Under the pieces are notes generated by a model. The model was not told the DNA's origin. It worked only from the letters and a program-made list of their open reading frames with translations, and made no database searches. A stretch of 64,000 nucleotides of DNA from Armatimonadota bacterium (lineage in GTDB: Bacteria; Sysuimicrobiota; Sysuimicrobiia; Sysuimicrobiales; Humicultoraceae): assembly GCA_031459855.1 (NCBI GenBank), contig JAVKHP010000001.1:2377906-2441905 (forward strand). Direction: 5' to 3'. This document shows, piece after piece, positions 1 to 64,000 of this stretch. The translations under genes and the position numbers were made by a program. The first letter of the stretch is position 1, and the number at the start of each line of letters is the position of its first letter.

Positions 1-9
1 ATCGAGTAG

Positions 10-1386
<1,377 letters not shown>

Positions 1387-1448
1387 CGGTCTTTCCGTGA
1401 TAGGGGGCGTGGTCCGGGCACCCCCGCACGGTCGCCCCCGCCCGGCCG

Positions 1449-2264
1449 ATGCATGGGGTGTGGGCCGGGGTATGGGACCTCCTGTTTCCCCCGCGGTGCG
1501 CGGCCTGCGGCAGCCGCGAGGGAGTCTTCTGCGGCCGCTGCCAGGCCGAGCTGTGCCGGATTGCCCCGCCGGTATGCGTCCGCTGTGGCGACCCGCTGGC
1601 ACCGGCCTCCGGGCGGCTGGTTGTGGACACGGCTGTTCGGGCGGTGCGCGCGGTCTCCCCTCACTGCGCGGCCTGCGCGGCTGCGCCGCCCGCCTACGCC
1701 GTGGCCCGCTCGCTGGCCGCCTACGCGGGCCCTCTGCGCGAGGCGATCCACGCGTTCAAGTACCAGGGCGCGCGTCGTGTGGCCGACGCGCTGGGCGCTC
1801 TGCTGGCCGACGCGATCCCGCCCGAGGTGGCCGATGGGGTCAAGGCGGTGGTGCCCGTCCCCCTCCATGCCAGCCGGCTGCGACAGCGCGGCTACAACCA
1901 GGCCGAGGCGCTGGCGCATCCCGTGGCCAGCCGGCTGGGCGTGCCGTGTCTCCCGGCCGCCCTGCGCCGCTGTCGGCAGGAGGCCCCGCAGGTGCGGTCT
2001 GGGGCTGCGGCCCGGCGGACCAACGTCGCAGGCGCATTCGCACCGGGCGCGCAGGCTGTGTGGGCCACGGTGCTCCTCGTCGACGACGTGTTCTCCACCG
2101 GCGCGACCGCCGACGCCTGCGCGCAGGCGCTCCGGGCTGGCGGTGCGCGGCGCGTGCACGTGCTGACGCTCGCCCGCGCGGTGCTCCGAGTGCAGGTGAG
2201 AGATCTGCGAGAGACGCACTTGGCGCACTGGACCACGGTGGCGATCACGCCTGGAGGAACGTGA
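1449..2264 (+). CDS. ComF-family phosphoribosyltransferase-like protein
   Basis: ComF-family protein of 271 aa, the cytosolic partner of DNA uptake in competent bacteria; the phosphoribosyltransferase fold is conserved but its reaction is unknown. The N-terminus carries a zinc-finger-like set of CxxC pairs (CAAC, CGRC, CVRC) within the first 55 residues, followed by a linker and the PRPP-binding loop VLLVDDVFSTGATA at about residue 208. The gene follows ahcY by 62 bases and is followed after 4 bases by a CPBP protease gene that shares its GGAGGAAC ribosome-binding region. comEC lies far away at 60.4 kb, so the window holds two pieces of a DNA-uptake system. Family assignment is firm; competence itself is inference. 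Confidence 0.9.
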   Translation: MHGVWAGVWDLLFPPRCAACGSREGVFCGRCQAELCRIAPPVCVRCGDPLAPASGRLVVDTAVRAVRAVSPHCAACAAAPPAYAVARSLAAYAGPLREAIHAFKYQGARRVADALGALLADAIPPEVADGVKAVVPVPLHASRLRQRGYNQAEALAHPVASRLGVPCLPAALRRCRQEAPQVRSGAAARRTNVAGAFAPGAQAVWATVLLVDDVFSTGATADACAQALRAGGARRVHVLTLARAVLRVQVRDLRETHLAHWTTVAITPGGT

Positions 2265-2268
2265 CGTC

Positions 2269-3027
2269 GTGGCAGGTGCTGGGTCGCACGCCGGTAGCCC
2301 CGGTCCCCTCCGGGCCGGGCTGTGCGCGGCGCTGCTCTGGCTGACGGTCGAAGCCGCCATCCGATGGACGGACGTGGCGATTGTGCGCTGGTGGGACGCC
2401 GTCAGCGCCCGGGCCACGCCGGGCACCGTCCTGTGGGTCAACGTCGTGCTCCTGATCCCGACCATGCTGGTGCTGGCGTGGCTGTTCGCACGCCGCGTCC
2501 GGCGCGAGGGTCTCACCCGGGCGGCGTTGGACTACCGTCCCTGGCGCGTTGGCATCTGGCCGGCGCTGGGCGCGGTGGTCGTCATCTTTGGCATGATCGA
2601 GGCCTTTGGTCCCTGGGAGGACGCGCTGTTTCGCGACGAGCGCCGGGAGCGCGCCTGGGAGGAAGCGCGCCGCGCCGCCGGGTGGCTCGTGGGGCTGGTG
2701 GCCGTTCCCGCCAACGGGCTCCTCGTGCCGGTGGTCGAAGAGTTCGCCTGGCGCGGGTACATCCAGACACGGATCCTCCTGGCGCTGGGCCGGCCGGCTG
2801 GCATCCTGACCACGGCCCTGCTGTTCGCGGCCAAGCACGTCGTCGTGGACCTTTCCCTCGATAGGGTCTTCACCCTGATGGGCGGTGCGCTGGTCCTCGG
2901 CGGCGTGGGCGCGCGGTGGGGCACGCAGGCGTCCACCGTCACCCACGTGGTCCTGAACGTCGTCGCCACGGCCGCCGAAACAGTGCTGGGCCCCCTGCTC
3001 GTGCAGCGTTCGACCGACGCCCCCTGA
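2269..3027 (+). CDS. CPBP-family intramembrane metalloprotease
   Basis: Polytopic membrane protein of 252 aa of the CPBP (CAAX protease / bacteriocin-processing) family. Several hydrophobic segments are visible, with the signature EEFAWRGYIQ near residue 157 (paired Glu plus Arg), a KHVVVD segment, and a final THVVLN near 224 that supplies the His and Asn of the family. Members cleave within membranes or confer immunity to peptide toxins. The GTG start lies 4 bases after comF and its SD sits inside the comF end. It stands directly before a small exported protein and the DUF5819/HTTM pair, so an immunity or processing role in that cassette is possible but unproven. The last 19 bases of the gene are repeated 147 bases downstream. 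Confidence 0.85.
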   Translation: MAGAGSHAGSPGPLRAGLCAALLWLTVEAAIRWTDVAIVRWWDAVSARATPGTVLWVNVVLLIPTMLVLAWLFARRVRREGLTRAALDYRPWRVGIWPALGAVVVIFGMIEAFGPWEDALFRDERRERAWEEARRAAGWLVGLVAVPANGLLVPVVEEFAWRGYIQTRILLALGRPAGILTTALLFAAKHVVVDLSLDRVFTLMGGALVLGGVGARWGTQASTVTHVVLNVVATAAETVLGPLLVQRSTDAP

Positions 3028-3176
3028 CCATGCAGGGCTGCCAGCTGCGAACCCACGCCGCCGACCGCAACATCGCCGCACCTGCCGCAGGGAATTCACT
3101 GGATTGAGCCTGCCAAATGCGGGTCCACGCCGCTGACCGCCACACGGCGCAATTTTTCGACCGACGCCCCCTCACC
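3009..3176. repeat. Nested imperfect direct repeats copying the 3' end of the CPBP gene
   Basis: A 21-base unit beginning TTCGACCGACGCCCCCT at 3009, which contains the stop codon, recurs at 3156 with one mismatch. Between them, a 35-base unit at 3038 recurs at 3110 with about seven mismatches. No gene is visible between the CPBP stop and the SD at about 3242. Confidence 0.8.
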
Positions 3177-3253
3177 ACTCGGGCCGTCCGCTCCGATGGA
3201 CTGAATGGGCGCGCACGGCAGTCGACACGGTGCCGCCCGGAGGAGGAGCAGGG

Positions 3254-3670
3254 ATGCGGACGGTCAGCACGCTGCTCGTGCTGGTAGTGCTGGTGGCGGG
3301 GGTCGCGATCCGGGGCTCGATGGCCCGTCCGATCGCCGATCCCGGCGCCATGGTTCTGCGGTGTCAGGCGGAAGCGCGCGGGTCGGTCGAGTGCCGCCCG
3401 CTGGAGGGACCGCTCTCCGTCATGGTCGAGGAGGGGCCGGGGCTCGACGTCGGTGGGGACTACGGGGCGTTGGCGGCCGTCGACGGCGCAACCGCGGGGG
3501 ACGCCTACGGCGATCCCGATCGCATTAGCGCCCGCGCCGTGTTGGCGTTTGCCAGAGACGTCTTCGACTTCGCGTTGCGCGCCTACGACTTCGCCACGCA
3601 CTTTGGCATCATCGGAGGGATGCTGTTCGCGCCGCCGCTGGCTGTCGATCGGCTCTTCGACCCGCAATAG
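3254..3670 (+). CDS. Small exported protein, candidate peptide precursor
   Basis: Unrecognised 138-aa protein. Residues 5-20 form a hydrophobic signal-like helix (TLLVLVVLVAGVAIRG). A middle part carries two cysteines ten residues apart in an acidic context, and the last 45 residues form an amphipathic-to-hydrophobic region (DFALRAYDFATHFGIIGGML). The ATG at 3254 follows a strong AGGAGGAG, which decides it over an in-frame start at 3230. It sits 63 bases before a DUF5819 gene and 702 bases before an HTTM-DCC gene. In Bacillus the SdpAB pair of that type matures the secreted SdpC toxin, so this could be the secreted substrate; the sequence itself does not match SdpC that I can see. It could equally be an unrelated exported protein. 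Confidence 0.6.
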   Translation: MRTVSTLLVLVVLVAGVAIRGSMARPIADPGAMVLRCQAEARGSVECRPLEGPLSVMVEEGPGLDVGGDYGALAAVDGATAGDAYGDPDRISARAVLAFARDVFDFALRAYDFATHFGIIGGMLFAPPLAVDRLFDPQ

Positions 3671-3733
3671 CTGGATGAGGCAGCCGGGGAGGGCGCACCC
3701 CTCCCCGGCGAGCTGACGACGGAGGAGCCGACA

Positions 3734-4375
3734 GTGCAGCGGGCGGTGGTGTGGGTCGCAATCCTGACCGCGGTCGCGCTGGTTGCGGGGTATCTGGTGA
3801 ACACCGTGCTGTACCTGGCACCACCAAACCCCCTGAGTCTCCGGGCGCTCCCTGTGGTCCTGGCGCTGCAGCAGCCGTGGTTCTCCCAGAACTGGCACCT
3901 CTTCGCTCCCAGCCCGATCCGGTCCAACTTCCTCCTCACCGTGCGGTGCCGCGCCGGGGCGCAGATCACGCCCTGGCACGCGCCCGCGACGCCCTGGCTG
4001 GCCGTGCACCACCGCAGCCGGTTCACCCCGATGGGCAAGCTGCTGCGCCTGCCCATGAACGCCATGCTGCTGGTCCTGGGCCGGACCACCGACGACTGGC
4101 GCCAGCTGCTGTGCCGCAAGTCGCCGGATGCGGCCGCCTGCCGGGGCGCCGACCCGGGCATGCAGCGGCAGCGGGAGATCGGCCTGCTGGTGCTGCGCCG
4201 GCTCGCGTCGGCCGCCTGCGACCGCCTGGTGGGTCCGGGGCGGGTCGATGCGGTGCAGGCGCGCATCCTCATCCACGACCCGCCGCCCTGGTCGCGCAGG
4301 CATCTGCCGGCGGACGCCGGCACGACGCGCTACCTGCTGCTCCCGTGGATGCCCTACGCGGCCGTCGGCCGGTGA
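3734..4375 (+). CDS. DUF5819-family membrane-anchored protein (SdpA-like)
   Basis: 213-aa protein with one N-terminal transmembrane helix (AVVWVAILTAVALVAGYL) and the family hallmark FSQNWHLFAPSP at residues 51-62, followed by a mostly extracytoplasmic domain. DUF5819 proteins are uncharacterised but usually stand next to HTTM proteins, as SdpA stands next to SdpB in the Bacillus toxin-maturation operon, and SdpA carries a comparable Q-W-aromatic-P motif. The GTG start is set by GGAGGAGC about 6 bases upstream. The stop is followed 4 bases later by the HTTM-DCC start, so the two are surely one operon. Family is fairly sure; the SdpA parallel is inference. Confidence 0.78.
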   Translation: MQRAVVWVAILTAVALVAGYLVNTVLYLAPPNPLSLRALPVVLALQQPWFSQNWHLFAPSPIRSNFLLTVRCRAGAQITPWHAPATPWLAVHHRSRFTPMGKLLRLPMNAMLLVLGRTTDDWRQLLCRKSPDAAACRGADPGMQRQREIGLLVLRRLASAACDRLVGPGRVDAVQARILIHDPPPWSRRHLPADAGTTRYLLLPWMPYAAVGR

Positions 4376-4379
4376 GGGG

Positions 4380-5813
4380 ATGGGCGTCCTGCGCGCTGTC
4401 GAACGCTACGTCACCCGCGAGCACGGGCTGATCGGCGCCAGCCTGGCCCGGATCAGCCTGGGCGTCTGGGCCGTGTACTTCTACCTGCTCCACTGGCCCG
4501 TGCGGCGCCTGCTGTGGGGCCCCGAGGGGTTCTTCCCCCACGACGCGTTCCGCGAGCTCGAGCCGGTCCTCAACGTCTTTGCGGTCAGCCGCGCCCCGCT
4601 CTATGTCGACGCGGTGCTGGCGGGAGGGCTCCTCCTCGCCCTCGGGGTGGTGCTCGGCGTGGCGCCGCGCGTCGTCCTGCCGCTCCACTGGCTGGTGCTC
4701 TGGTCGCTGCAGGAGCGCAATCCGTTGCTGACCGATGGCGGCGACAACATCATGCGCATCGCGCTGCTCTTCCTCTGCCTGACCAACACCGCCGCCTACG
4801 GCGCCGTCGGCGCAATGCCCCTGGTGGCACACGGTGTGGGGGCGGACCGCCGCGCACGGCAGCACCCGGCGGGCGGATCGCCCGGAGCGTGCCGCAGCCT
4901 CCTAGCCGCCGTCGGTCGGGCGGTGGCGGTCTGGCGCGCGCGGCTCGCCCCCGTCGGCCGGACCGCCGCCGCGTGGAGTGCCCGCTGGGCGGCCACCGGC
5001 CGCGCCGTCCGCGCCGTGGCGCACAACGCCGGCGTGGCCCTGATCGTCGCCCAGCTGAGCCTCGTCTACCTGAGCACCGGGTTCTACAAGACCATGGGCG
5101 AGTTGTGGCAACAGGGGACGGCGCTCTACTATATCCTGCGGGTGGACGAGTTCTCGCTGCCGGGCCGGGCGGAGGTCGTCTACCGCAGCACGCCCCTGGT
5201 GGTGCTGGGCACGTACGGGACCGTGGTGTTCGAGTTGATGTTCCTGCCGTGCCTGGCCAACCGCTGGACACGCTACGCGGTGCTCGCGACGGGCGTGGCG
5301 TTCCACGCCGCGATCGCCTACCTCATGGGTCTGGTGACGTTCGCCTGGAGCATGCTGAGCCTCTACCCGTTGCTGGTGACCGACGACGAGTACCGGGGGC
5401 TGGCGGCCTGGGTCCGGCGCCGGTGGGGCCTGCGTGTCTTCTACGACGGCTGGTGTCCGCTGTGCACGCGCAGCGCGCGCTGGCTGGCGCGGCTGGACCT
5501 GGCGGGCCTGGTGCGCTGGATCTCGTTCCGCGACCCCGGTGTGGCGGAGCGCTACGGGCTCGATCCCGACCGTGCCGCGCGGCGCATCCAGAGCCTGGAT
5601 GGTCGAGGCCGGCGGCGGGAAGGCATCGATGCGCTGCTGGCCGTGGCCGTCCGCATCCCCCTGCTGTGGCCCCTGGTGCCCGTGCTGGGGGTGGGCCGGC
5701 TCGTCGCGGGGCAGCGCCTCTACGACGCCCTGGCGACGCGCCGTCTGATCGTGGTGCCGGGCGCGTGCGCGGCCCACTGTGCGGTCACGCCGCCGCGTGA
5801 GGCGGAGGGATAG
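4380..5813 (+). CDS. HTTM membrane protein fused to a DCC thiol-disulfide oxidoreductase domain (SdpB-like)
   Basis: 477-aa two-part protein. Residues about 15-340 form the multi-helix HTTM domain (related to vitamin-K gamma-carboxylase and SdpB), with the typical LTDGGDNIMR loop and STGFYKTMGELW segment; a basic, Ala/Arg-rich insert lies at about 155-215. From about 351 a DUF393/DCC domain follows, with FYDGWCPLCTRSARW: the CPLC at 360-363 is a thioredoxin-like redox pair. The ATG at 4380 overlaps the SD region of the preceding DUF5819 stop (GGTGAGGGGATG). The family suggests membrane-bound processing of a secreted partner, and the redox domain suggests disulfide chemistry, fitting the two cysteines of the small exported protein upstream. 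Domain calls are firm; substrate is unknown. Confidence 0.85.
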   Translation: MGVLRAVERYVTREHGLIGASLARISLGVWAVYFYLLHWPVRRLLWGPEGFFPHDAFRELEPVLNVFAVSRAPLYVDAVLAGGLLLALGVVLGVAPRVVLPLHWLVLWSLQERNPLLTDGGDNIMRIALLFLCLTNTAAYGAVGAMPLVAHGVGADRRARQHPAGGSPGACRSLLAAVGRAVAVWRARLAPVGRTAAAWSARWAATGRAVRAVAHNAGVALIVAQLSLVYLSTGFYKTMGELWQQGTALYYILRVDEFSLPGRAEVVYRSTPLVVLGTYGTVVFELMFLPCLANRWTRYAVLATGVAFHAAIAYLMGLVTFAWSMLSLYPLLVTDDEYRGLAAWVRRRWGLRVFYDGWCPLCTRSARWLARLDLAGLVRWISFRDPGVAERYGLDPDRAARRIQSLDGRGRRREGIDALLAVAVRIPLLWPLVPVLGVGRLVAGQRLYDALATRRLIVVPGACAAHCAVTPPREAEG

Positions 5814-5839
5814 GCGCAAGCGCGCAGAAGCCTCCGTGC

Positions 5840-6784
5840 ATGCGTGGCCTGGCCGTCGTGGCCATCGGAGGCAACTCCCTGGTCCGCGACAACGATGCGT
5901 CGGTCGACGCCGCCCGGGCGGCGCTGGCCGAGACGTGCGCGCCGCTGGCGGCCATGGCGGCCGATGGCTGGATGCTGGCGGTCACCCACGGCAACGGGCC
6001 GCAGGTGGGGTTTGGGCTGCTGCGGGCCGAGGCCGCCGCGCAGGTTGCACCCCGGCAGCCGCTCGACGTGGTGGGGGCCGAGACCCAGGGCTCGATCGGG
6101 TACCTGCTCCAGCAGACGCTGGGTGCGGCGCTGGCCGCCCGGGGCATCCCCCGCACCGTGGCCACCGTGGTCACCCAGGTGGTGGTCGATCCCCAGGACC
6201 CGGCCTTTGCGCACCCGACCAAGCCCATCGGGCCGTTCTACCACCCGGTGGAGGCTGAGGTGCGCCGGCGCATGGGTTGGGTGATGGTGGAAGACGCCGG
6301 GCGGGGGTGGCGGCGCGTCGTGCCCTCTCCCGAGCCGCTGGAGATCGTGGAAGGCGAGGCGATCCGCGCCCTGGTAGAGCGCGGCGTCACCGTGATCGCC
6401 GCGGGCGGGGGAGGCATTCCGGTGGTGCGGGGCGAACGAGGCTACGTCGGCGTGGAGGCCGTTGTCGACAAGGACCTCGCGGCCGCCGTGCTGGCGCGTG
6501 TGCTCGGCGCCCGGCTGCTGGTGATCTCCACGGCGGTCGAGCACGTGGCGCTGCACTACGGCACGCCGCGGGCGCGGCCGCTGGGCCGGGTGTCGCTGGC
6601 CGACGTCCGGCACTACCTGGCCGAGGGGCACTTTCCGCCCGGCAGCATGGGCCCCAAGATCACGGCGGCAGTGCGGTTTCTCGAGAGCGGTGGCGAGGCC
6701 GTGGTCATCACGGCGCCCTGGGCGCTCGAGCGAGCGCTGGCCGGCGCGGCCGGCACGCACATCGTGCCCGACGGGGCGCCCTGA
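5840..6784 (+). CDS. arcC: Carbamate kinase
   Basis: Cytosolic amino-acid-kinase-fold enzyme that interconverts carbamoyl phosphate plus ADP with carbamate plus ATP. The 314-aa length is typical. Seen: AIGGNSL at the N-terminus, THGNGPQVG near 50, QGSIGYLLQQ near 90, an IAAGGGGIPVV loop near 190 and VDKDLAAAVLA near 212, with a closing THIVPD. It lies 26 bases after the HTTM-DCC gene and 38 bases before an aminotransferase gene. No arginine deiminase or ornithine transcarbamoylase is nearby, so it may serve purine, allantoin or other carbamoyl-yielding breakdown rather than arginine fermentation; that is inference. Confidence 0.95.
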   Translation: MRGLAVVAIGGNSLVRDNDASVDAARAALAETCAPLAAMAADGWMLAVTHGNGPQVGFGLLRAEAAAQVAPRQPLDVVGAETQGSIGYLLQQTLGAALAARGIPRTVATVVTQVVVDPQDPAFAHPTKPIGPFYHPVEAEVRRRMGWVMVEDAGRGWRRVVPSPEPLEIVEGEAIRALVERGVTVIAAGGGGIPVVRGERGYVGVEAVVDKDLAAAVLARVLGARLLVISTAVEHVALHYGTPRARPLGRVSLADVRHYLAEGHFPPGSMGPKITAAVRFLESGGEAVVITAPWALERALAGAAGTHIVPDGAP

Positions 6785-6822
6785 ACGCAGTGTCGACAGG
6801 CGACCATAAGGAGGGATGTGGC

Positions 6823-8010
6823 GTGGACCTGGAGTGGGCGGCGCGCATGAGCACGCTGGGGACGGAGACCGCCTTCGAGGTGCTGGCCCGCGCCCGGCGC
6901 CTGGAGGCCCAGGGGCGGCGCATCATCCACCTCGAGATCGGTGAACCTGACTTCGCCACGCCGCCGCACATCGTCGAGGCGGCGATCCGGGCGATGCGCG
7001 ACGGGTACACGCACTACACGCCCGCGGCCGGCATCTGGGAGGTGCGGGCAGCGGTCGCCGACTACGTGGCGCGCACGCGGAACATCCCCGTGCAGCCCGA
7101 GCAGGTGATCATCACGCCCGGCTCCAAGAACGTGCTGCTGTTCGCCATGCTGGCGCTGGTGAACCCCGGCGACGAGGTGATCTACCCCGACCCCGGCTAC
7201 CCCATCTATGAGTCGGTGGCGCGGTTCGTGGGCGCCGCGCTGCGGCCGATCCGCCTGCGGGAAGAGCAGGACTTCGCGTTCGACCTCGACGAGTTCCGGG
7301 CCCTGCTGTCGCCCCGCACCCGCATGGTGATCCTGAACTCACCGCACAACCCGTGCGGCTCGGTGCTCGACCGCCGGACCATCGAGGCGGTCGCCGCCGC
7401 GGTGCTGCCCACCCGGGCGGTGGTGCTCTCCGACGAGATCTACGGGCGTATCACCTACGAGGGAACGCCGTTCAGCATCGCCAGCGTGCCGGGGATGCAG
7501 GAGCGCACCATCATCCTGGACGGGCTCTCCAAAACCTACGCCATGACCGGGTGGCGCGTGGGCTTCGGGGTGATGCGGCCCGAGCTGGTCGAGCGCATGG
7601 CCCAGCTCCTCATCAACTCCAGTTCGTGCGCGGCGGCGTTCTGCCAGATGGCGGCGATCGCGGCCCTGCAGGGCCCCCAGGACGCCGTGGACGCCATGGT
7701 GGCCGAGTTCCGGGCCCGCCGCCAGATCATCGTGGAGGAGCTCAACAGCATCGACGGCGTCCGCTGCCGTACCCCGGGCGGGGCCTTCTACGCGTTCCCC
7801 AACGTCTCGGCCATCGACGCCGACGCCAAGCGGCTGGCGGACTTCCTGCTGGAAGAGGCGGGCGTGGCCTGTCTGGCGGGCACGTCGTTCGGCGCGGGCG
7901 GGCAGGGCTTCCTGCGGTTCTCCTACGCCACGAGCCGGGAGAACATCCGCGAGGGGATGCGCCGGCTACGGGAAGCGCTGCCGCGCTATCAGCCGGCGGT
8001 GCGGGCGTAA
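6823..8010 (+). CDS. Class I/II PLP-dependent aminotransferase
   Basis: 395-aa fold-type I aminotransferase of the aspartate/alanine group. Seen: EIGEPDFATP, YTHYTPAAG, the NSPHNPCGSV motif, SDEIYGRITYEG, and the PLP lysine in LSKTYAMTGWRVGF, with a late RFSYATS arginine for the alpha-carboxylate. The GTG at 6823 is chosen because AAGGAGGG ends 7 bases upstream; the reading frame stays open far upstream but lacks an aminotransferase sequence there. It follows arcC closely. The amino donor cannot be read from sequence: aspartate, alanine or an aromatic amino acid are all possible. Confidence 0.9.
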   Translation: MDLEWAARMSTLGTETAFEVLARARRLEAQGRRIIHLEIGEPDFATPPHIVEAAIRAMRDGYTHYTPAAGIWEVRAAVADYVARTRNIPVQPEQVIITPGSKNVLLFAMLALVNPGDEVIYPDPGYPIYESVARFVGAALRPIRLREEQDFAFDLDEFRALLSPRTRMVILNSPHNPCGSVLDRRTIEAVAAAVLPTRAVVLSDEIYGRITYEGTPFSIASVPGMQERTIILDGLSKTYAMTGWRVGFGVMRPELVERMAQLLINSSSCAAAFCQMAAIAALQGPQDAVDAMVAEFRARRQIIVEELNSIDGVRCRTPGGAFYAFPNVSAIDADAKRLADFLLEEAGVACLAGTSFGAGGQGFLRFSYATSRENIREGMRRLREALPRYQPAVRA

Positions 8011-8167
8011 CGACGCCGCCCTCGCCCAGGCCGCGCGCCGCGCGGAGGGCGTGGGGCGTCCCGGTACCGTCGCACGGACGCGGCCTGCGGGCGAACGCCG
8101 GCACCCGGTTCCGGTCGCGGCTTGCGCCCTGTCCCGGTCGTGGCGCAGGCGTTGTCCCGGTGGCGGC

Positions 8168-9244
8168 TCAGGGATGGCCGCCGCGCGGCGCGTCCTCGCC
8201 GCCGGCGAAGACGATCCCGCGCCGGATCCCCACGGTGACCGTGGCGCCCTCGTCGTAGGGCGCCGACGGCGGCGCCTGGACCCGCACCGGCGCACCGTTG
8301 GCCAGCCGCACCTTGAACTCCACCAGGTTCCCCAGGAAGTTGCGTACCTCGACGCGTCCGGCCAGCCCCTCGTCCGCCGCGAGGTCGAGGTCCTCCGGGC
8401 GCACGGCCAGGGTGACGGCGCCGGACAGCCCGGCGGGGTTCTCCGCCTCGCACTCGTAGCCGTCGACTCGCACGCGGGCGGCGCCGGCCGCGCTGGCGCG
8501 CACCTGCGCTGGCAGGAAGTTCATCTGGCCGATGAAGTCGGCCACGAAGCGGGTGGCCGGCCGCCGGTAGATGTCGGCGGGCCGGCCGACCTGCACGATG
8601 CGCCCCTCGGCCATCACGGCCACCCGGTCGGACAGCGCCATGGCCTCGGCCTGGTCGTGGGTCACGTACAGCACGGGGATCTTCATCCGGCGCTGCAGTT
8701 CCTTGAGCTCGAAGCGCATCTGCTCGCGCAGCTTGGCGTCGAGGTTGGAGAGGGGCTCGTCCAGCAGCAGCAGGTCGGGCCGGCCGGCCAGCGCGCGCCC
8801 CAGCGCCACACGCTGCTGCTGCCCGCCCGAGAGCTGGTGCGGGTAGCGCCGCTCCAGCCCGCGCAGCGCCACCAGCTCCACGATCTCGGCCACGCGCGCG
8901 GCAATGGCGCTGCGCGACTGTCCGGCGACCCGCAGCGGGTAGGCGATGTTGTCGAAGACGGTCATGTGGGGCCAGACGGCGTAGTTCTGGAACACCATGC
9001 CCAGGCGCCGTCGCTCCGGCGGCACGAAGACCCCGGGACCGCTCACCAGCCGGCCGTTGATGGTGATCTCCCCCCGCGTGGGGTGCTCCAGGCCGGCGAT
9101 GCAGCGCAGGGTCGTGGTCTTGCCGCAGCCGGAGGGGCCCAGCAAGGTGAAGAACTCCTCCGGGCCGATGGCAAACGACACGGCGTGCACCGCCACGACC
9201 CCGTCGAACCGCTTCCACAGATCGGACACCCTGACCGCTTCCAT
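8168..9244 (-). CDS. ABC transporter ATP-binding protein (Fe3+/spermidine/putrescine type)
   Basis: 358-aa cytoplasmic ATPase of an importer. Walker A GPSGCGKTTTL near 40, signature LSGGQQQRVALGRAL near 138, Walker B LLLLDEPLSNLD, switch His in YVTHDQAEA, then a TOBE regulatory domain at about 270-350. The family is the PotA/FbpC/UgpC group, which normally pairs with two permeases and a binding protein, but none is adjacent: it lies alone between an aminotransferase (convergent) and a divergent membrane-protein gene. It closely resembles the ATPase at 45.6 kb in layout. The ATG was chosen where the conserved EAVRVSDLWKRF begins; only a weak GGGAGCGG precedes it. Confidence 0.88.
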   Translation of the reverse strand: MEAVRVSDLWKRFDGVVAVHAVSFAIGPEEFFTLLGPSGCGKTTTLRCIAGLEHPTRGEITINGRLVSGPGVFVPPERRRLGMVFQNYAVWPHMTVFDNIAYPLRVAGQSRSAIAARVAEIVELVALRGLERRYPHQLSGGQQQRVALGRALAGRPDLLLLDEPLSNLDAKLREQMRFELKELQRRMKIPVLYVTHDQAEAMALSDRVAVMAEGRIVQVGRPADIYRRPATRFVADFIGQMNFLPAQVRASAAGAARVRVDGYECEAENPAGLSGAVTLAVRPEDLDLAADEGLAGRVEVRNFLGNLVEFKVRLANGAPVRVQAPPSAPYDEGATVTVGIRRGIVFAGGEDAPRGGHP

Positions 9245-9324
9245 GCCACCGCTCCCGCACGTGCTGCGGCAGCCGCAGGGGCCTGGACGACCCGAGGCAG
9301 GCCCCACGGCCGCGGGATCCTCTG

Positions 9325-9409
9325 TTCCCGCGCCATCCGGGCTTCCCGTACGCCGGAGGCTCCGCAGGCAGCCTGGAGGACGTCCTTCCCCGCGCCATGC
9401 GGGCTTCCC
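9325..9409. repeat. Imperfect direct repeat upstream of the orphan ABC ATPase
   Basis: A 23-25-base unit of the form TTCCCGCGCCATCCGGGCTT at 9325 recurs at 9386 with one substitution and one inserted C. Flanking CTCCGCAGGCAGCCTGGAGG-like bases are also partly repeated. No gene is visible from 9245 to 9538. Confidence 0.7.
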
Positions 9410-9538
9410 TCCAGGCGACGGCACCGCCTGTAGGACGTGACGTTTGGTAGGCGTGGCGTGAACAGTTGTCGCGCCAATCTGTCCGCGGTAGGATGGCGGC
9501 GGCCCGCGGGCGTGCTGTCGCGGGGACGGAGGGGCGCG

Positions 9539-9973
9539 ATGCCGCACGACCGGCGTTCTGGCGTCGACCTGCGCCAGAGCTACGAGATGGTGCGCAGGCT
9601 GTGGTGGATCCAGTGGGGCATCGTGCTGGCGCTCTGGGGGTTGGCCCCGCTGGTGCTGCTACCGGGGCGGGGACGGCCGGTGCCCGGCCTGGCGCTGATC
9701 TTCTACGCCGTCGGCGTGGTCGACCTCGCCGTGGCCTGGGGGATGCGCCTGCGGGCGGCCGCGACGCCGGGCACCCAAGAGGATCCCGCGGCGCGGTTGC
9801 GGCGGCTCCTGGGGCCGACGCTGGCGAGCGTCACGGTCTCGGTGACGCCGGCGGTGCTGGGCCTGGTGCTCTACCTGGTGTTCGGTGACCGCTCCGCGCA
9901 GCACGTGTTGACGGCGTTGAGCGTCGTGGCGCTCGGTATCGCACGGCCGCGGGCGGCCGACTGGGTCTCGTGA
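9539..9973 (+). CDS. Small four-helix membrane protein, unknown
   Basis: 144-aa protein I do not recognise. After a short charged N-terminus (QSYEMVRRLWWIQW) it shows about four hydrophobic helices: 25-45, 54-75, 100-122 and 127-140, with an arginine-rich loop (DPAARLRRLLG) between the second and third. The ATG at 9539 has CGGAGGGG upstream and is preferred over an in-frame ATG at 9437. It is transcribed away from the ABC ATPase and is followed after about 30 bases by a dehydrogenase gene, with which it may form an operon. Confidence 0.6.
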   Translation: MPHDRRSGVDLRQSYEMVRRLWWIQWGIVLALWGLAPLVLLPGRGRPVPGLALIFYAVGVVDLAVAWGMRLRAAATPGTQEDPAARLRRLLGPTLASVTVSVTPAVLGLVLYLVFGDRSAQHVLTALSVVALGIARPRAADWVS

Positions 9974-10001
9974 GGCGGAACGTGCAGAGGAGATGACGTC
10001 G

Positions 10002-11075
10002 GTGCGGATCGTCGTGCTCGAGGGCGATCAGACGGGGCAGGAGCTCCTGCTCGAGGCGCTGCGGGTCCTCGACCCTGCGGTCACCGGCCTGCCCCTGGAG
10101 TTCGAGCGGTACGACCTCAGCCTGGCCCACCGGCGGCGCACGCGCAACGCCGTGGTCCGCGACGCAGCCGAGGCGCTGCGGCGTCATCGGTTCGGCCTGA
10201 AAGCCGCCACCATCACGCCCGAAGGGCCCGACGACGTGGGCAGTCCCAACGCGCTGCTGCGCGAGTGGATCGACGCCACGGTCATCCTCCGCACCGGCCG
10301 GCGCATCCCCGGCACACGGCCGGTAACCGGTGTGGTGGCGCCCGTGGCCGTGGTGCGCATGGCGGTGGGCGACGCGTACAACGCCAGAGAGTGGCGCGCG
10401 GTGGAGGACGGCGAGGAGGTCGCCTACCGGACGACGCGCATCACCCGGCGGCACTGCCGGGCGGTGGCGGAGTTCGCCTTCCGGCACGCGCGCGCGCTGT
10501 CCGCCAAGGTCTTCGGCGGGCCCAAGTACACCGTCAGCCCGACCTACGAGGGGATGCTCAAGGAAGAGATGGACGCGGCGGCGCAACGGTACCCCGACGT
10601 GCCCTACGACCCCCAGCTCATCGATGCGGTGTTCGCGTTGTTGCTGCAGGCCTCGGGGGAGGGGTTGGTGATCCCCGCCCTCAACCGGGACGGCGACGTG
10701 CTCAGCGACTTCGTCCTGCAGCTGTTCGGCAGCATCGCCAGCGCCGAGTCGCTGGTGCTCAGCGTCGACGAGCAGCTCCGGCCCCAGGTGGTTCTGGCCG
10801 AGGCGCCCCACGGAACGGCGCCGCGCCTGGCCGGCCGCAACATCGCCAACCCCATGGCCATGATCCTGGCAGGCGCCGCCCTCCTGGCCTACCTGCCCGA
10901 GGCCCGGGCGGCGGCGGTCTCGCGCGCGATCTACGAGGCCACCTTCGAGGCCGTGCAGGCAGGCGTGCGGACGCTGGATCTGGGCGGCGATGCCACCACG
11001 ACGGAGTTCACCGACGAGGTGATCCGCCGGCTCCGTCTGAAGCTGGACGTGTGGCGCAGCCTGGGGCGGGTGTAG
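10002..11075 (+). CDS. Isocitrate/isopropylmalate-dehydrogenase-family protein
   Basis: About 357-aa beta-decarboxylating dehydrogenase-fold protein, normally NAD(P)- and Mg-dependent and acting on a 2-hydroxy acid. Seen: a start like VRIVVLEGDQTGQE, the KAATITPEG loop, FAFRHAR, a PKYTVSPTYEGM stretch with the catalytic-type lysine, DGDVLSDFVLQLFGS carrying the metal-binding aspartates, and EAPHGTAPRLAGRNIANP near the end. The usual Asn-Leu-Arg-Pro motif of the family is replaced by ILRTGRRIPG, so the substrate may be unusual. Start: AGAGGAG at 9986-9992 is too close to the ATG at 9993 but 9 bases from the GTG at 10002, so the GTG is preferred; the difference is three residues. Confidence 0.85.
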   Translation: MRIVVLEGDQTGQELLLEALRVLDPAVTGLPLEFERYDLSLAHRRRTRNAVVRDAAEALRRHRFGLKAATITPEGPDDVGSPNALLREWIDATVILRTGRRIPGTRPVTGVVAPVAVVRMAVGDAYNAREWRAVEDGEEVAYRTTRITRRHCRAVAEFAFRHARALSAKVFGGPKYTVSPTYEGMLKEEMDAAAQRYPDVPYDPQLIDAVFALLLQASGEGLVIPALNRDGDVLSDFVLQLFGSIASAESLVLSVDEQLRPQVVLAEAPHGTAPRLAGRNIANPMAMILAGAALLAYLPEARAAAVSRAIYEATFEAVQAGVRTLDLGGDATTTEFTDEVIRRLRLKLDVWRSLGRV

Positions 11076-11111
11076 AAGGGCGTCCCCCCGGGCCCGGTGC
11101 GGCGAGGCACC

Positions 11112-11606
11112 TCAGGGTCGACGGTACAGAAGGTAGCGCGCCAGGTGCAGGAGGATGTACCGGTCGGGCGGTGCCAGCCGGCGCGCGATCACGCCGAGCT
11201 CGGCTGCAGCCAGTGCGCTCCGCTCGAGCGCGGGCTGGGACCGTCCGCCGGCGGGCGCAGGCGCCTCGGGTTCGAACAAGGGCAGGCTGCGGCCGCGCCG
11301 CAGCGGGAGCTGGACGGCCACGGGTCGGTCTTCGTCGCCCGGCGGCGCGGAGATCTCCTCCACGTAGGCCATGAACGCCGCCGTACTGAGCCCCAGGGCC
11401 CGGGCGAGACGGGCGACGACGTCCGCCGACGGACGCTTGCGCCCCCGCTCGACGTCCTGCACGTACGAGCGGGAGAGGCGCGCCAGGCGCGCCAGGTCCT
11501 CGCGGGAGAGCGCGCGCGAGGTGCGCAACGTCTCGACCGCCCGGCCGAAGTCGAGCCGGGATCGGGGCTTGCGCGCACGTGCCGCGGGATCGGACATGGA
11601 CGCCAT
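11112..11606 (-). CDS. XRE-family helix-turn-helix regulator
   Basis: 164-aa putative DNA-binding protein. An XRE/Cro-like HTH covers about residues 18-75: LSREDLARLARLSRSYVQDV, then GRKRPSADVVARLARALG. A Pro/Arg-rich linker follows, then a C-terminal helical part (LAPPDRYILLHLARYLLYRRP) that may dimerise or sense a ligand. It lies at the downstream end of the minus-strand catabolic run, 173 bases after the amidohydrolase stop. A second in-frame ATG at 11597 is possible; neither start has a clear SD. Family certain, target unknown. Confidence 0.82.
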   Translation of the reverse strand: MASMSDPAARARKPRSRLDFGRAVETLRTSRALSREDLARLARLSRSYVQDVERGRKRPSADVVARLARALGLSTAAFMAYVEEISAPPGDEDRPVAVQLPLRRGRSLPLFEPEAPAPAGGRSQPALERSALAAAELGVIARRLAPPDRYILLHLARYLLYRRP

Positions 11607-11713
11607 CCGGCGAGCCCGCAGGCCCGCCGAGGCTCAATTGGCCGGCCGCCCCCTGGCTCCTGCCGCGACGGCAGCGGTGCGTCGGCGTCCGGGCGCGCAG
11701 ATGCTGCCCGCCA

Positions 11714-11805
11714 GCCGGGCGCTCGGGCAGCTCTCAGTGCCGTGCCACGACCCCGCCGGCCGGGCGCTCCTGCGGCGCTCAGCGTCGCGCGGCCACGACC
11801 CCGCC
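11714..11805. repeat. Tandem duplication of the amidohydrolase 3' end
   Basis: A 45-base unit (11714-11758, beginning GCCGGGCGCTC and ending CACGACCCCGCCG) abuts a 47-48-base copy from 11759 that begins and ends with the same bases. The second copy contains the amidohydrolase stop and last ten codons, so the first copy is a decayed duplicate lying just past the stop. Confidence 0.75.
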
Positions 11806-12969
11806 GTCGCGGGCGGATGCCACGACGGGCCGGGCGACGTCCGCCAATGGACGGGCATCCAGCGCGGCCCATGCGTCGGCGGCGCGCTGCAGGGCCTGGC
11901 GGATCCACTCCTTGTCGCCCTCATTCAGGGGCACCCCGGCGCCCAGCTTGGCCCAGACCACCGTGTGGTAGAAGCGCAGCGCGGTGGCGGCCACCCACAC
12001 CTCGCTGCGCACGCTGCCGTCGCCATTGGGGAGGAAGATGTCCCCGATGTTGTCGGTCCCGATGCGCACCGTCACGCCCGCGGCCAGCATCTCGAGGACG
12101 CGGGCGATGGAGTTGTGCACGGGCGCCACTAGCGGCCGCAGCTGGAACATGGAGAGCGCGGCCGTGGGGCAGCAGATCACGCCCACGTTGTAGCGCACCA
12201 GGTTCTCGACCAGGCGCTGGAAGCGCGCTTCCTCGTAGCAGGACGGCGAGATGGCGTGGACCGCCCACACCGTGGGGCCCACCTCGTCGGGCACCTCCGG
12301 CGCGCCCAGCCACCGCACCGCCTGGACGAGCTGCTCGGTCTCGTCCTCCCGCGGATCGTTGTCCTGGTCGACCTGGAAGTGCACGGGCTTGCGCAGCCGG
12401 TGGGCGAGCTCCAGCACCATGCGCACGTGCCCGTCGAACCCGACGCGGCCGTCGGCGCGGTCCTTCACCGGCAGGCCGCCCAGGACGTCGGCGATCTCGG
12501 CCGCCTCGCGGTAGGTCTCCCAGCGGTCCGGGTTGCTGGCGGGGTTCTTGAAGCCGAAGATGGGCGAGACGGCGATCTTGAAGGTCAACCGGCCCCGAAA
12601 CTCGTCGCGCAGGCGCGCGGCCTGGTGGATGGCCACCAGGCCGATGTCCGGCGTCGCGTCGATGAACGAGATCACCTCGCGGACCCCGGCGGCCTCCATG
12701 CGCTCGAGCTCGGCGCGCATGCGGGCGTAGAGGTTGTCGGGCTGGTAAGCCGGTCCCTTGTGCAGCTCGCCGACCAGGATCTGCTTGACTCGCAGCGACA
12801 GCCCCGCCGCGCCCATGGGGTCGATGTTGGCGTGCTGGAGGAACTCGGGCGCGAAGGTGTTGGCACGGTCGAGGTGCGTGTGGGCGTTGCACCACCCGCC
12901 CATCGCCCGCACCAGCTGGTCCACGGCCTGGGCCCAGGCGCCGGCCCCCACGGCGTCCCGGGGGATCAT
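11779..12969 (-). CDS. Amidohydrolase-family deaminase (cytosine-deaminase-like)
   Basis: 396-aa metal-dependent hydrolase of the amidohydrolase superfamily, probably cytosolic. Seen: the N-terminal metal site CNAHTHLDRANTF near residue 27, HFQVDQDNDP near 205, VWAVHAISPS near 250 supplying further His, and the metal Asp in VRIGTDNIGD near 310. This order fits the cytosine-deaminase / chlorohydrolase branch. Upstream lie a PyrR-type hairpin, leader ORF and terminator, which suggest a pyrimidine-related substrate. The ATG at 12969 has GGAGG about 10 bases before it and overlaps the leader stop (ATGA), so translation is probably coupled. Exact substrate cannot be read. Confidence 0.85.
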   Translation of the reverse strand: MIPRDAVGAGAWAQAVDQLVRAMGGWCNAHTHLDRANTFAPEFLQHANIDPMGAAGLSLRVKQILVGELHKGPAYQPDNLYARMRAELERMEAAGVREVISFIDATPDIGLVAIHQAARLRDEFRGRLTFKIAVSPIFGFKNPASNPDRWETYREAAEIADVLGGLPVKDRADGRVGFDGHVRMVLELAHRLRKPVHFQVDQDNDPREDETEQLVQAVRWLGAPEVPDEVGPTVWAVHAISPSCYEEARFQRLVENLVRYNVGVICCPTAALSMFQLRPLVAPVHNSIARVLEMLAAGVTVRIGTDNIGDIFLPNGDGSVRSEVWVAATALRFYHTVVWAKLGAGVPLNEGDKEWIRQALQRAADAWAALDARPLADVARPVVASARDGGVVAARR

Positions 12970-13085
12970 GGCCGGCCTCCGCTCGCCGGCTCGCGGCGTG
13001 CACGGTGACGATGCGTGAGGGCGGGAACGTGCGGAAAACGCCACGCCCGCCGTAGCGGCGGGCGTTCCAGGTGCCGGTACGTCAT
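12966..13085 (-). CDS. Leader peptide of a PyrR-type attenuator
   Basis: 39-codon ORF, Arg/Pro/His-rich (begins MTYRHLERPPLRRAW), with an excellent AAGGAGG 6 bases before its ATG. Its stop TGA overlaps the amidohydrolase ATG. The terminator hairpin lies entirely inside this ORF, so a translating ribosome would melt it. The SD is the 3' strand of the upstream CNGNGA-loop hairpin, so protein binding there would block translation. Coupled leader-peptide attenuation through PyrR is known for the Thermus pyr operon. The peptide sequence is probably unimportant in itself. Confidence 0.6.
   Translation of the reverse strand: MTYRHLERPPLRRAWRFPHVPALTHRHRARREPASGGRP
13033..13065 (-). terminator. Intrinsic terminator within the leader ORF
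   Basis: On the minus strand a perfect 10-bp stem (ACGCCCGCCG, loop CTA, CGGCGGGCGT; 13065-13043) is followed by GGCGTTTTCC. The tail matches the GCGTTTTCC after the thrS T-box terminator in this window. It would stop transcription before the amidohydrolase unless the leader is translated. Confidence 0.75.
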
Positions 13086-13129
13086 CAGACCCTCCTTGTC
13101 CGCCTCACAGGGCGGCCCTTAAAGGAGTG
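13086..13129 (-). promoter_or_regulatory. PyrR-type RNA-binding hairpin
   Basis: Minus-strand RNA folds as CTCCTT / internal TAAGGG / CCGCC / hexaloop CTGTGA / GGCGG / AC / AAGGAG. Lower and upper stems pair perfectly. A purine-rich internal bulge and a CNGNGA hexaloop followed by GG are the known PyrR-binding features of Bacillus, mycobacterial and Thermus pyr leaders. The 3' arm AAGGAG is the ribosome-binding site of the leader ORF. Confidence 0.75.
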
Positions 13130-13140
13130 ATGTCGGTCAG

Positions 13141-13170
13141 ACCATAGCACGTAGGGCGGACGCCGGTCAA
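13141..13170 (-). promoter_or_regulatory. Sigma-70-type promoter for the amidohydrolase leader
   Basis: Minus-strand TTGACC (13170-13165), 18-base spacer, TATGGT (13146-13141). Transcription would begin near 13134, a few bases before the PyrR-type hairpin. The -35 box overlaps the last codons of the upstream M14-type gene. Confidence 0.65.
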
Positions 13171-14228
13171 GGGATGGCGTCGGGAGAGTCGGACCCGTCG
13201 GGAGAGCCGGCGGACGGGAGTGACAGTACGAAGGCCAGAGCGTCGCCGGCAACGACGCGAGGGAGCGTCCGCAGGAACAACACCCGTCCGGCGCGCACGG
13301 CCGGTACCGTGGCCAGCACGGTGCCGTCGGGGTGCCGCACCTCGCCGAGCAGCTGCCCTGCCTCTACGGGGTCCCACAGGTCGACGTGGGGCACGAAGAG
13401 GCCGCTCGTGGGACTCCGGTGGTCGGCCTGCAGGTGGCCGGAGGCGGGCTGCGGGTCCTCGACGACGTACGGTGCCGCGGTGGGGTAGGAGCCGTCGAGC
13501 ATGCCCAGGTACGCCATCACCTGGCGCAGGCCCCCGACCGCCCGCGCCCGGTCCGTCGGCCGACACCGACCTTCGCCGCGCATCTCCACGTAGATGGCGG
13601 GGATCCCGAGATCGCCGGCTGCAGACAGCGTGCGTCCGGGCAGCACCGCGGTGCCCCAGACCAGCGGAGCCCCAAAGGCGATGGCGGCCTCGCGCTGCAC
13701 CCGGCCGAGCTCCCCCTCGCGGAGCTGGTAGCCGGCCAGGTGGAAGATCGCGTAGGCGTTGCCGCCGCTGTGCATGTCGAGCAGGAAGTCGGCCTGCGGG
13801 AGCAGGTACGTGCGAAATGCGTGGGCGATGCGCTGGGTGGGGCTCCCAGCCGGATCGCCGGGAAAGGCGCGGGCGAGGTCCAGTCCATCCCACGGGCTCT
13901 CGCGCCGTGCGGCCGCGAACGCGGCGCCGTGCACCACGGGGATGCCCACGAAGATCCCTCGCAGTGCCTCCGGCTCCAGCGCGTCGAAGACATCCTGGAT
14001 CGCCACGGTGCCCTCGTACTCGTCACCGTGGACCGCACCGCAGACCAGCAGCGTCGGGCCGGGCCGCGCGCCCGCGACGACGACGGCGGGGAAGGCCAGG
14101 TCCTGTCCATCGGGCGCAGCGGCGACGACCAGTGCGTAGCGGCGCTTGCCGGGTGCGGCGAGGGCGCGGACGTCGAACGCGCCGACGGGCAGGCGCTCTG
14201 GGGTGTGGAGCGCCATGTGGTGGGCCAT
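13167..14228 (-). CDS. Succinylglutamate desuccinylase/aspartoacylase-family (M14-like) deacylase
   Basis: 353-aa zinc-dependent amide hydrolase, probably cytosolic. Seen: GAVHGDEYEG near residue 65, giving the first His and the Glu of the zinc site; an R-rich substrate segment; LLDMHSGGNAYA near 147 giving the second zinc His; and a C-terminal beta-rich domain with GLFVPHVDLWDPVEAGQLLG. Members release amino acids from N-acylated forms. The ATG lies one base after the IclR stop, so the two are in one transcript with MlrC upstream. A second ATG at 14216 is possible. The exact acyl substrate is unknown. Confidence 0.87.
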   Translation of the reverse strand: MAHHMALHTPERLPVGAFDVRALAAPGKRRYALVVAAAPDGQDLAFPAVVVAGARPGPTLLVCGAVHGDEYEGTVAIQDVFDALEPEALRGIFVGIPVVHGAAFAAARRESPWDGLDLARAFPGDPAGSPTQRIAHAFRTYLLPQADFLLDMHSGGNAYAIFHLAGYQLREGELGRVQREAAIAFGAPLVWGTAVLPGRTLSAAGDLGIPAIYVEMRGEGRCRPTDRARAVGGLRQVMAYLGMLDGSYPTAAPYVVEDPQPASGHLQADHRSPTSGLFVPHVDLWDPVEAGQLLGEVRHPDGTVLATVPAVRAGRVLFLRTLPRVVAGDALAFVLSLPSAGSPDGSDSPDAIP

Positions 14229-14229
14229 C

Positions 14230-15102
14230 TCAGGACGCGCCTCCGTGTCGTGTGCGAGGCACCCCCGACCCGGGCACTACCCGGGCGCGGCGCGGGGCGC
14301 CCCCCTGGCGTGGTGGGCCGTCGTCGTCGCTCTCCGCGGGCCGATGCCCCAGGCGGCGGGACACCTCGGCGCAGGCCGCGCGCAGCGCCGGTGCCAGCCG
14401 GGCGATGCGCGCGCTGTCCATCCGCGACGCCGGGGCCGAGATGCTGATGGCCCCGACCACGCCCTCAGCGTCGAAGACGGGCGCGGCGATGCAGGCGGCA
14501 TCGGGATCGGTCTCGCGCCGGTCGACGGCGTACCCTCGGGCCCGAACGTGCCGGAGTTCCTCCAGCAAGCGCGGAAGACTCGTGATGGTCCGTGGGGTCA
14601 GCTGCGGCAAGCCCACCTCTCGCAAGCGTGCGACGACCAGGGTTTCCGGGAGGTATGCGGCCACTGCCTTGCCCAGCGCGGTGGCGTGCAGGGGCGCCAC
14701 GCTGCCCGGCGACTCGACGAACCGCAGGGGTCGGGGGCTCGGCAAGACCTCCACGTAGACGACATTGCCGTCGTGCCACTGGCCCAGGTTCACGGTGTCT
14801 CGCGAGAGGAGGTGCAACCGGTACAGCGCCGGTTGGGCCGCACGCCGCAGCGTCAGGCTGTCCCTGGCCGCAGCGGCCAGCTGGAGCGCGCGCAGGCCGA
14901 GGCGGTAGGCGCCCATGGGCCCGCGCTCCACGAATCCCCGGCTCTCCAGGGTGGCGAGCAGCCGGAACGCTGTCGCCTTGGGTAGCCGTGTGCGTGTGGC
15001 CACGTCACCCAGCGCCAGCGGGCGCTCGCTGGTCGCCAGGGTCTGGAGGATCGCCAGCCCGCGCTCGAGCGCCACAACGGCGTAGCGTCGCGCCTGGCTC
15101 AC
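14230..15102 (-). CDS. IclR-family transcriptional regulator
   Basis: 290-aa regulator. Winged HTH at about residues 8-65 (ALERGLAILQTLATSERPL, then TRLPKATAFRLLATLESRG), then an IclR ligand-binding domain with LPSPRPLRFVESPGS, ATALGKAVAAYLPE and AISISAPASRM. The tail from about 265 is Arg/Pro-rich and probably disordered. The GTG at 15102 overlaps the MlrC stop as GTGA with CGGAGG 7 bases upstream, so it is coupled to MlrC translation. It presumably controls the surrounding catabolic run, with a pathway intermediate as effector; that is inference. Confidence 0.92.
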   Translation of the reverse strand: MSQARRYAVVALERGLAILQTLATSERPLALGDVATRTRLPKATAFRLLATLESRGFVERGPMGAYRLGLRALQLAAAARDSLTLRRAAQPALYRLHLLSRDTVNLGQWHDGNVVYVEVLPSPRPLRFVESPGSVAPLHATALGKAVAAYLPETLVVARLREVGLPQLTPRTITSLPRLLEELRHVRARGYAVDRRETDPDAACIAAPVFDAEGVVGAISISAPASRMDSARIARLAPALRAACAEVSRRLGHRPAESDDDGPPRQGGAPRRARVVPGSGVPRTRHGGAS

Positions 15103-16557
15103 CACACGACCTCCGGATCGAGGGGCACGATGGGACGTCGCACCTTCCGGTAGGGGAGGCTCCGGAGGCCCGCGGTGCACACCCCCGGCGTCTCCACCTG
15201 GATCACCTCCCGGGCAAGCGCGCCGTAGGCGGCACGCCAGGCCACGGCCGACTTCACCACGATGATGTGGTAGGCTGCGGGGTCCACCCCCAGCGAGCGC
15301 AGTTCCTCGGCGTCGAACGGCAGGACCTTGCGTTCCCGCACCACGACGTGGATCCCGTCGGCGTCGAGGACCGCGGTCCCGCCCGCGCTGACCCGGCGGG
15401 CCGGTCATGTAGGAGCCGCGGTAGGTGAACGCGGCGCGCGCCAGCCGAAGGACCCGCGCGCGCAGGGGCACCGGCGCGCCGTGCCGGTCGTCGGTCTTGC
15501 CCCCGACGGTGACCTCCACCCAGGCGCCTTCCCCCGCGCGCTGCGCGGCTGCAACCGCATCGGCGTCGACGATGCTGACCACCGCGCGGCGCGCGGCTGC
15601 CCGCAGCAGCGCGTCGAGCACCACGGTGCCGTCGCCCGGTGCACCCCCGCCGACGTTGTCCGCGGCATCGACCAGGACCACGGGCCCGTCGCGCCGGGCC
15701 AGCGCCCGCGCGACGGCGTCGTCGGGCGGCACGGCGTGCACGCGGAAGCGATCGCGAGCCTCCCACAGCGTGCGCGCGAGATCGTCGGCGACCGCTTGCG
15801 CCAGCGTGGCGTCACCGTCGGCCGTGACCACCACGCTTGGGCCGGCGTGGGGAACGTCGGCGTGGGGAAACCCGGCAGCCACGGTGACGTTCAGGACGCC
15901 CGCGCCACGGCGGGCGATCCGCGCCCGGTCGAGGATCTCTCGCATCGGCGGGTCGTCGGTCGCCTGCCCCTGGGGTGGGATCAGCAGCGGTGGCTGCGCG
16001 TGCGCCCGTACCGGGCGGATCTCGCCCGCGAGCAGACGCTCCAACAGGTGGTAGACCTCCCGGCCCCGGTCGTAGGGATCGGCGTGGGGGTAGGTTGCGT
16101 AGCCCGCACAGACGTCCACCTGCGCCGCGCGCGCCGCCGTGGCGTTGGCGTGGTAGTCGAAGACGGCGCCGACGGGGATGGCCCCCAGGGCCGCCCGCAC
16201 CGTCGCCAGGACCGTCCCCTCGACGTCGTCGCACCCCTCGGCTGCCATGGCCCCGTGGAGATCCAGGAAGACCGCATCAGGGCGCGCGGCGACGACGCGC
16301 TCCACCAGGCGCCCGACCAACGCGTCCTGCGCCGACGCACCCACCAGGCCCGACGGGAGCGCCCATGCGAAGAGCGTGGGTACGATCTCGACCCCGCGAC
16401 CGGCGGCAGCGTCGAGGAACCCGCCAAGCGGCGTCCGGGTGCCGCCGAGTTCGGCGAGCATCGCGGCTCCCTCGACGAGGTGGAAGTCGTCCAGGGCGGT
16501 GAAACCCGCAGCGAACGTATTGGTCTCGTGCCAGAGGCCGCCGGCGGCGATGCGCAT
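15099..16557 (-). pseudogene. MlrC-type M81 family metallopeptidase, frameshifted
   Basis: M81/MlrC zinc peptidase whose reading frame is broken. N-terminal part from the ATG at 16557: WHETNTFAAGFTALDDF, DLHGAMAAEGCDDVEG, GAVFDYHANATA, then VLVDAADNVGGGAPGDGT and FTYRGSYMTG. At 15392-15394 a run of three C (GGG on the coding strand) carries one base too many; the C-terminal MlrC domain continues in another frame from about 15390 (LDADGIHVVV, VVKSAVAWRAAYGALA, GLRSLPYRKVRRPIVPLD) to a stop at 15099. Both halves are otherwise intact and well conserved, so a sequencing error or very recent mutation is as likely as true decay. Homologues open microcystin or small cyclic/linear peptides. It is coupled to the downstream iclR. 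Confidence 0.85.
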
Positions 16558-16722
16558 GGTGCTCACCGACCTCCGCCGGCGATCCGGGCTCCTGGGCCTG
16601 TCGGCACGGCCACGTCGCAGCCGGGGGGTGCGCCGTGGATCAGCCCCCGCGCTCGCGCCCTGCAAACTGCGGTACGGGCCAGGATCACCAGGGCCACACC
16701 CGCGGACACCGAGTCCTGCACG

Positions 16723-17802
16723 CTAGCCGGTGAGCGCCACAGCCGCTTCGGCGAACGCGTCGCGCGCCGCCTGGATGGTCTGCGCAACGTGCGCGTCGGT
16801 GTGTGCCGCGCAGAGGTACCACCTGCCCCCGGGCATGAGCCGGATCCCCCGGCGCACCATCGCCAGCGCGAAGCGGGCGTAGGCCCGCGTGCCGACGGTC
16901 CGCGCGTGTCGAGCGTCGGTGATCTCCGGGAGGTCGGTGATCCACAGGTGGAACACCGGGCCGGGCCCCTGGAGCAGTACCGGCACGCCCGCCGCGCGCG
17001 CCGCCTCGCGCAGGCCCTGCATGAGCGCACGCCCCCGGGCCGTGAGGTCCCGGCAGAGAGCGCCGTCGTCGGCAACCAGCACGTCGAGGGTGGCCCGGGC
17101 GGCGGCCAGGGCGGTCACGTGGCCGTTGAAGGTCCCGGCATGGACCACGGGGTTGTCCGCCACGGCGTCCAGCAGATCGCGGCGGCCGCCGACGACGCTG
17201 AGCGGGAAGCCGTTGGCGATGGCCTTGCCGAACACGCTGAGGTCGGGCCGCACGCCCAGCAGCTCCTGCGCGCCGCCGAGCCCGACCCGAAACCCCGTGA
17301 TCACCTCGTCGAAGATGAGCAGCGCACCGTCCCGATCACACCACGCCCGCACAGCTTCGAGAAAGCCGGGGCGCGGCGGGATGACGCCCGTGTTGCACAG
17401 GATCGGTTCGAGGATCACCGCCGCCACCCTGCCGCGCAGCCGCCGTGCCGCAGCGTCCAGCGCCGCCATGTCGTTCCACGGGAGCACGGTGACGTGCCGG
17501 AGCGCCTCCGGGGGCTGCCCGAGGCTCGCCGGCCGGGCGGGGCCGCCAGCGTCGCCCGGCTCGAGCGCCGCGGCGTGGATGGTGTCCAGCCAGCCGTGGT
17601 AGTGCCCGTCGAAGCGGACCACCCCCCAGCGGCCGGTGGCTGCCCGGGCGATCCGAATCGCGGCGTGCACGGCCTCTGATCCCGAGGAGGAGAACCGCAT
17701 CGTCTCCATGGACGGCACCGCGGTCCGCACGCGTTCGGCCACTTCGATCTCCAGCAGGTGCTGGCCGCCGAACGTCTGACCGCGCGCGAGCGACGCCACC
17801 AC
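16723..17802 (-). CDS. Class-III aminotransferase (GSA-aminomutase-like), N-terminally short
   Basis: 359-aa PLP enzyme of the ornithine-aminotransferase / glutamate-1-semialdehyde aminomutase class. Seen: FSSSGSEAVHAAIRIARAAT, FDGHYHGWLD, VILEPILCNTGVIPP, LLIFDEVITGFRVG, and PLP lysine in SVFGKAIANGFPLSVVGG. Family members start about 60 residues earlier, with a WDVDGxxYID-type segment and GHxHP; none of these is visible in any upstream frame, where the reading frame runs into low-complexity sequence. So the gene has lost, or never had, its N-terminal part, which normally shapes the active site. It stands 165 bases before the MlrC gene and may be a remnant or a recently truncated member of that cluster. 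Confidence 0.75.
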   Translation of the reverse strand: MVASLARGQTFGGQHLLEIEVAERVRTAVPSMETMRFSSSGSEAVHAAIRIARAATGRWGVVRFDGHYHGWLDTIHAAALEPGDAGGPARPASLGQPPEALRHVTVLPWNDMAALDAAARRLRGRVAAVILEPILCNTGVIPPRPGFLEAVRAWCDRDGALLIFDEVITGFRVGLGGAQELLGVRPDLSVFGKAIANGFPLSVVGGRRDLLDAVADNPVVHAGTFNGHVTALAAARATLDVLVADDGALCRDLTARGRALMQGLREAARAAGVPVLLQGPGPVFHLWITDLPEITDARHARTVGTRAYARFALAMVRRGIRLMPGGRWYLCAAHTDAHVAQTIQAARDAFAEAAVALTG

Positions 17803-17969
17803 CGGCGCGGTGACCCGCGCATCAGCGGCGCGCGCGGTCCCACAGCTGTCTGGACGAGGGGAACGGGGGGAATCCTTGTTTCATTCCACGAAATCTTGAA
17901 CCAGACCCGTGAAGCACCACCACCGCCCATCCGGTGCGTAAGCGCAGCAGGCGGGCCGGCGCCAGTCCA

Positions 17970-18662
17970 TCACCGGGGTTGCACGGGCCGGGGCGTGCCG
18001 GGGGGCGTCCACCGGTCGTCGAGCGGGTCGCCGGGTGCACGCGGCGACGGCCGCGGAGGCCCGGGTGATGGCGAGGGCGGTGGGGGCGGGCGCCGGTTGC
18101 GCAACAGCACGTCGGTTTCGACCACCAGCGGCGGCGCGGCCGGACGCGTCGCGACGAGCGCCACGCGGACGCGGGCCACGGCGGCGGCCTCGGCCGCCGG
18201 ATGCCCGTCGGCGTCGAAGTAGGCCACCGTGAAGCGTGCGATGGCTCCTGCGAGGTTGTTGGTGCCGCCGCCCACCCGCCGTTCGACCTGCTGCTGGCGC
18301 GCGTTGTGCTGGAAGCGCACGTCGTAGGACTCGGGGCCGCGGTAGGGATTGCCCGCCGGCACGCGAAGCGTCATGCGGTCGGTGCACAGCCCCGCGGGCG
18401 GACAGCCGGCGTCGGGGACCACCGCCTCGGCCCATCGGGCTTCTTCCGCGATGCGTTCGAGCGCGCGCCGGGCGTGGTACTGCGCGTCGAGCCCCTGTTC
18501 GAGGGCCGCGCCGGATCGCAACATGGCCACGAGGAACCCGGTCCAGGCGGCCGCGGCCAGGGCGGCCAGCCCCATGGCCAGCACGACTTCCAGGACCGTC
18601 AGGCCAGCGGGTCGCGCCCCGACGGACGCCCGAGCGGCTCGCGCGCCCCAAGGACGAACCAT
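17970..18662 (-). CDS. Prepilin-type N-terminal methylation protein (pseudopilin)
   Basis: 230-aa putative pilin-like protein. After a short basic leader, AGLTVLEVVLAMGLAALAAAAW provides the prepilin peptidase site (cleavage after Gly, Glu at +5) and the hydrophobic assembly helix. The body resembles minor pseudopilins (YHARRALERIAEEARWAEAV, two Cys in CPPAGLC). The last 50 residues are mostly Pro, Ser and Arg and likely unstructured. The ATG at 18662 has AAGGAG 5 bases upstream. No other pilus gene is adjacent, though comF and comEC in the window make a DNA-uptake pilus conceivable. Confidence 0.8.
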   Translation of the reverse strand: MVRPWGARAARASVGARPAGLTVLEVVLAMGLAALAAAAWTGFLVAMLRSGAALEQGLDAQYHARRALERIAEEARWAEAVVPDAGCPPAGLCTDRMTLRVPAGNPYRGPESYDVRFQHNARQQQVERRVGGGTNNLAGAIARFTVAYFDADGHPAAEAAAVARVRVALVATRPAAPPLVVETDVLLRNRRPPPPPSPSPGPPRPSPRAPGDPLDDRWTPPGTPRPVQPR

Positions 18663-18857
18663 GACACTCCTTCCCTCCATCCCCACCGTCTGCCACGTGC
18701 CAGACGCGCGCACGCGAGCCGCGACCAGGAGGTGCTGCGCCTGCGTGCACGTGGCACCAGTGACATCGGCTGCAGACACGGCTCCGTGCGGGAGCAGCGC
18801 GACCCTCGCGCGATCGCACCCGCAGCCGCGGGGCCGCCCGGCGGCAAAGGTGCGACG

Positions 18858-19811
18858 ATGATCGGCGAAGCTGCCGGCCTGGGGGCGGCCCTGGCGTTTG
18901 GCCTGAGCACGGTGCTCGCGCGGCGCTTCATGGTCGCGGTCCCGCCCGAGGCCGGCGCGCTGGTCAGCATCGTCATGAACGTGGTGGTCTTCACGGCGCT
19001 GGCGGCGGCGGTCGCGTGGCGGGGCGCCCTCCCGCCGGTGCACCCGGGGTCCGTTGCGCTCTTCGTCGCCGGAGGACTGGCCGGGACGCTGGTAGGCCGC
19101 AACCTCTCCTACATGAGCGTGGCACGTCTGGGGCCGTCGCTCTCCAGTACGGTGCGGTTGACCAACAGCGTCTTTACCCTGGCGTTCGGGCTGCTCATCC
19201 TGGGGGAGCTGCCCCGCCCGTGGCAGATCGCCGGCATCCTGGTGGTGACGGCGGGGCTGTGGCTGACGCTATGGCCGGCGCAGCCAGCGGCGAGGCGGGG
19301 TAGCGCTGCCGTCCGCTTCGCGGCCCGCGGGGGTCCGCGAGGGCTCGCGCCCATGCACACCACGACGCCGGACGGGTCTGCCATCAGCCTCCAGGGGCTG
19401 GCGCTCGCGGTCGTCAGCGCAGCGGCGTTCGCGCTTGGCGACACCATGCGCCGCCTGGCGCTGGTCCTGACGCCCGCGCCGGTGCTGGGTGCCGCGATCG
19501 GCGCATCGTCGGCGCTGGTCGCCCACCTGCTGTGGGCGGTGCGGCGGCATTCGGCCCGCTGGCCTGCCGCGTCCCTGGGCCGGGTGGACCTGCTGGGCAG
19601 CGCGGCCGCCAACACCGCGGCGCTGTTGTTGCTCTACGTAGGTCTCAGCCGCGCGCCGGCCGCAACCGTCGCCGCGCTGTACAACCTCCAGGTCCTGGTC
19701 GTGATCGTGGCCAGCCCGCTGGTGCTGCCCGGTCAGGAACGGATCACCCCCGGCCTGGTGGCGGGGACGCTGCTCGCCCTGGTCGGGACCGTCATGATCC
19801 TCTGGGGATAG
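18858..19811 (+). CDS. EamA-family (DMT) transporter
   Basis: 317-aa inner-membrane protein with about ten hydrophobic helices in two EamA repeats; the first begins at the N-terminus (GAALAFGLSTVLARRF) and closes with LVVTAGLWLTLWP near 140, the second runs from about 180 to LLALVGTVMILWG at the end. An Arg/Gly-rich loop joins them. DMT proteins export amino acids, nucleosides or similar metabolites. The ATG at 18858 is set by AAAGG 7 bases upstream. Its stop codon abuts, with no base between, the stop of the convergent cyclase gene, so no separate terminator fits between them. Confidence 0.87.
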   Translation: MIGEAAGLGAALAFGLSTVLARRFMVAVPPEAGALVSIVMNVVVFTALAAAVAWRGALPPVHPGSVALFVAGGLAGTLVGRNLSYMSVARLGPSLSSTVRLTNSVFTLAFGLLILGELPRPWQIAGILVVTAGLWLTLWPAQPAARRGSAAVRFAARGGPRGLAPMHTTTPDGSAISLQGLALAVVSAAAFALGDTMRRLALVLTPAPVLGAAIGASSALVAHLLWAVRRHSARWPAASLGRVDLLGSAAANTAALLLLYVGLSRAPAATVAALYNLQVLVVIVASPLVLPGQERITPGLVAGTLLALVGTVMILWG

Positions 19812-22800
19812 TCACGACACGAAGGGCGAAACCCGGGGCGTGTGCAGGAACGCCTCGCGGGCCGGATCGGGCAGGGTGGCCGCCAGTCGCAGGAGGAGGT
19901 CGCGCAGCGCGATCCGATCGTCCGCGACGGGATGGAGGGCGAGGCGCAGCTCGTGCACCCGTCGGGCGGTGATGACGTCGCTGGCCTGCTGGCCGTACGC
20001 CTGGGCGCGGTCCAGGTGGGCAAGCGCCTCCGCCGGGCGCCGTGCATGGGCGGCCACGCGGGCGTCGAGGATGGCCAGCCCCGCCAGGTGCGTGGGCGCC
20101 GCAAACGTCTCCACGGCGGGCCGCCGGCGCTCCAGGTACCGCTGCAGGTCGTCGAGCCGGTCCGCCTCGAGAAGCCCCTCGCCGACGGGGAGTACCGCCT
20201 CGGCGTCGTCGGGCACGAAGATGCCGGTGGGGAGCGCGAGCAGCTCGTCGAGCACACGGTCGAGGGCCGAGCGGTCGTGCTCGAGCCGCGCGACGTACAG
20301 GTCGTAGAGCAGCGCGGCCTCGCGCCATGAGGGATGTTGGGTAGCGGGCACGGGTGCGACGTCGAGCGCACGCCGGGCCCGCGGGGCGTCGTCGAGCTCG
20401 AAGCAGACCATGCCGAGCCCGCAGAGGGCGAACGGCACGTGGATTGGCGCGACCTGGTGCAGGCGCGGGAGCCACTCTTCCAGCAGGTGCAGGGCCTCTC
20501 CCCACGCGCCCAGCCCCACCAGGCCGCGGGCGATGAAGGTGGTCGCGAAGGCCGCGCGCCGGGGGTCCTTGATCTCCTCGGCCAGGGCGTTAGCGGCGCG
20601 GCCGGCGCCGATGCCCTCTTCGTACCGCCCCCAGAACACGTTGATGACGCTGTGGTAGCTCAAGCTGGTGGCTTCGCGCTGCCGGTCCCTGGCCTGCCGC
20701 GCGACGGCCAGCGCTTCGTCGGCGGCGGCCAGTGCGCCCGGGGCGTCGCCCGCCGAGAAGCGGACCATGGCCAGCAGGTTGAGGGCCCGGGCCAGGCCGG
20801 ACGGGCTGGCGGTCGCGCGGAGCGTCGCGATCGCTGTCACCAGCGACTCCGGCACTCCCCGGACCTCGCCGCGGTCCCAGGCGATGTTGACGAGGTCCAC
20901 CGTCGCGTGGGCCAGCGTGGCGTCGTCGCCCGCGGCACGGGCCAGCACGGCCGCGCGCGTGTAGTGGGCTTCGGCGTCGTCCACCCGGGCGCGGCGGTGG
21001 TCGGCGAGCCCCAGCCGGGTTTCGAGGACGGCCTCCAGTCCCGTCGCACCGGCAGCCCGCGCGGCCTCCAGCCCGCGGGCGTAGTCGTCTGCGGCCGCGT
21101 CGTAGCGGCCGTCGAGCTCGTGCGCATCGCCGCGACCGAGGTAGAGCGGGGCCACGTCCGCGGGCCCGGCCCCGGCGCGCGCCGCGGCGTCGAGGGCCTG
21201 GGAATACAGGGCAACCGCCCGGTCCTTTTCGTAGAGCCGCAGGGCCTTGGCGCCGGCCCGCTGGAGGTAGCCGACGGCCCTGCTGTCGTCACCCGACTCG
21301 GTGAGGTGCTCGGCGAGGAGTTGCACGACCTCTTCGACACGCTCGCCCACGCGGGCCTCGATCCAGCGCGCGGCTTCGGCGTGCGCGCGCTGGCGCTGCG
21401 CCCGGGGCAGCATGCCGTAGGCCACGTCGCGAATGAGGATGTGGCGAAAACTGTACTCGGGCTCGCCGGCCATGGCGGAGGCGGTCCGACGCCCGACGAG
21501 GTCCTTGCGCGCCAGCGCGTCCAGGACGGTGACCACCTCCCCGGCGGCCAGGCCGGTGAGCTGGGCGACCGCCGAGGGCCAGAACGCGCGGCCTACGACG
21601 GCCGCCGCCTGCAGGACGCGGCGTTCGTCCGGCGGCAGGCGATCGATCCGCGCCGTCAGCACCGCCTGCACCGTGTCGGGAATGGCCGCGCCCGGCGCGC
21701 TGCCCTCCAGCAGCATCCGCACCAGCTCCTCGACGAACAGGGGGTTGCCCTCGGCGCGCTCGGCCACGGCCCGGCGCATCTCGGACGACAGGGCCTGGCT
21801 GCTGAGGGCTGCGGCCAGGTCCTCGGTCTCCCGCGGGCGTAGCGGCGGCAGGTGCATGCGGGTGCCGTTGCGGGCGGTACTCCCCCAGGCCGTGCGCCGT
21901 TCCAGCAGTTCCGGCCGGGCAAGGCAGATCAGGACGAGCGCGGCGCTCTCGGCGCGGCCCGCCAGGCGCTCCACCAGTTCGAGCGTCCCATCGTCGGCCC
22001 AGTGCAGATCCTCGAAGACGACGATCAGGGGGCGCGTCCCGGCCAGCGTCAGCAGCAGGGACGTCCAGGCTTCGAACACCCGCTCGCGCTGCGTCGCGGG
22101 GTCCGTCGCTACCCCGTCGTCTGCGCCGAAGGTGAGCAGCAGGCCGGGTAGAAGGTCGGCCCGCGTTGGCGCCTGCTCGTGGAGCCAGAGATCGAGCTTC
22201 GTCCGCACCGCCGTCGGCGCGTCGGTGTCGAGGATGCCGGCCTGGCCCTTGAGGATCTCGAGCAGCGCATGGTAACCCACCTGTCCGCCAAACGGCGTGC
22301 CGCGCCCACGCAGCACCAGCGGCCGTGGCGCAGCGTCCCGCACCTCTGCCAGGAACTCGCGGAGCAGGCGGCTCTTCCCCACGCCGGGCTGGCCAAGGAC
22401 GGTGACGAGCTGGATCGCGTCCTCGTCCCGGGCGCGCGCGTACACGTGGCGCAGCAGGCCCAGTTCGGCGTGCCGGCCGACCAGCGGTGCCACGATGTGG
22501 CGGACCTCAGCGGGCTCGGGCCGTGGGGCGACAGCCTCCCATACCACGAGCGGTGCGGCCTTGCCTTTGACCGACAGTGGGGGGACCGGTCGGAACTCGA
22601 TGCCGCCCGCCGCCAGGCGGTAAGTGCGGTCGGCCACCAGCACCGTGCCCGGCGCTGCCGTCTGCTGGAGGCGCGCTGCGGTCGTGACTGCGTCGGAGAT
22701 GAGCACGTCGCGTTCGAACGTGGAGCCCGACGCCGCCACCACCTCGCCGGTGGTGATGCCGACCCGGAGCTCCAGGCGCAACCCGTGCGCGGCCTGCAGA

Positions 22801-23276
22801 TGGTCGTTCAGGGCGGGCATGGCATCCCGCATGGCCAGGCCCGCGCGCACTGCGCGCTCGGGGTCGTCGTCGTGCGCCGCCGGCAACCCGAACACGGCGA
22901 GCACGGCGTCGCCCAGCAGGTTGGCCACGCGTCCCCCGAAGCGCTCGACGGCGTGCTCCGCGACCCGGTAGAACTTGCCGATGACCTCCCGCGCCTCCTC
23001 GGGGTCCAACGCCTCGGTCAGGCCCGTGGATCCCACCAGGTCGGCGAAGAGGACGGTGACGATCTTGCGTGCTTCTCCCAGCACGACGGCAGGGCCGGTG
23101 CCGGCTGCGGGCTGGAGGGGGATCCCGCAGGTCGGGCAAAACCGCGCGTGCTCGTCCACCCGTGTGCCGCACTCCGGGCAGCCCCGGCCCTGGGGGGTGC
23201 CGCACCGGGCGCAGAACCGGGCGTCGGGCGCGTTGGGCGCGCCGCAGGCGCGGCAGGCGACGGTCTCCGAGGACAC
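19812..23276 (-). CDS. Zinc-ribbon / class III nucleotide cyclase / AAA / TPR regulator
   Basis: About 1154-aa multidomain cytoplasmic protein. Residues 1-50 hold two zinc ribbons (CRACG...CARCG, CPECG...CPTCG). Residues about 65-240 form a class III adenylate/guanylate cyclase domain: VLFADLVGSTGLTE and NLLGDAVLAVFG give the metal aspartates, but the usual Asn of the V-N-x-A-A-R-L motif is Thr here (DAVTTAARLQ). Then an AAA/NACHT-like ATPase with P-loop GQPGVGKSR near 295 and IVVFEDLHWADDG, and from about 600 a long TPR-like helical array. Such proteins may act as cyclases or as ATP-driven regulators. A paralogue lies at 24.4 kb on the other strand. GTG start is a best guess; no clear SD. 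Confidence 0.85.
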   Translation of the reverse strand: MSSETVACRACGAPNAPDARFCARCGTPQGRGCPECGTRVDEHARFCPTCGIPLQPAAGTGPAVVLGEARKIVTVLFADLVGSTGLTEALDPEEAREVIGKFYRVAEHAVERFGGRVANLLGDAVLAVFGLPAAHDDDPERAVRAGLAMRDAMPALNDHLQAAHGLRLELRVGITTGEVVAASGSTFERDVLISDAVTTAARLQQTAAPGTVLVADRTYRLAAGGIEFRPVPPLSVKGKAAPLVVWEAVAPRPEPAEVRHIVAPLVGRHAELGLLRHVYARARDEDAIQLVTVLGQPGVGKSRLLREFLAEVRDAAPRPLVLRGRGTPFGGQVGYHALLEILKGQAGILDTDAPTAVRTKLDLWLHEQAPTRADLLPGLLLTFGADDGVATDPATQRERVFEAWTSLLLTLAGTRPLIVVFEDLHWADDGTLELVERLAGRAESAALVLICLARPELLERRTAWGSTARNGTRMHLPPLRPRETEDLAAALSSQALSSEMRRAVAERAEGNPLFVEELVRMLLEGSAPGAAIPDTVQAVLTARIDRLPPDERRVLQAAAVVGRAFWPSAVAQLTGLAAGEVVTVLDALARKDLVGRRTASAMAGEPEYSFRHILIRDVAYGMLPRAQRQRAHAEAARWIEARVGERVEEVVQLLAEHLTESGDDSRAVGYLQRAGAKALRLYEKDRAVALYSQALDAAARAGAGPADVAPLYLGRGDAHELDGRYDAAADDYARGLEAARAAGATGLEAVLETRLGLADHRRARVDDAEAHYTRAAVLARAAGDDATLAHATVDLVNIAWDRGEVRGVPESLVTAIATLRATASPSGLARALNLLAMVRFSAGDAPGALAAADEALAVARQARDRQREATSLSYHSVINVFWGRYEEGIGAGRAANALAEEIKDPRRAAFATTFIARGLVGLGAWGEALHLLEEWLPRLHQVAPIHVPFALCGLGMVCFELDDAPRARRALDVAPVPATQHPSWREAALLYDLYVARLEHDRSALDRVLDELLALPTGIFVPDDAEAVLPVGEGLLEADRLDDLQRYLERRRPAVETFAAPTHLAGLAILDARVAAHARRPAEALAHLDRAQAYGQQASDVITARRVHELRLALHPVADDRIALRDLLLRLAATLPDPAREAFLHTPRVSPFVS

Positions 23277-23479
23277 TGTCCGTGGGATTCGGGGCCACGG
23301 CCCGATTTCCTGGGCGCCGTCTGCTCCAGGCCCGAAGGTGGTACCGCTGGGGGAGCGCGGGACGCGGTGTCGCCCTGCGACCGTGCGCTGCGGCAGGGCG
23401 TGCGGCGCTCGGCCGCCTCGGTAGACGTCGCGCCCACGCCCCTGCCGTTGCGGCCGGGGGCGGGATGGCCTGCAGACGC

Positions 23480-23660
23480 TTGCAGGCTGTCCGCCCAGTG
23501 CAAGCGCGCCCTGTGGTCGACACGGTAGACGCGGCACTGCCTCCGGAGCTTACAGGCTGTCCGCCAGGGGACGGTGCAGTGCGCAGGGCGCGGCGCCGGT
23601 GTGGAAAGCGGGGCATTGCAGGATATTCGCCAGGCGATGGCGCAGTAGCGGTAGCACGGC
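23480..23660. repeat. Three degenerate direct repeats, 66-70 bases apart
   Basis: Units starting at 23480 (TTGCAGGCTGTCCGCCCAGT), 23550 (TTACAGGCTGTCCGCCAGGG) and 23616 (TTGCAGGATATTCGCCAGGC) share about 15 of 20 bases, and the second and third remain similar for about 45 bases (GCAGT-GCG...). The stretch 23277-23578 holds no gene I can support; it is the divergent upstream region of the zinc-ribbon cyclase and the DUF3307 gene. GTAGACG also recurs at 23421 and 23525. Confidence 0.65.
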
Positions 23661-24358
23661 GTGCCCATCGAGGTGCCGGCCTGCCCGCGTGGCTCTATTT
23701 CGTCCTCGCACACCTCATCGCTGACTTCGTCCTGCAGCCATACGAGCTGGTAGAGGCGAAGCGACGGCCGCCGGGGTTGGTGATCCACACGGTGATCCAC
23801 GCGGCGGTCACCGCGGTGCTCGTCGCGCCGTTCGTGCGGATCTGGCCGGTGCTGCTCGCGCCGCTGGCCGTCGCGCACTATCTCATCGACCGGTGGAAGG
23901 TGGCCGCCAGCCCCGCACGCGGTCCGGCGTCGCTGGGCCTCTTCCTTGCGGATCAGGCGTTGCACCTGGCCGTGTTGGGCCTGGCGGTGACCGCCGCGGG
24001 CCTGCCCCTGGGCGCGGAGATCATCTACCGGTCGCCGGCGACGACGGGCGTGCTCTACTACGCCGTGCCCTACGTCGCCGCCACGTTCGCAGGCGCCATC
24101 ATGACGTTCCAGGTGGCCGCCGCGTTCGCCACCCGTGCCGAGCCCGTGCAGTGGCTGCTGCCGCGGCTGCGCGTCGAAGGGATCGCCGCGCGCGGGCTCG
24201 CGCTGTCGCTCGTGCTGTTCGCCGCGCCGGTGCTGTGGCCGCTGGGCGCGCTGCCCTTCGTGCTGCGTGCGGTCGCCGATCGGCACGAGCCCGGCCCCTG
24301 GCTCGAGGCGGCGACCGGCTACGGCCTCGCCCTGGGCTTGGGCGTGGTGTTCCGCTAG
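23579..24358 (+). CDS. DUF3307 membrane protein
   Basis: Membrane protein with the DUF3307 signature near its start (LAHLIADFVLQPYELVEAKR) and HTVIHAAVTAVLVAPF, AHYLIDRWKV; about six hydrophobic helices follow to the end. Function of the family is unknown. The start is uncertain: between the GTG at 23579 and the conserved ALPAWLYF-like region there is no ATG, GTG or TTG in frame, no SD is visible, and the N-terminal 30 codons overlap the third direct repeat. A CTG near 23683 would give the expected family length. It ends 5 bases before the second cyclase gene and surely shares its transcript. Confidence 0.72.
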   Translation: MRRARRRCGKRGIAGYSPGDGAVAVARRAHRGAGLPAWLYFVLAHLIADFVLQPYELVEAKRRPPGLVIHTVIHAAVTAVLVAPFVRIWPVLLAPLAVAHYLIDRWKVAASPARGPASLGLFLADQALHLAVLGLAVTAAGLPLGAEIIYRSPATTGVLYYAVPYVAATFAGAIMTFQVAAAFATRAEPVQWLLPRLRVEGIAARGLALSLVLFAAPVLWPLGALPFVLRAVADRHEPGPWLEAATGYGLALGLGVVFR

Positions 24359-24363
24359 CCGCC

Positions 24364-27300
24364 ATGACGACGCCGCGTCCCGAGGCGGGCAGCCAGCGCC
24401 GGATCGTCACGGTGCTGTTCGCCGACGTCGTCGGCTTCACGGCCATCGCCGAGCGGCTGGACCCTGAGATCGTCACCGATGCCATGAACGAGGTGTTCGC
24501 GCTGCTCGGCGCCGAGGTGACGGCGGTCGGCGGCCACGTCGACAAGGTCATCGGCGACAGCCTGATGGCGCTCTTCGGGGCGCCCGTGGCCCACGAGGAC
24601 GATGCGCGCCGCGCCGTGCGCGCCGCCCTGGCCATGCAGCGCGCCATCGCCGCCCACGGGGCGGCGGTCGCCGGGCGGCTGGGCCAGCCGGTGCGGCTCC
24701 GTATCGGTCTCCACACCGGGCCGGTCGTGTGGGGACAGGTGGGGCCGGCGGGCGGTGCGCAGTGGACGGTGATGGGCGACGCGGTGAACCTGGCGTCCCG
24801 CCTGCAGCGCGCGGCGCCGGCAGGCGGGGTGCTCGTCTCCGACGCCGTCTACCGCCAGGTGCGCGACGCGTTCCAGTGTCGCTCGCTGGGCACCCTTGAG
24901 GTGCGGGGCAAGGCCGAGCCGGTGCCGGTCTACGAGGTGGTCGCTGAACGGCTCGAGGTCGAGCCCATCGCGCGCCCGCCCTTTGTCGACCGTGAACCCG
25001 ACCTGGCCGTGTTGCGCGACCTGTGCGCCCGGGCCATGCGCGGGCGGGCCCAGGTGGCCGTGGTCGTCGGCGATCCCGGCGTCGGCAAGACGCGGCTCGT
25101 CGAGGAGTTCGTCGCGCACCTGCCCGAGGGCACGGCGGTGCTCCGCGCCTCCTGCCCGCCCTACGGCGGACAGAGCCTGGCGCCACTGGCCGAGCTGTTC
25201 CGGCAGCTGGCCGGCTTGCCGCCGCAGGTCACGGTGGCGGACGTGGCCGCGCGCATTCCGCTGGGCGACCGCGCGCACGACGCGGCGGGCGTCCTCAGCC
25301 GGCTGTTCGGGCTAGCCGACGTGCCGCCCGACGAGGCGGCAAGCCGGGAGACCGCGCTGGTGCTGGCCGCGGAGGCGATCCGGCGCATGCTGGTGCGGCC
25401 GACGGTGGTCTGGATCGAGGACCTCCAGTGGGCCGACGCGGGAACCCGCGAGGTGCTGCCCTTCTTCGTCGAGCGCCTGGCCGCGACGCCCATGCTGCTG
25501 GTCGGGACGCTGCGCGCCGGCGACGCGCCCCCGGGCTGGGGCCTTCGCACCGCCGCGCACACGCTGCAGCTCGAGCCGCTGGAGGACGCCGACGCGCTGC
25601 GCCTGCTGGACGCGCTGGTGGGGGGCGCGCTACGGCCGGCGGTGGCGCGCACCATCGTCGGCCGCGCCGGCGGCAACCCGTTCTACCTGAACGAGCTGGT
25701 GGCCACGTTGCGGCATGCCGGCGTCATCGTCATCGACGCCCAGGGCCAGGTGCAGGTGCGTGGCGCAGTGGAGGGTGTGCTGCCCGACAGCATCCAGGCA
25801 GCGGTGCTGGCGCGCCTGGACCGACTGCCCGGACCGGTACGGGACCTCGTCCAGGTCGCGGCCGTCGCCGGCACCGCGATCACGCGCTCGCTGGCGGAGG
25901 CACTGGCCGCCGGTGCGGACGCAGCCGGCGCGCTGGCGGCGCTCGAGGCGGCCGACCTGCTGACGTGCCCGGATCCCCTGGCGCCCGACCCCGTCTACCA
26001 GTTCACCCATCCGCTGGTGCGCGACGTGGCGTACGCGAGCCTGCTCACCCGGCACCAGGCGGCGCTCCACCTGCAGGTGGCCGAGGCCATGGAGCGTCTG
26101 GCGGGCGCCGAGGCCGAGGCGATGGCCAAGCCCATCGGCATTCACTTCCTGCGGGGCGGCGCGCCAGCCCGCGCGCTGCCCTACCTGCACCGCGCGGGCA
26201 TGCAGGCCGCTGAGCGGTATGCCGTGGGCGAGGCCGTGGGGCTGCTCGAACAGGCGTGCGCCGTGGCCGCCGACGTCGGCGACGGGGCGCGGCGCGCGGC
26301 GATCTGTGAGGTGCTGGGCGAGCTCTACCCGCACGTGCAGGGCAGGAGTGCCCAGGAGCGCCTGGCGGTGTGGCAGGCCGTGATCGACCACGTCGATCCC
26401 GTCCGGGAGCCCGTGCGTGCGGCCCGGGCGTTCATCGAGGCGGCCAACGCCAAGGTCCTGCTGAACGCGCCCGACGAGGCCCAGGCACTGCTGGGACGCG
26501 CCGAGGCGTTGCTGCCGGCGGAGGATCCGCTGTGGAGCGAGCTGCACCGCGTCCAGTCGCGGATCCTGCTGCTGCCGCCGCCCCGCTACGAGGCGGCGCT
26601 GGTCGCGGCGCGGCGCGCGGTGGCGATCGCGGATCGGGTGGGCGGCCGGCGAGCGCGCGCCCTGGCCTATGGCCAGCTGTCGCATCCGGCGTTGCTGCCG
26701 CTCTTGGGCGACGAGGGGCCAGCCCTGATCCGCGCGTGGGTGCGGCAGGTCGAGGAGGCACGTGACGACCGTCTGCTGGGCGAGGCCACGCTGGCGCTGC
26801 TCAGCGACGCGTGGACCCGCAGCCAGGTGGACGAGGAGATGATCCGGCTGGGATACCGCGCGCTGCGGCACGCCGAGCAGGTGGAGGCGACCAGTGACGA
26901 GGCCCGCGTGCGCACGTTGTTGGGGTGGATCGAGTTCCTGCGCGGGAACTGGGAGCAGGCGGACGCCCACCTGGAGGGTGCCCGGGCGCTGGTGGAGGAG
27001 GCGGGCGGACAGGTGCACGAGTTCGGCACGCTGATCGTGCTGCCGTACTTCCGCGGCAACCTGGCCATGGCCCGCGGCCGGCTGGAGGATGCCCGTACGA
27101 TCTTCGAGCAGGCCCTGGCGCGACCTCGCTTTCACGCACCGATCTGGCTGAACCACGATCTGGCGCGCGTGTACCTGCGGTTGGGCGACCGTGATGCGGC
27201 GCGGACGGCCATGGCCCGCGCGCTGGAGGCCCGCGACCGCCTGGCGTGCATCGTGTGTGGCTGTCAGGCGAACGGCGTCGCGGCCGAGTTCTTCGCCACG

Positions 27301-27669
27301 CTGGGCGAGGTCGAGGCCGCCGCCCAGGCGGCGCAGGTGGCCGACGAGGTGGCGGGGCGGGTGGGCCACGTCGTCACCCAGGTGCGGGTGGATCGCGCCC
27401 GCGCCCGTCTGGCGTTGCTGGCGGGGCAGGCCGGGCTGGCTTGCGCGGCCACCGACGCCGCGCTGGCCAGGCTGGCCGCGCTGCCGATCGCCCGGCCCTA
27501 CGAGGTGGGACAGGTACAGGTGGTGGGCGGCGAGGCCCTGCTGGCCGCCGGGGATCGCGACGGCGCTCTGGGCGCCTGGGAAGCCGCCCGGGCGGCGTTC
27601 GACCGGCTGGGCGCGGCCTGGGACAGCGGGCGGGTCGCCGAGCGGCTCGCCGCTGTCGGGGGTGAGTGA
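24364..27669 (+). CDS. Class III nucleotide cyclase / AAA ATPase / TPR regulator
   Basis: 1101-aa paralogue of the 19.8-23.3 kb protein, without the zinc ribbons. Cyclase domain at about 10-190: VLFADVVGFTAIAE and KVIGDSLMALFG give the metal aspartates, and DAVNLASRLQ keeps the Asn and Arg expected for catalysis, so this one looks active. AAA part from about 205 with P-loop GDPGVGKTR near 240 and TVVWIEDLQWADAG; from about 560 a TPR-like helical array with repeated Ala-rich helix pairs. It lies 5 bases after DUF3307 and 21 bases before a cyclic-nucleotide-binding protein, which makes a cAMP or cGMP circuit plausible. Product nucleotide cannot be told. Confidence 0.9.
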   Translation: MTTPRPEAGSQRRIVTVLFADVVGFTAIAERLDPEIVTDAMNEVFALLGAEVTAVGGHVDKVIGDSLMALFGAPVAHEDDARRAVRAALAMQRAIAAHGAAVAGRLGQPVRLRIGLHTGPVVWGQVGPAGGAQWTVMGDAVNLASRLQRAAPAGGVLVSDAVYRQVRDAFQCRSLGTLEVRGKAEPVPVYEVVAERLEVEPIARPPFVDREPDLAVLRDLCARAMRGRAQVAVVVGDPGVGKTRLVEEFVAHLPEGTAVLRASCPPYGGQSLAPLAELFRQLAGLPPQVTVADVAARIPLGDRAHDAAGVLSRLFGLADVPPDEAASRETALVLAAEAIRRMLVRPTVVWIEDLQWADAGTREVLPFFVERLAATPMLLVGTLRAGDAPPGWGLRTAAHTLQLEPLEDADALRLLDALVGGALRPAVARTIVGRAGGNPFYLNELVATLRHAGVIVIDAQGQVQVRGAVEGVLPDSIQAAVLARLDRLPGPVRDLVQVAAVAGTAITRSLAEALAAGADAAGALAALEAADLLTCPDPLAPDPVYQFTHPLVRDVAYASLLTRHQAALHLQVAEAMERLAGAEAEAMAKPIGIHFLRGGAPARALPYLHRAGMQAAERYAVGEAVGLLEQACAVAADVGDGARRAAICEVLGELYPHVQGRSAQERLAVWQAVIDHVDPVREPVRAARAFIEAANAKVLLNAPDEAQALLGRAEALLPAEDPLWSELHRVQSRILLLPPPRYEAALVAARRAVAIADRVGGRRARALAYGQLSHPALLPLLGDEGPALIRAWVRQVEEARDDRLLGEATLALLSDAWTRSQVDEEMIRLGYRALRHAEQVEATSDEARVRTLLGWIEFLRGNWEQADAHLEGARALVEEAGGQVHEFGTLIVLPYFRGNLAMARGRLEDARTIFEQALARPRFHAPIWLNHDLARVYLRLGDRDAARTAMARALEARDRLACIVCGCQANGVAAEFFATLGEVEAAAQAAQVADEVAGRVGHVVTQVRVDRARARLALLAGQAGLACAATDAALARLAALPIARPYEVGQVQVVGGEALLAAGDRDGALGAWEAARAAFDRLGAAWDSGRVAERLAAVGGE

Positions 27670-27690
27670 GACGAGGACCGGAGGGGTCCC

Positions 27691-28113
27691 ATGGTGGATC
27701 GCGACGAGATCGTCGACGTCCTGGCCGGGTTGGCGCTGTTCGCCGACCTGTCACGACCGGAACTGGAGGCGGTCGCCCACACCTTCGAGGAAGAGTGGTT
27801 CACCGAAGGCCAGCGCATCCTCCGGCAAGGGTTCTCGGGCGCCAACTTCTACGTGATCCTCGACGGTGACGCGGCCGTGCGGATCGACGGCGTGGAGCGC
27901 GCCACGCTGCGGCGCGGGGACTTCTTCGGTGAGGTCTCGGTGCTGCTGGGCGAGCCGCCCACGGCCGACGTGGTGGCGCTCCGGCCGCTACGATGCATCG
28001 TCCTGGGCGGCCCGGAGGTCGAGGGGTTCCTGCTGGCCCATCCGCGGGTGATGTTTCGCATGCTGCAGGCGCAGGCCCGGCGGCTGCGCGCCGCCAACCG
28101 GTGGCGGAGTTGA
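27691..28113 (+). CDS. Cyclic-nucleotide-binding-domain protein (unusual pocket)
   Basis: 140-aa single CNB domain: LFADLSRPELEAVAHTFEEE, the beta-roll with GANFYVILDGDAAV, and the phosphate cassette FFGEVSVLLGEPPTADVVA near residue 75. In cAMP-binding members an Arg follows the Pro of the cassette and holds the phosphate; here it is Thr, so cAMP may not be the ligand. No DNA-binding domain is attached. An SD-like GAGG lies upstream of the ATG. It follows the cyclase gene by 21 bases and overlaps the oxidoreductase start by 13 bases, so the three form one operon. Confidence 0.85.
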   Translation: MVDRDEIVDVLAGLALFADLSRPELEAVAHTFEEEWFTEGQRILRQGFSGANFYVILDGDAAVRIDGVERATLRRGDFFGEVSVLLGEPPTADVVALRPLRCIVLGGPEVEGFLLAHPRVMFRMLQAQARRLRAANRWRS

Positions 28114-29591
28114 CCGCGCGCCCCTACCCGCCCGGACGGTACCCTCTGATCATCGTGGGCACCGGCCCGGGCGGCCTGCAGCTGTCGTACGCGTTGCGGC
28201 GGCTTGGCATCGGCCACGCCGTCCTGTCGGCCGACGACCAGCCGGGCGGGATGTTCCTGCGCTACCCGCTGTTCCAGCGCCTCAACACCTGGTCGAAGCC
28301 CCACGCCCCGGCCGATCCGCGCACCCATCCCTACGCGTGGTTCGATTGGAACAGCCTGGTGGCCGACGAGCCGGCCCATCGCTCGCTGGTCCTGGAGTTC
28401 ATGGACGGCGCCTCCTACTTCCCCGCCCGCACCGAGATGGCCGCGGGCCTGGGGGCGTTCGCCGCACGCGTGGGCGTCGATGCCCGCTACGGCGTCCGGT
28501 GGGAGCGCACGCGGCGGGAGGACGATGGCTTCGTGCTGGAGACCTCGGACGGCGAGTACCGCACCCCCGTGGTGGTGTTCGCCGTGGGCATGGCCGAGCC
28601 GTGGAAGCCCCCGATCCCGGGGCTCGAGCGCGTGCCGCACTACGTCGAGGTGGGACCCGCCCACACGCACGCGGGGCAGCGCGTCTTCATCGTGGGCAAG
28701 CGCAACTCCGGCTTCGAGGTCGCCGACGCCCTCCTGCCGTGGGCGCGCCAGATCATCTTGGGTTCGCCGCGGCCGCCGGTGCTCTCCGTGTTCGCGGGCG
28801 GCGCCGGCGTGCGGGCCAAGTACATCGTGCCCTACGAGGACTACGTCCTGGGCGGCGGCGTCTGGATCCTGGATGTTGCGATCGCGCGCGTGGAGCGGTT
28901 CGCCGATGGCTGGCGGGTGCACACCGAGGGCCGCAGGACCGGCGTGCGCACGTTCGAGGTCGATCGGGTCATCGCGGCCACGGGTTTCGCGGTGCCGCTG
29001 GGCGACCTGCCGCAGCTGGGGGTGGCCACGTTCACCCAGGGACGCCTCCCGCGCATGACCCATTTCTGGGAGAGCCCCACGGTGCCCGGTATCTACTTCG
29101 CGGGCACGATCACGCAGGGCGCGCCCGGCATGCGCAAGTACGGGTATCCGGGCAACTCGGCCGCCGTCGGCGGCTTTCGCCACAACGCGCGCGTGCTGGC
29201 CGAGCACCTGGCCAGGCAGCGCTTCGGGCTGCGCCTGCCGCAACCGCGCCTCGCCCCCGCCGACGTCGTGCCCTACCTGCTCGCCCAGGCCACCCACGCG
29301 CCGGAGCTCCTCAACCAGCGGGGCTACCTGGCGCGGGTGGTGACGTTCGACCCGGCGTCGGGCATCACCGACGCGGGCATCGTCCCGCTGGCGTGGTTCG
29401 TCGACGCCGACGGCCCGCCCGCAGTGGCCATGGCCGTGGAGGTGGACAGCAGCAACGAACACCACCCGGTGGCCTACCTGCGGCACGGCGGCAGCGTCTC
29501 CGAGCACGTGCTGCCGGGCGGTCCGCTCCCCGAGTTCGAGGGGCGCGAGCACCGCGCGGCGCTTGCTGCGGTCCTGGCGGGCGTGCTGTAG
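28101..29591 (+). CDS. FAD/NAD(P)-dependent monooxygenase-like oxidoreductase
   Basis: About 496-aa flavoprotein. N-terminal FAD Rossmann motif LIIVGTGPGGLQLSYAL, SADDQPGGMF and a RLNTWSKPH segment; second dinucleotide motif VFIVGKRNSGFEVADALL near 200; ATGFAVPLGDLP late FAD motif and GTITQGAPGMRKYGYPG near 345. Layout is that of flavin-containing / Baeyer-Villiger-like monooxygenases. The C-terminal 120 residues are extra. Starts: GTG 28101 or TTG 28110 overlapping the CNB stop; no strong SD decides. Coupling to the CNB gene suggests control or a shared signal, but substrate is unknown. Confidence 0.82.
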   Translation: MAELTARPYPPGRYPLIIVGTGPGGLQLSYALRRLGIGHAVLSADDQPGGMFLRYPLFQRLNTWSKPHAPADPRTHPYAWFDWNSLVADEPAHRSLVLEFMDGASYFPARTEMAAGLGAFAARVGVDARYGVRWERTRREDDGFVLETSDGEYRTPVVVFAVGMAEPWKPPIPGLERVPHYVEVGPAHTHAGQRVFIVGKRNSGFEVADALLPWARQIILGSPRPPVLSVFAGGAGVRAKYIVPYEDYVLGGGVWILDVAIARVERFADGWRVHTEGRRTGVRTFEVDRVIAATGFAVPLGDLPQLGVATFTQGRLPRMTHFWESPTVPGIYFAGTITQGAPGMRKYGYPGNSAAVGGFRHNARVLAEHLARQRFGLRLPQPRLAPADVVPYLLAQATHAPELLNQRGYLARVVTFDPASGITDAGIVPLAWFVDADGPPAVAMAVEVDSSNEHHPVAYLRHGGSVSEHVLPGGPLPEFEGREHRAALAAVLAGVL

Positions 29592-29611
29592 CACGTCCGC
29601 CCGACACCGGA

Positions 29612-29651
29612 ACGCCGCGACCTGCTGCGGGACGCCGCGGCCTGCTGGTGG
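29612..29651. repeat. 20-bp tandem repeat between convergent genes
   Basis: ACGCCGCGACCTGCTGCGGG (29612-29631) is followed directly by ACGCCGCGGCCTGCTGGTGG, 17 of 20 bases equal. It occupies most of the 66 bases between the oxidoreductase stop and the convergent CNB gene stop. No hairpin terminator is evident. Confidence 0.7.
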
Positions 29652-29657
29652 ACGGTG

Positions 29658-30092
29658 TTACTGATGCACTGACGGGGTTGCGGTCGCGGTCCGCAGGCGC
29701 TGGGCCATCCCGCGCAGCAGAGCCAACGCGATCTTGGGATGGCGCTCGAGGACCTTCGCGAAGTCCCAGGAGGCCAGCGCCAGGCAGGTGGTCGGCTCCT
29801 CGGCCACCACGTGCGCCACCCGCGGCTGCTGGTCCAGGATGGAGAGCTCTCCGAAGAAGTCGCCCGGACCCAGACGCGCCAGCGTCTGGTGGCCGCGCAC
29901 GACGCGGGCGTGGCCGTCGACGATCAGGTACACGCCCGTCCCGACCTGTCCCTGGCGCACGATGTACTGCCCCGGCGCGTACGCGATGTCGACGGTCTTG
30001 GCGGCCACGGTCGCCAGGGCCCGTTCGGAGAGGTCCGCGAACAGCGTGACGCCCCGCAGCAGCTCGATCTTGCGCTTCCTGGTCAGCGGCAC
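29658..30092 (-). CDS. Cyclic-nucleotide-binding-domain protein
   Basis: About 144-aa CNB-domain protein: LFADLSERALATVAAKTVDI, QGQVGTGVYLIVDGHARV, and the phosphate cassette FFGELSILDQQPRVAHVVAE, which keeps the Arg (unlike the protein at 27.7 kb). A helix FAKVLERHPKIALALLRGMA follows; there is no CRP-type HTH. It could be a free cAMP sensor or bind a partner. The reading frame is open to 30299, but the residues before the GTG at 30092 are low-complexity Arg/Pro and have no CNB similarity, so the shorter start is used; no SD supports either. The bases from 30093 to 30326 hold nothing else I recognise. Confidence 0.78.
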   Translation of the reverse strand: MPLTRKRKIELLRGVTLFADLSERALATVAAKTVDIAYAPGQYIVRQGQVGTGVYLIVDGHARVVRGHQTLARLGPGDFFGELSILDQQPRVAHVVAEEPTTCLALASWDFAKVLERHPKIALALLRGMAQRLRTATATPSVHQ

Positions 30093-30326
30093 GCAGCACA
30101 GTTCGACAGCGCACGGCGGCGGGTCCTGCCACCGGGCGGCTCCGTCCGTCGACCTCTCCCGGCAACGTCGCCCCGTCGGCCTCGCCACGCCTTGGGACGC
30201 CGGCGCACGCACCAGCCAGCGCCCACCCGCACTCCTGGGCGTCGACGAGCGCCGTCTCTCGATCCGCGACACCGGCGTACGCATCTGCCGGGCGTCCACG
30301 GTGCGCCCGGCAGGTCCTCGAGGCTC

Positions 30327-30893
30327 CTATCGCGTCAGCGCTCCCGGAACGAACCCGCGCAGCACCTCGTCGCAAACCTTCTGCTCCGTGCGCCACCGTT
30401 CCAGGGCGCCGGCGCAGACGACGTAGTGCAGCCGCTTCGGGCCCGTGACCAGCAGGCCCACCGACGCCCACTCGCGGCCGCCCGTGGCGCCGGTCAGCTC
30501 GAACCGGTACCAGGCGATCTCCTCGTTGCCGCGCGGCGCGCGCTGGAAGCCCGACACGCCGTGCATGGGCAACAGCGACATCGCCAGCCGGCGCACGTCG
30601 ATCTCGTGCAGGGGGCCCGGGTCGTCGCGCGTCATGACGACCAGGAAGTCGACGGCGGTCTGCTCTGGAGGCTGCCCTTCCGGGGGCGCCTGAGGGAGGA
30701 ACCACACTCGTCGCCCGCCGTCGGTCTCCACGCGATGCCAGGTCGCGGGATAGGGGACGGTGTAGCCGAACTGCGGGGAGGTATAGGACGCCAGGCGCGG
30801 CCCGCCGCCGCATCCCGCGGTCAGGACCGCTGCGGCCAGCGCCGCCAGGCCGCACGTCACGGTCGAGGGAGACCGCCAACCACCCACGCCCAC
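30327..30893 (-). CDS. Exported lipoprotein, unknown
   Basis: 188-aa lipoprotein: signal peptide at 12-28 ends in the lipobox LTAGC, so the mature protein would be lipid-anchored outside the membrane. The body begins SPQFGYTVPYPATWHRVE, the pattern of PsbP-like or small exported proteins with a Y-PxxW motif, and contains a late CDEV cysteine pairing with VVCAGA. No enzymatic motif seen. It is divergent from the B3/B4 gene across about 110 bases and ends 235 bases before the CNB gene. Confidence 0.75.
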   Translation of the reverse strand: MGVGGWRSPSTVTCGLAALAAAVLTAGCGGGPRLASYTSPQFGYTVPYPATWHRVETDGGRRVWFLPQAPPEGQPPEQTAVDFLVVMTRDDPGPLHEIDVRRLAMSLLPMHGVSGFQRAPRGNEEIAWYRFELTGATGGREWASVGLLVTGPKRLHYVVCAGALERWRTEQKVCDEVLRGFVPGALTR

Positions 30894-31003
30894 GGAGGTG
30901 TCCTACGCCGCGCACGCCGCGATCCCTTGTGGCCTACCACCGCGCCCGATCGCAGCTTGCCACGTCGTGACACGGGCGGCATGATGGCAAGGGAGGCTTC
31001 GCG

Positions 31004-31666
31004 ATGATCACCGTGCGCATCGATCCATCGGTGGCCCCGCACCTGCAGCTGGCGGTGATCGAGGCCGATGGCGTGTCGGTCACCGAGCACGACGCCACCC
31101 TCGGGCCGGAGATCGAGGCGGTCACCGGGCGGCTGCGCGCGGCGCTGGCAGGGCGGCCGCCCGCGGCGATCCCTGGCCTGCGGCCCGCCCGCGAGCTCTA
31201 CCATCGCATCGGGATAGACCCGACCAAGGTTCGCCCGTCGTCCGAAGCCCTGCTGCGGCGGGTGCTGCGGGGCGAGGGCCTGCCCCGGATCAACTCCCTG
31301 GTCGACCTGAGCAACCTGTGTTCCCTGGAGTTCCTGTTGCCCATCGGCCTCCACGACGTCGACCGCCTGGCCGGCGACGAGGTGACGGTGCGTCGCGGCC
31401 ATCCCGGCGAAGGCTACGAGGCCATCGGGAAGGGCTGGTACAGCGTGGATGGGCGCCTGGTGGTCGCCGACGCCCAGGGGCCGTGCGGCAGCCCGACCAG
31501 CGACTCCCGGCGCACGATGATCACGCCACAGACGCGCCGCTGCCTGATGCTCGTCTACGCGCCGTCGGACTACGCCACCGACCGGCTGGACGCGCACGCC
31601 GCTGTCGCAGCCGACCGACTGCGGCGCGTCGCCGGCGGGACCATCGTGCAGGTCCGCGTCCTCTGA
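31004..31666 (+). CDS. B3/B4 tRNA-binding-domain protein
   Basis: 220-aa cytosolic protein of the B3/B4 family, the free-standing relative of the editing domain of phenylalanyl-tRNA synthetase beta subunit. Seen: LYHRIGIDPTKVRPSSEALL, LPRINSLVDLSNLCSLEF and GPCGSPTSDSRRTMIT, the typical order. Such proteins are thought to hydrolyse misacylated tRNA or bind related ligands. A GGGAGG-like SD precedes the ATG. An alcohol dehydrogenase gene follows after 11 bases, in one operon. Confidence 0.88.
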   Translation: MITVRIDPSVAPHLQLAVIEADGVSVTEHDATLGPEIEAVTGRLRAALAGRPPAAIPGLRPARELYHRIGIDPTKVRPSSEALLRRVLRGEGLPRINSLVDLSNLCSLEFLLPIGLHDVDRLAGDEVTVRRGHPGEGYEAIGKGWYSVDGRLVVADAQGPCGSPTSDSRRTMITPQTRRCLMLVYAPSDYATDRLDAHAAVAADRLRRVAGGTIVQVRVL

Positions 31667-31677
31667 CGCTGGCGGCG

Positions 31678-32685
31678 ATGCGGGCGGCGTTGCTCTGGCA
31701 GCCTGCACCGATCGAGACCGCGCCGCTGGTAGTCGGTGACCGGCCCACGCCCGACCCGGGCCCCGGGCAGGTCCGCCTGCGGGTGGCCGTGTGTGGCATC
31801 TGCCACACCGATCTGCACGTGGCCGAGGGCGACCTGCCGCCGCGCCGCGCGCCCACCGTTCCCGGGCACCAGATCGTGGGCGTGGTGGACGCCATGGGGC
31901 CGGGCGCGGCCGCCGCGGGCCGCCGGATCGGCGAGCGCGTCGGGGTCACGTGGCTGGCGTGGGCGTGTGGGGCCTGCGATGCCTGCCGGCGCGGCGACGA
32001 GAACCTCTGCGCGCGCGCCCGATTCACGGGCTACGACGTGGACGGCGGCTTCGCGCAGTACGCGCTGGCGGACGCGGCGTTCGTGGTGCCCCTGCCCGGG
32101 GTCTTCGACGACCGCCATGCCGCGCCGCTGCTGTGCGCGGGCGTGATCGGCTACCGGGCGCTACGCGTGGCCGGGGTGCGGCCGGGCGAGCGGCTGGGGC
32201 TGTTCGGCTTTGGTGCCTCCGCGCACCTGGCGATCCAGGTCGCCGTGAGGTGGGGCTGCGAGGTGGCCGTCGTCTCCCGCGGTGCCCACCACCGTGACCT
32301 GGCCGCCGCGCTCGGCGCGCGGTGGACCGCAGCGCCCGGCGAGGCGCTCCCGCAGCCGCTGGACCGCGCGGTGGTGTTCGCCCCGTCCGGCCAGGTGGTG
32401 GTGGAGGCGCTGCGCGCCGTGCGGCCGGGCGGTGTCGTGGCGATCAACGCCGTGACGCTCGACCGGATCCCCGAGATGCCCTACACCCTGCTGTACGGCG
32501 AGCGGGTGCTGCGCACCGTGGCCAACCTGACCCGTCGGGACGCGGTGGAGTTCCTGCGGCTGGCCGCCGAGATCCCGGTGCGGGTCGAGGTGGAGCCCTT
32601 CCCGTTGGACGCCGTCAACGAGGCGCTGGCCCGTCTCAAGCGCGGCGCGCTACGCGCGGCCGGTGTCCTCCAGCTCGACGGTTGA
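31678..32685 (+). CDS. Zinc-dependent alcohol dehydrogenase
   Basis: 335-aa medium-chain dehydrogenase. Catalytic zinc: CGICHTDLH near residue 38 and PGHQIVG near 63; structural zinc: CGACDACRRGDENLC near 98-112. Cofactor loop is GLFGFGASAHLA near 183, with the alanine-rich Rossmann fold typical of the AdhA / cinnamyl-type branch (DENLC, DGGFAQYA). It oxidises primary alcohols or reduces aldehydes with NAD(P). ATG follows GGCGG only weakly; translation may be coupled to the B3/B4 gene 11 bases upstream. It converges on the thioredoxin-fold gene with 2 bases between stops. Confidence 0.93.
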   Translation: MRAALLWQPAPIETAPLVVGDRPTPDPGPGQVRLRVAVCGICHTDLHVAEGDLPPRRAPTVPGHQIVGVVDAMGPGAAAAGRRIGERVGVTWLAWACGACDACRRGDENLCARARFTGYDVDGGFAQYALADAAFVVPLPGVFDDRHAAPLLCAGVIGYRALRVAGVRPGERLGLFGFGASAHLAIQVAVRWGCEVAVVSRGAHHRDLAAALGARWTAAPGEALPQPLDRAVVFAPSGQVVVEALRAVRPGGVVAINAVTLDRIPEMPYTLLYGERVLRTVANLTRRDAVEFLRLAAEIPVRVEVEPFPLDAVNEALARLKRGALRAAGVLQLDG

Positions 32686-32687
32686 GG

Positions 32688-33224
32688 CTAGGCCGCCCGC
32701 CACTTGATGGTGCAGCCACGCGGCGGGGTCGTCGCCGGCTCGGGATCCCGGCCGGCCAGCAGGGCCTCGATGGCGTCCCGCAGGTAGTGCGCCCGCACGG
32801 CCGCCGGATCCTCGACGTTGTCGTCGGGCGCCCCGTGGTAGCGGAGCTCGCGGTTGCGGTCGAACAAGAAGACCTCCGGGGTGCGGGTGGCGCCGTAGCG
32901 GCGCGCCACCTCCTGCGTCTCGTCCACCAGGTAGGGGAAGGGATACTGCTTCTCCCGCGCGCGCCGCTGCATCGCCTCGAAGGAGTCGTCGGGGTACGCG
33001 ACCGGGTCGTTGCTGTTGATGAGCACGAACTGGACGCCGCGGTCGGCGTACGCACGCTGCAGGGCGATGATCCGGTCTTCCCAGGCCTTGACGTACGGGC
33101 AGTGGTTGCACCAGAAGATCACGCCCAGCACCACCGCCCCGGCGAACTGCTCGGGCGTGACGATGCTCCCGTCGGTTGCGCGCAGCGCAAACGGCTGGAG
33201 TCGCTCACGCAGTGCCAGTGCCAT
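32688..33224 (-). CDS. Thioredoxin-fold redoxin protein
   Basis: 178-aa thioredoxin-like protein: VVLGVIFWCNHCPYVKAW carries the CxxC pair near residue 40, then FVLINSNDPVAYPDDSF, TRTPEVFLFDRN with the cis-Pro, and the family tail GCTIKWR at the C-terminus. The group is widespread and probably reduces disulfides or peroxides; the partner is unknown. AGGAGG lies 6 bases before the ATG at 33224, which decides against a GTG two codons upstream. Its start overlaps the 3' end of a second thioredoxin-fold gene by 20 bases. Confidence 0.88.
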   Translation of the reverse strand: MALALRERLQPFALRATDGSIVTPEQFAGAVVLGVIFWCNHCPYVKAWEDRIIALQRAYADRGVQFVLINSNDPVAYPDDSFEAMQRRAREKQYPFPYLVDETQEVARRYGATRTPEVFLFDRNRELRYHGAPDDNVEDPAAVRAHYLRDAIEALLAGRDPEPATTPPRGCTIKWRAA

Positions 33225-33555
33225 GCGCACCCTCCTGTGCAGGCAGCCGCCGTCGGCGCAGCGCGGCGCGGAGCATGACCACGGTGGGGAGCGGCGAGAG
33301 CCGGCCGGCCTCGGTGCGGTACGTCCGGCACGTCAGGACGCCCCGGGCCTGGGCGCTCTCGGGTTGCACGTCCTCGCCGTCGAGGCGAATCGTGGGCGAC
33401 CCCGGGAACGCCAGGCGCACGGCGTCCTCGGGGGTCTCGACCCGCACGACCTCGATGGGGACGTCCACCCCCTCTTCCCGCAGCGCCTGGCGCAGGCGCG
33501 CCAGCGCCTCCTCGTGCGAGGGGCACTCCTCCCAGTACAGGAACTCCACCTTCAC
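33205..33555 (-). CDS. Small thioredoxin-like protein
   Basis: 116-aa protein: VEFLYWEECPSHEEALARL with one active-site-like Cys, PIEVVRVETPEDAVRLAF, FPGSPTIRLDGEDV and a late TCRTYRTEAG. This arrangement (WEECPxxxxAL, GSPTIRIDG) occurs in small thioredoxin-like proteins near redox and organomercury genes. A second Cys of a CxxC is absent. The GTG at 33555 fits the family start; the frame is open to 33642. It runs into the redoxin gene with overlapping ends. Bases 33643-33870 show no gene. Confidence 0.7.
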   Translation of the reverse strand: MKVEFLYWEECPSHEEALARLRQALREEGVDVPIEVVRVETPEDAVRLAFPGSPTIRLDGEDVQPESAQARGVLTCRTYRTEAGRLSPLPTVVMLRAALRRRRLPAQEGAHGTGTA

Positions 33556-33870
33556 GTCCGCGGTAGGCTCCTCCGCGGCAGGCTCCGTTCGTCCTGGCCC
33601 GCGGGTCCGCCGCTCGGGCGACGGCGCTGCCAGTTTAACCAATACAACGCCCGGTGCGCACGGCCTGTTCCCGGATGCGTGCCCCTCGCGACCACCTCCG
33701 AGCCTCCTGGCCGTCCGCCGCGGGCCCGGTCACGCGGTCGGCGGTGCCGGCGCGTCCGCTGCTGGCGCGGGGAGGCGGATGCCGCCCGGTCCTCCTCCCG
33801 CCGGCACGGCGCGTGGCCCGCTCCTGCAAAGTGGCCTGAGCCCTTCCCCCGGGCGTCTTCGGCTGCGGTG

Positions 33871-34659
33871 CTACCGGGTCGTGCAGTTGAGGCAGTGGCG
33901 GGACAGCACCAGCACCAGGTGTCCGTCGACCCGGCCCAGCCCCGCCACTTCCGTGGAGCTCTCGCTCTGCACCTCGCGCCAGAACGGCCGGCCGTCGACC
34001 AGGACGAAGGCGATGCGGCTCCCGACCTGGCCCCAGTCATAGTAGAGGACCAGCTGGTGGACGAGGCCGGCGTCGTCGACCGTGGCGGTGAGCGCGTAGG
34101 GCGGTCCGGGCCGGACGATCGTGGCGCGACGTGCTGGCGTGTGCAACCAGCGCGCCAGCGCCCGCCGGGTCGCGGGATCGTTCACGGAGGCCCCCTGGCC
34201 GTAGCGCTGCATCGCCTCGGTCACGATGTCGCGCCGGACGCCGCCCAGCACGTAGCGACCCGCGCGCTCTTCGAGCACGAAGATGTCCTGGGTAGGGAGG
34301 AAGTCGGCCAGGCGCTGTTCGGTCTCGATCAGGTCCACGACCGCTTTCCGGATGGCCGGGGTGAACGGCCGCAGGAGGAACGGCACGTCCAGCTGGTGGA
34401 CGGTTGCCCGCCGCTCGCGGGGTGCGCCGCTCGCCGGGCGCGCCTCCAGGTAGGTCCCCTGTGCCCGAACCGTCACGCGCCCTGTGGACAGGAAGAGCAC
34501 GACGGTGGCCGTGAAGTCGGCCGTCAGCGTGTACGGCTGGGGGTGGGGGTCGACAGCGACGCGCGCGAGGAGAACGTCGACTGTCAGGGGCTGCGCGAGC
34601 GCGGGACCGGCCAGCACCAGCACCGCCACGACCGCTCTCCGGCACGCGCCCGTGGTCAT
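33871..34659 (-). CDS. Exported protein, LolA-like fold possible
   Basis: 262-aa secreted or periplasmic protein: signal peptide RRAVVAVLVLAGPALAQ at 7-23. The mature part is beta-rich with YTLTADFTATVVLF and VTVRAQGTYLEARP, reminiscent of LolA/LolB-type lipid-binding half-barrels, then DIFVLEERAGRYVLG. It ends in a CLNC pair. No catalytic motif recognised. The ATG follows a minus-strand TATAAT (34675-34670) by only 10 bases and lacks an SD, so the mRNA is probably leaderless. Confidence 0.6.
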   Translation of the reverse strand: MTTGACRRAVVAVLVLAGPALAQPLTVDVLLARVAVDPHPQPYTLTADFTATVVLFLSTGRVTVRAQGTYLEARPASGAPRERRATVHQLDVPFLLRPFTPAIRKAVVDLIETEQRLADFLPTQDIFVLEERAGRYVLGGVRRDIVTEAMQRYGQGASVNDPATRRALARWLHTPARRATIVRPGPPYALTATVDDAGLVHQLVLYYDWGQVGSRIAFVLVDGRPFWREVQSESSTEVAGLGRVDGHLVLVLSRHCLNCTTR

Positions 34660-34669
34660 GACGGAGCCG

Positions 34670-34675
34670 ATTATA
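34670..34675 (-). promoter_or_regulatory. -10 box of a probably leaderless gene
   Basis: Minus-strand TATAAT, 10 bases before the ATG at 34659. Transcription would begin about 3-4 bases before the start codon. No convincing -35 box. Confidence 0.55.
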
Positions 34676-34751
34676 CCCTCGCCGCCACGCGCTGTGGAAG
34701 GTCGGGGCGCTGCGCGTGGCCCCGCCTGGCATGAGGGGCCCGGGGTGCGGG

Positions 34752-34757
34752 TATAAT
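34752..34757 (+). promoter_or_regulatory. -10 box
   Basis: TATAAT in GCGGGTATAATGGGG, about 48 bases before the ATG at 34806; no convincing -35 box. It is back-to-back with the minus-strand box at 34670. Confidence 0.55.
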
Positions 34758-34805
34758 GGGGACTGAGGCTGCGCGACCTGCGTCTGCGCGGCCGTGAGGG
34801 AGTGC

Positions 34806-35633
34806 ATGCGGTACACCGACGCCGACCTGCGATTCCTGGCCCAGGTCCTCAGTGGGGGCGACCCCCGGGAACGCGAGGCGTACCTGCGCCGGTGGCGGCA
34901 GGATCCGGAGCGCGTGGAGGAGCACCTCGACGACGACCGGATCATCCGCCGGCTGCGGGCCGACGACCAGGCGGTGCTCGAGCTCTCGCCCCGGCTGCTG
35001 TTCACCATCCTCCTGCGGCGGATCCGCCGCGACCTGGCGGAGATTCCCTACACCGTGGAGCGGGTGGAGCCCGATGGGCGGTTGGTGGTCTTCGACGCGG
35101 GCGTCGTGCGCGACTGGCTGGCGGCCGAGGAGATGTTCCGGTACCTCGTGGAACTCCTGGTCTCCTTCGAGCGCGTCGAGACCGTCACCGTGCACCGGAC
35201 GCAGCCCGTGCGCGAGGTCCGGCGCCTGAACACCCTGAACATCGACGACATGGTGGAGCTGGCCGGCCTGGTGGAGCCGCCGCTGCAGCCGCTGGTCTTC
35301 CGGCGCATCGGCGATCTCGCCCTGTTCACCAGCGGGCTGTTCGGCGACGCCATCGTGGGCGCACGACGGTTCCCGCTGGCGCTCGCCGTGAGCGCGCGGG
35401 GGATCCGCCGCCACCGCCTGGAGGACTACGAGGAGGCCGGCCGGCGGTTCTACCGGCTCGCGGCCGACCGGTTCGACGAGAGCCGCCCCGACCTGGCCCG
35501 CATCCTGGCCCGCCTGGCCGACGAGTTCACCATCGCCCGCAAGCCCCTGGCGGTGCTGTCAGAGCGCTACATCAGCTGGGCACGTCCGGGGTGGGCGGCT
35601 GGCGGCCTGCACCCCGGCGGACAGCTGGCGTAG
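34806..35633 (+). CDS. Conserved hypothetical protein
   Basis: 275-aa soluble protein I cannot name. It is Arg/Glu-rich and mainly helical: YTDADLRFLAQVLSG, REREAYLRRWRQDPERVEEH, DDRIIRRLRADDQAVLELSP, then a beta-alpha part (TVHRTQPVREVRRLNTLNID) and a C-terminal helical region with LEDYEEAGRRFYRLAADRF. No Cys pair or P-loop. The ATG follows GAGGGAG by about 5 bases. Its last 62 bases overlap the 3' end of the convergent nitroreductase gene. Confidence 0.65.
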   Translation: MRYTDADLRFLAQVLSGGDPREREAYLRRWRQDPERVEEHLDDDRIIRRLRADDQAVLELSPRLLFTILLRRIRRDLAEIPYTVERVEPDGRLVVFDAGVVRDWLAAEEMFRYLVELLVSFERVETVTVHRTQPVREVRRLNTLNIDDMVELAGLVEPPLQPLVFRRIGDLALFTSGLFGDAIVGARRFPLALAVSARGIRRHRLEDYEEAGRRFYRLAADRFDESRPDLARILARLADEFTIARKPLAVLSERYISWARPGWAAGGLHPGGQLA

Positions 35634-36162
35634 GGCGCCGGACGCCGAACCGGTTCCAGTGCACCAGCGCCTCCAGGGGTTTGCGGCCGCGCCCGGCCAC
35701 GACCGTCAGGATCAGGCGTTCGACGCGGCTGCGGTCGCGCGGCGCGGGGTAGCCCAGGGCGATCGCCGGCGCGAGCACCCGGTCTGCGGGGATCGCCAGC
35801 ACGGTTCGGGCCTGGGCGTCGCGGTGGAGCGTCGCCGGGCAGGACGCCACGCCCAGGCTCCAGGCCGCCAGCATCATGTTCTGGGCGGCCCGGCCCGCAT
35901 CGAAGAGGGCGCGGCGGTCGTCCAGCACGATGACGACCGCCGCGCCAGCGCGAGCCAGGTGGCCGGCGAACCTGCCGCACCGACTCAACCGACGCAGCAG
36001 GTCGCGGTCGGTCACGGCGACGAACTCCCATGGCTGTCGGTTGCGCGCGCTGCCCGCGCGGCGGCCGGCGTCCAGGACACGCAGCAGCACGGCCTCCTCC
36101 AGCGGCCGGTCGAGGTAGGTGCGCAGATCGCGTTTGCTCGTCACGCAGCGATAAGCGTCCAT
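35572..36162 (-). CDS. Nitroreductase-family protein
   Basis: 196-aa FMN-dependent reductase: the pattern SKRDLRTYLDRPLEEAVL, AGSARNRQPWEFVAV and FDAGRAAQNMMLAAWSLG is the nitroreductase FMN-binding layout. A C-terminal tail (from about 165, Pro/Arg-rich) lies in the overlap with the convergent gene and may be degenerate. The ATG at 36162 has a TATCAT box 8 bases upstream, so it is probably leaderless; an ATG at 36180 is also open but would overlap rlmD's start. A second nitroreductase lies on the other side of rlmD. Confidence 0.82.
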   Translation of the reverse strand: MDAYRCVTSKRDLRTYLDRPLEEAVLLRVLDAGRRAGSARNRQPWEFVAVTDRDLLRRLSRCGRFAGHLARAGAAVVIVLDDRRALFDAGRAAQNMMLAAWSLGVASCPATLHRDAQARTVLAIPADRVLAPAIALGYPAPRDRSRVERLILTVVAGRGRKPLEALVHWNRFGVRRPTPAVRRGAGRQPPTPDVPS

Positions 36163-36178
36163 CTGGCGGGATGATACC

Positions 36179-37555
36179 ATGACCGTGCACCGTGCCGCCC
36201 TGGCGCGCGACGAGGAGCTGACGCTGCGCGTCGACCGCCTCGCCTACGGTGGCCGCGGCGTGGCGCGGGTCGACGGGCTGGTGGTGTTCGTCGAGGGCGC
36301 CGCGCCGGGCGACGTGGTCCGCGCGCGCGTGCGCAGAGTCCGGCGCACCTTCGCCGAGGCCGCGACGGTCGAGGTGCTCGAGCCGTCGCCCGCGCGCACC
36401 GTGCCCCGCTGTCCCCACTTCGGCCCCTGCGGGGGGTGCGCGTGGCAGCACATCGACTACGCGGCTCAGGCGCAGGCCAAAGAGGCCATCGTGCGGGAGA
36501 GCCTGACGCACCTGGGCGGGATCGCGACGCCGCCCGTGCGTCCCATCGTGGCGGCGGCCGACCCGTGGTACTACCGCAACAAGATGGAGTTCTCGTTCCA
36601 CCCGGTGGGCACCCTGGGACTGCACCGGCGCGGCGACTGGAACGCCATCGTCCCCATCGAGACGTGCTACCTGCAGTCGCAGGTGTCGGCGGCGCTGGTG
36701 CGGGCGGTGCGCGCCTTTGCCCAGGAGGCCGGGGTGCCGCCCTACGATCCGCGCACCCACCGCGGGCTGCTGCGCGCGCTCGTGGTGCGGGAAGGACGCG
36801 GTACGGGCGACCGGCTGGTGGGCCTGCTCACCGCCCCAGGGCCCTTCCCGCAGGCCACGGCCTTCGCGCGGGTGGTGCGCCAGGTCGCACCGGACGTCAC
36901 CGGCATCGTCCGCGGGGTGGTGCCCGGGGTGGCAGACGGGGCGCCGGTGGAGGCCGTCGAGCCGATCGACGGCCGACCCTTCCTGGAGGAGGTCCTGGCC
37001 GGCCTGCGCTTCCGGATCGGGCTGGAGACGTTCTTCCAGACTAACACCGCGCAGGCGGCCCGCATGGTCGAGTACGTCGTCGCCCGCGCGGCGCCGCGGC
37101 CGGGGCACCGGGTCTTCGACCTCTACTGCGGCGTGGGCACGTTCGCGCTGGCGCTGGCACGGGCGGGCGCGACGGTCGCCGGGGTGGAGGCCGTGCCCGC
37201 GGCCGTCGAGGCCGCGCGGGCCAACGCCGCGCTGAACGGGCTGGCAGGGCTTGACGTCCGTACGGGCGACGTGCGGCTGGTGCTGCCCGACCTCACCGCG
37301 GCCTACGGCCCGCCCGACGTCGTGGTCCTCGACCCGCCGCGCTCGGGGGCCGGCGGCAAGGTGATGCGCAAGATCGGGCGCACCCGCGCCCGGCGGGTCA
37401 TCTACGTCTCGTGCAACCCCACGACGCTGGCGCCCGACCTTCGGGAATTGCTCCCCTTCGGCTACCGGTTGATCGAAGTGCAGCCGTTCGACCTGTTCCC
37501 GCACACGTATCACGTCGAGGCCATCGCGGTCCTCGACAGGCACGAAGGAGGGTAG
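36179..37555 (+). CDS. rlmD: 23S rRNA (uracil-C5)-methyltransferase RlmD
   Basis: 458-aa SAM-dependent enzyme methylating a uridine of 23S rRNA (U1939 in E. coli). N-terminal TRAM domain (RVDRLAYGGRGVARVDGL), iron-sulfur cluster cysteines in PRCPHFGPCGGCAWQ near 80-89 with a further Cys in ETCYLQS, the methyltransferase motif FDLYCGVGTFALALA near 315, VLDPPRSGAGG and the nucleophile Cys in SCNPTT near 394. RlmCD/TrmA and RlmD are close relatives, so the exact uridine is uncertain. The ATG is 17 bases from the divergent nitroreductase start, leaving little room for a standard promoter; a nitroreductase follows after one base. Confidence 0.9.
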   Translation: MTVHRAALARDEELTLRVDRLAYGGRGVARVDGLVVFVEGAAPGDVVRARVRRVRRTFAEAATVEVLEPSPARTVPRCPHFGPCGGCAWQHIDYAAQAQAKEAIVRESLTHLGGIATPPVRPIVAAADPWYYRNKMEFSFHPVGTLGLHRRGDWNAIVPIETCYLQSQVSAALVRAVRAFAQEAGVPPYDPRTHRGLLRALVVREGRGTGDRLVGLLTAPGPFPQATAFARVVRQVAPDVTGIVRGVVPGVADGAPVEAVEPIDGRPFLEEVLAGLRFRIGLETFFQTNTAQAARMVEYVVARAAPRPGHRVFDLYCGVGTFALALARAGATVAGVEAVPAAVEAARANAALNGLAGLDVRTGDVRLVLPDLTAAYGPPDVVVLDPPRSGAGGKVMRKIGRTRARRVIYVSCNPTTLAPDLRELLPFGYRLIEVQPFDLFPHTYHVEAIAVLDRHEGG

Positions 37556-37556
37556 C

Positions 37557-38120
37557 GTGAGCGTCGTCGATCTGATCAAGCGCCGTCGCAGCATTCCCAA
37601 GATGCGTCCCGACCCGGTGCCGCGCGACGTGCTGGAGCGCATGCTGGACGCCGCCGTCTGGGCGCCCAACCACCGGCTCACCGAGCCGTGGCGGTTCTAC
37701 GTGCTCCAGGGCGACGGCAAGCGGCGCTTCGCGGAGATCCGGCGCGCCGTGCGCGCGGCGGCGCTGCCCGACCCCGAGGCGCCCGAGGCGCAGAAGGCCC
37801 TCGAGCGCGTCTATCAGGACACCCTGGCCACGCCGGCCGTGATCGTCGTCACGGCCCACCAGGCACCCGACGAGGAGACGCGCCGTGAGGACGAGTACGC
37901 GACGTTCATGGCCATCCAGAACATGTTGCTGGTGGCCGCCGAGGCCGGTGTCGGCACCTACATGCGCACCGGCGCGGCACTGATGGACCACCCCGACCTG
38001 CGGGCGCTGCTCCAGCTCGAGGACGACCGGCGGGTGGTGGCAGTGGTCTACGTGGGCTACCCGCAGGAGGTCCCCCAGAAGCGGCGGACCCCGGCGATGG
38101 AGCGCACGGTGTGGCTGTAG
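37557..38120 (+). CDS. Nitroreductase-family protein
   Basis: 187-aa FMN-dependent reductase: VDLIKRRRSIPKMRPDPV, APNHRLTEPWRFYVLQG, then YATFMAIQNMLLVAAEAGVG and VYVGYPQEVPQK. Length and layout are those of small bacterial nitroreductases that reduce quinones or nitroaromatics with NAD(P)H. The GTG follows the rlmD stop by one base with GGAGGG inside rlmD's last codons; translation is clearly coupled. Not closely similar to the nitroreductase at 35.6 kb. Confidence 0.9.
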   Translation: MSVVDLIKRRRSIPKMRPDPVPRDVLERMLDAAVWAPNHRLTEPWRFYVLQGDGKRRFAEIRRAVRAAALPDPEAPEAQKALERVYQDTLATPAVIVVTAHQAPDEETRREDEYATFMAIQNMLLVAAEAGVGTYMRTGAALMDHPDLRALLQLEDDRRVVAVVYVGYPQEVPQKRRTPAMERTVWL

Positions 38121-38157
38121 GGCTCGCCGGCGCCCGCGCAGCGCGGCCCGTAGCACG

Positions 38158-38607
38158 TTACCGCGAGGGGGTCTGCACGGTCCAGGTGCGGTAGAACGCG
38201 GCGTCGTCCAGCTGGCCGCGCAACCAGCTGTCGAGGTGCGGCACGGCGATGGTCACGGCAAGCGCGATGCGGCCGCTCGGCCGCGCCGCACGCACGGTGA
38301 TCTGGTCGAGGGCCAGGCGCGGGTTCGCCCCCGGTGCTGCGACGCGCGCGATCTCCCGCCGGAGCGCCGCCGGCGTGGCGTCCGTGCGCGTGAGGTAGAC
38401 GACATCGGCGCGGCGCGCCCCACCGGTGGCCCGCCGGTCGGTGATCGCCAGCGCCAGCACCCGGAAGCCCTGGGCTTCGAGCGCGCGCCGGTAGTCGCGC
38501 GCCAGCACGGCGTCCAGCGCCGCGTCCGGACCGGTGGCAGCTACCCCCTGTGCCCACGCGGTGGCGACCAGCACCGCGGCGGCCACCAGCATCCCTCGCG
38601 CGCGCAT
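38158..38607 (-). CDS. Exported protein, unknown
   Basis: 149-aa protein with signal peptide MRARGMLVAAAVLVATAWAQG, then a small mixed domain: ARDYRRALEAQGFRVLALAI, RRADVVYLTRTDATP, and a C-terminal LDQITVRAARPSG beta part. No Cys or catalytic motif. The frame opens further to 38739 but without similarity to a signal peptide there; ATG at 38592 is an alternative. It converges on the nitroreductase gene and diverges from a dehydrogenase gene over about 200 bases in which I see no feature. Confidence 0.6.
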   Translation of the reverse strand: MRARGMLVAAAVLVATAWAQGVAATGPDAALDAVLARDYRRALEAQGFRVLALAITDRRATGGARRADVVYLTRTDATPAALRREIARVAAPGANPRLALDQITVRAARPSGRIALAVTIAVPHLDSWLRGQLDDAAFYRTWTVQTPSR

Positions 38608-38810
38608 GCTCGGGGAGTTCGCCGCCGCCGCGCCGCCTCCCGCTACTGCGCGCTCGCGGCCAGCGCGCGGATGCCCCGGGGCGCGCCGTGCGCACCCGCA
38701 GCCGCCCGCGTCCGCGGCCGTACCAGCGCGCCTGCACACGCGCGGGACATGCAGGAGGCTCTTGCGGTGGCGCGAAGGGTACCTTCACGATTCACCGGGA
38801 GAGGCGGTGG

Positions 38811-39818
38811 ATGGCGCGTCCACGAGTCTACGTCACACGGCGCCTGCCGGCGCCGGCGATGGAACGGCTGGCAGCGGCGGTGGAGGTGGCGACGTGGCCC
38901 GACGACGACTACCCGCCGCCGCGCGACGTGTTGGTCCGGGAGGCCGCGGCGTCCGACGGGCTGATCGTTCTCGTCACCGACCGCATCGATGGCGCGCTGC
39001 TCGATGCCGCGCCCCGGGTGCGCGTGGTGAGCAACGTCGCCGTCGGCTACGACAACATCGACGTGCCGGCGGCCACGGCGCGGGGCGTGGTGGTGACCAA
39101 CACGCCCGGCGTGCTCACCGAGACCACGGCCGACTTCGCGTTCGCCCTGCTGCTGGCCGCGGCCCGACGGGTGGCCGAGGCCGATCGCTTCACCCGGGCC
39201 GGCCGCTGGACGAGCTGGGGCCCGCTGTTCTTCGCCGGGCTGGACGTCCACGGGCGGACCCTGGGGCTCGTGGGGCTCGGCCGCATCGGGACCGCGGTGG
39301 CGCGGCGCGCGCGCGGGTTCGACATGCCCGTGCTCTACTACAGCCGCACCCGCAAGCCCGACGTGGAGCGCGCGCTGGGGCTGGAGTACGCATCGCTGGA
39401 CGACCTGCTGCAGCGTGCCGATTTCGTCAGCATCCACGTGCCGCTGTCGGCGCAGACCCGTCACCTGATCGGGGCGGCGCAGCTGCGCCTGATGAAGCCC
39501 ACGGCCATCCTGGTCAACACGTCACGGGGCGCGGTGGTCGACCAGCGCGCCCTCTACGACGCGCTGGTCCGCCGCCAGATCTGGGCCGCCGGCCTGGACG
39601 TCTTCGAGGAGGAGCCCATCGCGCCCGACGACCCGCTGCTGACCCTGGAGAACGTCGTGGTCGCGCCGCACATCGGCAGCGCCACGGTGGCGACCCGCAC
39701 ACAGATGGCCCTGATGGCCGTGGAGAACTGCCTGGCGGTACTCGACGACCGGCCACCGCCCCATCCGGTGAACCCCGAGGTGTGGGCGCGGCGCCGGGAG
39801 AGGAGGACGGAGCCATGA
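38811..39818 (+). CDS. D-2-hydroxyacid dehydrogenase (glyoxylate/hydroxypyruvate reductase type)
   Basis: 335-aa NAD(P)-dependent dehydrogenase. Seen: N-terminal RPRVYVTRRLPAPAMERL, NVAVGYDNIDVPAATARG, NAD loop GLVGLGRIGTAVARRARG near 153, and the catalytic triad Arg in VNTSRGAVVD, Glu in DVFEEEP and His in APHIGSAT. The Gly/Arg context after the NAD loop (YYSRTRKP) suggests NADPH preference. SD GGGAGAGGCGG. Its TGA overlaps the ATG of the downstream binding protein, an unusual coupling of a cytosolic enzyme to an ABC importer, suggesting the imported compound or its product is a 2-keto or 2-hydroxy acid. Confidence 0.92.
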   Translation: MARPRVYVTRRLPAPAMERLAAAVEVATWPDDDYPPPRDVLVREAAASDGLIVLVTDRIDGALLDAAPRVRVVSNVAVGYDNIDVPAATARGVVVTNTPGVLTETTADFAFALLLAAARRVAEADRFTRAGRWTSWGPLFFAGLDVHGRTLGLVGLGRIGTAVARRARGFDMPVLYYSRTRKPDVERALGLEYASLDDLLQRADFVSIHVPLSAQTRHLIGAAQLRLMKPTAILVNTSRGAVVDQRALYDALVRRQIWAAGLDVFEEEPIAPDDPLLTLENVVVAPHIGSATVATRTQMALMAVENCLAVLDDRPPPHPVNPEVWARRRERRTEP

Positions 39819-40669
39819 AAGGACGCGTCGGTCCCTACCTGGTGGTGCTGGCCGTGGTGGTGGTGCTGGGGTTGTACTATCGCGCCCGACAGCAGCCGGC
39901 GCCCCCGGCCGCGCCGGTGCAGCAGCAGCCGCAGCCCGCCGCGTCGCCGGCCGCGGCGTTGCCCGACCTGGGCGGCCGCGAGCTCAAGATCGGCAGCGAC
40001 ACGACCTATCCGCCCTTCGAGTTCGTCGACGAGAACAAGAACATCGTCGGCTTCGACCCGGACCTGCTGGCGGAGATCTGCCGGCGGGTCAACTGCAAGG
40101 CCACCTTCGTGACCACGGCCTGGGACGGCATCTTCGTCGCCCTCAGCCAGGGGCAGTTCGACGCCGTCGCCTCGGGCGTGACCATCACCGAGGAACGCCA
40201 GCAGACCGTGGACTTCTCCCAGCCCTACCTCACCTACGGCCAGGTCGTCCTGGTGCGCCAGGACGAGGCGTTCATCAAGGGCGTCGACTCGCTGGTGGGC
40301 AAGACCGTGGCCGTGCAGACCGGCACCACCAACGACGAGAAGGCCTCGGCCCTGCAGAAGGAGGGCAAGGTCGGCACCGTGCGGCGGTACGAGACGTTCG
40401 CGCTGGCCGTCCAGGCCCTCGTCAACCGCGACGTGGACGCGGTGATCATCGACTCGTACGCGGCCGATGGGTTCATCGCGTTGCACGCCGGCCAGCTCAA
40501 GAAGGTCGGGGAGCCGTTCACCAGCGAGGCGCTGGGGATCGCCATCAAGAAGGGCGACACCGCGCTGAAGGACGCCTTCGACGCCGCGCTGGCGCAGATG
40601 AAGGCCGACGGCACGCTCGAGCGTCTGTACCAGAAGTGGTTCGTCGAGCGGGCGCCGGGGAAGCAGTAG
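39815..40669 (+). CDS. Amino-acid-type ABC transporter substrate-binding protein
   Basis: 284-aa extracytoplasmic binding protein: N-terminal membrane anchor YLVVLAVVVVLGLYY, a Pro/Gln linker, then SBP-type-3 domain: LKIGSDTTYPPFEFVDENKN, GFDPDLLAEICRRVNCKATF, FDAVASGVTITEERQQTVDF, KTVAVQTGTTNDEKA and DAVIIDSYAADGFI. No lipobox Cys, so it appears anchored by the helix. AGGAGG lies about 9 bases before the ATG, whose first bases overlap the upstream TGA. The polar amino-acid family is likely; ligand unknown. Confidence 0.93.
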   Translation: MKGRVGPYLVVLAVVVVLGLYYRARQQPAPPAAPVQQQPQPAASPAAALPDLGGRELKIGSDTTYPPFEFVDENKNIVGFDPDLLAEICRRVNCKATFVTTAWDGIFVALSQGQFDAVASGVTITEERQQTVDFSQPYLTYGQVVLVRQDEAFIKGVDSLVGKTVAVQTGTTNDEKASALQKEGKVGTVRRYETFALAVQALVNRDVDAVIIDSYAADGFIALHAGQLKKVGEPFTSEALGIAIKKGDTALKDAFDAALAQMKADGTLERLYQKWFVERAPGKQ

Positions 40670-41478
40670 CCCGCGGCCGGCTGGCCCCGATTCCGTGGGA
40701 GCGGGTGCCGTGGTGGGTGCTCGTCCTGCTGGTCGCGGGGCTGGGGGTCGCGCTCCAGGTGGCCACGTCCGCCGTCTACCGCGAGACGCTGCGGTTCCTC
40801 TGGGACGGCGTCCTGCTCACGCTCCACCTGTCGGTGGCCGCGTTCGCGCTGGCGCTGGTGGTGGGGCTCATCGCCGGCCTGGCACGCCTGTCGGCGCACC
40901 CGGTGCTGTACACCGCGGCCACCCTCTACGTCGAGGTCGTGCGGGGCGTCCCGCTGCTGGTCCTGCTGATCTACATCGCGTTCGTGGCGGCGCCGGTGGC
41001 TTCCGACGTCCTGGCGGGTCTGGCGCAGGCCCTCGGCCTGCCGGGGCTGGCGCGCTGGCTCGCCGCGGTCATCCGGAGTGACGTCAACCGCGCCGTGCTC
41101 GGGCTGGGCATCGGGTACGGCGCGTACCTGGCGGAAGTCTACCGGGCCGGCATCCAGGCGATCCCGCGGGGCCAGGTGGAGGCAGCACGGTCGCTGGGGA
41201 TGACCTCCGGGCAGGCGATGCGCCTGGTGGTGTTGCCCCAGGCCGTGCGGATCGTCCTCCCGCCGCTGGGCAACGACTTCATCGCCCTGCTGAAGGACTC
41301 GGCGCTGGCGTCGGCCATCGCGGTGCCAGAGCTGACGCAGGCGGGGCGCCTGCTGTCGGCCCGCACGTTCCGGGCGTTCGAGACCTACAACATGGTGGCG
41401 TTACTCTACCTGCTGATGACGCTGGCGGGGTCGGCGGGCGTCCGGCTGCTGGAGCGATGGGCGAAGACCGGCCGGTAA
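40636..41478 (+). CDS. Amino-acid-type ABC transporter permease
   Basis: About 280-aa inner-membrane permease with five to six helices. The EAA loop EAARSLGMTSGQAMRLVVLP near 190 contacts an ATPase. HisM/GlnP layout: LTLHLSVAAFALALVVGLIAG, VEVVRGVPLLVLLIYIAFVA. Start GTG at 40636 overlaps the binding-protein end by 34 bases and has weak SD support; GTG at 40705 is an alternative that still keeps all helices. No ATPase gene follows, so one elsewhere must be shared, perhaps the type seen at 8.2 kb, though that belongs to another subfamily. Confidence 0.88.
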   Translation: MVRRAGAGEAVARGRLAPIPWERVPWWVLVLLVAGLGVALQVATSAVYRETLRFLWDGVLLTLHLSVAAFALALVVGLIAGLARLSAHPVLYTAATLYVEVVRGVPLLVLLIYIAFVAAPVASDVLAGLAQALGLPGLARWLAAVIRSDVNRAVLGLGIGYGAYLAEVYRAGIQAIPRGQVEAARSLGMTSGQAMRLVVLPQAVRIVLPPLGNDFIALLKDSALASAIAVPELTQAGRLLSARTFRAFETYNMVALLYLLMTLAGSAGVRLLERWAKTGR

Positions 41479-42635
41479 CCCGCCCCAGCGGGCCGGATGT
41501 CACGCAGGGGGCCGCGTCACCCACCCACGGTGGCCGGGCCACGTCGCCGCAGCCCGGGCGCGCGCTGGCGCCCCGCAGCCGGGCCCACGCAGGCGGGCAG
41601 CGCCCAAAGGGGACGGGCCTGGTCCTGCGCGACCTGTTGCCGCCGGCGGGGCCACGCGAGCTGCTGCCCGTGCGGACGCTGGTCGACCTCGCTGTCCTCG
41701 CCGACCGGCTGGGGTACGACAGCCTGTGGGTGCCGGAAGGCCGCGGGCGCGAGCTGTGCAGCCTGCTGGGCGCCATGGCCCGCGCGACGCGCCGCGTGCG
41801 TCTGGCCACCGGCATCATGCCGATCTTCTCGCGCCCGCCGGCGCTGGCGGCCATGGCCGCCGCGACGCTTGCCGACCTCACGGCCGGGCGGTTCGTGTTG
41901 GGGCTGGGCACCGGTCACCCGAGCATCGTCGAGGACGGGTACGACCAGGCCTACCGCCGGCCGCTGGACGCGATGCGCGAGTACGTGGAGATCGTGCGCC
42001 GCGCCCTGCGCGGGGACCGCGTGGCCACCAGCGGCCAGGTCTTCCGCGTGCGCGACTTCCAGCTGGAAGCGCCACCGTCCCACCCGGTGCCGATCTACGT
42101 CGCCGCGCTCGGCGAGCAGATGCTGCAGCTGGCGGGGCAGGTCGCCGACGGGGTGATCTTGAACTGGATGGGCCCTGCCCGCGCCGCCTGGGCGGCCGAG
42201 CGTGCACGCCGCGCCGCCCGGGATGCCGGCCGGGATCCGAATGTCGTCACGGTCGTCTGCTTCGTGCGCGCGGCGGTCACGCAGACACCGGAGGTGGCGT
42301 GGCGGGTGCTGCGCCGTCTGGTGGCCACCTACGCCGTCATGCCCGCCTACAGCCAGATGTTCGCCGCCGCGGGCTACGCCGGCGAGATGGCCGCGGTGGA
42401 AGGGGCGTGGGCCCGTGGCGGGGTGGACGCCGCGGCCGCAGCGCTGTCGGCGGAGTTGGTGGCCGAGCTGGGCGCGGTCGGAGACGCCGCCGCCTGTCGG
42501 GCGCGCTTCGATGCGTACCGCGCGGCCGGTGTGGACGTCGTCGCGGCGTACCCGTTTCCGTTCGGGGCCGACGCCGCGGCGTCGCTGCGCGAGACGGTGG
42601 ACGCGCTGGCACCCCGGCAGGCCCCGCGGTCGTGA
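41457..42635 (+). CDS. LLM-class (luciferase-like) oxidoreductase
   Basis: Up to 392-aa TIM-barrel flavin- or F420-dependent oxidoreductase. Seen: LAVLADRLGYDSLWVPEGRG, RVRLATGIMPIFSRPPALAA, FVLGLGTGHPSIVEDGYDQ and HPVPIYVAALGEQMLQLAG with VADGVILNWMGP. The first 50 residues before GLVLRDLLPPAG are Pro/Arg/Gln-rich and unlike the family; no better start exists in frame, so a leader of that length may be real or the start may be a non-standard codon. The ATG overlaps the permease end by 22 bases. Substrate unknown. Confidence 0.83.
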   Translation: MGEDRPVTRPSGPDVTQGAASPTHGGRATSPQPGRALAPRSRAHAGGQRPKGTGLVLRDLLPPAGPRELLPVRTLVDLAVLADRLGYDSLWVPEGRGRELCSLLGAMARATRRVRLATGIMPIFSRPPALAAMAAATLADLTAGRFVLGLGTGHPSIVEDGYDQAYRRPLDAMREYVEIVRRALRGDRVATSGQVFRVRDFQLEAPPSHPVPIYVAALGEQMLQLAGQVADGVILNWMGPARAAWAAERARRAARDAGRDPNVVTVVCFVRAAVTQTPEVAWRVLRRLVATYAVMPAYSQMFAAAGYAGEMAAVEGAWARGGVDAAAAALSAELVAELGAVGDAAACRARFDAYRAAGVDVVAAYPFPFGADAAASLRETVDALAPRQAPRS

Positions 42636-42805
42636 GGCGCTGCGCGGTGGCGCGCCACGCGACAGGCAGCCATGCGGGCCGCGAGGGCTGCATGCGCGGC
42701 AGGTGCTCAGGCGCGTGGCGAGGGCGCTCTCCGCGGCAGGAGGGGAGGTGCGGGCGGTGGTACTGACGTCTGGCAGCGACACAAGCCGCAGGAGGTCGCA
42801 GGGCG

Positions 42806-43846
42806 ATGGACGGTAGGGAGGGTATGACGCCGCGGGGCACCCCGCGCGTCGTCGCGAGCCTGGCACTCGCGCTGCTCGTCGCCGCGGTCGTGCCGCAGTC
42901 GGCGCCGGCCCAGGCCAACCGGGTGCTGGTCTACGCCATCGTGCAGCAGGAGGAGGCTGCCAGGCTGGTGAGTCTGTTCCGCGAGCGGACCGGGCTGGCG
43001 GCCGAGTTCGTCCGCGGCTCGGGCGGTACCATCGTGACGCGGGTCATCGCCGAGCGGCCGAACCCGCGGGCCGACGTCGTGCTGGGCGGCGCCAGCAACC
43101 TGCACCTGGCGATGAAGGCCGCGGGCGCGCTGCTCCCCTACGTGTCCCCGATCACCGCCGCCGTGCCGCGCACCGCCCGCGACCCCGTGGGGTACTGGAC
43201 CGGGTTCTACTACACCGCCCTGGGGTTCGGCGTCAACGTCGACCGGTTCAAGCGCAAGTTCGGCGCGCGGCCGCTGCCGACCTCATGGGAGGAGCTCGCC
43301 GACCGCGCGTTCCGCGGCGAGATCGTCATGACCGATCCGGTGGCCTCGTCCACTGCCTACCTGTTCCTGTCGGGCATGCTGCAGCTGCTGGGGCCGGAGA
43401 AGGGTTGGCAGTACTTCGACCGTCTGGTGCCCAACGTGGCGCAGTTCCCCTCCAGCGGCTCGGCGCCGCCCCGCATGCTGGGGGCGGGCGAGTACGCCAT
43501 CGGGATCTCGTTCGTGCACTCGTTCGGCCGCGTGATCGAGCAGGGCTTCCCGGTCAAGCTGGTGATCCCCGAGCCGACGCCGGGTGAGGTGGGCGCCGTG
43601 TCCATCATCGCCGGCGGGCCCAACCCCGAGGGCGCCCGCCGGTTCGTGGAGTTCATGATGAGCCGCGAGGCCCAGCAGGCCTACACCGATCTCTCGTACA
43701 CGACGCCCGTGCGCACCGACGTGAAACTGCCACCCGGCGCGGTGCCCCGCCACCAGATCAAGCTCATGAAGTACGATCCGGAGGCCGCGGCCCGCGACCG
43801 CGACGCCATCCTCAGGGAGTGGACTCGCCGTTTCGGCGCGCGATAG
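42806..43846 (+). CDS. Iron(III)-type ABC transporter substrate-binding protein
   Basis: 346-aa extracytoplasmic protein: signal peptide VVASLALALLVAAVVPQSAPAQ, then LVYAIVQQEEAARLVSLF, GSGGTIVTRVIAERPNP, ADVVLGGASNLHLAMKAAG, PVGYWTGFYYTALGFGVN and GAVSIIAGGPNPEGARRFVE. Layout is that of FbpA/thiamine-type SBP family 1 proteins. AGGAGG precedes the ATG at 42806 by 10 bases; a second ATG at 42824 has GGGAGGG just before it. It opens a three-gene ABC operon. Ferric iron is the usual ligand but phosphonates or thiamine are possible. Confidence 0.88.
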   Translation: MDGREGMTPRGTPRVVASLALALLVAAVVPQSAPAQANRVLVYAIVQQEEAARLVSLFRERTGLAAEFVRGSGGTIVTRVIAERPNPRADVVLGGASNLHLAMKAAGALLPYVSPITAAVPRTARDPVGYWTGFYYTALGFGVNVDRFKRKFGARPLPTSWEELADRAFRGEIVMTDPVASSTAYLFLSGMLQLLGPEKGWQYFDRLVPNVAQFPSSGSAPPRMLGAGEYAIGISFVHSFGRVIEQGFPVKLVIPEPTPGEVGAVSIIAGGPNPEGARRFVEFMMSREAQQAYTDLSYTTPVRTDVKLPPGAVPRHQIKLMKYDPEAAARDRDAILREWTRRFGAR

Positions 43847-43925
43847 GTTGGGCGTGCGGTAGGGACGTGTCCGTCAGGCGTCGGCGGCGGGGCGCCCCGG
43901 GACTGCCGGTGGCTCCCGGAGACCG

Positions 43926-45572
43926 GTGGTCGTGGTCGCGGCCGCGACGCGCCAGGGGCCGATGACCGTCCGTGCGCGCGGCGATCCGGCGGTGTGGGTG
44001 ACCTATGGGCTCGCCGCCGCGTTCCTGGGCCTCTTCGTGGTCTACCCCCTGGTCCGGGTGGCCGCCACCCCGGGATGGGCGCAGTGGCACGACCTTCTGA
44101 CCAACCCCCGGTGGCGCGTGGTGCTGGGCAACACTGCCCTCATGGTCGTCCTCTCCACGACGACGGCCACGGCGCTGGGATTCGCGTTCGCCTACGGGGT
44201 GCTGCGCGCGCAGATCCCCGGGGCGGGCCTCTTCCGCCTGCTGGCGCTGGCCCCGCTGGTGACGCCGCCGTTCGTGGGCGGGTTGAGCTTCATCTTCCTG
44301 TTCGGGCGCCAGGGCCTGGTCACGTACCGGTTGCTCGGGCAGGAGGTCAACATCTACGGCTGGCCCGGGGTCTGGCTCGCCCAGACCATGGCCTTCTTTC
44401 CCGTCGCCTACCTGGCGATCGGCACCGTGCTCCGGCGCATCAGCCCCACGCTGGAACAGGCCGCGCGGGCGCTCGGCGCCGGGCCCTGGCACGTCTTTCG
44501 CACGGTCGTGGTACCCCTGGCCGCACCGGGCATCGGCGCCGGCGCCCTGCTGGTGGCGATCCACGTGCTGGCCGACTTCGGCAACCCGGCGCTGATCGGC
44601 GGGCGGTTCCGCGTGCTGGCCACGGAGGCCTACGCGCAGGTGGCGGGGTGGGCCGACTACCGCATGGCCGCGGTCCTGGGCATCGTGCTGTTCCTGCCCA
44701 CGCTGGCCCTGTTTCTGGTGCAGCGCCGGCTGGAGCGGGTGCCGGTGGTGACCGTCGTGGGGCGGGGCGCGACGCTGCCCGGGGTGCGGCCGGCGGGGTG
44801 GGTGCGCGCGGGCCTGTGCGGGATCTGCGGCCTGACCTCGCTGCTGATGGTGGCGAAGTATGCGGTGATCTTCCTGGGGGCGTTCAGCCGCGTGTGGGGG
44901 TACGATCACGCCCTGACCGTCCGCAACTTCGCCTACGTGGTGCTCGCCACCCGCGAGTTCGGCAACAGCGTGCGCTTCGCGGCCGTGGCGGCGGTCGGGG
45001 CCGCGGTGCTGGCCACGGTACTGGCCTACTTGGTGCACCGGCGGGCGCTGCCACTGGCGCGCGTCCTCGACGCGGTGACCCTGCTGCCCGCGGCGGTGCC
45101 CGGCACGCTGCTGGGGGTCGCCTACGTGCTGGCGTTCAACGCGCCGCCACTGGCGCTGGCCGGCGGCGGGGCCATCATCGTGCTCAGCATGATCGTGCGG
45201 TTCCTGCCCGTCGGGTACCGCTCGGCCGTGGCCGCGTTGCGGCAGATCGATCGCTCCATCGAGGAGAGCGCGGCCGACCTGGGGGCGACCGGCCTGCGCG
45301 TCTTCTGGGACGTCGTCCTGCCGCTGATCCGCGCCGCGTTCTCCGCGGCCCTGGTGTACGTCTTCGTGCGCAGCATCAACACCCTGAGCGCCGTGGTCTT
45401 CCTGGTGTCGCACGGCACGGGCGTTGCCTCGGCGTCGATCCTCAACTTCGCCGAGCAGGGGTACTGGGGGCAGGCCGCCGCCATGGCCAGCAGCCTGATC
45501 GTGCTGGCCCTGGCCGCGCTGGGCGCGTTGCGCCTGCTCCTGGGCGGGCGCGTGCGGCTGTTCGAACTGTGA
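43926..45572 (+). CDS. Iron(III)-type ABC transporter permease (double module)
   Basis: 548-aa inner-membrane protein with about twelve helices as two fused permease halves, each with an EAA loop (LEQAARALGAGPWHVFRTVV near 178; IEESAADLGATGLRVFWDVV near 455). FbpB/SfuB layout. GTG start at 43926 follows GGAG by 7 bases; ATG at 43962 would also work and starts near the first helix. It lies between the binding protein and the ATPase, 30 bases before the latter. Confidence 0.92.
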   Translation: MVVVAAATRQGPMTVRARGDPAVWVTYGLAAAFLGLFVVYPLVRVAATPGWAQWHDLLTNPRWRVVLGNTALMVVLSTTTATALGFAFAYGVLRAQIPGAGLFRLLALAPLVTPPFVGGLSFIFLFGRQGLVTYRLLGQEVNIYGWPGVWLAQTMAFFPVAYLAIGTVLRRISPTLEQAARALGAGPWHVFRTVVVPLAAPGIGAGALLVAIHVLADFGNPALIGGRFRVLATEAYAQVAGWADYRMAAVLGIVLFLPTLALFLVQRRLERVPVVTVVGRGATLPGVRPAGWVRAGLCGICGLTSLLMVAKYAVIFLGAFSRVWGYDHALTVRNFAYVVLATREFGNSVRFAAVAAVGAAVLATVLAYLVHRRALPLARVLDAVTLLPAAVPGTLLGVAYVLAFNAPPLALAGGGAIIVLSMIVRFLPVGYRSAVAALRQIDRSIEESAADLGATGLRVFWDVVLPLIRAAFSAALVYVFVRSINTLSAVVFLVSHGTGVASASILNFAEQGYWGQAAAMASSLIVLALAALGALRLLLGGRVRLFEL

Positions 45573-45602
45573 TCGTGGCGCTGACCGTCGCGGTGGTGTG
45601 AG

Positions 45603-46691
45603 GTGGGACAGGCGCAACCGGCGAGCGCGGAGCACGTGCGGCTCGACCGCGTGACCAAGGCGTTCGGCGCTACACCGGCGGTCGTCGACGTGACGCTGTC
45701 GGTGGTCGAGGGGACGTTCACGACGCTGCTGGGCCCGTCGGGCTGCGGCAAGACCACGACGCTGCGGATGATCGCCGGGTTCTACGACCCCGACCGCGGC
45801 GAGATCTACGTCCGCGGCCGGCCCCAGCGCGGGGTGCCGCCCCACCGGCGGCCCGTCTCCATCGTCTTCCAGGACTACGCGCTGTTCCCGCACATGACCG
45901 TCTTCGACAACGTGGCCTACGGGCTGCGCGTGCGACGGGTGGCGCCCGCCGCGGTGCGGGAGCGGGTCGGCGCCATGCTGGAGCTGCTGGACCTGGGCGG
46001 GCTGGCCGGACGGTACCCGCACGAGCTGTCGGGCGGCCAGCAGCAGCGCGTGGCGCTGGCGCGGTCGCTCGTGATCGAGCCCGAGGTCCTGCTCATGGAC
46101 GAACCGCTGTCCAACCTCGACGCCGCCCTGCGGGTGCGCGTGCGCGGGGAGATTCGCGCGCTGCAGCGCCGGCTGGGCATCACCACCATCTACGTGACCC
46201 ACGACCGCGAGGAGGCCCTGGGCATCTCCGACCAGGTGGCGGTCATGCACCAGGGCCGGGTGCTGCAGGTGGGCACCCCCGAGGACCTGTACTTCCGTCC
46301 GGGTAGCCGGCACGTGGCAGCCCTGGTGGGCGACGCCAACTTCCTGCCGGGCGAGGTCGCGGGCCAGCGGGGGACCCAGCTGGTCGTGCGGGTCGCCGGC
46401 GTCGAGATGCCGGCCGCCGGCTCGCCCCCTGCGGGCGGCACGGCCGTGACCGTACTGGTCCGGCCCGACTGGTGGACGCTGGTTACCCCGTCGGGGCACG
46501 ACGGCGGGCTGTACGGGACGGTGCACGCGCGGGAGTTTCGCGGGCAGGTCACCCGCTACTGGGTGGACGTGCCGGCGCTGGACCGCACGGTGATCGCCGA
46601 CGACGCCACGGGCGTCTTCCGCCCGGAGGGCAGCCCGGTGGCGCTCGTCGTGCGGGAGCGGCTTCCCTATCTTGTACCCGACGTGCCGTGA
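45603..46691 (+). CDS. Iron(III)-type ABC transporter ATP-binding protein
   Basis: 362-aa ATPase: Walker A GPSGCGKTTTLRMIAG near 44, LSGGQQQRVALARSLVIEP signature near 142, Walker B LLMDEPLSNLDAALRVR, and switch His in YVTHDREEALG. The C-terminal TOBE domain (from about 270) has VTVLVRPDWWTLV. Q-loop QDYALFPHMTV is canonical for the FbpC/PotA family. GTG start 30 bases after the permease, with a weak GGTGTGAG. It completes the operon; past its stop, GTGCCGTG recurs about 36 bases later (46683 and 46719) and looks like a further decayed repeat. Confidence 0.94.
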   Translation: MGQAQPASAEHVRLDRVTKAFGATPAVVDVTLSVVEGTFTTLLGPSGCGKTTTLRMIAGFYDPDRGEIYVRGRPQRGVPPHRRPVSIVFQDYALFPHMTVFDNVAYGLRVRRVAPAAVRERVGAMLELLDLGGLAGRYPHELSGGQQQRVALARSLVIEPEVLLMDEPLSNLDAALRVRVRGEIRALQRRLGITTIYVTHDREEALGISDQVAVMHQGRVLQVGTPEDLYFRPGSRHVAALVGDANFLPGEVAGQRGTQLVVRVAGVEMPAAGSPPAGGTAVTVLVRPDWWTLVTPSGHDGGLYGTVHAREFRGQVTRYWVDVPALDRTVIADDATGVFRPEGSPVALVVRERLPYLVPDVP

Positions 46692-46831
46692 GCAGCGTGT
46701 GGTGACGGCGACTGCGTGGTGCCGTGCCGTCCCAACCCTGTGCAGTGACGTCTCCACTGGTGCGGCGACCTTGAAGCCGGGTGCGGTGCGTCCGTCTGGC
46801 CAAAGCCTCAGCCCACCCTGCGGCCCGGTGC

Positions 46832-46861
46832 TTGTCGTCGTTCTGTGCTGCCCCGTATAAT
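46832..46861 (+). promoter_or_regulatory. Promoter of tRNA-Val
   Basis: TTGTCG (46832-46837), 18-base spacer, TATAAT (46856-46861), with transcription expected about 5-6 bases before the tRNA 5' end. Confidence 0.7.
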
Positions 46862-46872
46862 GAGCGTGTCGC

Positions 46873-46947
46873 GGGCGCTTAGCTCAGAGGTAGAGCGCCT
46901 CTCTGACGCAGAGGAGGTCGGAGGTTCAAGTCCTCCAGCGCCCACCA
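46873..46947 (+). tRNA. tRNA-Val (anticodon GAC), CCA encoded
   Basis: A full cloverleaf: 7-bp acceptor GGGCGCT/AGCGCCC, D-arm GCTC/GAGC, anticodon stem CCTCT/AGAGG with loop CTGACGC (anticodon GAC, reading GTC/GTT), variable AGGTC, T-arm GGAGG TTCAAGT CCTCC, then ACCA. The anticodon was read by position within the loop. No integrase or repeated 3' end is visible next to it, so there is no sign of an element inserted here. Confidence 0.95.
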
Positions 46948-47086
46948 GCCCCGGCCCGGTGCATCCCATACGCCGCGCTGCGTGCCGCAGGGCGTCTGGC
47001 GTGCGCCAGCAGCCCCGGCGTCACAGGCAGCGACAGCTCCTCTGTCGCCCAGCAGCCGGTGTCCCGTCGTCCAGAGGCGTCCGGTG

Positions 47087-48535
47087 ATGAGCCCCGACCC
47101 CATCGTCGACGCGATCGCCCAATGCGCCGCGCGCGCCCCCTGGCGGCCGGCCGTCACGGATGGCACCGTCACCCTCACGTACGGCGAGCTGTGGGCGGAG
47201 AGCGACGTCTGCGCCGAGGTCCTGGCCCGAGGCGGGGTGCGGGCGGGCGAGGCCGTGGGCATCCTGCTGCCGAACTGCGCGCGGTTCGTGACCGCGCTGC
47301 TGGCCATCGCGCGGCTGCGCGCCGTGGCCCTGCTCTTGCCCACCACGCTGACACCGGCCGAACTGCACCGGTATGCGGTGCTCGCGGGCGCGCACGTGGT
47401 CCTAACCGGCCCGTCGCATCGCGCCGTGGTGCTGGAGGCAGGGGGCCAGCCCGTCGCCGCGGCTGCGGATCTCCTCCTGTATACGTATACGGTCGATGCG
47501 CCCGCGGCCCGCGGGGTGGGCCCGGACGACTTCATCGTGCAACTCACGTCGGGCGCCGACCGGCCCTCGAAGCTGGCGGTCCGGACACGCGCGGCGGTGT
47601 GGGACGAAATCGACGCGTTCGCCGACGCGATCGGGCTCACCGCGCGCGAGACGACGCTGGTGCTGCCATCGATCTTCCACTCCTACGGGCTGATCGGCGG
47701 CACGCTGGCCCCGCTGTGCCGGGGCGGGCGCGTCGTCCTGCACGACAACTTCGACCCGCAGGTTGTGCTCCAGGCGATCCGGCGCGAGCGCCCGACGATC
47801 GTGTTCGCCGTCCCCGTCATGTACCGACACCTTGTCCGGGCCCCCCAGGCGCAGGGGGCAGACCTGTCCTCTGTGCGCCTGTGCTTCAGCGCGGGCGCGC
47901 CGCTGCCTGGCGACGTCGACGCGGCATTCGCCCGACGCTTCGGTTGCAGGATCTCCCAGAACTACGGGTCCACCGAGGCAGGCGTGATCGCGCTCCGGCA
48001 GACCTGGGCCCCCCACCTGCAGCACTCCGTCGGCCGACCGGTCCGCGGCCGCACCGTCACCGTGGTCGACGACCGTGGCCGCGCGCTGCCGCCGGGGCAG
48101 CGGGGCGAGGTCGTCGTCTGCTCGGCGGCGGTGGCGCGTGGGTACCTCGGCGACGCCCCGGGCGCTCCGGTACTCCTCCCGGGGCGCTTCCACACCGGTG
48201 ACCTCGGGTGGGTGGACGACGACGGGTACCTCTTCCTGGCCGGCCGCAAGAGCAGCCTGATCCATCTGACCGAGGGCACGGTCGACCCGGCCGCCATCGA
48301 GGCCGTCATCGCCAGTCTGCCTGCGGTGCGGGACGTGGCGGTGGTGGGCGTCCCGGGCCCGGGCGGCAGCGAACAGATCAAGGCTGTCGTGGTGGCGGAT
48401 GACGTGGGCCCCGAGCAGATTCTCCGGTACTGCCGTCACCGGCTGCCCACAACGCAGCTGCCGGCGATCGTGGAACTGCGCGATGCTATTCCGCGCACGC
48501 CGGCGGGCAAGGTCGTGCGGCGGCTTCTGCGGTAA
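47087..48535 (+). CDS. AMP-dependent acyl-CoA synthetase/ligase-like protein
   Basis: 482-aa adenylate-forming enzyme. Seen: LTYGELWAESDVCAEVLA, GILLPNCARF, HSYGLIGGTLAPLCRGGRVV, YGSTEAGVIALRQ, FHTGDLGWVDDDGYLFLAGR and the C-terminal lysine in PRTPAGKVVRRLLR. The usual P-loop TSGTTGxPKGV is replaced by TSGADRPSKLAVRT, so the glycine/threonine-rich phosphate loop is altered while the Lys position is kept; activity may be reduced or different. SD AGAGGCG before the ATG at 47087. It follows tRNA-Val and is otherwise alone; substrate unknown. Confidence 0.85.
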   Translation: MSPDPIVDAIAQCAARAPWRPAVTDGTVTLTYGELWAESDVCAEVLARGGVRAGEAVGILLPNCARFVTALLAIARLRAVALLLPTTLTPAELHRYAVLAGAHVVLTGPSHRAVVLEAGGQPVAAAADLLLYTYTVDAPAARGVGPDDFIVQLTSGADRPSKLAVRTRAAVWDEIDAFADAIGLTARETTLVLPSIFHSYGLIGGTLAPLCRGGRVVLHDNFDPQVVLQAIRRERPTIVFAVPVMYRHLVRAPQAQGADLSSVRLCFSAGAPLPGDVDAAFARRFGCRISQNYGSTEAGVIALRQTWAPHLQHSVGRPVRGRTVTVVDDRGRALPPGQRGEVVVCSAAVARGYLGDAPGAPVLLPGRFHTGDLGWVDDDGYLFLAGRKSSLIHLTEGTVDPAAIEAVIASLPAVRDVAVVGVPGPGGSEQIKAVVVADDVGPEQILRYCRHRLPTTQLPAIVELRDAIPRTPAGKVVRRLLR

Positions 48536-48556
48536 GTCTGCGTCTCCCGGTGAGGC

Positions 48557-48690
48557 GGCGCCGCAAGACGCCCCCTGGAGGTGGAGGCATGCAGCGGTGT
48601 CCGTGTCCATCCCGGCCCGGCGCCGCGACACTGTGACGTTTCCTATGCGGAGCGGGCGCCGCAGCACTCCGACGCCTCCCGTGCCAAGGC
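48557..48690. repeat. GGCGCCGC-headed degenerate repeats
   Basis: GGCGCCGC occurs at 48557, 48619 and 48655, each followed by a partly similar stretch (the last two: ACACTGTGACGTTTCC and AGCACTCCGACGCCTCC). They fill the first part of the 362 bases between the ligase and marC, which otherwise hold the nucleotidyltransferase remnant. Confidence 0.5.
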
Positions 48691-48748
48691 GACCCTGCAG
48701 GCGCCAGGGGGCGAGGGTGCAGAGCGCGCCTGGGCGCGACCGCGGCCC

Positions 48749-48897
48749 TATAATAACGGACGGTCCACAACCGCACGAATTCGGCGCTTCATGCAGGCGC
48801 TGGGCGCGGCCGCCGGGGCGGAGGCGTGCGTCTACGTCCCTGGCGGTGGGAGCGGTCCTGTGGGGTGGTGCGAGAGCGCATCGATGTCGCGTAGCGC
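48749..48897 (+). pseudogene. Decayed nucleotidyltransferase (DUF6036-like) remnant with its promoter
   Basis: A TATAAT box (48749-48754) precedes, by a leaderless distance, a coding remnant that reads ARIRRFMQALGAAAGAEACV then YVPGGGSGPVGW from about 48771. Intact family members read roughly F-x-x-ALG...VYLxGGATAVL-x-GW-R-x-S-TIDVD. In the next frame the bases after GW-C-E-S read IDV, as expected if one base were lost. No further match continues into the convergent marC gene. I match this from memory of the family pattern, so it needs a search. Confidence 0.5.
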
Positions 48898-49536
48898 TCA
48901 TCCAATGACGCCGGCCGCCCGTGCGCCGTCGAGGATCATCTGCACCGCCAGGGCCGACAGCAGAGTCCCCATTACCCGGCTGGAGACGTGCACGCCCGTG
49001 ACCCCCAGCCCGCGCAGGAGCGGCTCGGCGCCCAGCAGGACCAGCCACTGGACGAGCATGGTGAGGACGATGGCCACTGCCACGAGCCCCAGCCGCTGCA
49101 GGTCGGCGCTGGCCTGCCCGACCAGGATCACCACCGCAGTGATGGTTCCCGGGCCGCTGATCAGGGGGATGGCCAGGGGGAAGATGCTGACGTCCTGGCG
49201 GCGAGCCAGAATATCGGCTTCTTCCTCGGCGGTCTCGCGGGCTCCGGAACGTCGGGCGAAGAGCATGTCCACGGCGATGAGGAAGAGCAGCACGCCGCCC
49301 GCGATCTGGAACGCCGGAATCGAGATCCGCAGCAACCGCAGCAGTGGCTGGCCTACGATCGCGAAGAAGAACATGATGCCCGCCGCGGCCAGGCACGCGC
49401 GTCTTGCCACGGTTCGCCGGCCGTCAGGCGTCGCCGGGGCCAGGCTCAGGAAGAACGGCACCGTACCCACCGGATCCACCATCGCCAACAGCGTGGCCAG
49501 AGCGGAGAGGCCGAAGCGCAGGTCGTCACCGGCCAT
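48898..49536 (-). CDS. MarC-family integral membrane protein
   Basis: 212-aa membrane protein of the MarC/UPF0056 family with six helices: LSALATLLAMVDPVGTVPFF near 10 is the hallmark, IPAFQIAGGVLLFLIAVDML near 70, FPLAIPLISGPGTITAVVIL near 118, and a closing MGTLLSALAVQMILDG. Function is unsettled. ATG at 49536 gives the family length; the open frame reaches 49689 but the extra residues are unlike a MarC N-terminus. No SD seen. Confidence 0.9.
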   Translation of the reverse strand: MAGDDLRFGLSALATLLAMVDPVGTVPFFLSLAPATPDGRRTVARRACLAAAGIMFFFAIVGQPLLRLLRISIPAFQIAGGVLLFLIAVDMLFARRSGARETAEEEADILARRQDVSIFPLAIPLISGPGTITAVVILVGQASADLQRLGLVAVAIVLTMLVQWLVLLGAEPLLRGLGVTGVHVSSRVMGTLLSALAVQMILDGARAAGVIG

Positions 49537-49695
49537 GGGATCGCTGTTAGACAAGCCGGGACCGATTCCTGGCGGGTCCGGAGGAAGCGGCGAACGTGTT
49601 CGCTGCATGCCGGACGCCGGGGCGTGGATTGGTCGAGCAGGTGTCATCGTGCCGTCGACCATGCAACCACGTGTGGACCGCACCACCACCTGCCG

Positions 49696-50901
49696 TCATG
49701 TGCGGCGCTCTGCCGGTGCGACCCTGAGGGCCAGGCTGCAGGCCACGGCAACGCTCATGGCCACGACGCCGGGCAGGAAGAACGCCTCGAACCCCCAGCG
49801 GTCCACGACCCACCCGTAGAGCGGCGGCGCCAGCAACCCGCCCAGGGCGCTCGTCGCGCCCCACAGCCCCGAGAACAGGCCCACGTGTGCCGCCGGGATC
49901 ACCTGCAGCAGCACGGGGTAGGCGTTCACGAGGAACAGGGCCCATGCCAGCCCGCCCAGGAGCAGCACCGCCGCGAACAGCGCAGGCGTCCGGACGCCCT
50001 GGGCCAGGAGGAACGCCACCAGCGTCCCGGCCAGGCCCAACCGCATCACGGGCAGGCGGCCGATCCGGTCGCCGGCCAGGCCCGCCGGCACGGCACCCGC
50101 GATGAACGTCAGGACGAAGAAGCCAAGCAGCGTCGTGGCCCCGGCGGGGTCCAGCCCCAGGTGGTGCACGCCGAAGCGCGTGAACATGTTCTGCACGCCG
50201 TTCACCGCCGCCACGGCGCACAGCCCGAGTACACCCAGGAGCACCACCGGTCGGGTGCAGGCGCTGACCGCTTCGCGCGCCATGGCGGCTGGCAGCCACC
50301 GCGTGCGCTGCCGGGCAGTCGGGTCCGCCCGAGCGTGCACAGCGTCGCGCGGCTCCCGGATCGTCACGAGGATCACCGCCAGCGCCCCCACCCCCACCAG
50401 CGCGCCAGCGTCGAACGGGAGCAGGGGCCGCCCGCGGGACGCCGGCGCCAGCACGAAGAAGGCGATGAGGGCCCCGCACCCGGCCAGGGCCGTGATGAGC
50501 CCGTTGGCCCGCGCGCGCCGCTCCTCGGGGGTGATGTCCGGCATCAGGGCCAGCAGCGGTCCCGCCGACAGGGCGAGGCCCAGGTTCATGGCCACGGTCA
50601 CGGCCAGCAGCGCGCCAAACGTCGCCGTGCGCGCCACCAGGGCCAGCCCCAGCGCCGTCAGCGGCATGCCGGCCACCAGGAACGGCGTGCGCCGGCCCCA
50701 CCGCGTGCAGGTCCGGTCGCTCAGCGCGGCGACGTACGGCACCAGCGCGATGGCAAAGATGTTGTCGAGCACCATGACCAGACCGATGAGGGTGTTGCTC
50801 GTCGTGAACCGGCCGTACAGCAGCGGCAGGTAGGCGTTGTAGTTGGCCCACACGAGCTGTGTAGCCAGGGCGCCAAGTCCCAGGGCGAGGGTGCGGTACA
50901 T
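49696..50901 (-). CDS. MFS transporter (SLC45/GPH-like)
   Basis: 401-aa polytopic transporter with about twelve helices. The loop after helix 2 reads ALSDRTCTRWGRRTPFLVAG, the form of the MFS motif A typical of the SLC45/sucrose and glycoside-pentoside branch. Second half: LGLDPAGATTLLGFFVL, GDRIGRLPVMRLGLAGTL. ATG at 50901 is directly before the first helix; no clear SD. It is divergent from the copper-ATPase operon across about 260 bases that hold no evident gene. Substrate unknown; sugar or drug export are options. Confidence 0.87.
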   Translation of the reverse strand: MYRTLALGLGALATQLVWANYNAYLPLLYGRFTTSNTLIGLVMVLDNIFAIALVPYVAALSDRTCTRWGRRTPFLVAGMPLTALGLALVARTATFGALLAVTVAMNLGLALSAGPLLALMPDITPEERRARANGLITALAGCGALIAFFVLAPASRGRPLLPFDAGALVGVGALAVILVTIREPRDAVHARADPTARQRTRWLPAAMAREAVSACTRPVVLLGVLGLCAVAAVNGVQNMFTRFGVHHLGLDPAGATTLLGFFVLTFIAGAVPAGLAGDRIGRLPVMRLGLAGTLVAFLLAQGVRTPALFAAVLLLGGLAWALFLVNAYPVLLQVIPAAHVGLFSGLWGATSALGGLLAPPLYGWVVDRWGFEAFFLPGVVAMSVAVACSLALRVAPAERRT

Positions 50902-51163
50902 CGGTTCATGGGGCTTCGCTGGTGGGAGGGTGACTCCTGGCCGCCGGTCAGTGCGCGCAGCGGCCGGCACTGTCCGCACCGTGGCGCGCCGCCCGGCGTG
51001 CGGTTGGGGCGCGGCCCTGGGGACGCAGCCGGAGGCGCAGCGGGAGGAGCGATCGATCGCAGGCCGCCTAGCGCGGGTTGTGGCGGTCCGCGCGCGGCGG
51101 GGATTCGCAATCCGGGCGCCGAACGACACATGCGATGGCCCTCGGGGGGCCGATGGGAGCCCG

Positions 51164-51490
51164 ATGAGCCGGTCAGACTCCCCGGACGAGCAGATGCGGG
51201 CGGTTGTCCAGGCACTCGCAGCGCTGTCCGCAGAGATCTTGGAGCGCACCTACGACGCCCGAGCCTTCGGCTCCTGGTACCTGGTGTTTCGGGTTGGAGC
51301 GCAGGTCTTCCGCGTGGTCTTCGACGGGAAGGATCGCACCTGCGAGCTCCAGCGGTCGATCACAGAGGTCCCTCCGTACCGCTGGGTGGCGACGGGATGG
51401 TCGCGTACGCCGGCGCCCGCTGCGTCGGCGCTCGTGGGCGCGCTGGTCGCTGCCATCCGGGGCGCGAGCCGCTGCGTGGAGCGGTCGTGA
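51164..51490 (+). CDS. Small protein coupled to the copper ATPase, unknown
   Basis: 108-aa soluble protein I do not recognise: an acidic N-terminus (MSRSDSPDEQMRAVVQAL), then AFGSWYLVFRVGAQVFRVVF, a beta-hairpin-like core rich in Phe/Val, and KDRTCELQRSITEVPPYRWV. One Cys; no metal motif. GGGAG lies 4-8 bases before the ATG. Its TGA overlaps the copper-ATPase ATG (TGATG), so the two are translated together, suggesting a role in the same stress response. Confidence 0.65.
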   Translation: MSRSDSPDEQMRAVVQALAALSAEILERTYDARAFGSWYLVFRVGAQVFRVVFDGKDRTCELQRSITEVPPYRWVATGWSRTPAPAASALVGALVAAIRGASRCVERS

Positions 51491-53520
51491 TGCGAGCGTA
51501 CATGGCCGATCATCACGTCCACCCGCACCCTGAAGCGCCCCGCCCGCCCGCCGCCGACCGGCACGCGGGGCACACCCCCGAGATGTTCCGCAACCGGTTG
51601 TGGGTGTGCGTGGTCCTCACCGTGCCCATCCTGGCGGTGTCCGACCACGTCCGCAGCTGGCTGGGGCTGCCGCCCGTGCGGTTCCCGGGCCTCGTCTGGC
51701 TGGAGCCTGTGCTGGCGACGGCCGTCTACCTCTACGGCGCGGGGCCCTTCGTCGCCGGCGCGGTGCGGGAAGCCCGCGGGCGCGCGCCGGGCATGATGAC
51801 GCTGGTGGCGCTGGCGACCACGGTGGCCTACGGCTACAGCCTCGCGACGACCCTTGGGCTGCCGGGCGAACCGTTCTACTGGGAGCTCGCCACGCTGGTG
51901 GTGGTGATGCTGCTGGGGCACTGGATCGAGATGCGCGCCGTGCATGGCGCCAGCCGCGCGCTGGAGCACCTGGCCTCCTTGCTCCCCCCGGTGGCGCACC
52001 GCGTGCGGGATGACGAGGTCGAGGACGTGCCGGTGGAGGCCCTCCGGGTCGGGGACGTGGTCCTCGTGCGGCCTGGAGAACAGATTCCGGCAGACGGCGT
52101 GGTTGTGGAAGGATCGAGCACCGTGAACGAGGCGTTCCTCACCGGTGAATCCCGTCCGGTGCCCAAAGCGCCCGATGTCGAGGTGGTGGCGGGCGCCGTC
52201 AACGGCGAGGGAGCGCTCCGCGTGCGTGTGCTGCGGACCGGCGACGACACGGCCCTGAACCAGATCACGCGCCTCGTGCGCGAGGCTCAGGGGGCCCGCA
52301 GCCGCTACCAGGTGCTGGCCGATCGCACCGCGGCATGGCTGACCTACGCCGCGGTCGGTGCAGGGAGCGCCACCTTCGGCCTGTGGCTCGCCAGCCGGGC
52401 TGCACCAGCGTTCGCCGTCGAGCGGGCCGTGACGGTGCTCGTCATCGCCTGCCCGCACGCGCTGGGGCTTGCCATCCCCCTGGTGGTCGTGAACGCGACG
52501 GCGCTGGCGGCACGCAACGGGATCCTGGTCCGCAACCGCGAGAGCTTCGAGCGGGCGCGGGAGATCCGGACCGTGGCGTTCGACAAGACCGGGACGCTGA
52601 CCGAGGGGCAGTTCGGCGTGCGGGCGGTCTACGCCGACGGGCTCGACGAGGCCGAGGCGCTGCGCATCGCCGCAGCCCTGGAGGCGGCCTCCGCGCACCC
52701 CCTGGCACGGGCGATCGTGGACGCCGCCCGCCGTCGTGGCCTGGCGGTCCACGCCGCCTCCGACGTGCAGGCCATTCCCGGCAAGGGCCTGGAGGGCACA
52801 TGGGACGGTCGCCGCTACCGGGTGGGCCGCCCGGAGTGGGCCGAGGAGCTTGGCGTGCCGGGGGCTGGCGCGCGGCTGCGAGACGGGCTCCGGGAGGCGG
52901 AGGCCCGCGGCGAGAGCGTGGTCGCCCTCATGGACGCGCAGCGCGTCTATGCGGTGATCGCGCTGGCCGATCGGGTGCGGGAGCGCGCCAGAGAAGCCGT
53001 GCGGGCGCTGCATGCCACCGGGCGCCGCGTCGTCATGGTTACGGGGGATGCGGACGCCGTGGCCCGCACGGTGGCCCGAGAGCTCGGCATCGATCGCTAC
53101 GTCGCGCGCGTGCTCCCCCAGGACAAAGCCCGGATCGTCCGTGAGCTCCGCGCACAGGGACCGGTGGCGTTCGTGGGCGACGGGATCAACGACGCGCCGG
53201 CGTTGGTGGAGGCCGACCTGGGGATGGCCATCGGGGCCGGAACGAACGTGGCGATCGAATCGGCGGACGTCGTGCTGGTGGAGAACGACCCGCTGGACGC
53301 CGTGCGGGTGCTCCGCCTCGCCGCCGCCACCTACCGGAAGATGGTCCAGAACCTCGTGTGGGCCACGGGCTACAACGTGGTGGCGATTCCCCTGGCGGCC
53401 GGGGCCGCGTACCGGGCCGGCGTGGTGCTGTCGCCGGCGATCGGCGCGCTGTTCATGAGCCTGTCCACGGTGGCCGTGGCGGCCAACGCCGTGCTGCTCC
53501 GCCGCGCACGGTTGGAGTGA
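51490..53520 (+). CDS. copB: CopB-type copper/heavy-metal P-type ATPase
   Basis: 676-aa P1B ATPase pumping metal out across the inner membrane. The N-terminus is His-rich ([21 protein letters not shown], about residues 7-27) rather than a CxxC metal domain. Membrane metal site is CPH in [16 protein letters not shown] near 318, the subclass linked to Cu2+/Ag+ (P1B-3). Actuator TGESRPVP near 220, phosphorylation [11 protein letters not shown] near 365, HPLARAI nucleotide site, and hinge [20 protein letters not shown] near 560. ATG overlaps the upstream TGA. No regulator or chaperone is seen beside it. Confidence 0.93.
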
Positions 53521-53536
53521 GCGAGAGCGAGGACCC

Positions 53537-53635
53537 GTGCATCGAGTCCCCGTCGTGCTCGCCCTGCTCACCCCGCTGGCCGGCGTGCGTGGGTCAGGGC
53601 CTCGTCCACCACCTGCAGGAGCCGTGGCACGTTGA
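53537..53635 (+). pseudogene. Vestigial signal-peptide ORF, doubtful
   Basis: A GTG ORF of 32 codons starting VHRVPVVLALLTPLAGV looks like the signal peptide of an exported protein but stops at once, and its 3' part overlaps the antisense end of the histidine kinase. It lies 16 bases after copB with GCGAGGAC upstream. It may be the stump of a lost gene or chance. Confidence 0.25.
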
Positions 53636-55940
53636 TCGGCTTCGTCAGGTACTCGACGGCGCCGAGGTCGCGCACCTGCTGGATGCGCGTCTGCGTGGCA
53701 TCGGCACTCAGGACCACCACGGGGACGTGCCGCAGGTGGGGGTGCGCGTGGAACCGCCGCAGCAGCTCCTCCCCCGGGATGTCGGGCAGGTGGAGATCGA
53801 GCAGCACGAGGTCGGGACGGTGCTCCAGCGCCAGCGCCCACCCCAGGCTGCCCTGCATGGCGGGCACCAGGCGAATGTGCGGCCGGCGGGCGAGCACCCG
53901 CTCGACCAGCCGCAGGTTCGAGACGTTGTCTTCCAGGTAGAGCACGGTGTACGTTGCCCCGGCAGCCGCGGGGTCAGCGGGCAGGCCGTCTGCCAGCGCC
54001 ACGCGCTGGAGGGCCGTGGTCGGGCTCGCGGCCGCAGGGAGCTCTACCCAAAAGACGCTGCCGCCTCCGGGTCGCGGCTCGTAGCCGATGGCTCCGCCCA
54101 TGGCCTCGGTGAGCCGGCGCGACAGCGCCAGGCCCAGCCCCGTGCCCTCGATGCCGGTGGCATCCGCGCCCAGACGCTCGAAGGGTACGAACAGGCGCGA
54201 GGTCTGCTCGGGCGCGATACCGACGCCGGTGTCCGCCACCGCGATCCGCACGCGGCCCCCGGGGGACTGGGCAACCGAGATCGTCACCGTGCCCCCCTCG
54301 ACGTTGTACTTGATGGCGTTGGCCCCCAGGTTGAGCAGCACCTGCTTCAACCGCTGGGCGTCCGCCATGACGTGCAGCGCCTCGTCGGCACACGGCGCGC
54401 AGGAAAGCGTGACCGCGCGGCCGGTGGCCAGCGGGCGCAACAGGTCCAGCGTCTCCCTGAGGAGGTCGGCCACGGGTACGGGTTCGACGGAGATCGTCAT
54501 GCGGCCCGCCTCGATGCGGGCCAGGTCGAGCACCTCGTCGATCAGGGTCAGCAGGTGGCGTGACGCGCTGAGGATGTGATGCGTCGCTTCGCGGTCCCGG
54601 TCTGTGGATCCGTCCATCTCCAGCAGCTGGGCGAAGCCCACGATGGCGTTCAACGGCGTGCGCAACTCGTGGCTCATGCGTGAAAGGAACTCGCTCTTGG
54701 CCCGGTTGGCCGCCTCGGCGGCCTGCCGGGCGTCCTCCAGTTCGGCGGTGCGGGCGGCCACCAGGCGTTCGAGGTCGGCGGCGTGCTGCTCCAGGGCGCC
54801 GTGCAACCGGGCAAGCTCGGCGGTCTTCGCCTGCAGCCCGGCGGCCATCTCGTCGAACGCCGCGGCCATCTCCCGTAACTCCCGTGCGCCGCGCACCGCC
54901 CCGATCCTGGCGTCCAGGTGCCCGGCGCCCAGCCGCCGGACCACCTCGGCGATGGCCTGCGCCGGCCGGAGCACCTGACGGTCGGCCACGAGCATCGCCG
55001 CGACCAGCACCAGCCCCGCCACCACCAGGACGCCGGCGACATTGACCGCCGTCGCACGATCGCTGTCGGCGTAGATCCGCGCCAGCGGAATCCCGACGGC
55101 CACGACGATGCGCCCGCGTGAGGCGGTGTGCTCGACGGGGGCGTACCCGTAGAGCCGGCGCACCCCATCGGCGCCCACACCTTCGACGGTACCCTCGTGG
55201 ACTGCCGTGCTGATCCGCGCCAGCGTCGAGCCATCGGCCGCGCGCCGGCCGATCAGCGCCTCGATGCGGGGCTGGCGCGCCAGGACCGTGCCGTTGCGGT
55301 CGATGACCACGAGGACGCCGCCCTCGGGCAGCCCGATCCGCGCGGCCGCCCGCTCGAGTGCCGTCAGGTGCAGGGCCGCGAACACCACGCCCCGCACGGC
55401 GCCGGTCGGCGCGATGAGGGGATAGCCGAAGTTGATCGAGGGCTGACCCGTGATGCGGCCGATCTGGTACTCACCGATCGCGAAGGTGCGGTGGCGCACC
55501 GCGCCCCGGAAATAGGCCCGGTCGGCAATGGTGACGGGAGCGGGAAGGGGCAGCGCGCTGCACACCACGGTGCCGTCGGGTGCGGCCACCCCGAGGTTGG
55601 CATACACCGGCCAGCGCACCAGCAGGTCGGCGAGCAGGGCGGCGCACCGGGTAGAGTCTCCGGGCCCGTCCTGGAGGACGCGCGCCAGGACGGGCAGCAG
55701 CTGCGCCGCGCCGACGACCAGCAGCGCGTGGTGCTCCCGTGCGGTGCGGGCCAGCCGCAGCGTTTCTGCGACAGCGGCGTCCCGTGCGCTCCTGCGCTGG
55801 GCGCCGCCGACGTACAGGTGCAACCCCACCAGCGGCACCACGGCCAGCAGGATCAGCCGCTGGACGTGGACCCGCAGGGGGGCGCCTGCGGTTGGTGGTC
55901 TGCCTGGGGCCGTAAACATCCCCTGGTGCCCTTTCCGCAT
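53568..55940 (-). CDS. Hybrid histidine kinase with CACHE sensor, HAMP and receiver
   Basis: 790-aa membrane sensor kinase. TM helix at about 28-47, a CACHE-like extracytoplasmic sensor at about 50-285 (IADRAYFRGAVRHRTFAIG, INFGYPLIAPTGAVRGVVF), TM helix at about 297-318, HAMP and coiled coil at 320-400, HisKA with phospho-His in SHELRTPLNAIVGF near 423, ATPase with NAIKYNVEGG near 541, DTGVGIAPEQ and GTGLGLALSRRL, then a REC domain from about 667 (YLEDN, acceptor Asp in LLDLHLPD near 715, Lys in YLTKP). No separate response regulator gene is adjacent. ATG at 55919 is an alternative start. Confidence 0.92.
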   Translation of the reverse strand: MRKGHQGMFTAPGRPPTAGAPLRVHVQRLILLAVVPLVGLHLYVGGAQRRSARDAAVAETLRLARTAREHHALLVVGAAQLLPVLARVLQDGPGDSTRCAALLADLLVRWPVYANLGVAAPDGTVVCSALPLPAPVTIADRAYFRGAVRHRTFAIGEYQIGRITGQPSINFGYPLIAPTGAVRGVVFAALHLTALERAAARIGLPEGGVLVVIDRNGTVLARQPRIEALIGRRAADGSTLARISTAVHEGTVEGVGADGVRRLYGYAPVEHTASRGRIVVAVGIPLARIYADSDRATAVNVAGVLVVAGLVLVAAMLVADRQVLRPAQAIAEVVRRLGAGHLDARIGAVRGARELREMAAAFDEMAAGLQAKTAELARLHGALEQHAADLERLVAARTAELEDARQAAEAANRAKSEFLSRMSHELRTPLNAIVGFAQLLEMDGSTDRDREATHHILSASRHLLTLIDEVLDLARIEAGRMTISVEPVPVADLLRETLDLLRPLATGRAVTLSCAPCADEALHVMADAQRLKQVLLNLGANAIKYNVEGGTVTISVAQSPGGRVRIAVADTGVGIAPEQTSRLFVPFERLGADATGIEGTGLGLALSRRLTEAMGGAIGYEPRPGGGSVFWVELPAAASPTTALQRVALADGLPADPAAAGATYTVLYLEDNVSNLRLVERVLARRPHIRLVPAMQGSLGWALALEHRPDLVLLDLHLPDIPGEELLRRFHAHPHLRHVPVVVLSADATQTRIQQVRDLGAVEYLTKPINVPRLLQVVDEALTHARRPAG

Positions 55941-56110
55941 CCGCGATGGGCCGGTTCAGCAGCGCTGTATCCTTACTCCCGAGGGTCTTATGCCCAGTTC
56001 CTGTGCTCCGCAGCCCGTCGGACCGTTCGTCCGCACGGAGGCCGACCCGAAATGAAGAGGAAGCCACCCGCGTCCCCGCGAAGCCGCAGGCCGTGGCGTG
56101 TAGCCGATCC

Positions 56111-57106
56111 GTGCACCGGGTGCGGGCGCTGGCGACTCTCGCTGTAGGTCTCGCCCTCGTGCTTGCGTGCGACCTCACGCGTACCCCGGCCGCTAGGAGC
56201 GAGGCTGCTACCGCAGGGATCTTCGTCAACGATCCGGGCAACGCCCGCATCGTCCGCCTGGCCGATCTGACCGGCGCGGGGTGGACGGCGATGGCCACCG
56301 GGGGGGACGTGCCACGCGGCGACGCGCGCGGAGCACAGCGTCACTTCGCCTTCCAGTCGGGGATCGCCCTGGACGCCCGGGGGCGCATCTACTTCACCGA
56401 CGCCACGCGGTCCCGCGTGGTGCGCGTGGACGACCTGAGCGGGGCGGGCTGGGTGGCCTTGGGCACGCGCGGCAGCGGGGTCGGCCAGTTCGACCTGCCG
56501 GCCGGCGTGGCGGTGGACGCCACAGGGCGCATCTACGTGGCCGACGCCAGCAACGCGCGCGTCGTGCGCATCGCCGACATGACCGGGGCGGGCTGGGTGG
56601 CCTTCGGCACGCGCGGCGCCGGCGTGGGGCAGTTCGCCTTCCCCCAGGGGGTGGCGGTGGACAGCGCCGGGCGCATCTACGTGGCCGACGCGCTCAACGA
56701 CCGGATCGTCCGCATCGACGACATGCGCGGTGCCGGGTGGACGACCCTGGGCCGGCACGGGCGGGGCGTGCGGGAGTTCGACTTCCCGACCTCCGTGGCG
56801 GTCGGGCGCGACGGACGCATCTACGTCACCGACTCGTCCAACGATCGGCTCGTGCGGGTCGACGGCATGACGGGCGCCGGCTGGGTGGCGTTCGCGGGCC
56901 TGGGCCCGCGGGCCACCGAGTTCGCCTTCCCCACGGGCCTCGCGGTGGACGCTGCAGGGCGCGTCTACGTCACCGACGAGATGCACCGGGTCGTGCGCAT
57001 CGACGACATGACCGGCGCGGGCTGGACGGCGTTTGGCACCATGGGCGCTGGGGTGGGGCAGTTCTTCTTCCCGTCCGGGGTCGCCGTGGCGCCGGCGCCG
57101 TGGTAA
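56111..57106 (+). CDS. NHL-repeat beta-propeller lipoprotein
   Basis: About 331-aa exported protein: signal ALATLAVGLALVLAC ends in a lipobox Cys near residue 18. The mature part is six or so copies of a 47-residue NHL blade, each reading like VRIDDMTGAGWVAFGTRG, then GVGQFxFPxGVAVDxxGRIY and VADAxNDR. This predicts one six-bladed propeller outside the membrane, a ligand- or protein-binding scaffold. The DNA is correspondingly repetitive at 141-base spacing. Start is uncertain: GTG 56111 has no SD, while a 31-codon ORF at 56052 with GGAGG upstream lies just before and overlaps it. Confidence 0.82.
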   Translation: MHRVRALATLAVGLALVLACDLTRTPAARSEAATAGIFVNDPGNARIVRLADLTGAGWTAMATGGDVPRGDARGAQRHFAFQSGIALDARGRIYFTDATRSRVVRVDDLSGAGWVALGTRGSGVGQFDLPAGVAVDATGRIYVADASNARVVRIADMTGAGWVAFGTRGAGVGQFAFPQGVAVDSAGRIYVADALNDRIVRIDDMRGAGWTTLGRHGRGVREFDFPTSVAVGRDGRIYVTDSSNDRLVRVDGMTGAGWVAFAGLGPRATEFAFPTGLAVDAAGRVYVTDEMHRVVRIDDMTGAGWTAFGTMGAGVGQFFFPSGVAVAPAPW

Positions 57107-57109
57107 GGG

Positions 57110-57115
57110 TAAGAT
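57110..57115 (+). promoter_or_regulatory. -10 box of aroM, probably leaderless
   Basis: TAAGAT, 6 bases before the ATG at 57122, with no SD at a proper distance. Confidence 0.4.
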
Positions 57116-57121
57116 AACACC

Positions 57122-57820
57122 ATGATGCCAACGCCGACCCGGACCGCCAGCGCGGTAGCCACCGTGGCCGCCATTACCATCGGCCAGAGCCCACGGCCCG
57201 ACATCGTGGACGAGATCACGCCGCTGCTGCCACCGCACGTGCGCGTGGTGGAGATGGGCGCGCTCGATGGGCTCGAACCAGCCGAGATCGCCGCCCTGCG
57301 CCCGGGGCCCGACGACCACACGCTCGTCTCCCGGCTGCGATCCGGCGAGGAAGTCCTGGTCGGCAAGGAGCGGATCCTGCCCCGGGTGCAGGCCTGCATC
57401 GACGCCCTGCAGGATGCCGCGTCGCTGATCGTGATCCTGTGCACGGGGCCGTTTCCGCCCCTGCGCTCCCGGCGGCCCATCGTGTACCCGGAGCGCCTGC
57501 TGCTGCACCTCGTCCGCGCGGTCAGCCCGGGTGCCCACGTCGGGGTGCTCACGCCGGCTGCGGCGCAGATTCCCCACCAGGTGGAACGGTGGGGGGCGGT
57601 GGCGGGTGCGGTGACCGTGCGCGCCTACTCGCCGTACGCGGGACGTGAGGGCGTCGAGGAAGCGTGCGCAGCGTTCGCGGCGGCGGGCGTGGACCTGGTG
57701 GTGCTGGACTGCCTGGGGTACACCCTGGCCCTTAAGGACACGGTCCGGCGGCTCGTGGGCAGGCCGACGGTGCTGGCCCGCACCCTGCTGGCGCGTGCGG
57801 TGGCCGAACTGCTTGAGTGA
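57122..57820 (+). CDS. aroM: AroM-family protein
   Basis: 232-aa cytosolic protein of the AroM family: ITIGQSPRPDIVDEITPLL near the start, EMGALDGL, SLIVILCTGPFPPL with a Cys in the position of racemase-type family members, and VVLDCLGYTLALKD near 200. The fold resembles aspartate/hydantoin racemases, but its reaction is unknown; E. coli aroM is TyrR-regulated. ATG at 57122 or 57125. It lies between the propeller lipoprotein and the thrS leader. Confidence 0.88.
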   Translation: MMPTPTRTASAVATVAAITIGQSPRPDIVDEITPLLPPHVRVVEMGALDGLEPAEIAALRPGPDDHTLVSRLRSGEEVLVGKERILPRVQACIDALQDAASLIVILCTGPFPPLRSRRPIVYPERLLLHLVRAVSPGAHVGVLTPAAAQIPHQVERWGAVAGAVTVRAYSPYAGREGVEEACAAFAAAGVDLVVLDCLGYTLALKDTVRRLVGRPTVLARTLLARAVAELLE

Positions 57821-57975
57821 GTAGGAGAGGCGGCGCCCCATCGCCCCCGGGCATTGAGAGAGCGCCTCGCTGGAGATCGTGGCCGAACTGGGCGGGCAGG
57901 CGGCCCACTGGCCGGGGGTGTCGTGAGGCGTCGGCCGGCTCGTGTCCTGGTCCACGGCCGCACGCCAACCCGCGG

Positions 57976-58004
57976 TTGACGCGACGGGTTGGGGTCGCTA
58001 CCAT
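57976..58004 (+). promoter_or_regulatory. Sigma-70-type promoter of thrS
   Basis: TTGACG (57976-57981), 17-base spacer, TACCAT (57999-58004). Transcription would start near 58011, at the head of the T-box leader. The stretch from the aroM stop at 57820 to here holds nothing else I recognise. Confidence 0.75.
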
Positions 58005-58302
58005 GGCTCCACGGTAGCGATGACGGGGACGAGTACGCCGGGTGTACGGCCGACGTCGCGTCCAGCGACCGAGAGAGGCGGGGCCACCGGCTGAGAGCCC
58101 CGCCGGCCGGATCGGCGGAAGACCACCCCCAGCTGCGGCCACGCGCGGGCGGTGTGCCCGTGGCGGAAGGCCGCCGGGTGCGCCCGAGATCGCGCAGTCG
58201 AGCGTCTGACACCGGGTCTGCGACCGCGGGCCGGTGCGGACGGAACGAGGGTGGAACCGCGGACGGCCCGCCCCTCAGGGGGGCGGGCTGTTGCGTTTTC
58301 CA
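58005..58302 (+). promoter_or_regulatory. T-box leader sensing uncharged tRNA-Thr
   Basis: The leader has the T-box stem I landmarks GATGACGGGGACGAGTA near 58018, an AGAGAGG/GGCGGGG...CCCCGCC hairpin, and the specifier-loop-like GGAAGACCACC with ACC (Thr) at 58122-58124. The conserved T-box antiterminator AACGAGGGTGGAACCGCG lies at 58244-58261, followed by an intrinsic terminator. Uncharged tRNA-Thr would pair with both and let transcription into thrS. The specifier assignment fits the downstream gene but was made by eye. Confidence 0.88.
58266..58302 (+). terminator. T-box terminator
   Basis: Perfect 9-bp stem GCCCGCCCC / GGGGCGGGC (58266-58274 with 58280-58288), 5-base loop, then TGTTGCGTTTTCC. 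It competes with the T-box antiterminator. Confidence 0.85.
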
Positions 58303-58460
58303 CCCGGTGCGCAATGCCCGGGCCTGCCGAACGGCGCCGGGCATGCGCGCGAACAGGCCGTGAGGCGATGCGGAGGATGTGAGCCGCGCGGGCTGCGCGG
58401 GCGCGCGCAGGACGCGGGCCAGACACGTGACGTCGTGACGGGAAAGGCAGGGGAGGTTCC

Positions 58461-60380
58461 ATGCCACGTATCACGGTGGAGTTGCCCGACGGGTCGCGCC
58501 ACGAGGTGGAGGCCGGCACCACGGCCGCCGCGCTGGCCGAGCGGTTGGGGCGGCGCGACGCCGTGGCCGTGCTCGTCAACGGCAGACCCCGGGACCTGAC
58601 CGCCCCGCTGGAAGACGGCGCCCGAGTGCAGTTCCTCACCTTCGAGACCCCAGCGGGCCGGGAGGTCTTCTGGCACTCCACGGCCCACCTGCTGGCGCAG
58701 GCCGTCAAGCAGCTGTTCCCGCACGCCAAGCTGGCCATCGGCCCGCCCATCGACGACGGGTTCTACTACGACTTCGACATCGGCCGGCCGTTCAGTCCCG
58801 AGGACCTGGAGCGCATTGAGGCGCGCATGCGCGAGCTGGCGGCTGCCGACCAGCCCATCGAGCGCATCGAGATGCCGCGGGACGAGGCGGCGCGGCGGTT
58901 CGAGCAGGACGGCGAGGTCTACAAGCTGGAGCTGCTGGCCGAGATCCCCGACGCGCGGGTCTCCTTCTACCGGCAGGACGGCTTCCAGGACATGTGCCGC
59001 GGCCCGCACCTGCCGCGCACGGGACTGATCGGCGCCGTGAAGCTGCTGTCCACGTCGGGGGCCTACTGGCGTGGCGACGAGCGGCGCCCGATGCTGCAGC
59101 GGATCTACGGGGTCTCGTACCCGACGCCCGCGCAACTCGAGGAGCACCTGCGGCGCCTGGAGGAGGCCCGGCGGCGCGACCACCGCCGGATCGGGCGCGA
59201 GCAGCAGCTGTTCCACATCGTGCCCGAGGTCGGGCCAGGGTTGCCGCTGTGGTTGCCCAAGGGCGCGACGGTCCGCCGGATCGTCGAGCGCTACATCGTG
59301 GACCTGGAGCTCGCCGCCGGCTACCAGCACGTCTACACCCAGGAGCTGGCCTCCTCGACGCTGTACAAGCTGTCGGGGCACTGGGACCACTACCGCGACA
59401 ACATGTACCCGCCGATCCAGGTGGACGCCGAGGAGCTGGTGCTCCGGCCCATGAACTGCCCGCATCACATCATGATCTACAAGGTCACCCAGCGCTCCTA
59501 CCGCGACCTGCCGGTGCGCATCGCGGAGCTGGGCAAGGTGTACCGGTACGAGCGGTCGGGCGTGCTCACCGGTCTGGCGCGGGTACGGGGCATGACCATG
59601 AACGACGCCCACATCTTCCTGCGCCCCGACCAGATCCGGGACGAGATCGCCGGCGTCGTGCGCCTCATCCAGCAGGTCTACGCCGACTTCCGCGTCAGCG
59701 GCGCCTGGTACCAGCTGTCGCTGCGCGATCCGGCCGACCGCGAGAAGTTCATCGCCAACGATGCGCTGTGGGAGCAGGCGGAGCGGATGCTCCGCGAGGC
59801 CCTGGACGCGCTGGGGATCCCCTACCGGGAGGCCGTGGGCGAGGCGGCGTTCTACGGCCCCAAGATCGACGTGCAGGTGCCCACGGCCGCGGGCAAGGAC
59901 GAGACGCTCTCGACGGTGCAGCTCGACTTCCTGCTGCCCGAGCGCTTCGGCCTGGAGTACATCGGCGAGGACGGTCGGGCCCACCGCCCGGTGCTGATCC
60001 ACCGCGCCATCACCAGCACCATGGAACGGTGGATGGCGATGCTGATCGAGCAGTACGAGGGGAAGTTCCCGCTGTGGCTGGCCCCGGAACAGGTGCGGGT
60101 GCTGCCGATCGCCGACCGCCACCACGCCTACGCGCGCACCGTGGCCGACCGGCTCACGGCCCAGGGCCTGCGGGTCACGGTCGATGCGTCCAACGCGCGG
60201 ATCAGCTACAAGGTCCGTCAGGCTCAGCTCGAGCACGTGCCGTACATGGCCGTCGTGGGCGATCGCGAGCAGGCGACCGATGCGGTGGCGGTCCGGAGCC
60301 GGTCGGCGGGCGACCTCGGCCCGATGCCGCTCGAGCAGTTCCTCACGCGGCTGCGCGAGGAGGTGGCGGCCAAGGCCTGA
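58461..60380 (+). CDS. thrS: Threonyl-tRNA synthetase
   Basis: 639-aa class II synthetase charging tRNA-Thr. TGS domain at 1-62 (RITVELPDGSRHEVEAG), editing domain with HSTAHLLAQAVKQLFPHA and CRGPHLP, catalytic core with motif 2 GKVYRYERSG, zinc ligands in RPMNCPHHIMIYK and HRAITST, then the anticodon-binding domain (VRVLPIADRHHAYARTVADR). Full length. GGGGAGG lies 4 bases before the ATG. Expression is governed by the T-box leader upstream. Confidence 0.97.
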   Translation: MPRITVELPDGSRHEVEAGTTAAALAERLGRRDAVAVLVNGRPRDLTAPLEDGARVQFLTFETPAGREVFWHSTAHLLAQAVKQLFPHAKLAIGPPIDDGFYYDFDIGRPFSPEDLERIEARMRELAAADQPIERIEMPRDEAARRFEQDGEVYKLELLAEIPDARVSFYRQDGFQDMCRGPHLPRTGLIGAVKLLSTSGAYWRGDERRPMLQRIYGVSYPTPAQLEEHLRRLEEARRRDHRRIGREQQLFHIVPEVGPGLPLWLPKGATVRRIVERYIVDLELAAGYQHVYTQELASSTLYKLSGHWDHYRDNMYPPIQVDAEELVLRPMNCPHHIMIYKVTQRSYRDLPVRIAELGKVYRYERSGVLTGLARVRGMTMNDAHIFLRPDQIRDEIAGVVRLIQQVYADFRVSGAWYQLSLRDPADREKFIANDALWEQAERMLREALDALGIPYREAVGEAAFYGPKIDVQVPTAAGKDETLSTVQLDFLLPERFGLEYIGEDGRAHRPVLIHRAITSTMERWMAMLIEQYEGKFPLWLAPEQVRVLPIADRHHAYARTVADRLTAQGLRVTVDASNARISYKVRQAQLEHVPYMAVVGDREQATDAVAVRSRSAGDLGPMPLEQFLTRLREEVAAKA

Positions 60381-60449
60381 CCGCCGGGTCCGCACCATCC
60401 CGGGCCCGGTACGCGCGCGGGGCGCCGGCCGATCTACCGGGCAGACGCC

Positions 60450-63002
60450 ATGCGCCCGCGCGCGTTCCTGCCCCCACTGGTCTGGGTGGCCGCGGCGATC
60501 GCGGCCGGCATCGCCGCACACGCCCGGTGGCCCACGCCGCCGGCGGTGGGCGCCGTCGCGCTCGCGGTGCTGCTCGTCGCATGGGCGGCGGTGGTGCGCT
60601 GGGGTCGACCCACGCACGCGACGGCGCTGGCGCTGGGTGCGTGCGGAGCCCTCGGGGTGGTCCACGCTGCTGCGGCCGACGCGCGGCAGCCGCGGTGGCC
60701 GGTGGTGGCCGACGGGCGGGCCGTCGAGATCCGCGGGACCCTTCGCGCCGGTCCCGAGCCGGGCCCGCATGGCTGGTGGGCCACGGTGCGCGTGGAGGCG
60801 GTCCGCGTGGGCCATCCGGTGACGCGGGGTCGCCGCAGCGAGCGCGCGGCGCACCACCCGTCGGGCCCGGCGCAGGTGGCTTTTGGCCTGGTGCGGATCA
60901 CGGGGCGCGGGTTGCCGCCAGCCGCGCGATCCGGCGACGAGGTGGCGGTGCGCGGCCGGTTCCGCCTCGGCCGGCCCGCCGGCAACCCCGGGGAGCGCGC
61001 CGAGCGCGACGCGCTGCGCCGGCGCGGGCTGGCGGGCGTCGTGGTGCTCGACCGTGACCGCGGGCTCGTGGTGACGCGTCGGACCGGGTGGACGCCGCGG
61101 GCCGCCATCGGCGCAGCCCGACGGCAGATCGTCGAGGTCGTTCGGCGCACGCAGCCCGACCCGCACGCGGCGCTGTTGCTCAGCCTCCTGCTGGGCATCG
61201 ACGCGTTCCTGGCACCCGACCTCTACCAGCGGTTCACACAGGCCGGGCTGGTCCACCTCATGGTGGTGTCCGGCGCACAGGTCGCGATCGTGGCCGGTGT
61301 GCTCGCGGCGACCGCGAGCGCGCTACGGCTGCCCCGGTGGGCGCGGGCGGGGCTCGTCGGTGCAGGGATCGGCGTGTTCGCGGCGCTGGTGGGCTGGGCG
61401 CCATCGGTGGGCCGGGCCGTGCTCATGACCGCGCTGGCCCTGGTGGCCTCGGCCACCGGACGCCAGCGCGATCCCGCCGTGGCGCTCGCAGCGGCTGCTC
61501 TCGGCCTGATGGCGGCCAATCCCGCCGTGCTGTTCGACGTGGGCTTCCAGCTGTCGTTTGCGGCGACGTGGGGACTGCTCTACCTGGCGCCGACGCTGGC
61601 GGCCGCGATCGGGGCATCGCCCTCGCGGGCGGCTCCCAGTCCGGGGCCGCCCGCCGGCAGGCGCGTGCCCCGAAGGGCATCGCGTGCGGGCCACGTCGTG
61701 CGGCGGGTCCTTGCCATGGGAGCGACTGGCCTGGCCGCCACTTTGGGCGCGCAGCTCGCGGTGGCGCCGCTGCTGGCCCTGCACTTCCAGAGCCTGCCCG
61801 TGGCGGGGCTGCTCGCCAACGCCCTGGCTCTGCCCATCGTGGCCGTGCTGGTCCCGGTGGGCTTTGCGCTGCTTGGGGCCGCGCTGGTGCTGCCCGCGCT
61901 CGGCGGGGCGCTGCTCGGCGTCCTGCGCCCGGCCACGGCCGCGCTGGTGTGGATCGCCGAGCGCACCAGCGCGCTGCCCTGGGCCGTGGTGACCACGCCG
62001 CCGGTCCCGCCGCCTGCGGCCGCCGCGGCCTACTGTGCGCTGGGCGCGATGGTCGCGGTCGCCCGTGGGACGTGGCACCCCCCACGGGCCGCTCGCACGG
62101 CGGGCGTGGCGGCGGCCCTCGCCGCGACGGCGCTCTGGCTTGCGGTCGCCACGCGGCCACCCGCGGTGCTCGTGGTGACTGTGCTCGACGTCGGGCAGGG
62201 CGACGCCATCCTGATCCAGAGTCCCTCGGGCCGCGTCGCGCTCGTGGATGCCGGCGGTGAGCTGCACGCCGCGGCCACCGGCCGGGACGTGGGGCGACAG
62301 CGCGTCGTGCCCGCGCTGCGCCGCGCGGGCGTGCGACGCGTCGACGTGGCAGCCCTGTCGCATCCCCATGAGGACCACGCGGGAGGACTGCCCGCGATCG
62401 TGGAGAACTTCCCGGTCGGAGTCGTGCTGGATCCTGGTGTCCCGCATCCGTCGCCCGCCTACCTCCGCCTGTTGGGCGCCATCCACGGCGGGCGGATTCC
62501 CCACCGGATCGCGCGGGCGGGCATGGAGGTCGACCTCGGGGCCGGCGTCCGCCTCGCGGTGCTCTACCCGCCGGAGGTCCCACCGCCGGTCGACGACGAT
62601 CCGGTGCACGCGCGCGGCCTGGTGGCACGCCTGCGCTACGGGGCGTTCGCCGCGTTGCTCACCGGCGACGTCGAAGACGGCGTGGAGGACTACCTGCGCA
62701 GCCGGGGCGCGGTGCTGGAGAGCGTCGTTCTCAAGGTGGGACACCACGGGAGCCGGACGTCCACCAGCCCGGCGTTCGTCGCTGCGGTCCGCCCGAAGAT
62801 CGCGGTCATCTCCGTGGGCGCCGACAACGCCCACGGCCATCCCCATCCCGCGGTGCTCGACGTGCTGCAGCGCGCGGGCGTGCGGGTCTACCGCACCGAC
62901 CGGCATGGCGCCGTGCGTCTCGAGAGCGACGGGCTGGTCGTCCGCGTCCGCCCGTTCCGCGACGAGCCGCGCGCGGGAGCAGACGTGGGGCAGGGCCCCT
63001 GA
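60450..63002 (+). CDS. comEC: ComEC/Rec2 DNA-uptake channel protein
   Basis: 850-aa inner-membrane protein that forms the channel for single-stranded DNA in competence. N-terminal helices and OB-like extracytoplasmic domain to about 230, then competence core with LLSLLLGIDAFLAPDLYQRF and GLVHLMVVSGAQVAIVAG and helices to about 560, then a metallo-beta-lactamase-like domain: TVLDVGQGDAILIQ near 575, SHPHEDHAGGLP near 635 and VGHHGSRTSTSPAF near 765. Starts at the ATG 69 bases after thrS. Followed directly by holA, a common neighbour of comEC in many bacteria. Confidence 0.94.
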   Translation: MRPRAFLPPLVWVAAAIAAGIAAHARWPTPPAVGAVALAVLLVAWAAVVRWGRPTHATALALGACGALGVVHAAAADARQPRWPVVADGRAVEIRGTLRAGPEPGPHGWWATVRVEAVRVGHPVTRGRRSERAAHHPSGPAQVAFGLVRITGRGLPPAARSGDEVAVRGRFRLGRPAGNPGERAERDALRRRGLAGVVVLDRDRGLVVTRRTGWTPRAAIGAARRQIVEVVRRTQPDPHAALLLSLLLGIDAFLAPDLYQRFTQAGLVHLMVVSGAQVAIVAGVLAATASALRLPRWARAGLVGAGIGVFAALVGWAPSVGRAVLMTALALVASATGRQRDPAVALAAAALGLMAANPAVLFDVGFQLSFAATWGLLYLAPTLAAAIGASPSRAAPSPGPPAGRRVPRRASRAGHVVRRVLAMGATGLAATLGAQLAVAPLLALHFQSLPVAGLLANALALPIVAVLVPVGFALLGAALVLPALGGALLGVLRPATAALVWIAERTSALPWAVVTTPPVPPPAAAAAYCALGAMVAVARGTWHPPRAARTAGVAAALAATALWLAVATRPPAVLVVTVLDVGQGDAILIQSPSGRVALVDAGGELHAAATGRDVGRQRVVPALRRAGVRRVDVAALSHPHEDHAGGLPAIVENFPVGVVLDPGVPHPSPAYLRLLGAIHGGRIPHRIARAGMEVDLGAGVRLAVLYPPEVPPPVDDDPVHARGLVARLRYGAFAALLTGDVEDGVEDYLRSRGAVLESVVLKVGHHGSRTSTSPAFVAAVRPKIAVISVGADNAHGHPHPAVLDVLQRAGVRVYRTDRHGAVRLESDGLVVRVRPFRDEPRAGADVGQGP

Positions 63003-63026
63003 GCGGGAGCGCGCGGGTGCGCAGTC

Positions 63027-64000
63027 GTGCCTGAGCGGCCGGTCCTCATCATCGGCGAGGAGGAGTTCCTCGCGGAAGAGGCGCTGGCGCGGGTGGTGGA
63101 CCGGTTCCTGCCCGCAGCGGAACGCGCGCTGAACCTCGACGTCCTGGATGCGTCCACGCCGGTCAGCGAGCTGCTGGTGCGCCTGCAGACCGCGCCGTTC
63201 TTCGGGCCGCGCCGGGTGGTGGTGGTCCGGCGGCTGGAGGCGATGCGCGACACCGAGCAGGAGCAGCTCGCCGCTTACCTCGACGGGGATGACGAGCCGC
63301 CGACCGTGGCGGTCTTCATGGCGCGCGAGCTCGACCGCCGGCGCCGGCTGTTCCAGGCGCTGAAGCGCCGCGCCGAGATCATCGAGTGTCGGCCGCTCCC
63401 TCCCCGCGAGCTGCCCCGGTGGGTCGCAGATCGGTTTCGCGCCGTCGGCAAGCGCGTCGCGCCCGGTGCGGCCGAGCAGCTGGTCGCGCTGGCGGGCGGC
63501 GGTCTCCGCGACCTCGCCCACGAGGTGGACAAGGTCGCGTCCTACGTGGGCGACCGTCCGGTCGTCACCCCTGCGGACGTGGCGGCGATCGCCAGCCGGT
63601 TGGGCGAGGCGTCGATCTTCACCCTGGTCGACGCCGTCGGCAGCGGGCGGATGGCCGCGGCGCTGCGGGCGCTGCACGACAACCTGGCCACCCACGAGCC
63701 GCTGCAGGTCCTCTTCATGATCGCCCGGCAGTTCCGGCTGATCCTCCGCGCGCACCGCCTGGCCGGGCGCACGAGCCCCCAGGCCACTGCCGACCGGCTC
63801 GGGGTGCCGCCGTTCGTCGCGCGCAAGGTCACAGAGCAGGCGCGGCGGTTTCGCGCGGGGCAGTTCCCGGGCATCTTCGCCATGCTGGAGGACGCCGACC
63901 GCGCCATCAAGAGCGGCAGCCCGGCCCGGCTGGTGCTGGAGACCCTGATCGTGCGCCTGTGTGACGGCGAACGGCGGGGCGCGGGGGGACGGCGGGGCGC
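63027..64000 (+). CDS. holA: DNA polymerase III delta subunit, cut off by the window edge
   Basis: The clamp-loader delta subunit, incomplete at the right edge (324 codons present). Read directly: PERPVLIIGEEEFLAEEALA at the start, DVLDASTPVSELLVRLQTAP, FFGPRRVVVVRRLEAM, ELPRWVADRFRAVGKRV, AGGGLRDLAHEVDKVASY, FTLVDAVGSGRMAAALRAL, VLFMIARQFRLILRAHRLAG, IKSGSPARLVLETLIVRL. This is the HolA order of an N-terminal AAA-like part and the C-terminal collar. The last codons before the edge are Arg/Gly-rich. GTG start 24 bases after comEC; no clear SD. Confidence 0.9.
   Translation, partial: MPERPVLIIGEEEFLAEEALARVVDRFLPAAERALNLDVLDASTPVSELLVRLQTAPFFGPRRVVVVRRLEAMRDTEQEQLAAYLDGDDEPPTVAVFMARELDRRRRLFQALKRRAEIIECRPLPPRELPRWVADRFRAVGKRVAPGAAEQLVALAGGGLRDLAHEVDKVASYVGDRPVVTPADVAAIASRLGEASIFTLVDAVGSGRMAAALRALHDNLATHEPLQVLFMIARQFRLILRAHRLAGRTSPQATADRLGVPPFVARKVTEQARRFRAGQFPGIFAMLEDADRAIKSGSPARLVLETLIVRLCDGERRGAGGRRG

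Follow-up and report, generated by a model that had tools for sequence, protein, structure and literature searches.

A predicted PyrR-controlled leader upstream of an amidohydrolase with a likely role in pyrimidine biosynthesis

PyrR attenuators are already known, and their targets report on function: a gene that UMP switches off can be expected to serve pyrimidine synthesis. In the 64,000-nucleotide stretch of Armatimonadota DNA analysed here (the window), a leader of this type had been predicted upstream of an amidohydrolase gene, which the original prediction took for a lone deaminase-like gene outside pyrimidine biosynthesis. The question raised by this locus is what such a gene does under PyrR. 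The best explanation of the whole, which we consider likely, is a PyrR-controlled, leader-peptide-coupled attenuator in front of a pyrimidine-biosynthetic amidohydrolase.

As shown in Table 1, the minus strand of the window from 13170 to 12966 carries, in this order, a promoter, a hairpin of the PyrR-site type, a leader ORF, a GC-rich stem within this ORF, and an ATGA overlap with the amidohydrolase gene. The promoter reads as originally claimed: a scan of the leader finds one promoter-like site, while 0.0 are expected in shuffled sequences, and TTGAC with a TAT-type -10 element stands at the equivalent place in five relatives. The leader ORF, with the 3' arm of the hairpin as its Shine-Dalgarno sequence (SD), and the overlap with the amidohydrolase are likewise present in the sequence and conserved in six genomes. 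The terminator claimed within the ORF stood only in part. Its 10-bp stem is there, is conserved, and is part of the MFE structure of each of the six leaders. It is weaker than described, as the T run of the window is short and displaced and begins 4 nt past the stem; because of this, a strict terminator scan of the window leader gives no match. In four of the five relatives a T-containing tail lies directly 3' of the stem (GGCGGGCGTTTTGC in three genomes and GGCGGGCGTCTTGC in G008). A same-strand gene for a deacylase of the AstE/DoeB kind (window 13167-14228) is located upstream, and its stop codon falls inside the -35 region of the attenuator promoter.

Table 1. Positions of the leader features and the amidohydrolase gene in the window, and of the second PyrR site of the genome
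Feature	Position	Strand	Details
Sigma-70-type promoter TTGACC-18-TATGGT	13141..13170	-	-35 TTGACC 13170-13165, -10 TATGGT 13146-13141, 18-nt spacer
PyrR-binding-site hairpin (predicted)	13092..13127	-	CTCCTT-TAAGGG-CCGCC-CTGTGA-GGCGG-AC-AAGGAG; lower stem CTCCTT/AAGGAG, upper stem CCGCC/GGCGG, hexaloop CTGTGA, purine-rich bulge
Shine-Dalgarno AAGGAGG of leader ORF	13091..13097	-	mostly within the hairpin 3' arm; same in five orthologous leaders
Leader ORF, 39 codons	12966..13085	-	runs across the terminator-like stem
Terminator-like 10-bp stem ACGCCCGCCG/CGGCGGGCGT and T run	13035..13065	-	arms 13065-13056 / 13052-13043; TTTT 13038-13035
ATGA stop/start overlap, leader ORF/amidohydrolase	12966..12969	-	ATGA or TTGA in all six genomes
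Amidohydrolase, 396 aa	11779..12969	-	divergent PRK06886 relative
Second PyrR site of the genome	L119 / G000:C1:51579-51678		directly upstream of pyrD-pyrF-pyrE, then hpt-like and guaB-like genes

Orthologs of the amidohydrolase (77-79% identity) are found in five genomes of the same family (G001 and G007-G010), and all five are preceded by the hairpin with the SD in its 3' arm, together with the stem, the leader ORF, and the 4-nt overlap. The leader is kept although the 5' gene order of the window differs from that of G007-G010. In the six genomes the leader ORF has 37, 39, or 42 codons, the differences are always multiples of three, and the frame and the overlap are preserved over three genera. 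Conservation of this structured leader beyond chance is confirmed. Codon-position counts indicate only a weak constraint on the leader peptide, which disfavors the peptide as a functional product.

The Rfam model RF00515, which covers mainly Bacillus-type PyrR leaders, aligns end to end over the hairpin, the linker, and the terminator (13129-13034, 96 bases). The covariance-model check foreseen in the original prediction thus gave a match on the minus strand, at 41.5 bits (E 5e-4 for a 1.2-kb stretch and 3e-4 for the whole genome); this score is below the gathering threshold of 54, which is a detection threshold and not a structural feature. A pyrB site of the phylum (in G035) scores 55, and the model also matches in Thermus composti. 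The pattern CCTTTWA-N5..12-CCNGNGAGRY-N4-AAGG finds 19 sites in 16 of the 43 genomes searched in the phylum, while the reversed pattern, used as a control, gives one. Base pairs of the hairpins were counted by a script, as a MAFFT alignment of all hairpins put the 5' arms wrongly. Over 17 sites from 15 genomes, position 3 of the upper stem is C-G in nine, G-C in seven, and G-U in one; position 1 is C-G, U-A, or U-G; positions 2 and 4 show one A-U and one U-A change; and the hexaloop is CNGNGA in every site. Within the six amidohydrolase leaders alone, C-G and U-A alternate in the upper stem. The hairpin with its CNGNGA hexaloop and purine-rich bulge, as first described, is borne out by the Rfam match and these paired changes, and we regard it as almost certainly a PyrR site.

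A pyrR gene was also sought in the source genome (G000) and was found as a single copy away from the window (G000:C1:3075190-3075765), at 219-222 bits against a cut-off of 138. The encoded protein is colinear with solved PyrRs and aligns over its full length with B. caldolyticus PyrR, including RGHRELPIRAD-VGKNVPTS. The amidohydrolase-leader site and pyrR occur together in G000, G001, G007, G009, and G010. G004 (97% complete) has neither a PyrR site nor pyrR, and in G008 (85% complete) the site is present and pyrR was not found. Other PyrR sites in the phylum precede pyrB-pyrC, pyrR-pyrB, or pyrD; two genomes have one before an AsnRS-related gene. Since the hairpin pattern finds no site in the CPR, Pasteurellaceae, and Blattabacterium loci of distant family members, the evidence for PyrR control is limited to this lineage. 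With the upper stem covarying, pyrR in the genome, and the leader ORF conserved with its SD in the hairpin, the reading as a PyrR/leader-peptide attenuator holds as far as sequence can tell.

From this arrangement we infer PyrR binding and the on/off behavior of the leader. At high UMP, PyrR-UMP on the 5' hairpin would keep the 3' arm, and with it the SD of the leader, paired. The leader would then remain untranslated, the stem inside it would form, and transcription would stop; reinitiation at the ATGA overlap would fail too. At low UMP, translation of the leader would hold the stem open and the amidohydrolase would be made. Such a leader-coupled mode of PyrR control can be proposed with good confidence. 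In the pyr leader of Thermus ZO5, PyrR is reported to work with a translated leader peptide, and there, as in the window, a PyrR-type hairpin overlaps the ribosome-binding site of a short leader ORF, which runs through a terminator or, in the window, a terminator-like stem. The Thermus leader drives pyrB, whereas the leader in the window drives the amidohydrolase. In three leaders (L013, L016, and L017) the 5' arm CTCCTTTAAGGAG could fold on itself, which would free the leader SD without PyrR.

Mycobacterial PyrR exerts translational control, and PyrR might also act here on translation only, by hiding the leader SD while the ATGA overlap couples the leader to the amidohydrolase and the stem is not a working terminator. 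The displaced T run and the negative scan in the window agree with this, as does the stop/start overlap conserved in six genomes. The second PyrR site of the genome is of the mycobacterial form: its 3' arm is the SD of pyrD, which would be sequestered directly, with no terminator between. The site before the amidohydrolase differs in that it hides the SD of a leader ORF containing a terminator-like stem. That stem is found in all six leaders and is followed directly by GTTTTG or GTCTTG in the four relatives with a tail, the Rfam model aligns the terminator arm, and T-rich stems are clearer in the phylum's pyrB leaders. Control by translation alone is unlikely in view of these points. Far less likely is a Bacillus-type mechanism, in which PyrR would be an anti-antiterminator acting through competing hairpins and the leader ORF would be incidental. 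The window shares with the Bacillus subtilis attenuators and RF00515 the CCUUU(A/U)A element, the upper stem, the CNGNGA hexaloop, the AAGG arm, a downstream terminator or terminator-like stem, and a cognate PyrR, and pairing between GGCGG of its hairpin and CCGCC of the terminator is possible (as read from the sequence, with duplex energies computed). This alternative pairing is not conserved among the six leaders, and the Bacillus-type antiterminator was rejected on this ground; GACGG in four relatives weakens the pairing, and the terminator stem coexists with the upstream structure in the computed folds of all six. Unlike the B. subtilis attenuators, the window leader scores below gathering, has no conserved antiterminator that could be seen, and has a leader ORF as part of the design, with frame and overlap kept across the three genera.

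The controlled gene encodes a protein that matches PF01979 at 25.9 bits and NF005365/PRK06886 (annotated as 'hypothetical protein') at 190.4 bits, below the curated cut-off of 340. The family signature Hx(H/Q)VDQ and GTDNIxD is present in the window protein. At about 30% identity, it shares with PRK06886 the motifs GGWxNAHxHxDR, HxHVDQxN or HxQVDQxN, HxIS, and GTDNIxD; members of PRK06886 have about 327 aa, as compared to 396 aa in the window protein. TIGR00857 (pyrC_multi, type I dihydroorotase) is not among its NCBIfam matches, which does not exclude a functional replacement of dihydroorotase by the amidohydrolase. In a Foldseek search with the predicted model (pLDDT 83.5), the nearest solved folds are cytosine/5-methylcytosine deaminase (1k6w and 4r7w) and AtzC (2qt3), with E-values from 6e-14 to 3e-10. 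The fold, the HxH, the second His, and the metal Asp are shared with these enzymes. The pyr-biosynthetic context and the catalytic Glu are not: Glu217 of CodA is Gln throughout the PRK06886-related family. Therefore, a classical cytosine-type deaminase is unlikely; the original prediction had put forward cytosine, isoguanine, or dihydropyrimidines as substrates. The metal ligand His214 of CodA is also Gln in the window protein and its subfamily, a difference from PRK06886; because of this residue and the score of 190 vs 340 bits, the window protein may have diverged in its reaction.

Genome context of the family points to pyrimidine biosynthesis. The order amidohydrolase-pyrD-pyrE-pyrF is found in eight Burkholderiales/betaproteobacterial loci, where the genes mostly overlap or are less than about 60 nt apart, and distant family members adjoin pyrD-pyrE-pyrF in CPR bacteria too. 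Because of these neighbors, the amidohydrolase is placed inside pyrimidine biosynthesis and not outside it as a lone gene. In nine CPR/Chlamydiae loci, a long-type argininosuccinate synthase (ASS) is adjacent or within about 2 kb, and four of the nine also have a DDAH-like hydrolase. One of the family loci, L101, has the order ASS-OTC-amidohydrolase-pyrD-pyrF-pyrE and is the only case with ornithine carbamoyltransferase (OTC). In 80 family neighborhoods, no aspartate carbamoyltransferase (ATCase) or dihydroorotase was found, apart from cross-matches to OTC. Members of the family occur in CPR bacteria, Blattabacterium, Pasteurellaceae, and gut-symbiont Burkholderiales. A literature search outside subscription papers found nothing on PRK06886 or an alternative dihydroorotase.

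The source genome encodes carB, argF, argG, pyrD, pyrE, and pyrF. HMM searches of this one 97.7%-complete assembly covered ATCase and dihydroorotase of type I (as distinct from the E. coli-type type II enzyme) and found neither. The best match to the ATCase model is ArgF, with 149 bits to TIGR00670 vs 417 to ornithine carbamoyltransferase, and the best type-I dihydroorotase matches are AllB allantoinases. ATCase ('pyrB') matches over the cut-off exist in G001-G004 and G007-G010, and of their neighborhoods those in G001, G004, and G007 were inspected. The G007 gene is part of a ureide/purine-type cluster with a YgeW/OTC-like carbamoyltransferase, carbamate kinase, and a CoxS/XDH-like gene; because of these neighbors, the match was set aside and not counted as a biosynthetic ATCase. 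The role of the ATCase-like protein is doubtful in the sister genomes G001 and G007-G010, although it is over the cut-off. No carB was seen in G007-G010. The genes around the amidohydrolase are not alike in the window and its relatives and therefore do not define its function; a catabolic-cluster reading of the locus was rejected for the same reason.

Biosynthesis is the expected role of a gene that UMP turns off, and this expectation, together with the family context and the gene inventory, leads to dihydroorotate formation. On balance we favor a role of the amidohydrolase in biosynthesis and not in catabolism of pyrimidines. It probably forms dihydroorotate for PyrD where ATCase and dihydroorotase are missing. 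The reaction that we infer would complete a route through arginine intermediates. ArgF would make citrulline from carbamoyl phosphate and ornithine, and ArgG would make argininosuccinate from citrulline and aspartate. By ring closure of argininosuccinate and hydrolysis of the exocyclic C-N bond, the amidohydrolase would then give dihydroorotate and ornithine, and PyrR would repress it when UMP is high. Argininosuccinate is put forward as the substrate because of the ASS and OTC partners and the AtzC-like chemistry (alkylamine release from a ring carbon), and this assignment is tentative. In its widest form the proposal has a little less than an even chance: the amidohydrolase and its PRK06886 relatives would form dihydroorotate in a step not described before, for which argininosuccinate is the most likely substrate and ornithine would be the recycled carrier; this step would bypass ATCase and dihydroorotase in several unrelated bacterial groups and would be the PyrR-controlled committed step in this lineage. 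If true, it would link arginine-type intermediates to dihydroorotate in genomes where a gap is left by missing pyrB and pyrC, and auxotrophy predictions for such genomes would change. Through its control by UMP, a 'hypothetical protein' family becomes a definite candidate enzyme whose proposed substrate can be tested. In Thermococcus, carbamoyl phosphate derived from arginine feeds pyrimidines (PMC13260591). There, too, the lack of a canonical enzyme is made good by enzymes of the arginine pathway (OTC), which supply pyrimidine synthesis. The step replaced in Thermococcus is carbamoyl phosphate synthesis, which lies upstream of ATCase; the route proposed here would instead skip ATCase and dihydroorotase.

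Several observations count against this role: the divergence of the window protein from PRK06886, the ATCase-like protein of the sister genomes, and the lack of a detected carB in G007-G010. Haemophilus influenzae encodes a PRK06886-type protein (L071) and is termed a pyrimidine auxotroph in a review (PMC13328217), which counts against the simple version of the proposal; H. influenzae may be short of citrulline supply. The enzyme could instead be a non-orthologous dihydroorotase that acts on carbamoyl-aspartate and not on argininosuccinate. The position next to pyrD fits this, an ATCase-like protein is present in the sister genomes, and the DDAH-like hydrolase of the CPR loci could yield carbamoyl-aspartate from an aspartate-guanidine. 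ATCase was not found in the window's own genome, however, and the L101 cluster has OTC and ASS without ATCase, which makes a plain dihydroorotase somewhat unlikely. Another alternative is that the enzyme deaminates a pyrimidine or related base in salvage or catabolism, and that PyrR does no more than restrain salvage at high UMP. This would agree with the fold and its nearest solved structures, with the transport and carbamate-kinase genes nearby in G007-G010, and with the auxotrophy described for H. influenzae. Against it are Gln in place of E217 of CodA in the family and of His214 in the subfamily, and the presence of family genes in pyrD-pyrE-pyrF clusters. It also leaves the argininosuccinate synthase partner unexplained, and we consider it improbable.

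Further genes near the amidohydrolase and its relatives are of note. In the window, carbamate kinase (5840-6784; 366 bits to TIGR00746, cut-off 358) is about 5 kb from the amidohydrolase, and an XRE-type regulator (11112-11606) adjoins it; an ORF of the same kind is nearby in G001, G007, G009, and G010. In G007-G010, ornithine carbamoyltransferase and carbamate kinase are divergent from the amidohydrolase (L020 3412-7979; same region in L021, L022, and L023), and this divergent region includes an AGAT/SxtG-type amidinotransferase in G007 and G010. The argininosuccinate synthases of CPR/Chlamydiae have 535-545 aa (e.g., L047 4341-5951, L101 3397-5007, and L037 3522-5159). In the two that were examined (L047 and L101), a match to the end of the carbamoyl-phosphate synthase large subunit covers the C-terminal part, which is possibly a UMP-type regulatory domain. 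In one CPR locus, two DDAH-like guanidino hydrolases flank the amidohydrolase (L057 5064-5870 and 6952-7755).

An unexpected PyrR target is a short class II aminoacyl-tRNA-synthetase-like gene, which is preceded by PyrR sites in G002 (L012 1501-1593) and G013 (L114 1501-1594). The G002 gene is nearest to asparagine-tRNA ligase (151 bits vs a cut-off of 414), and the G013 gene was classed from its translation.
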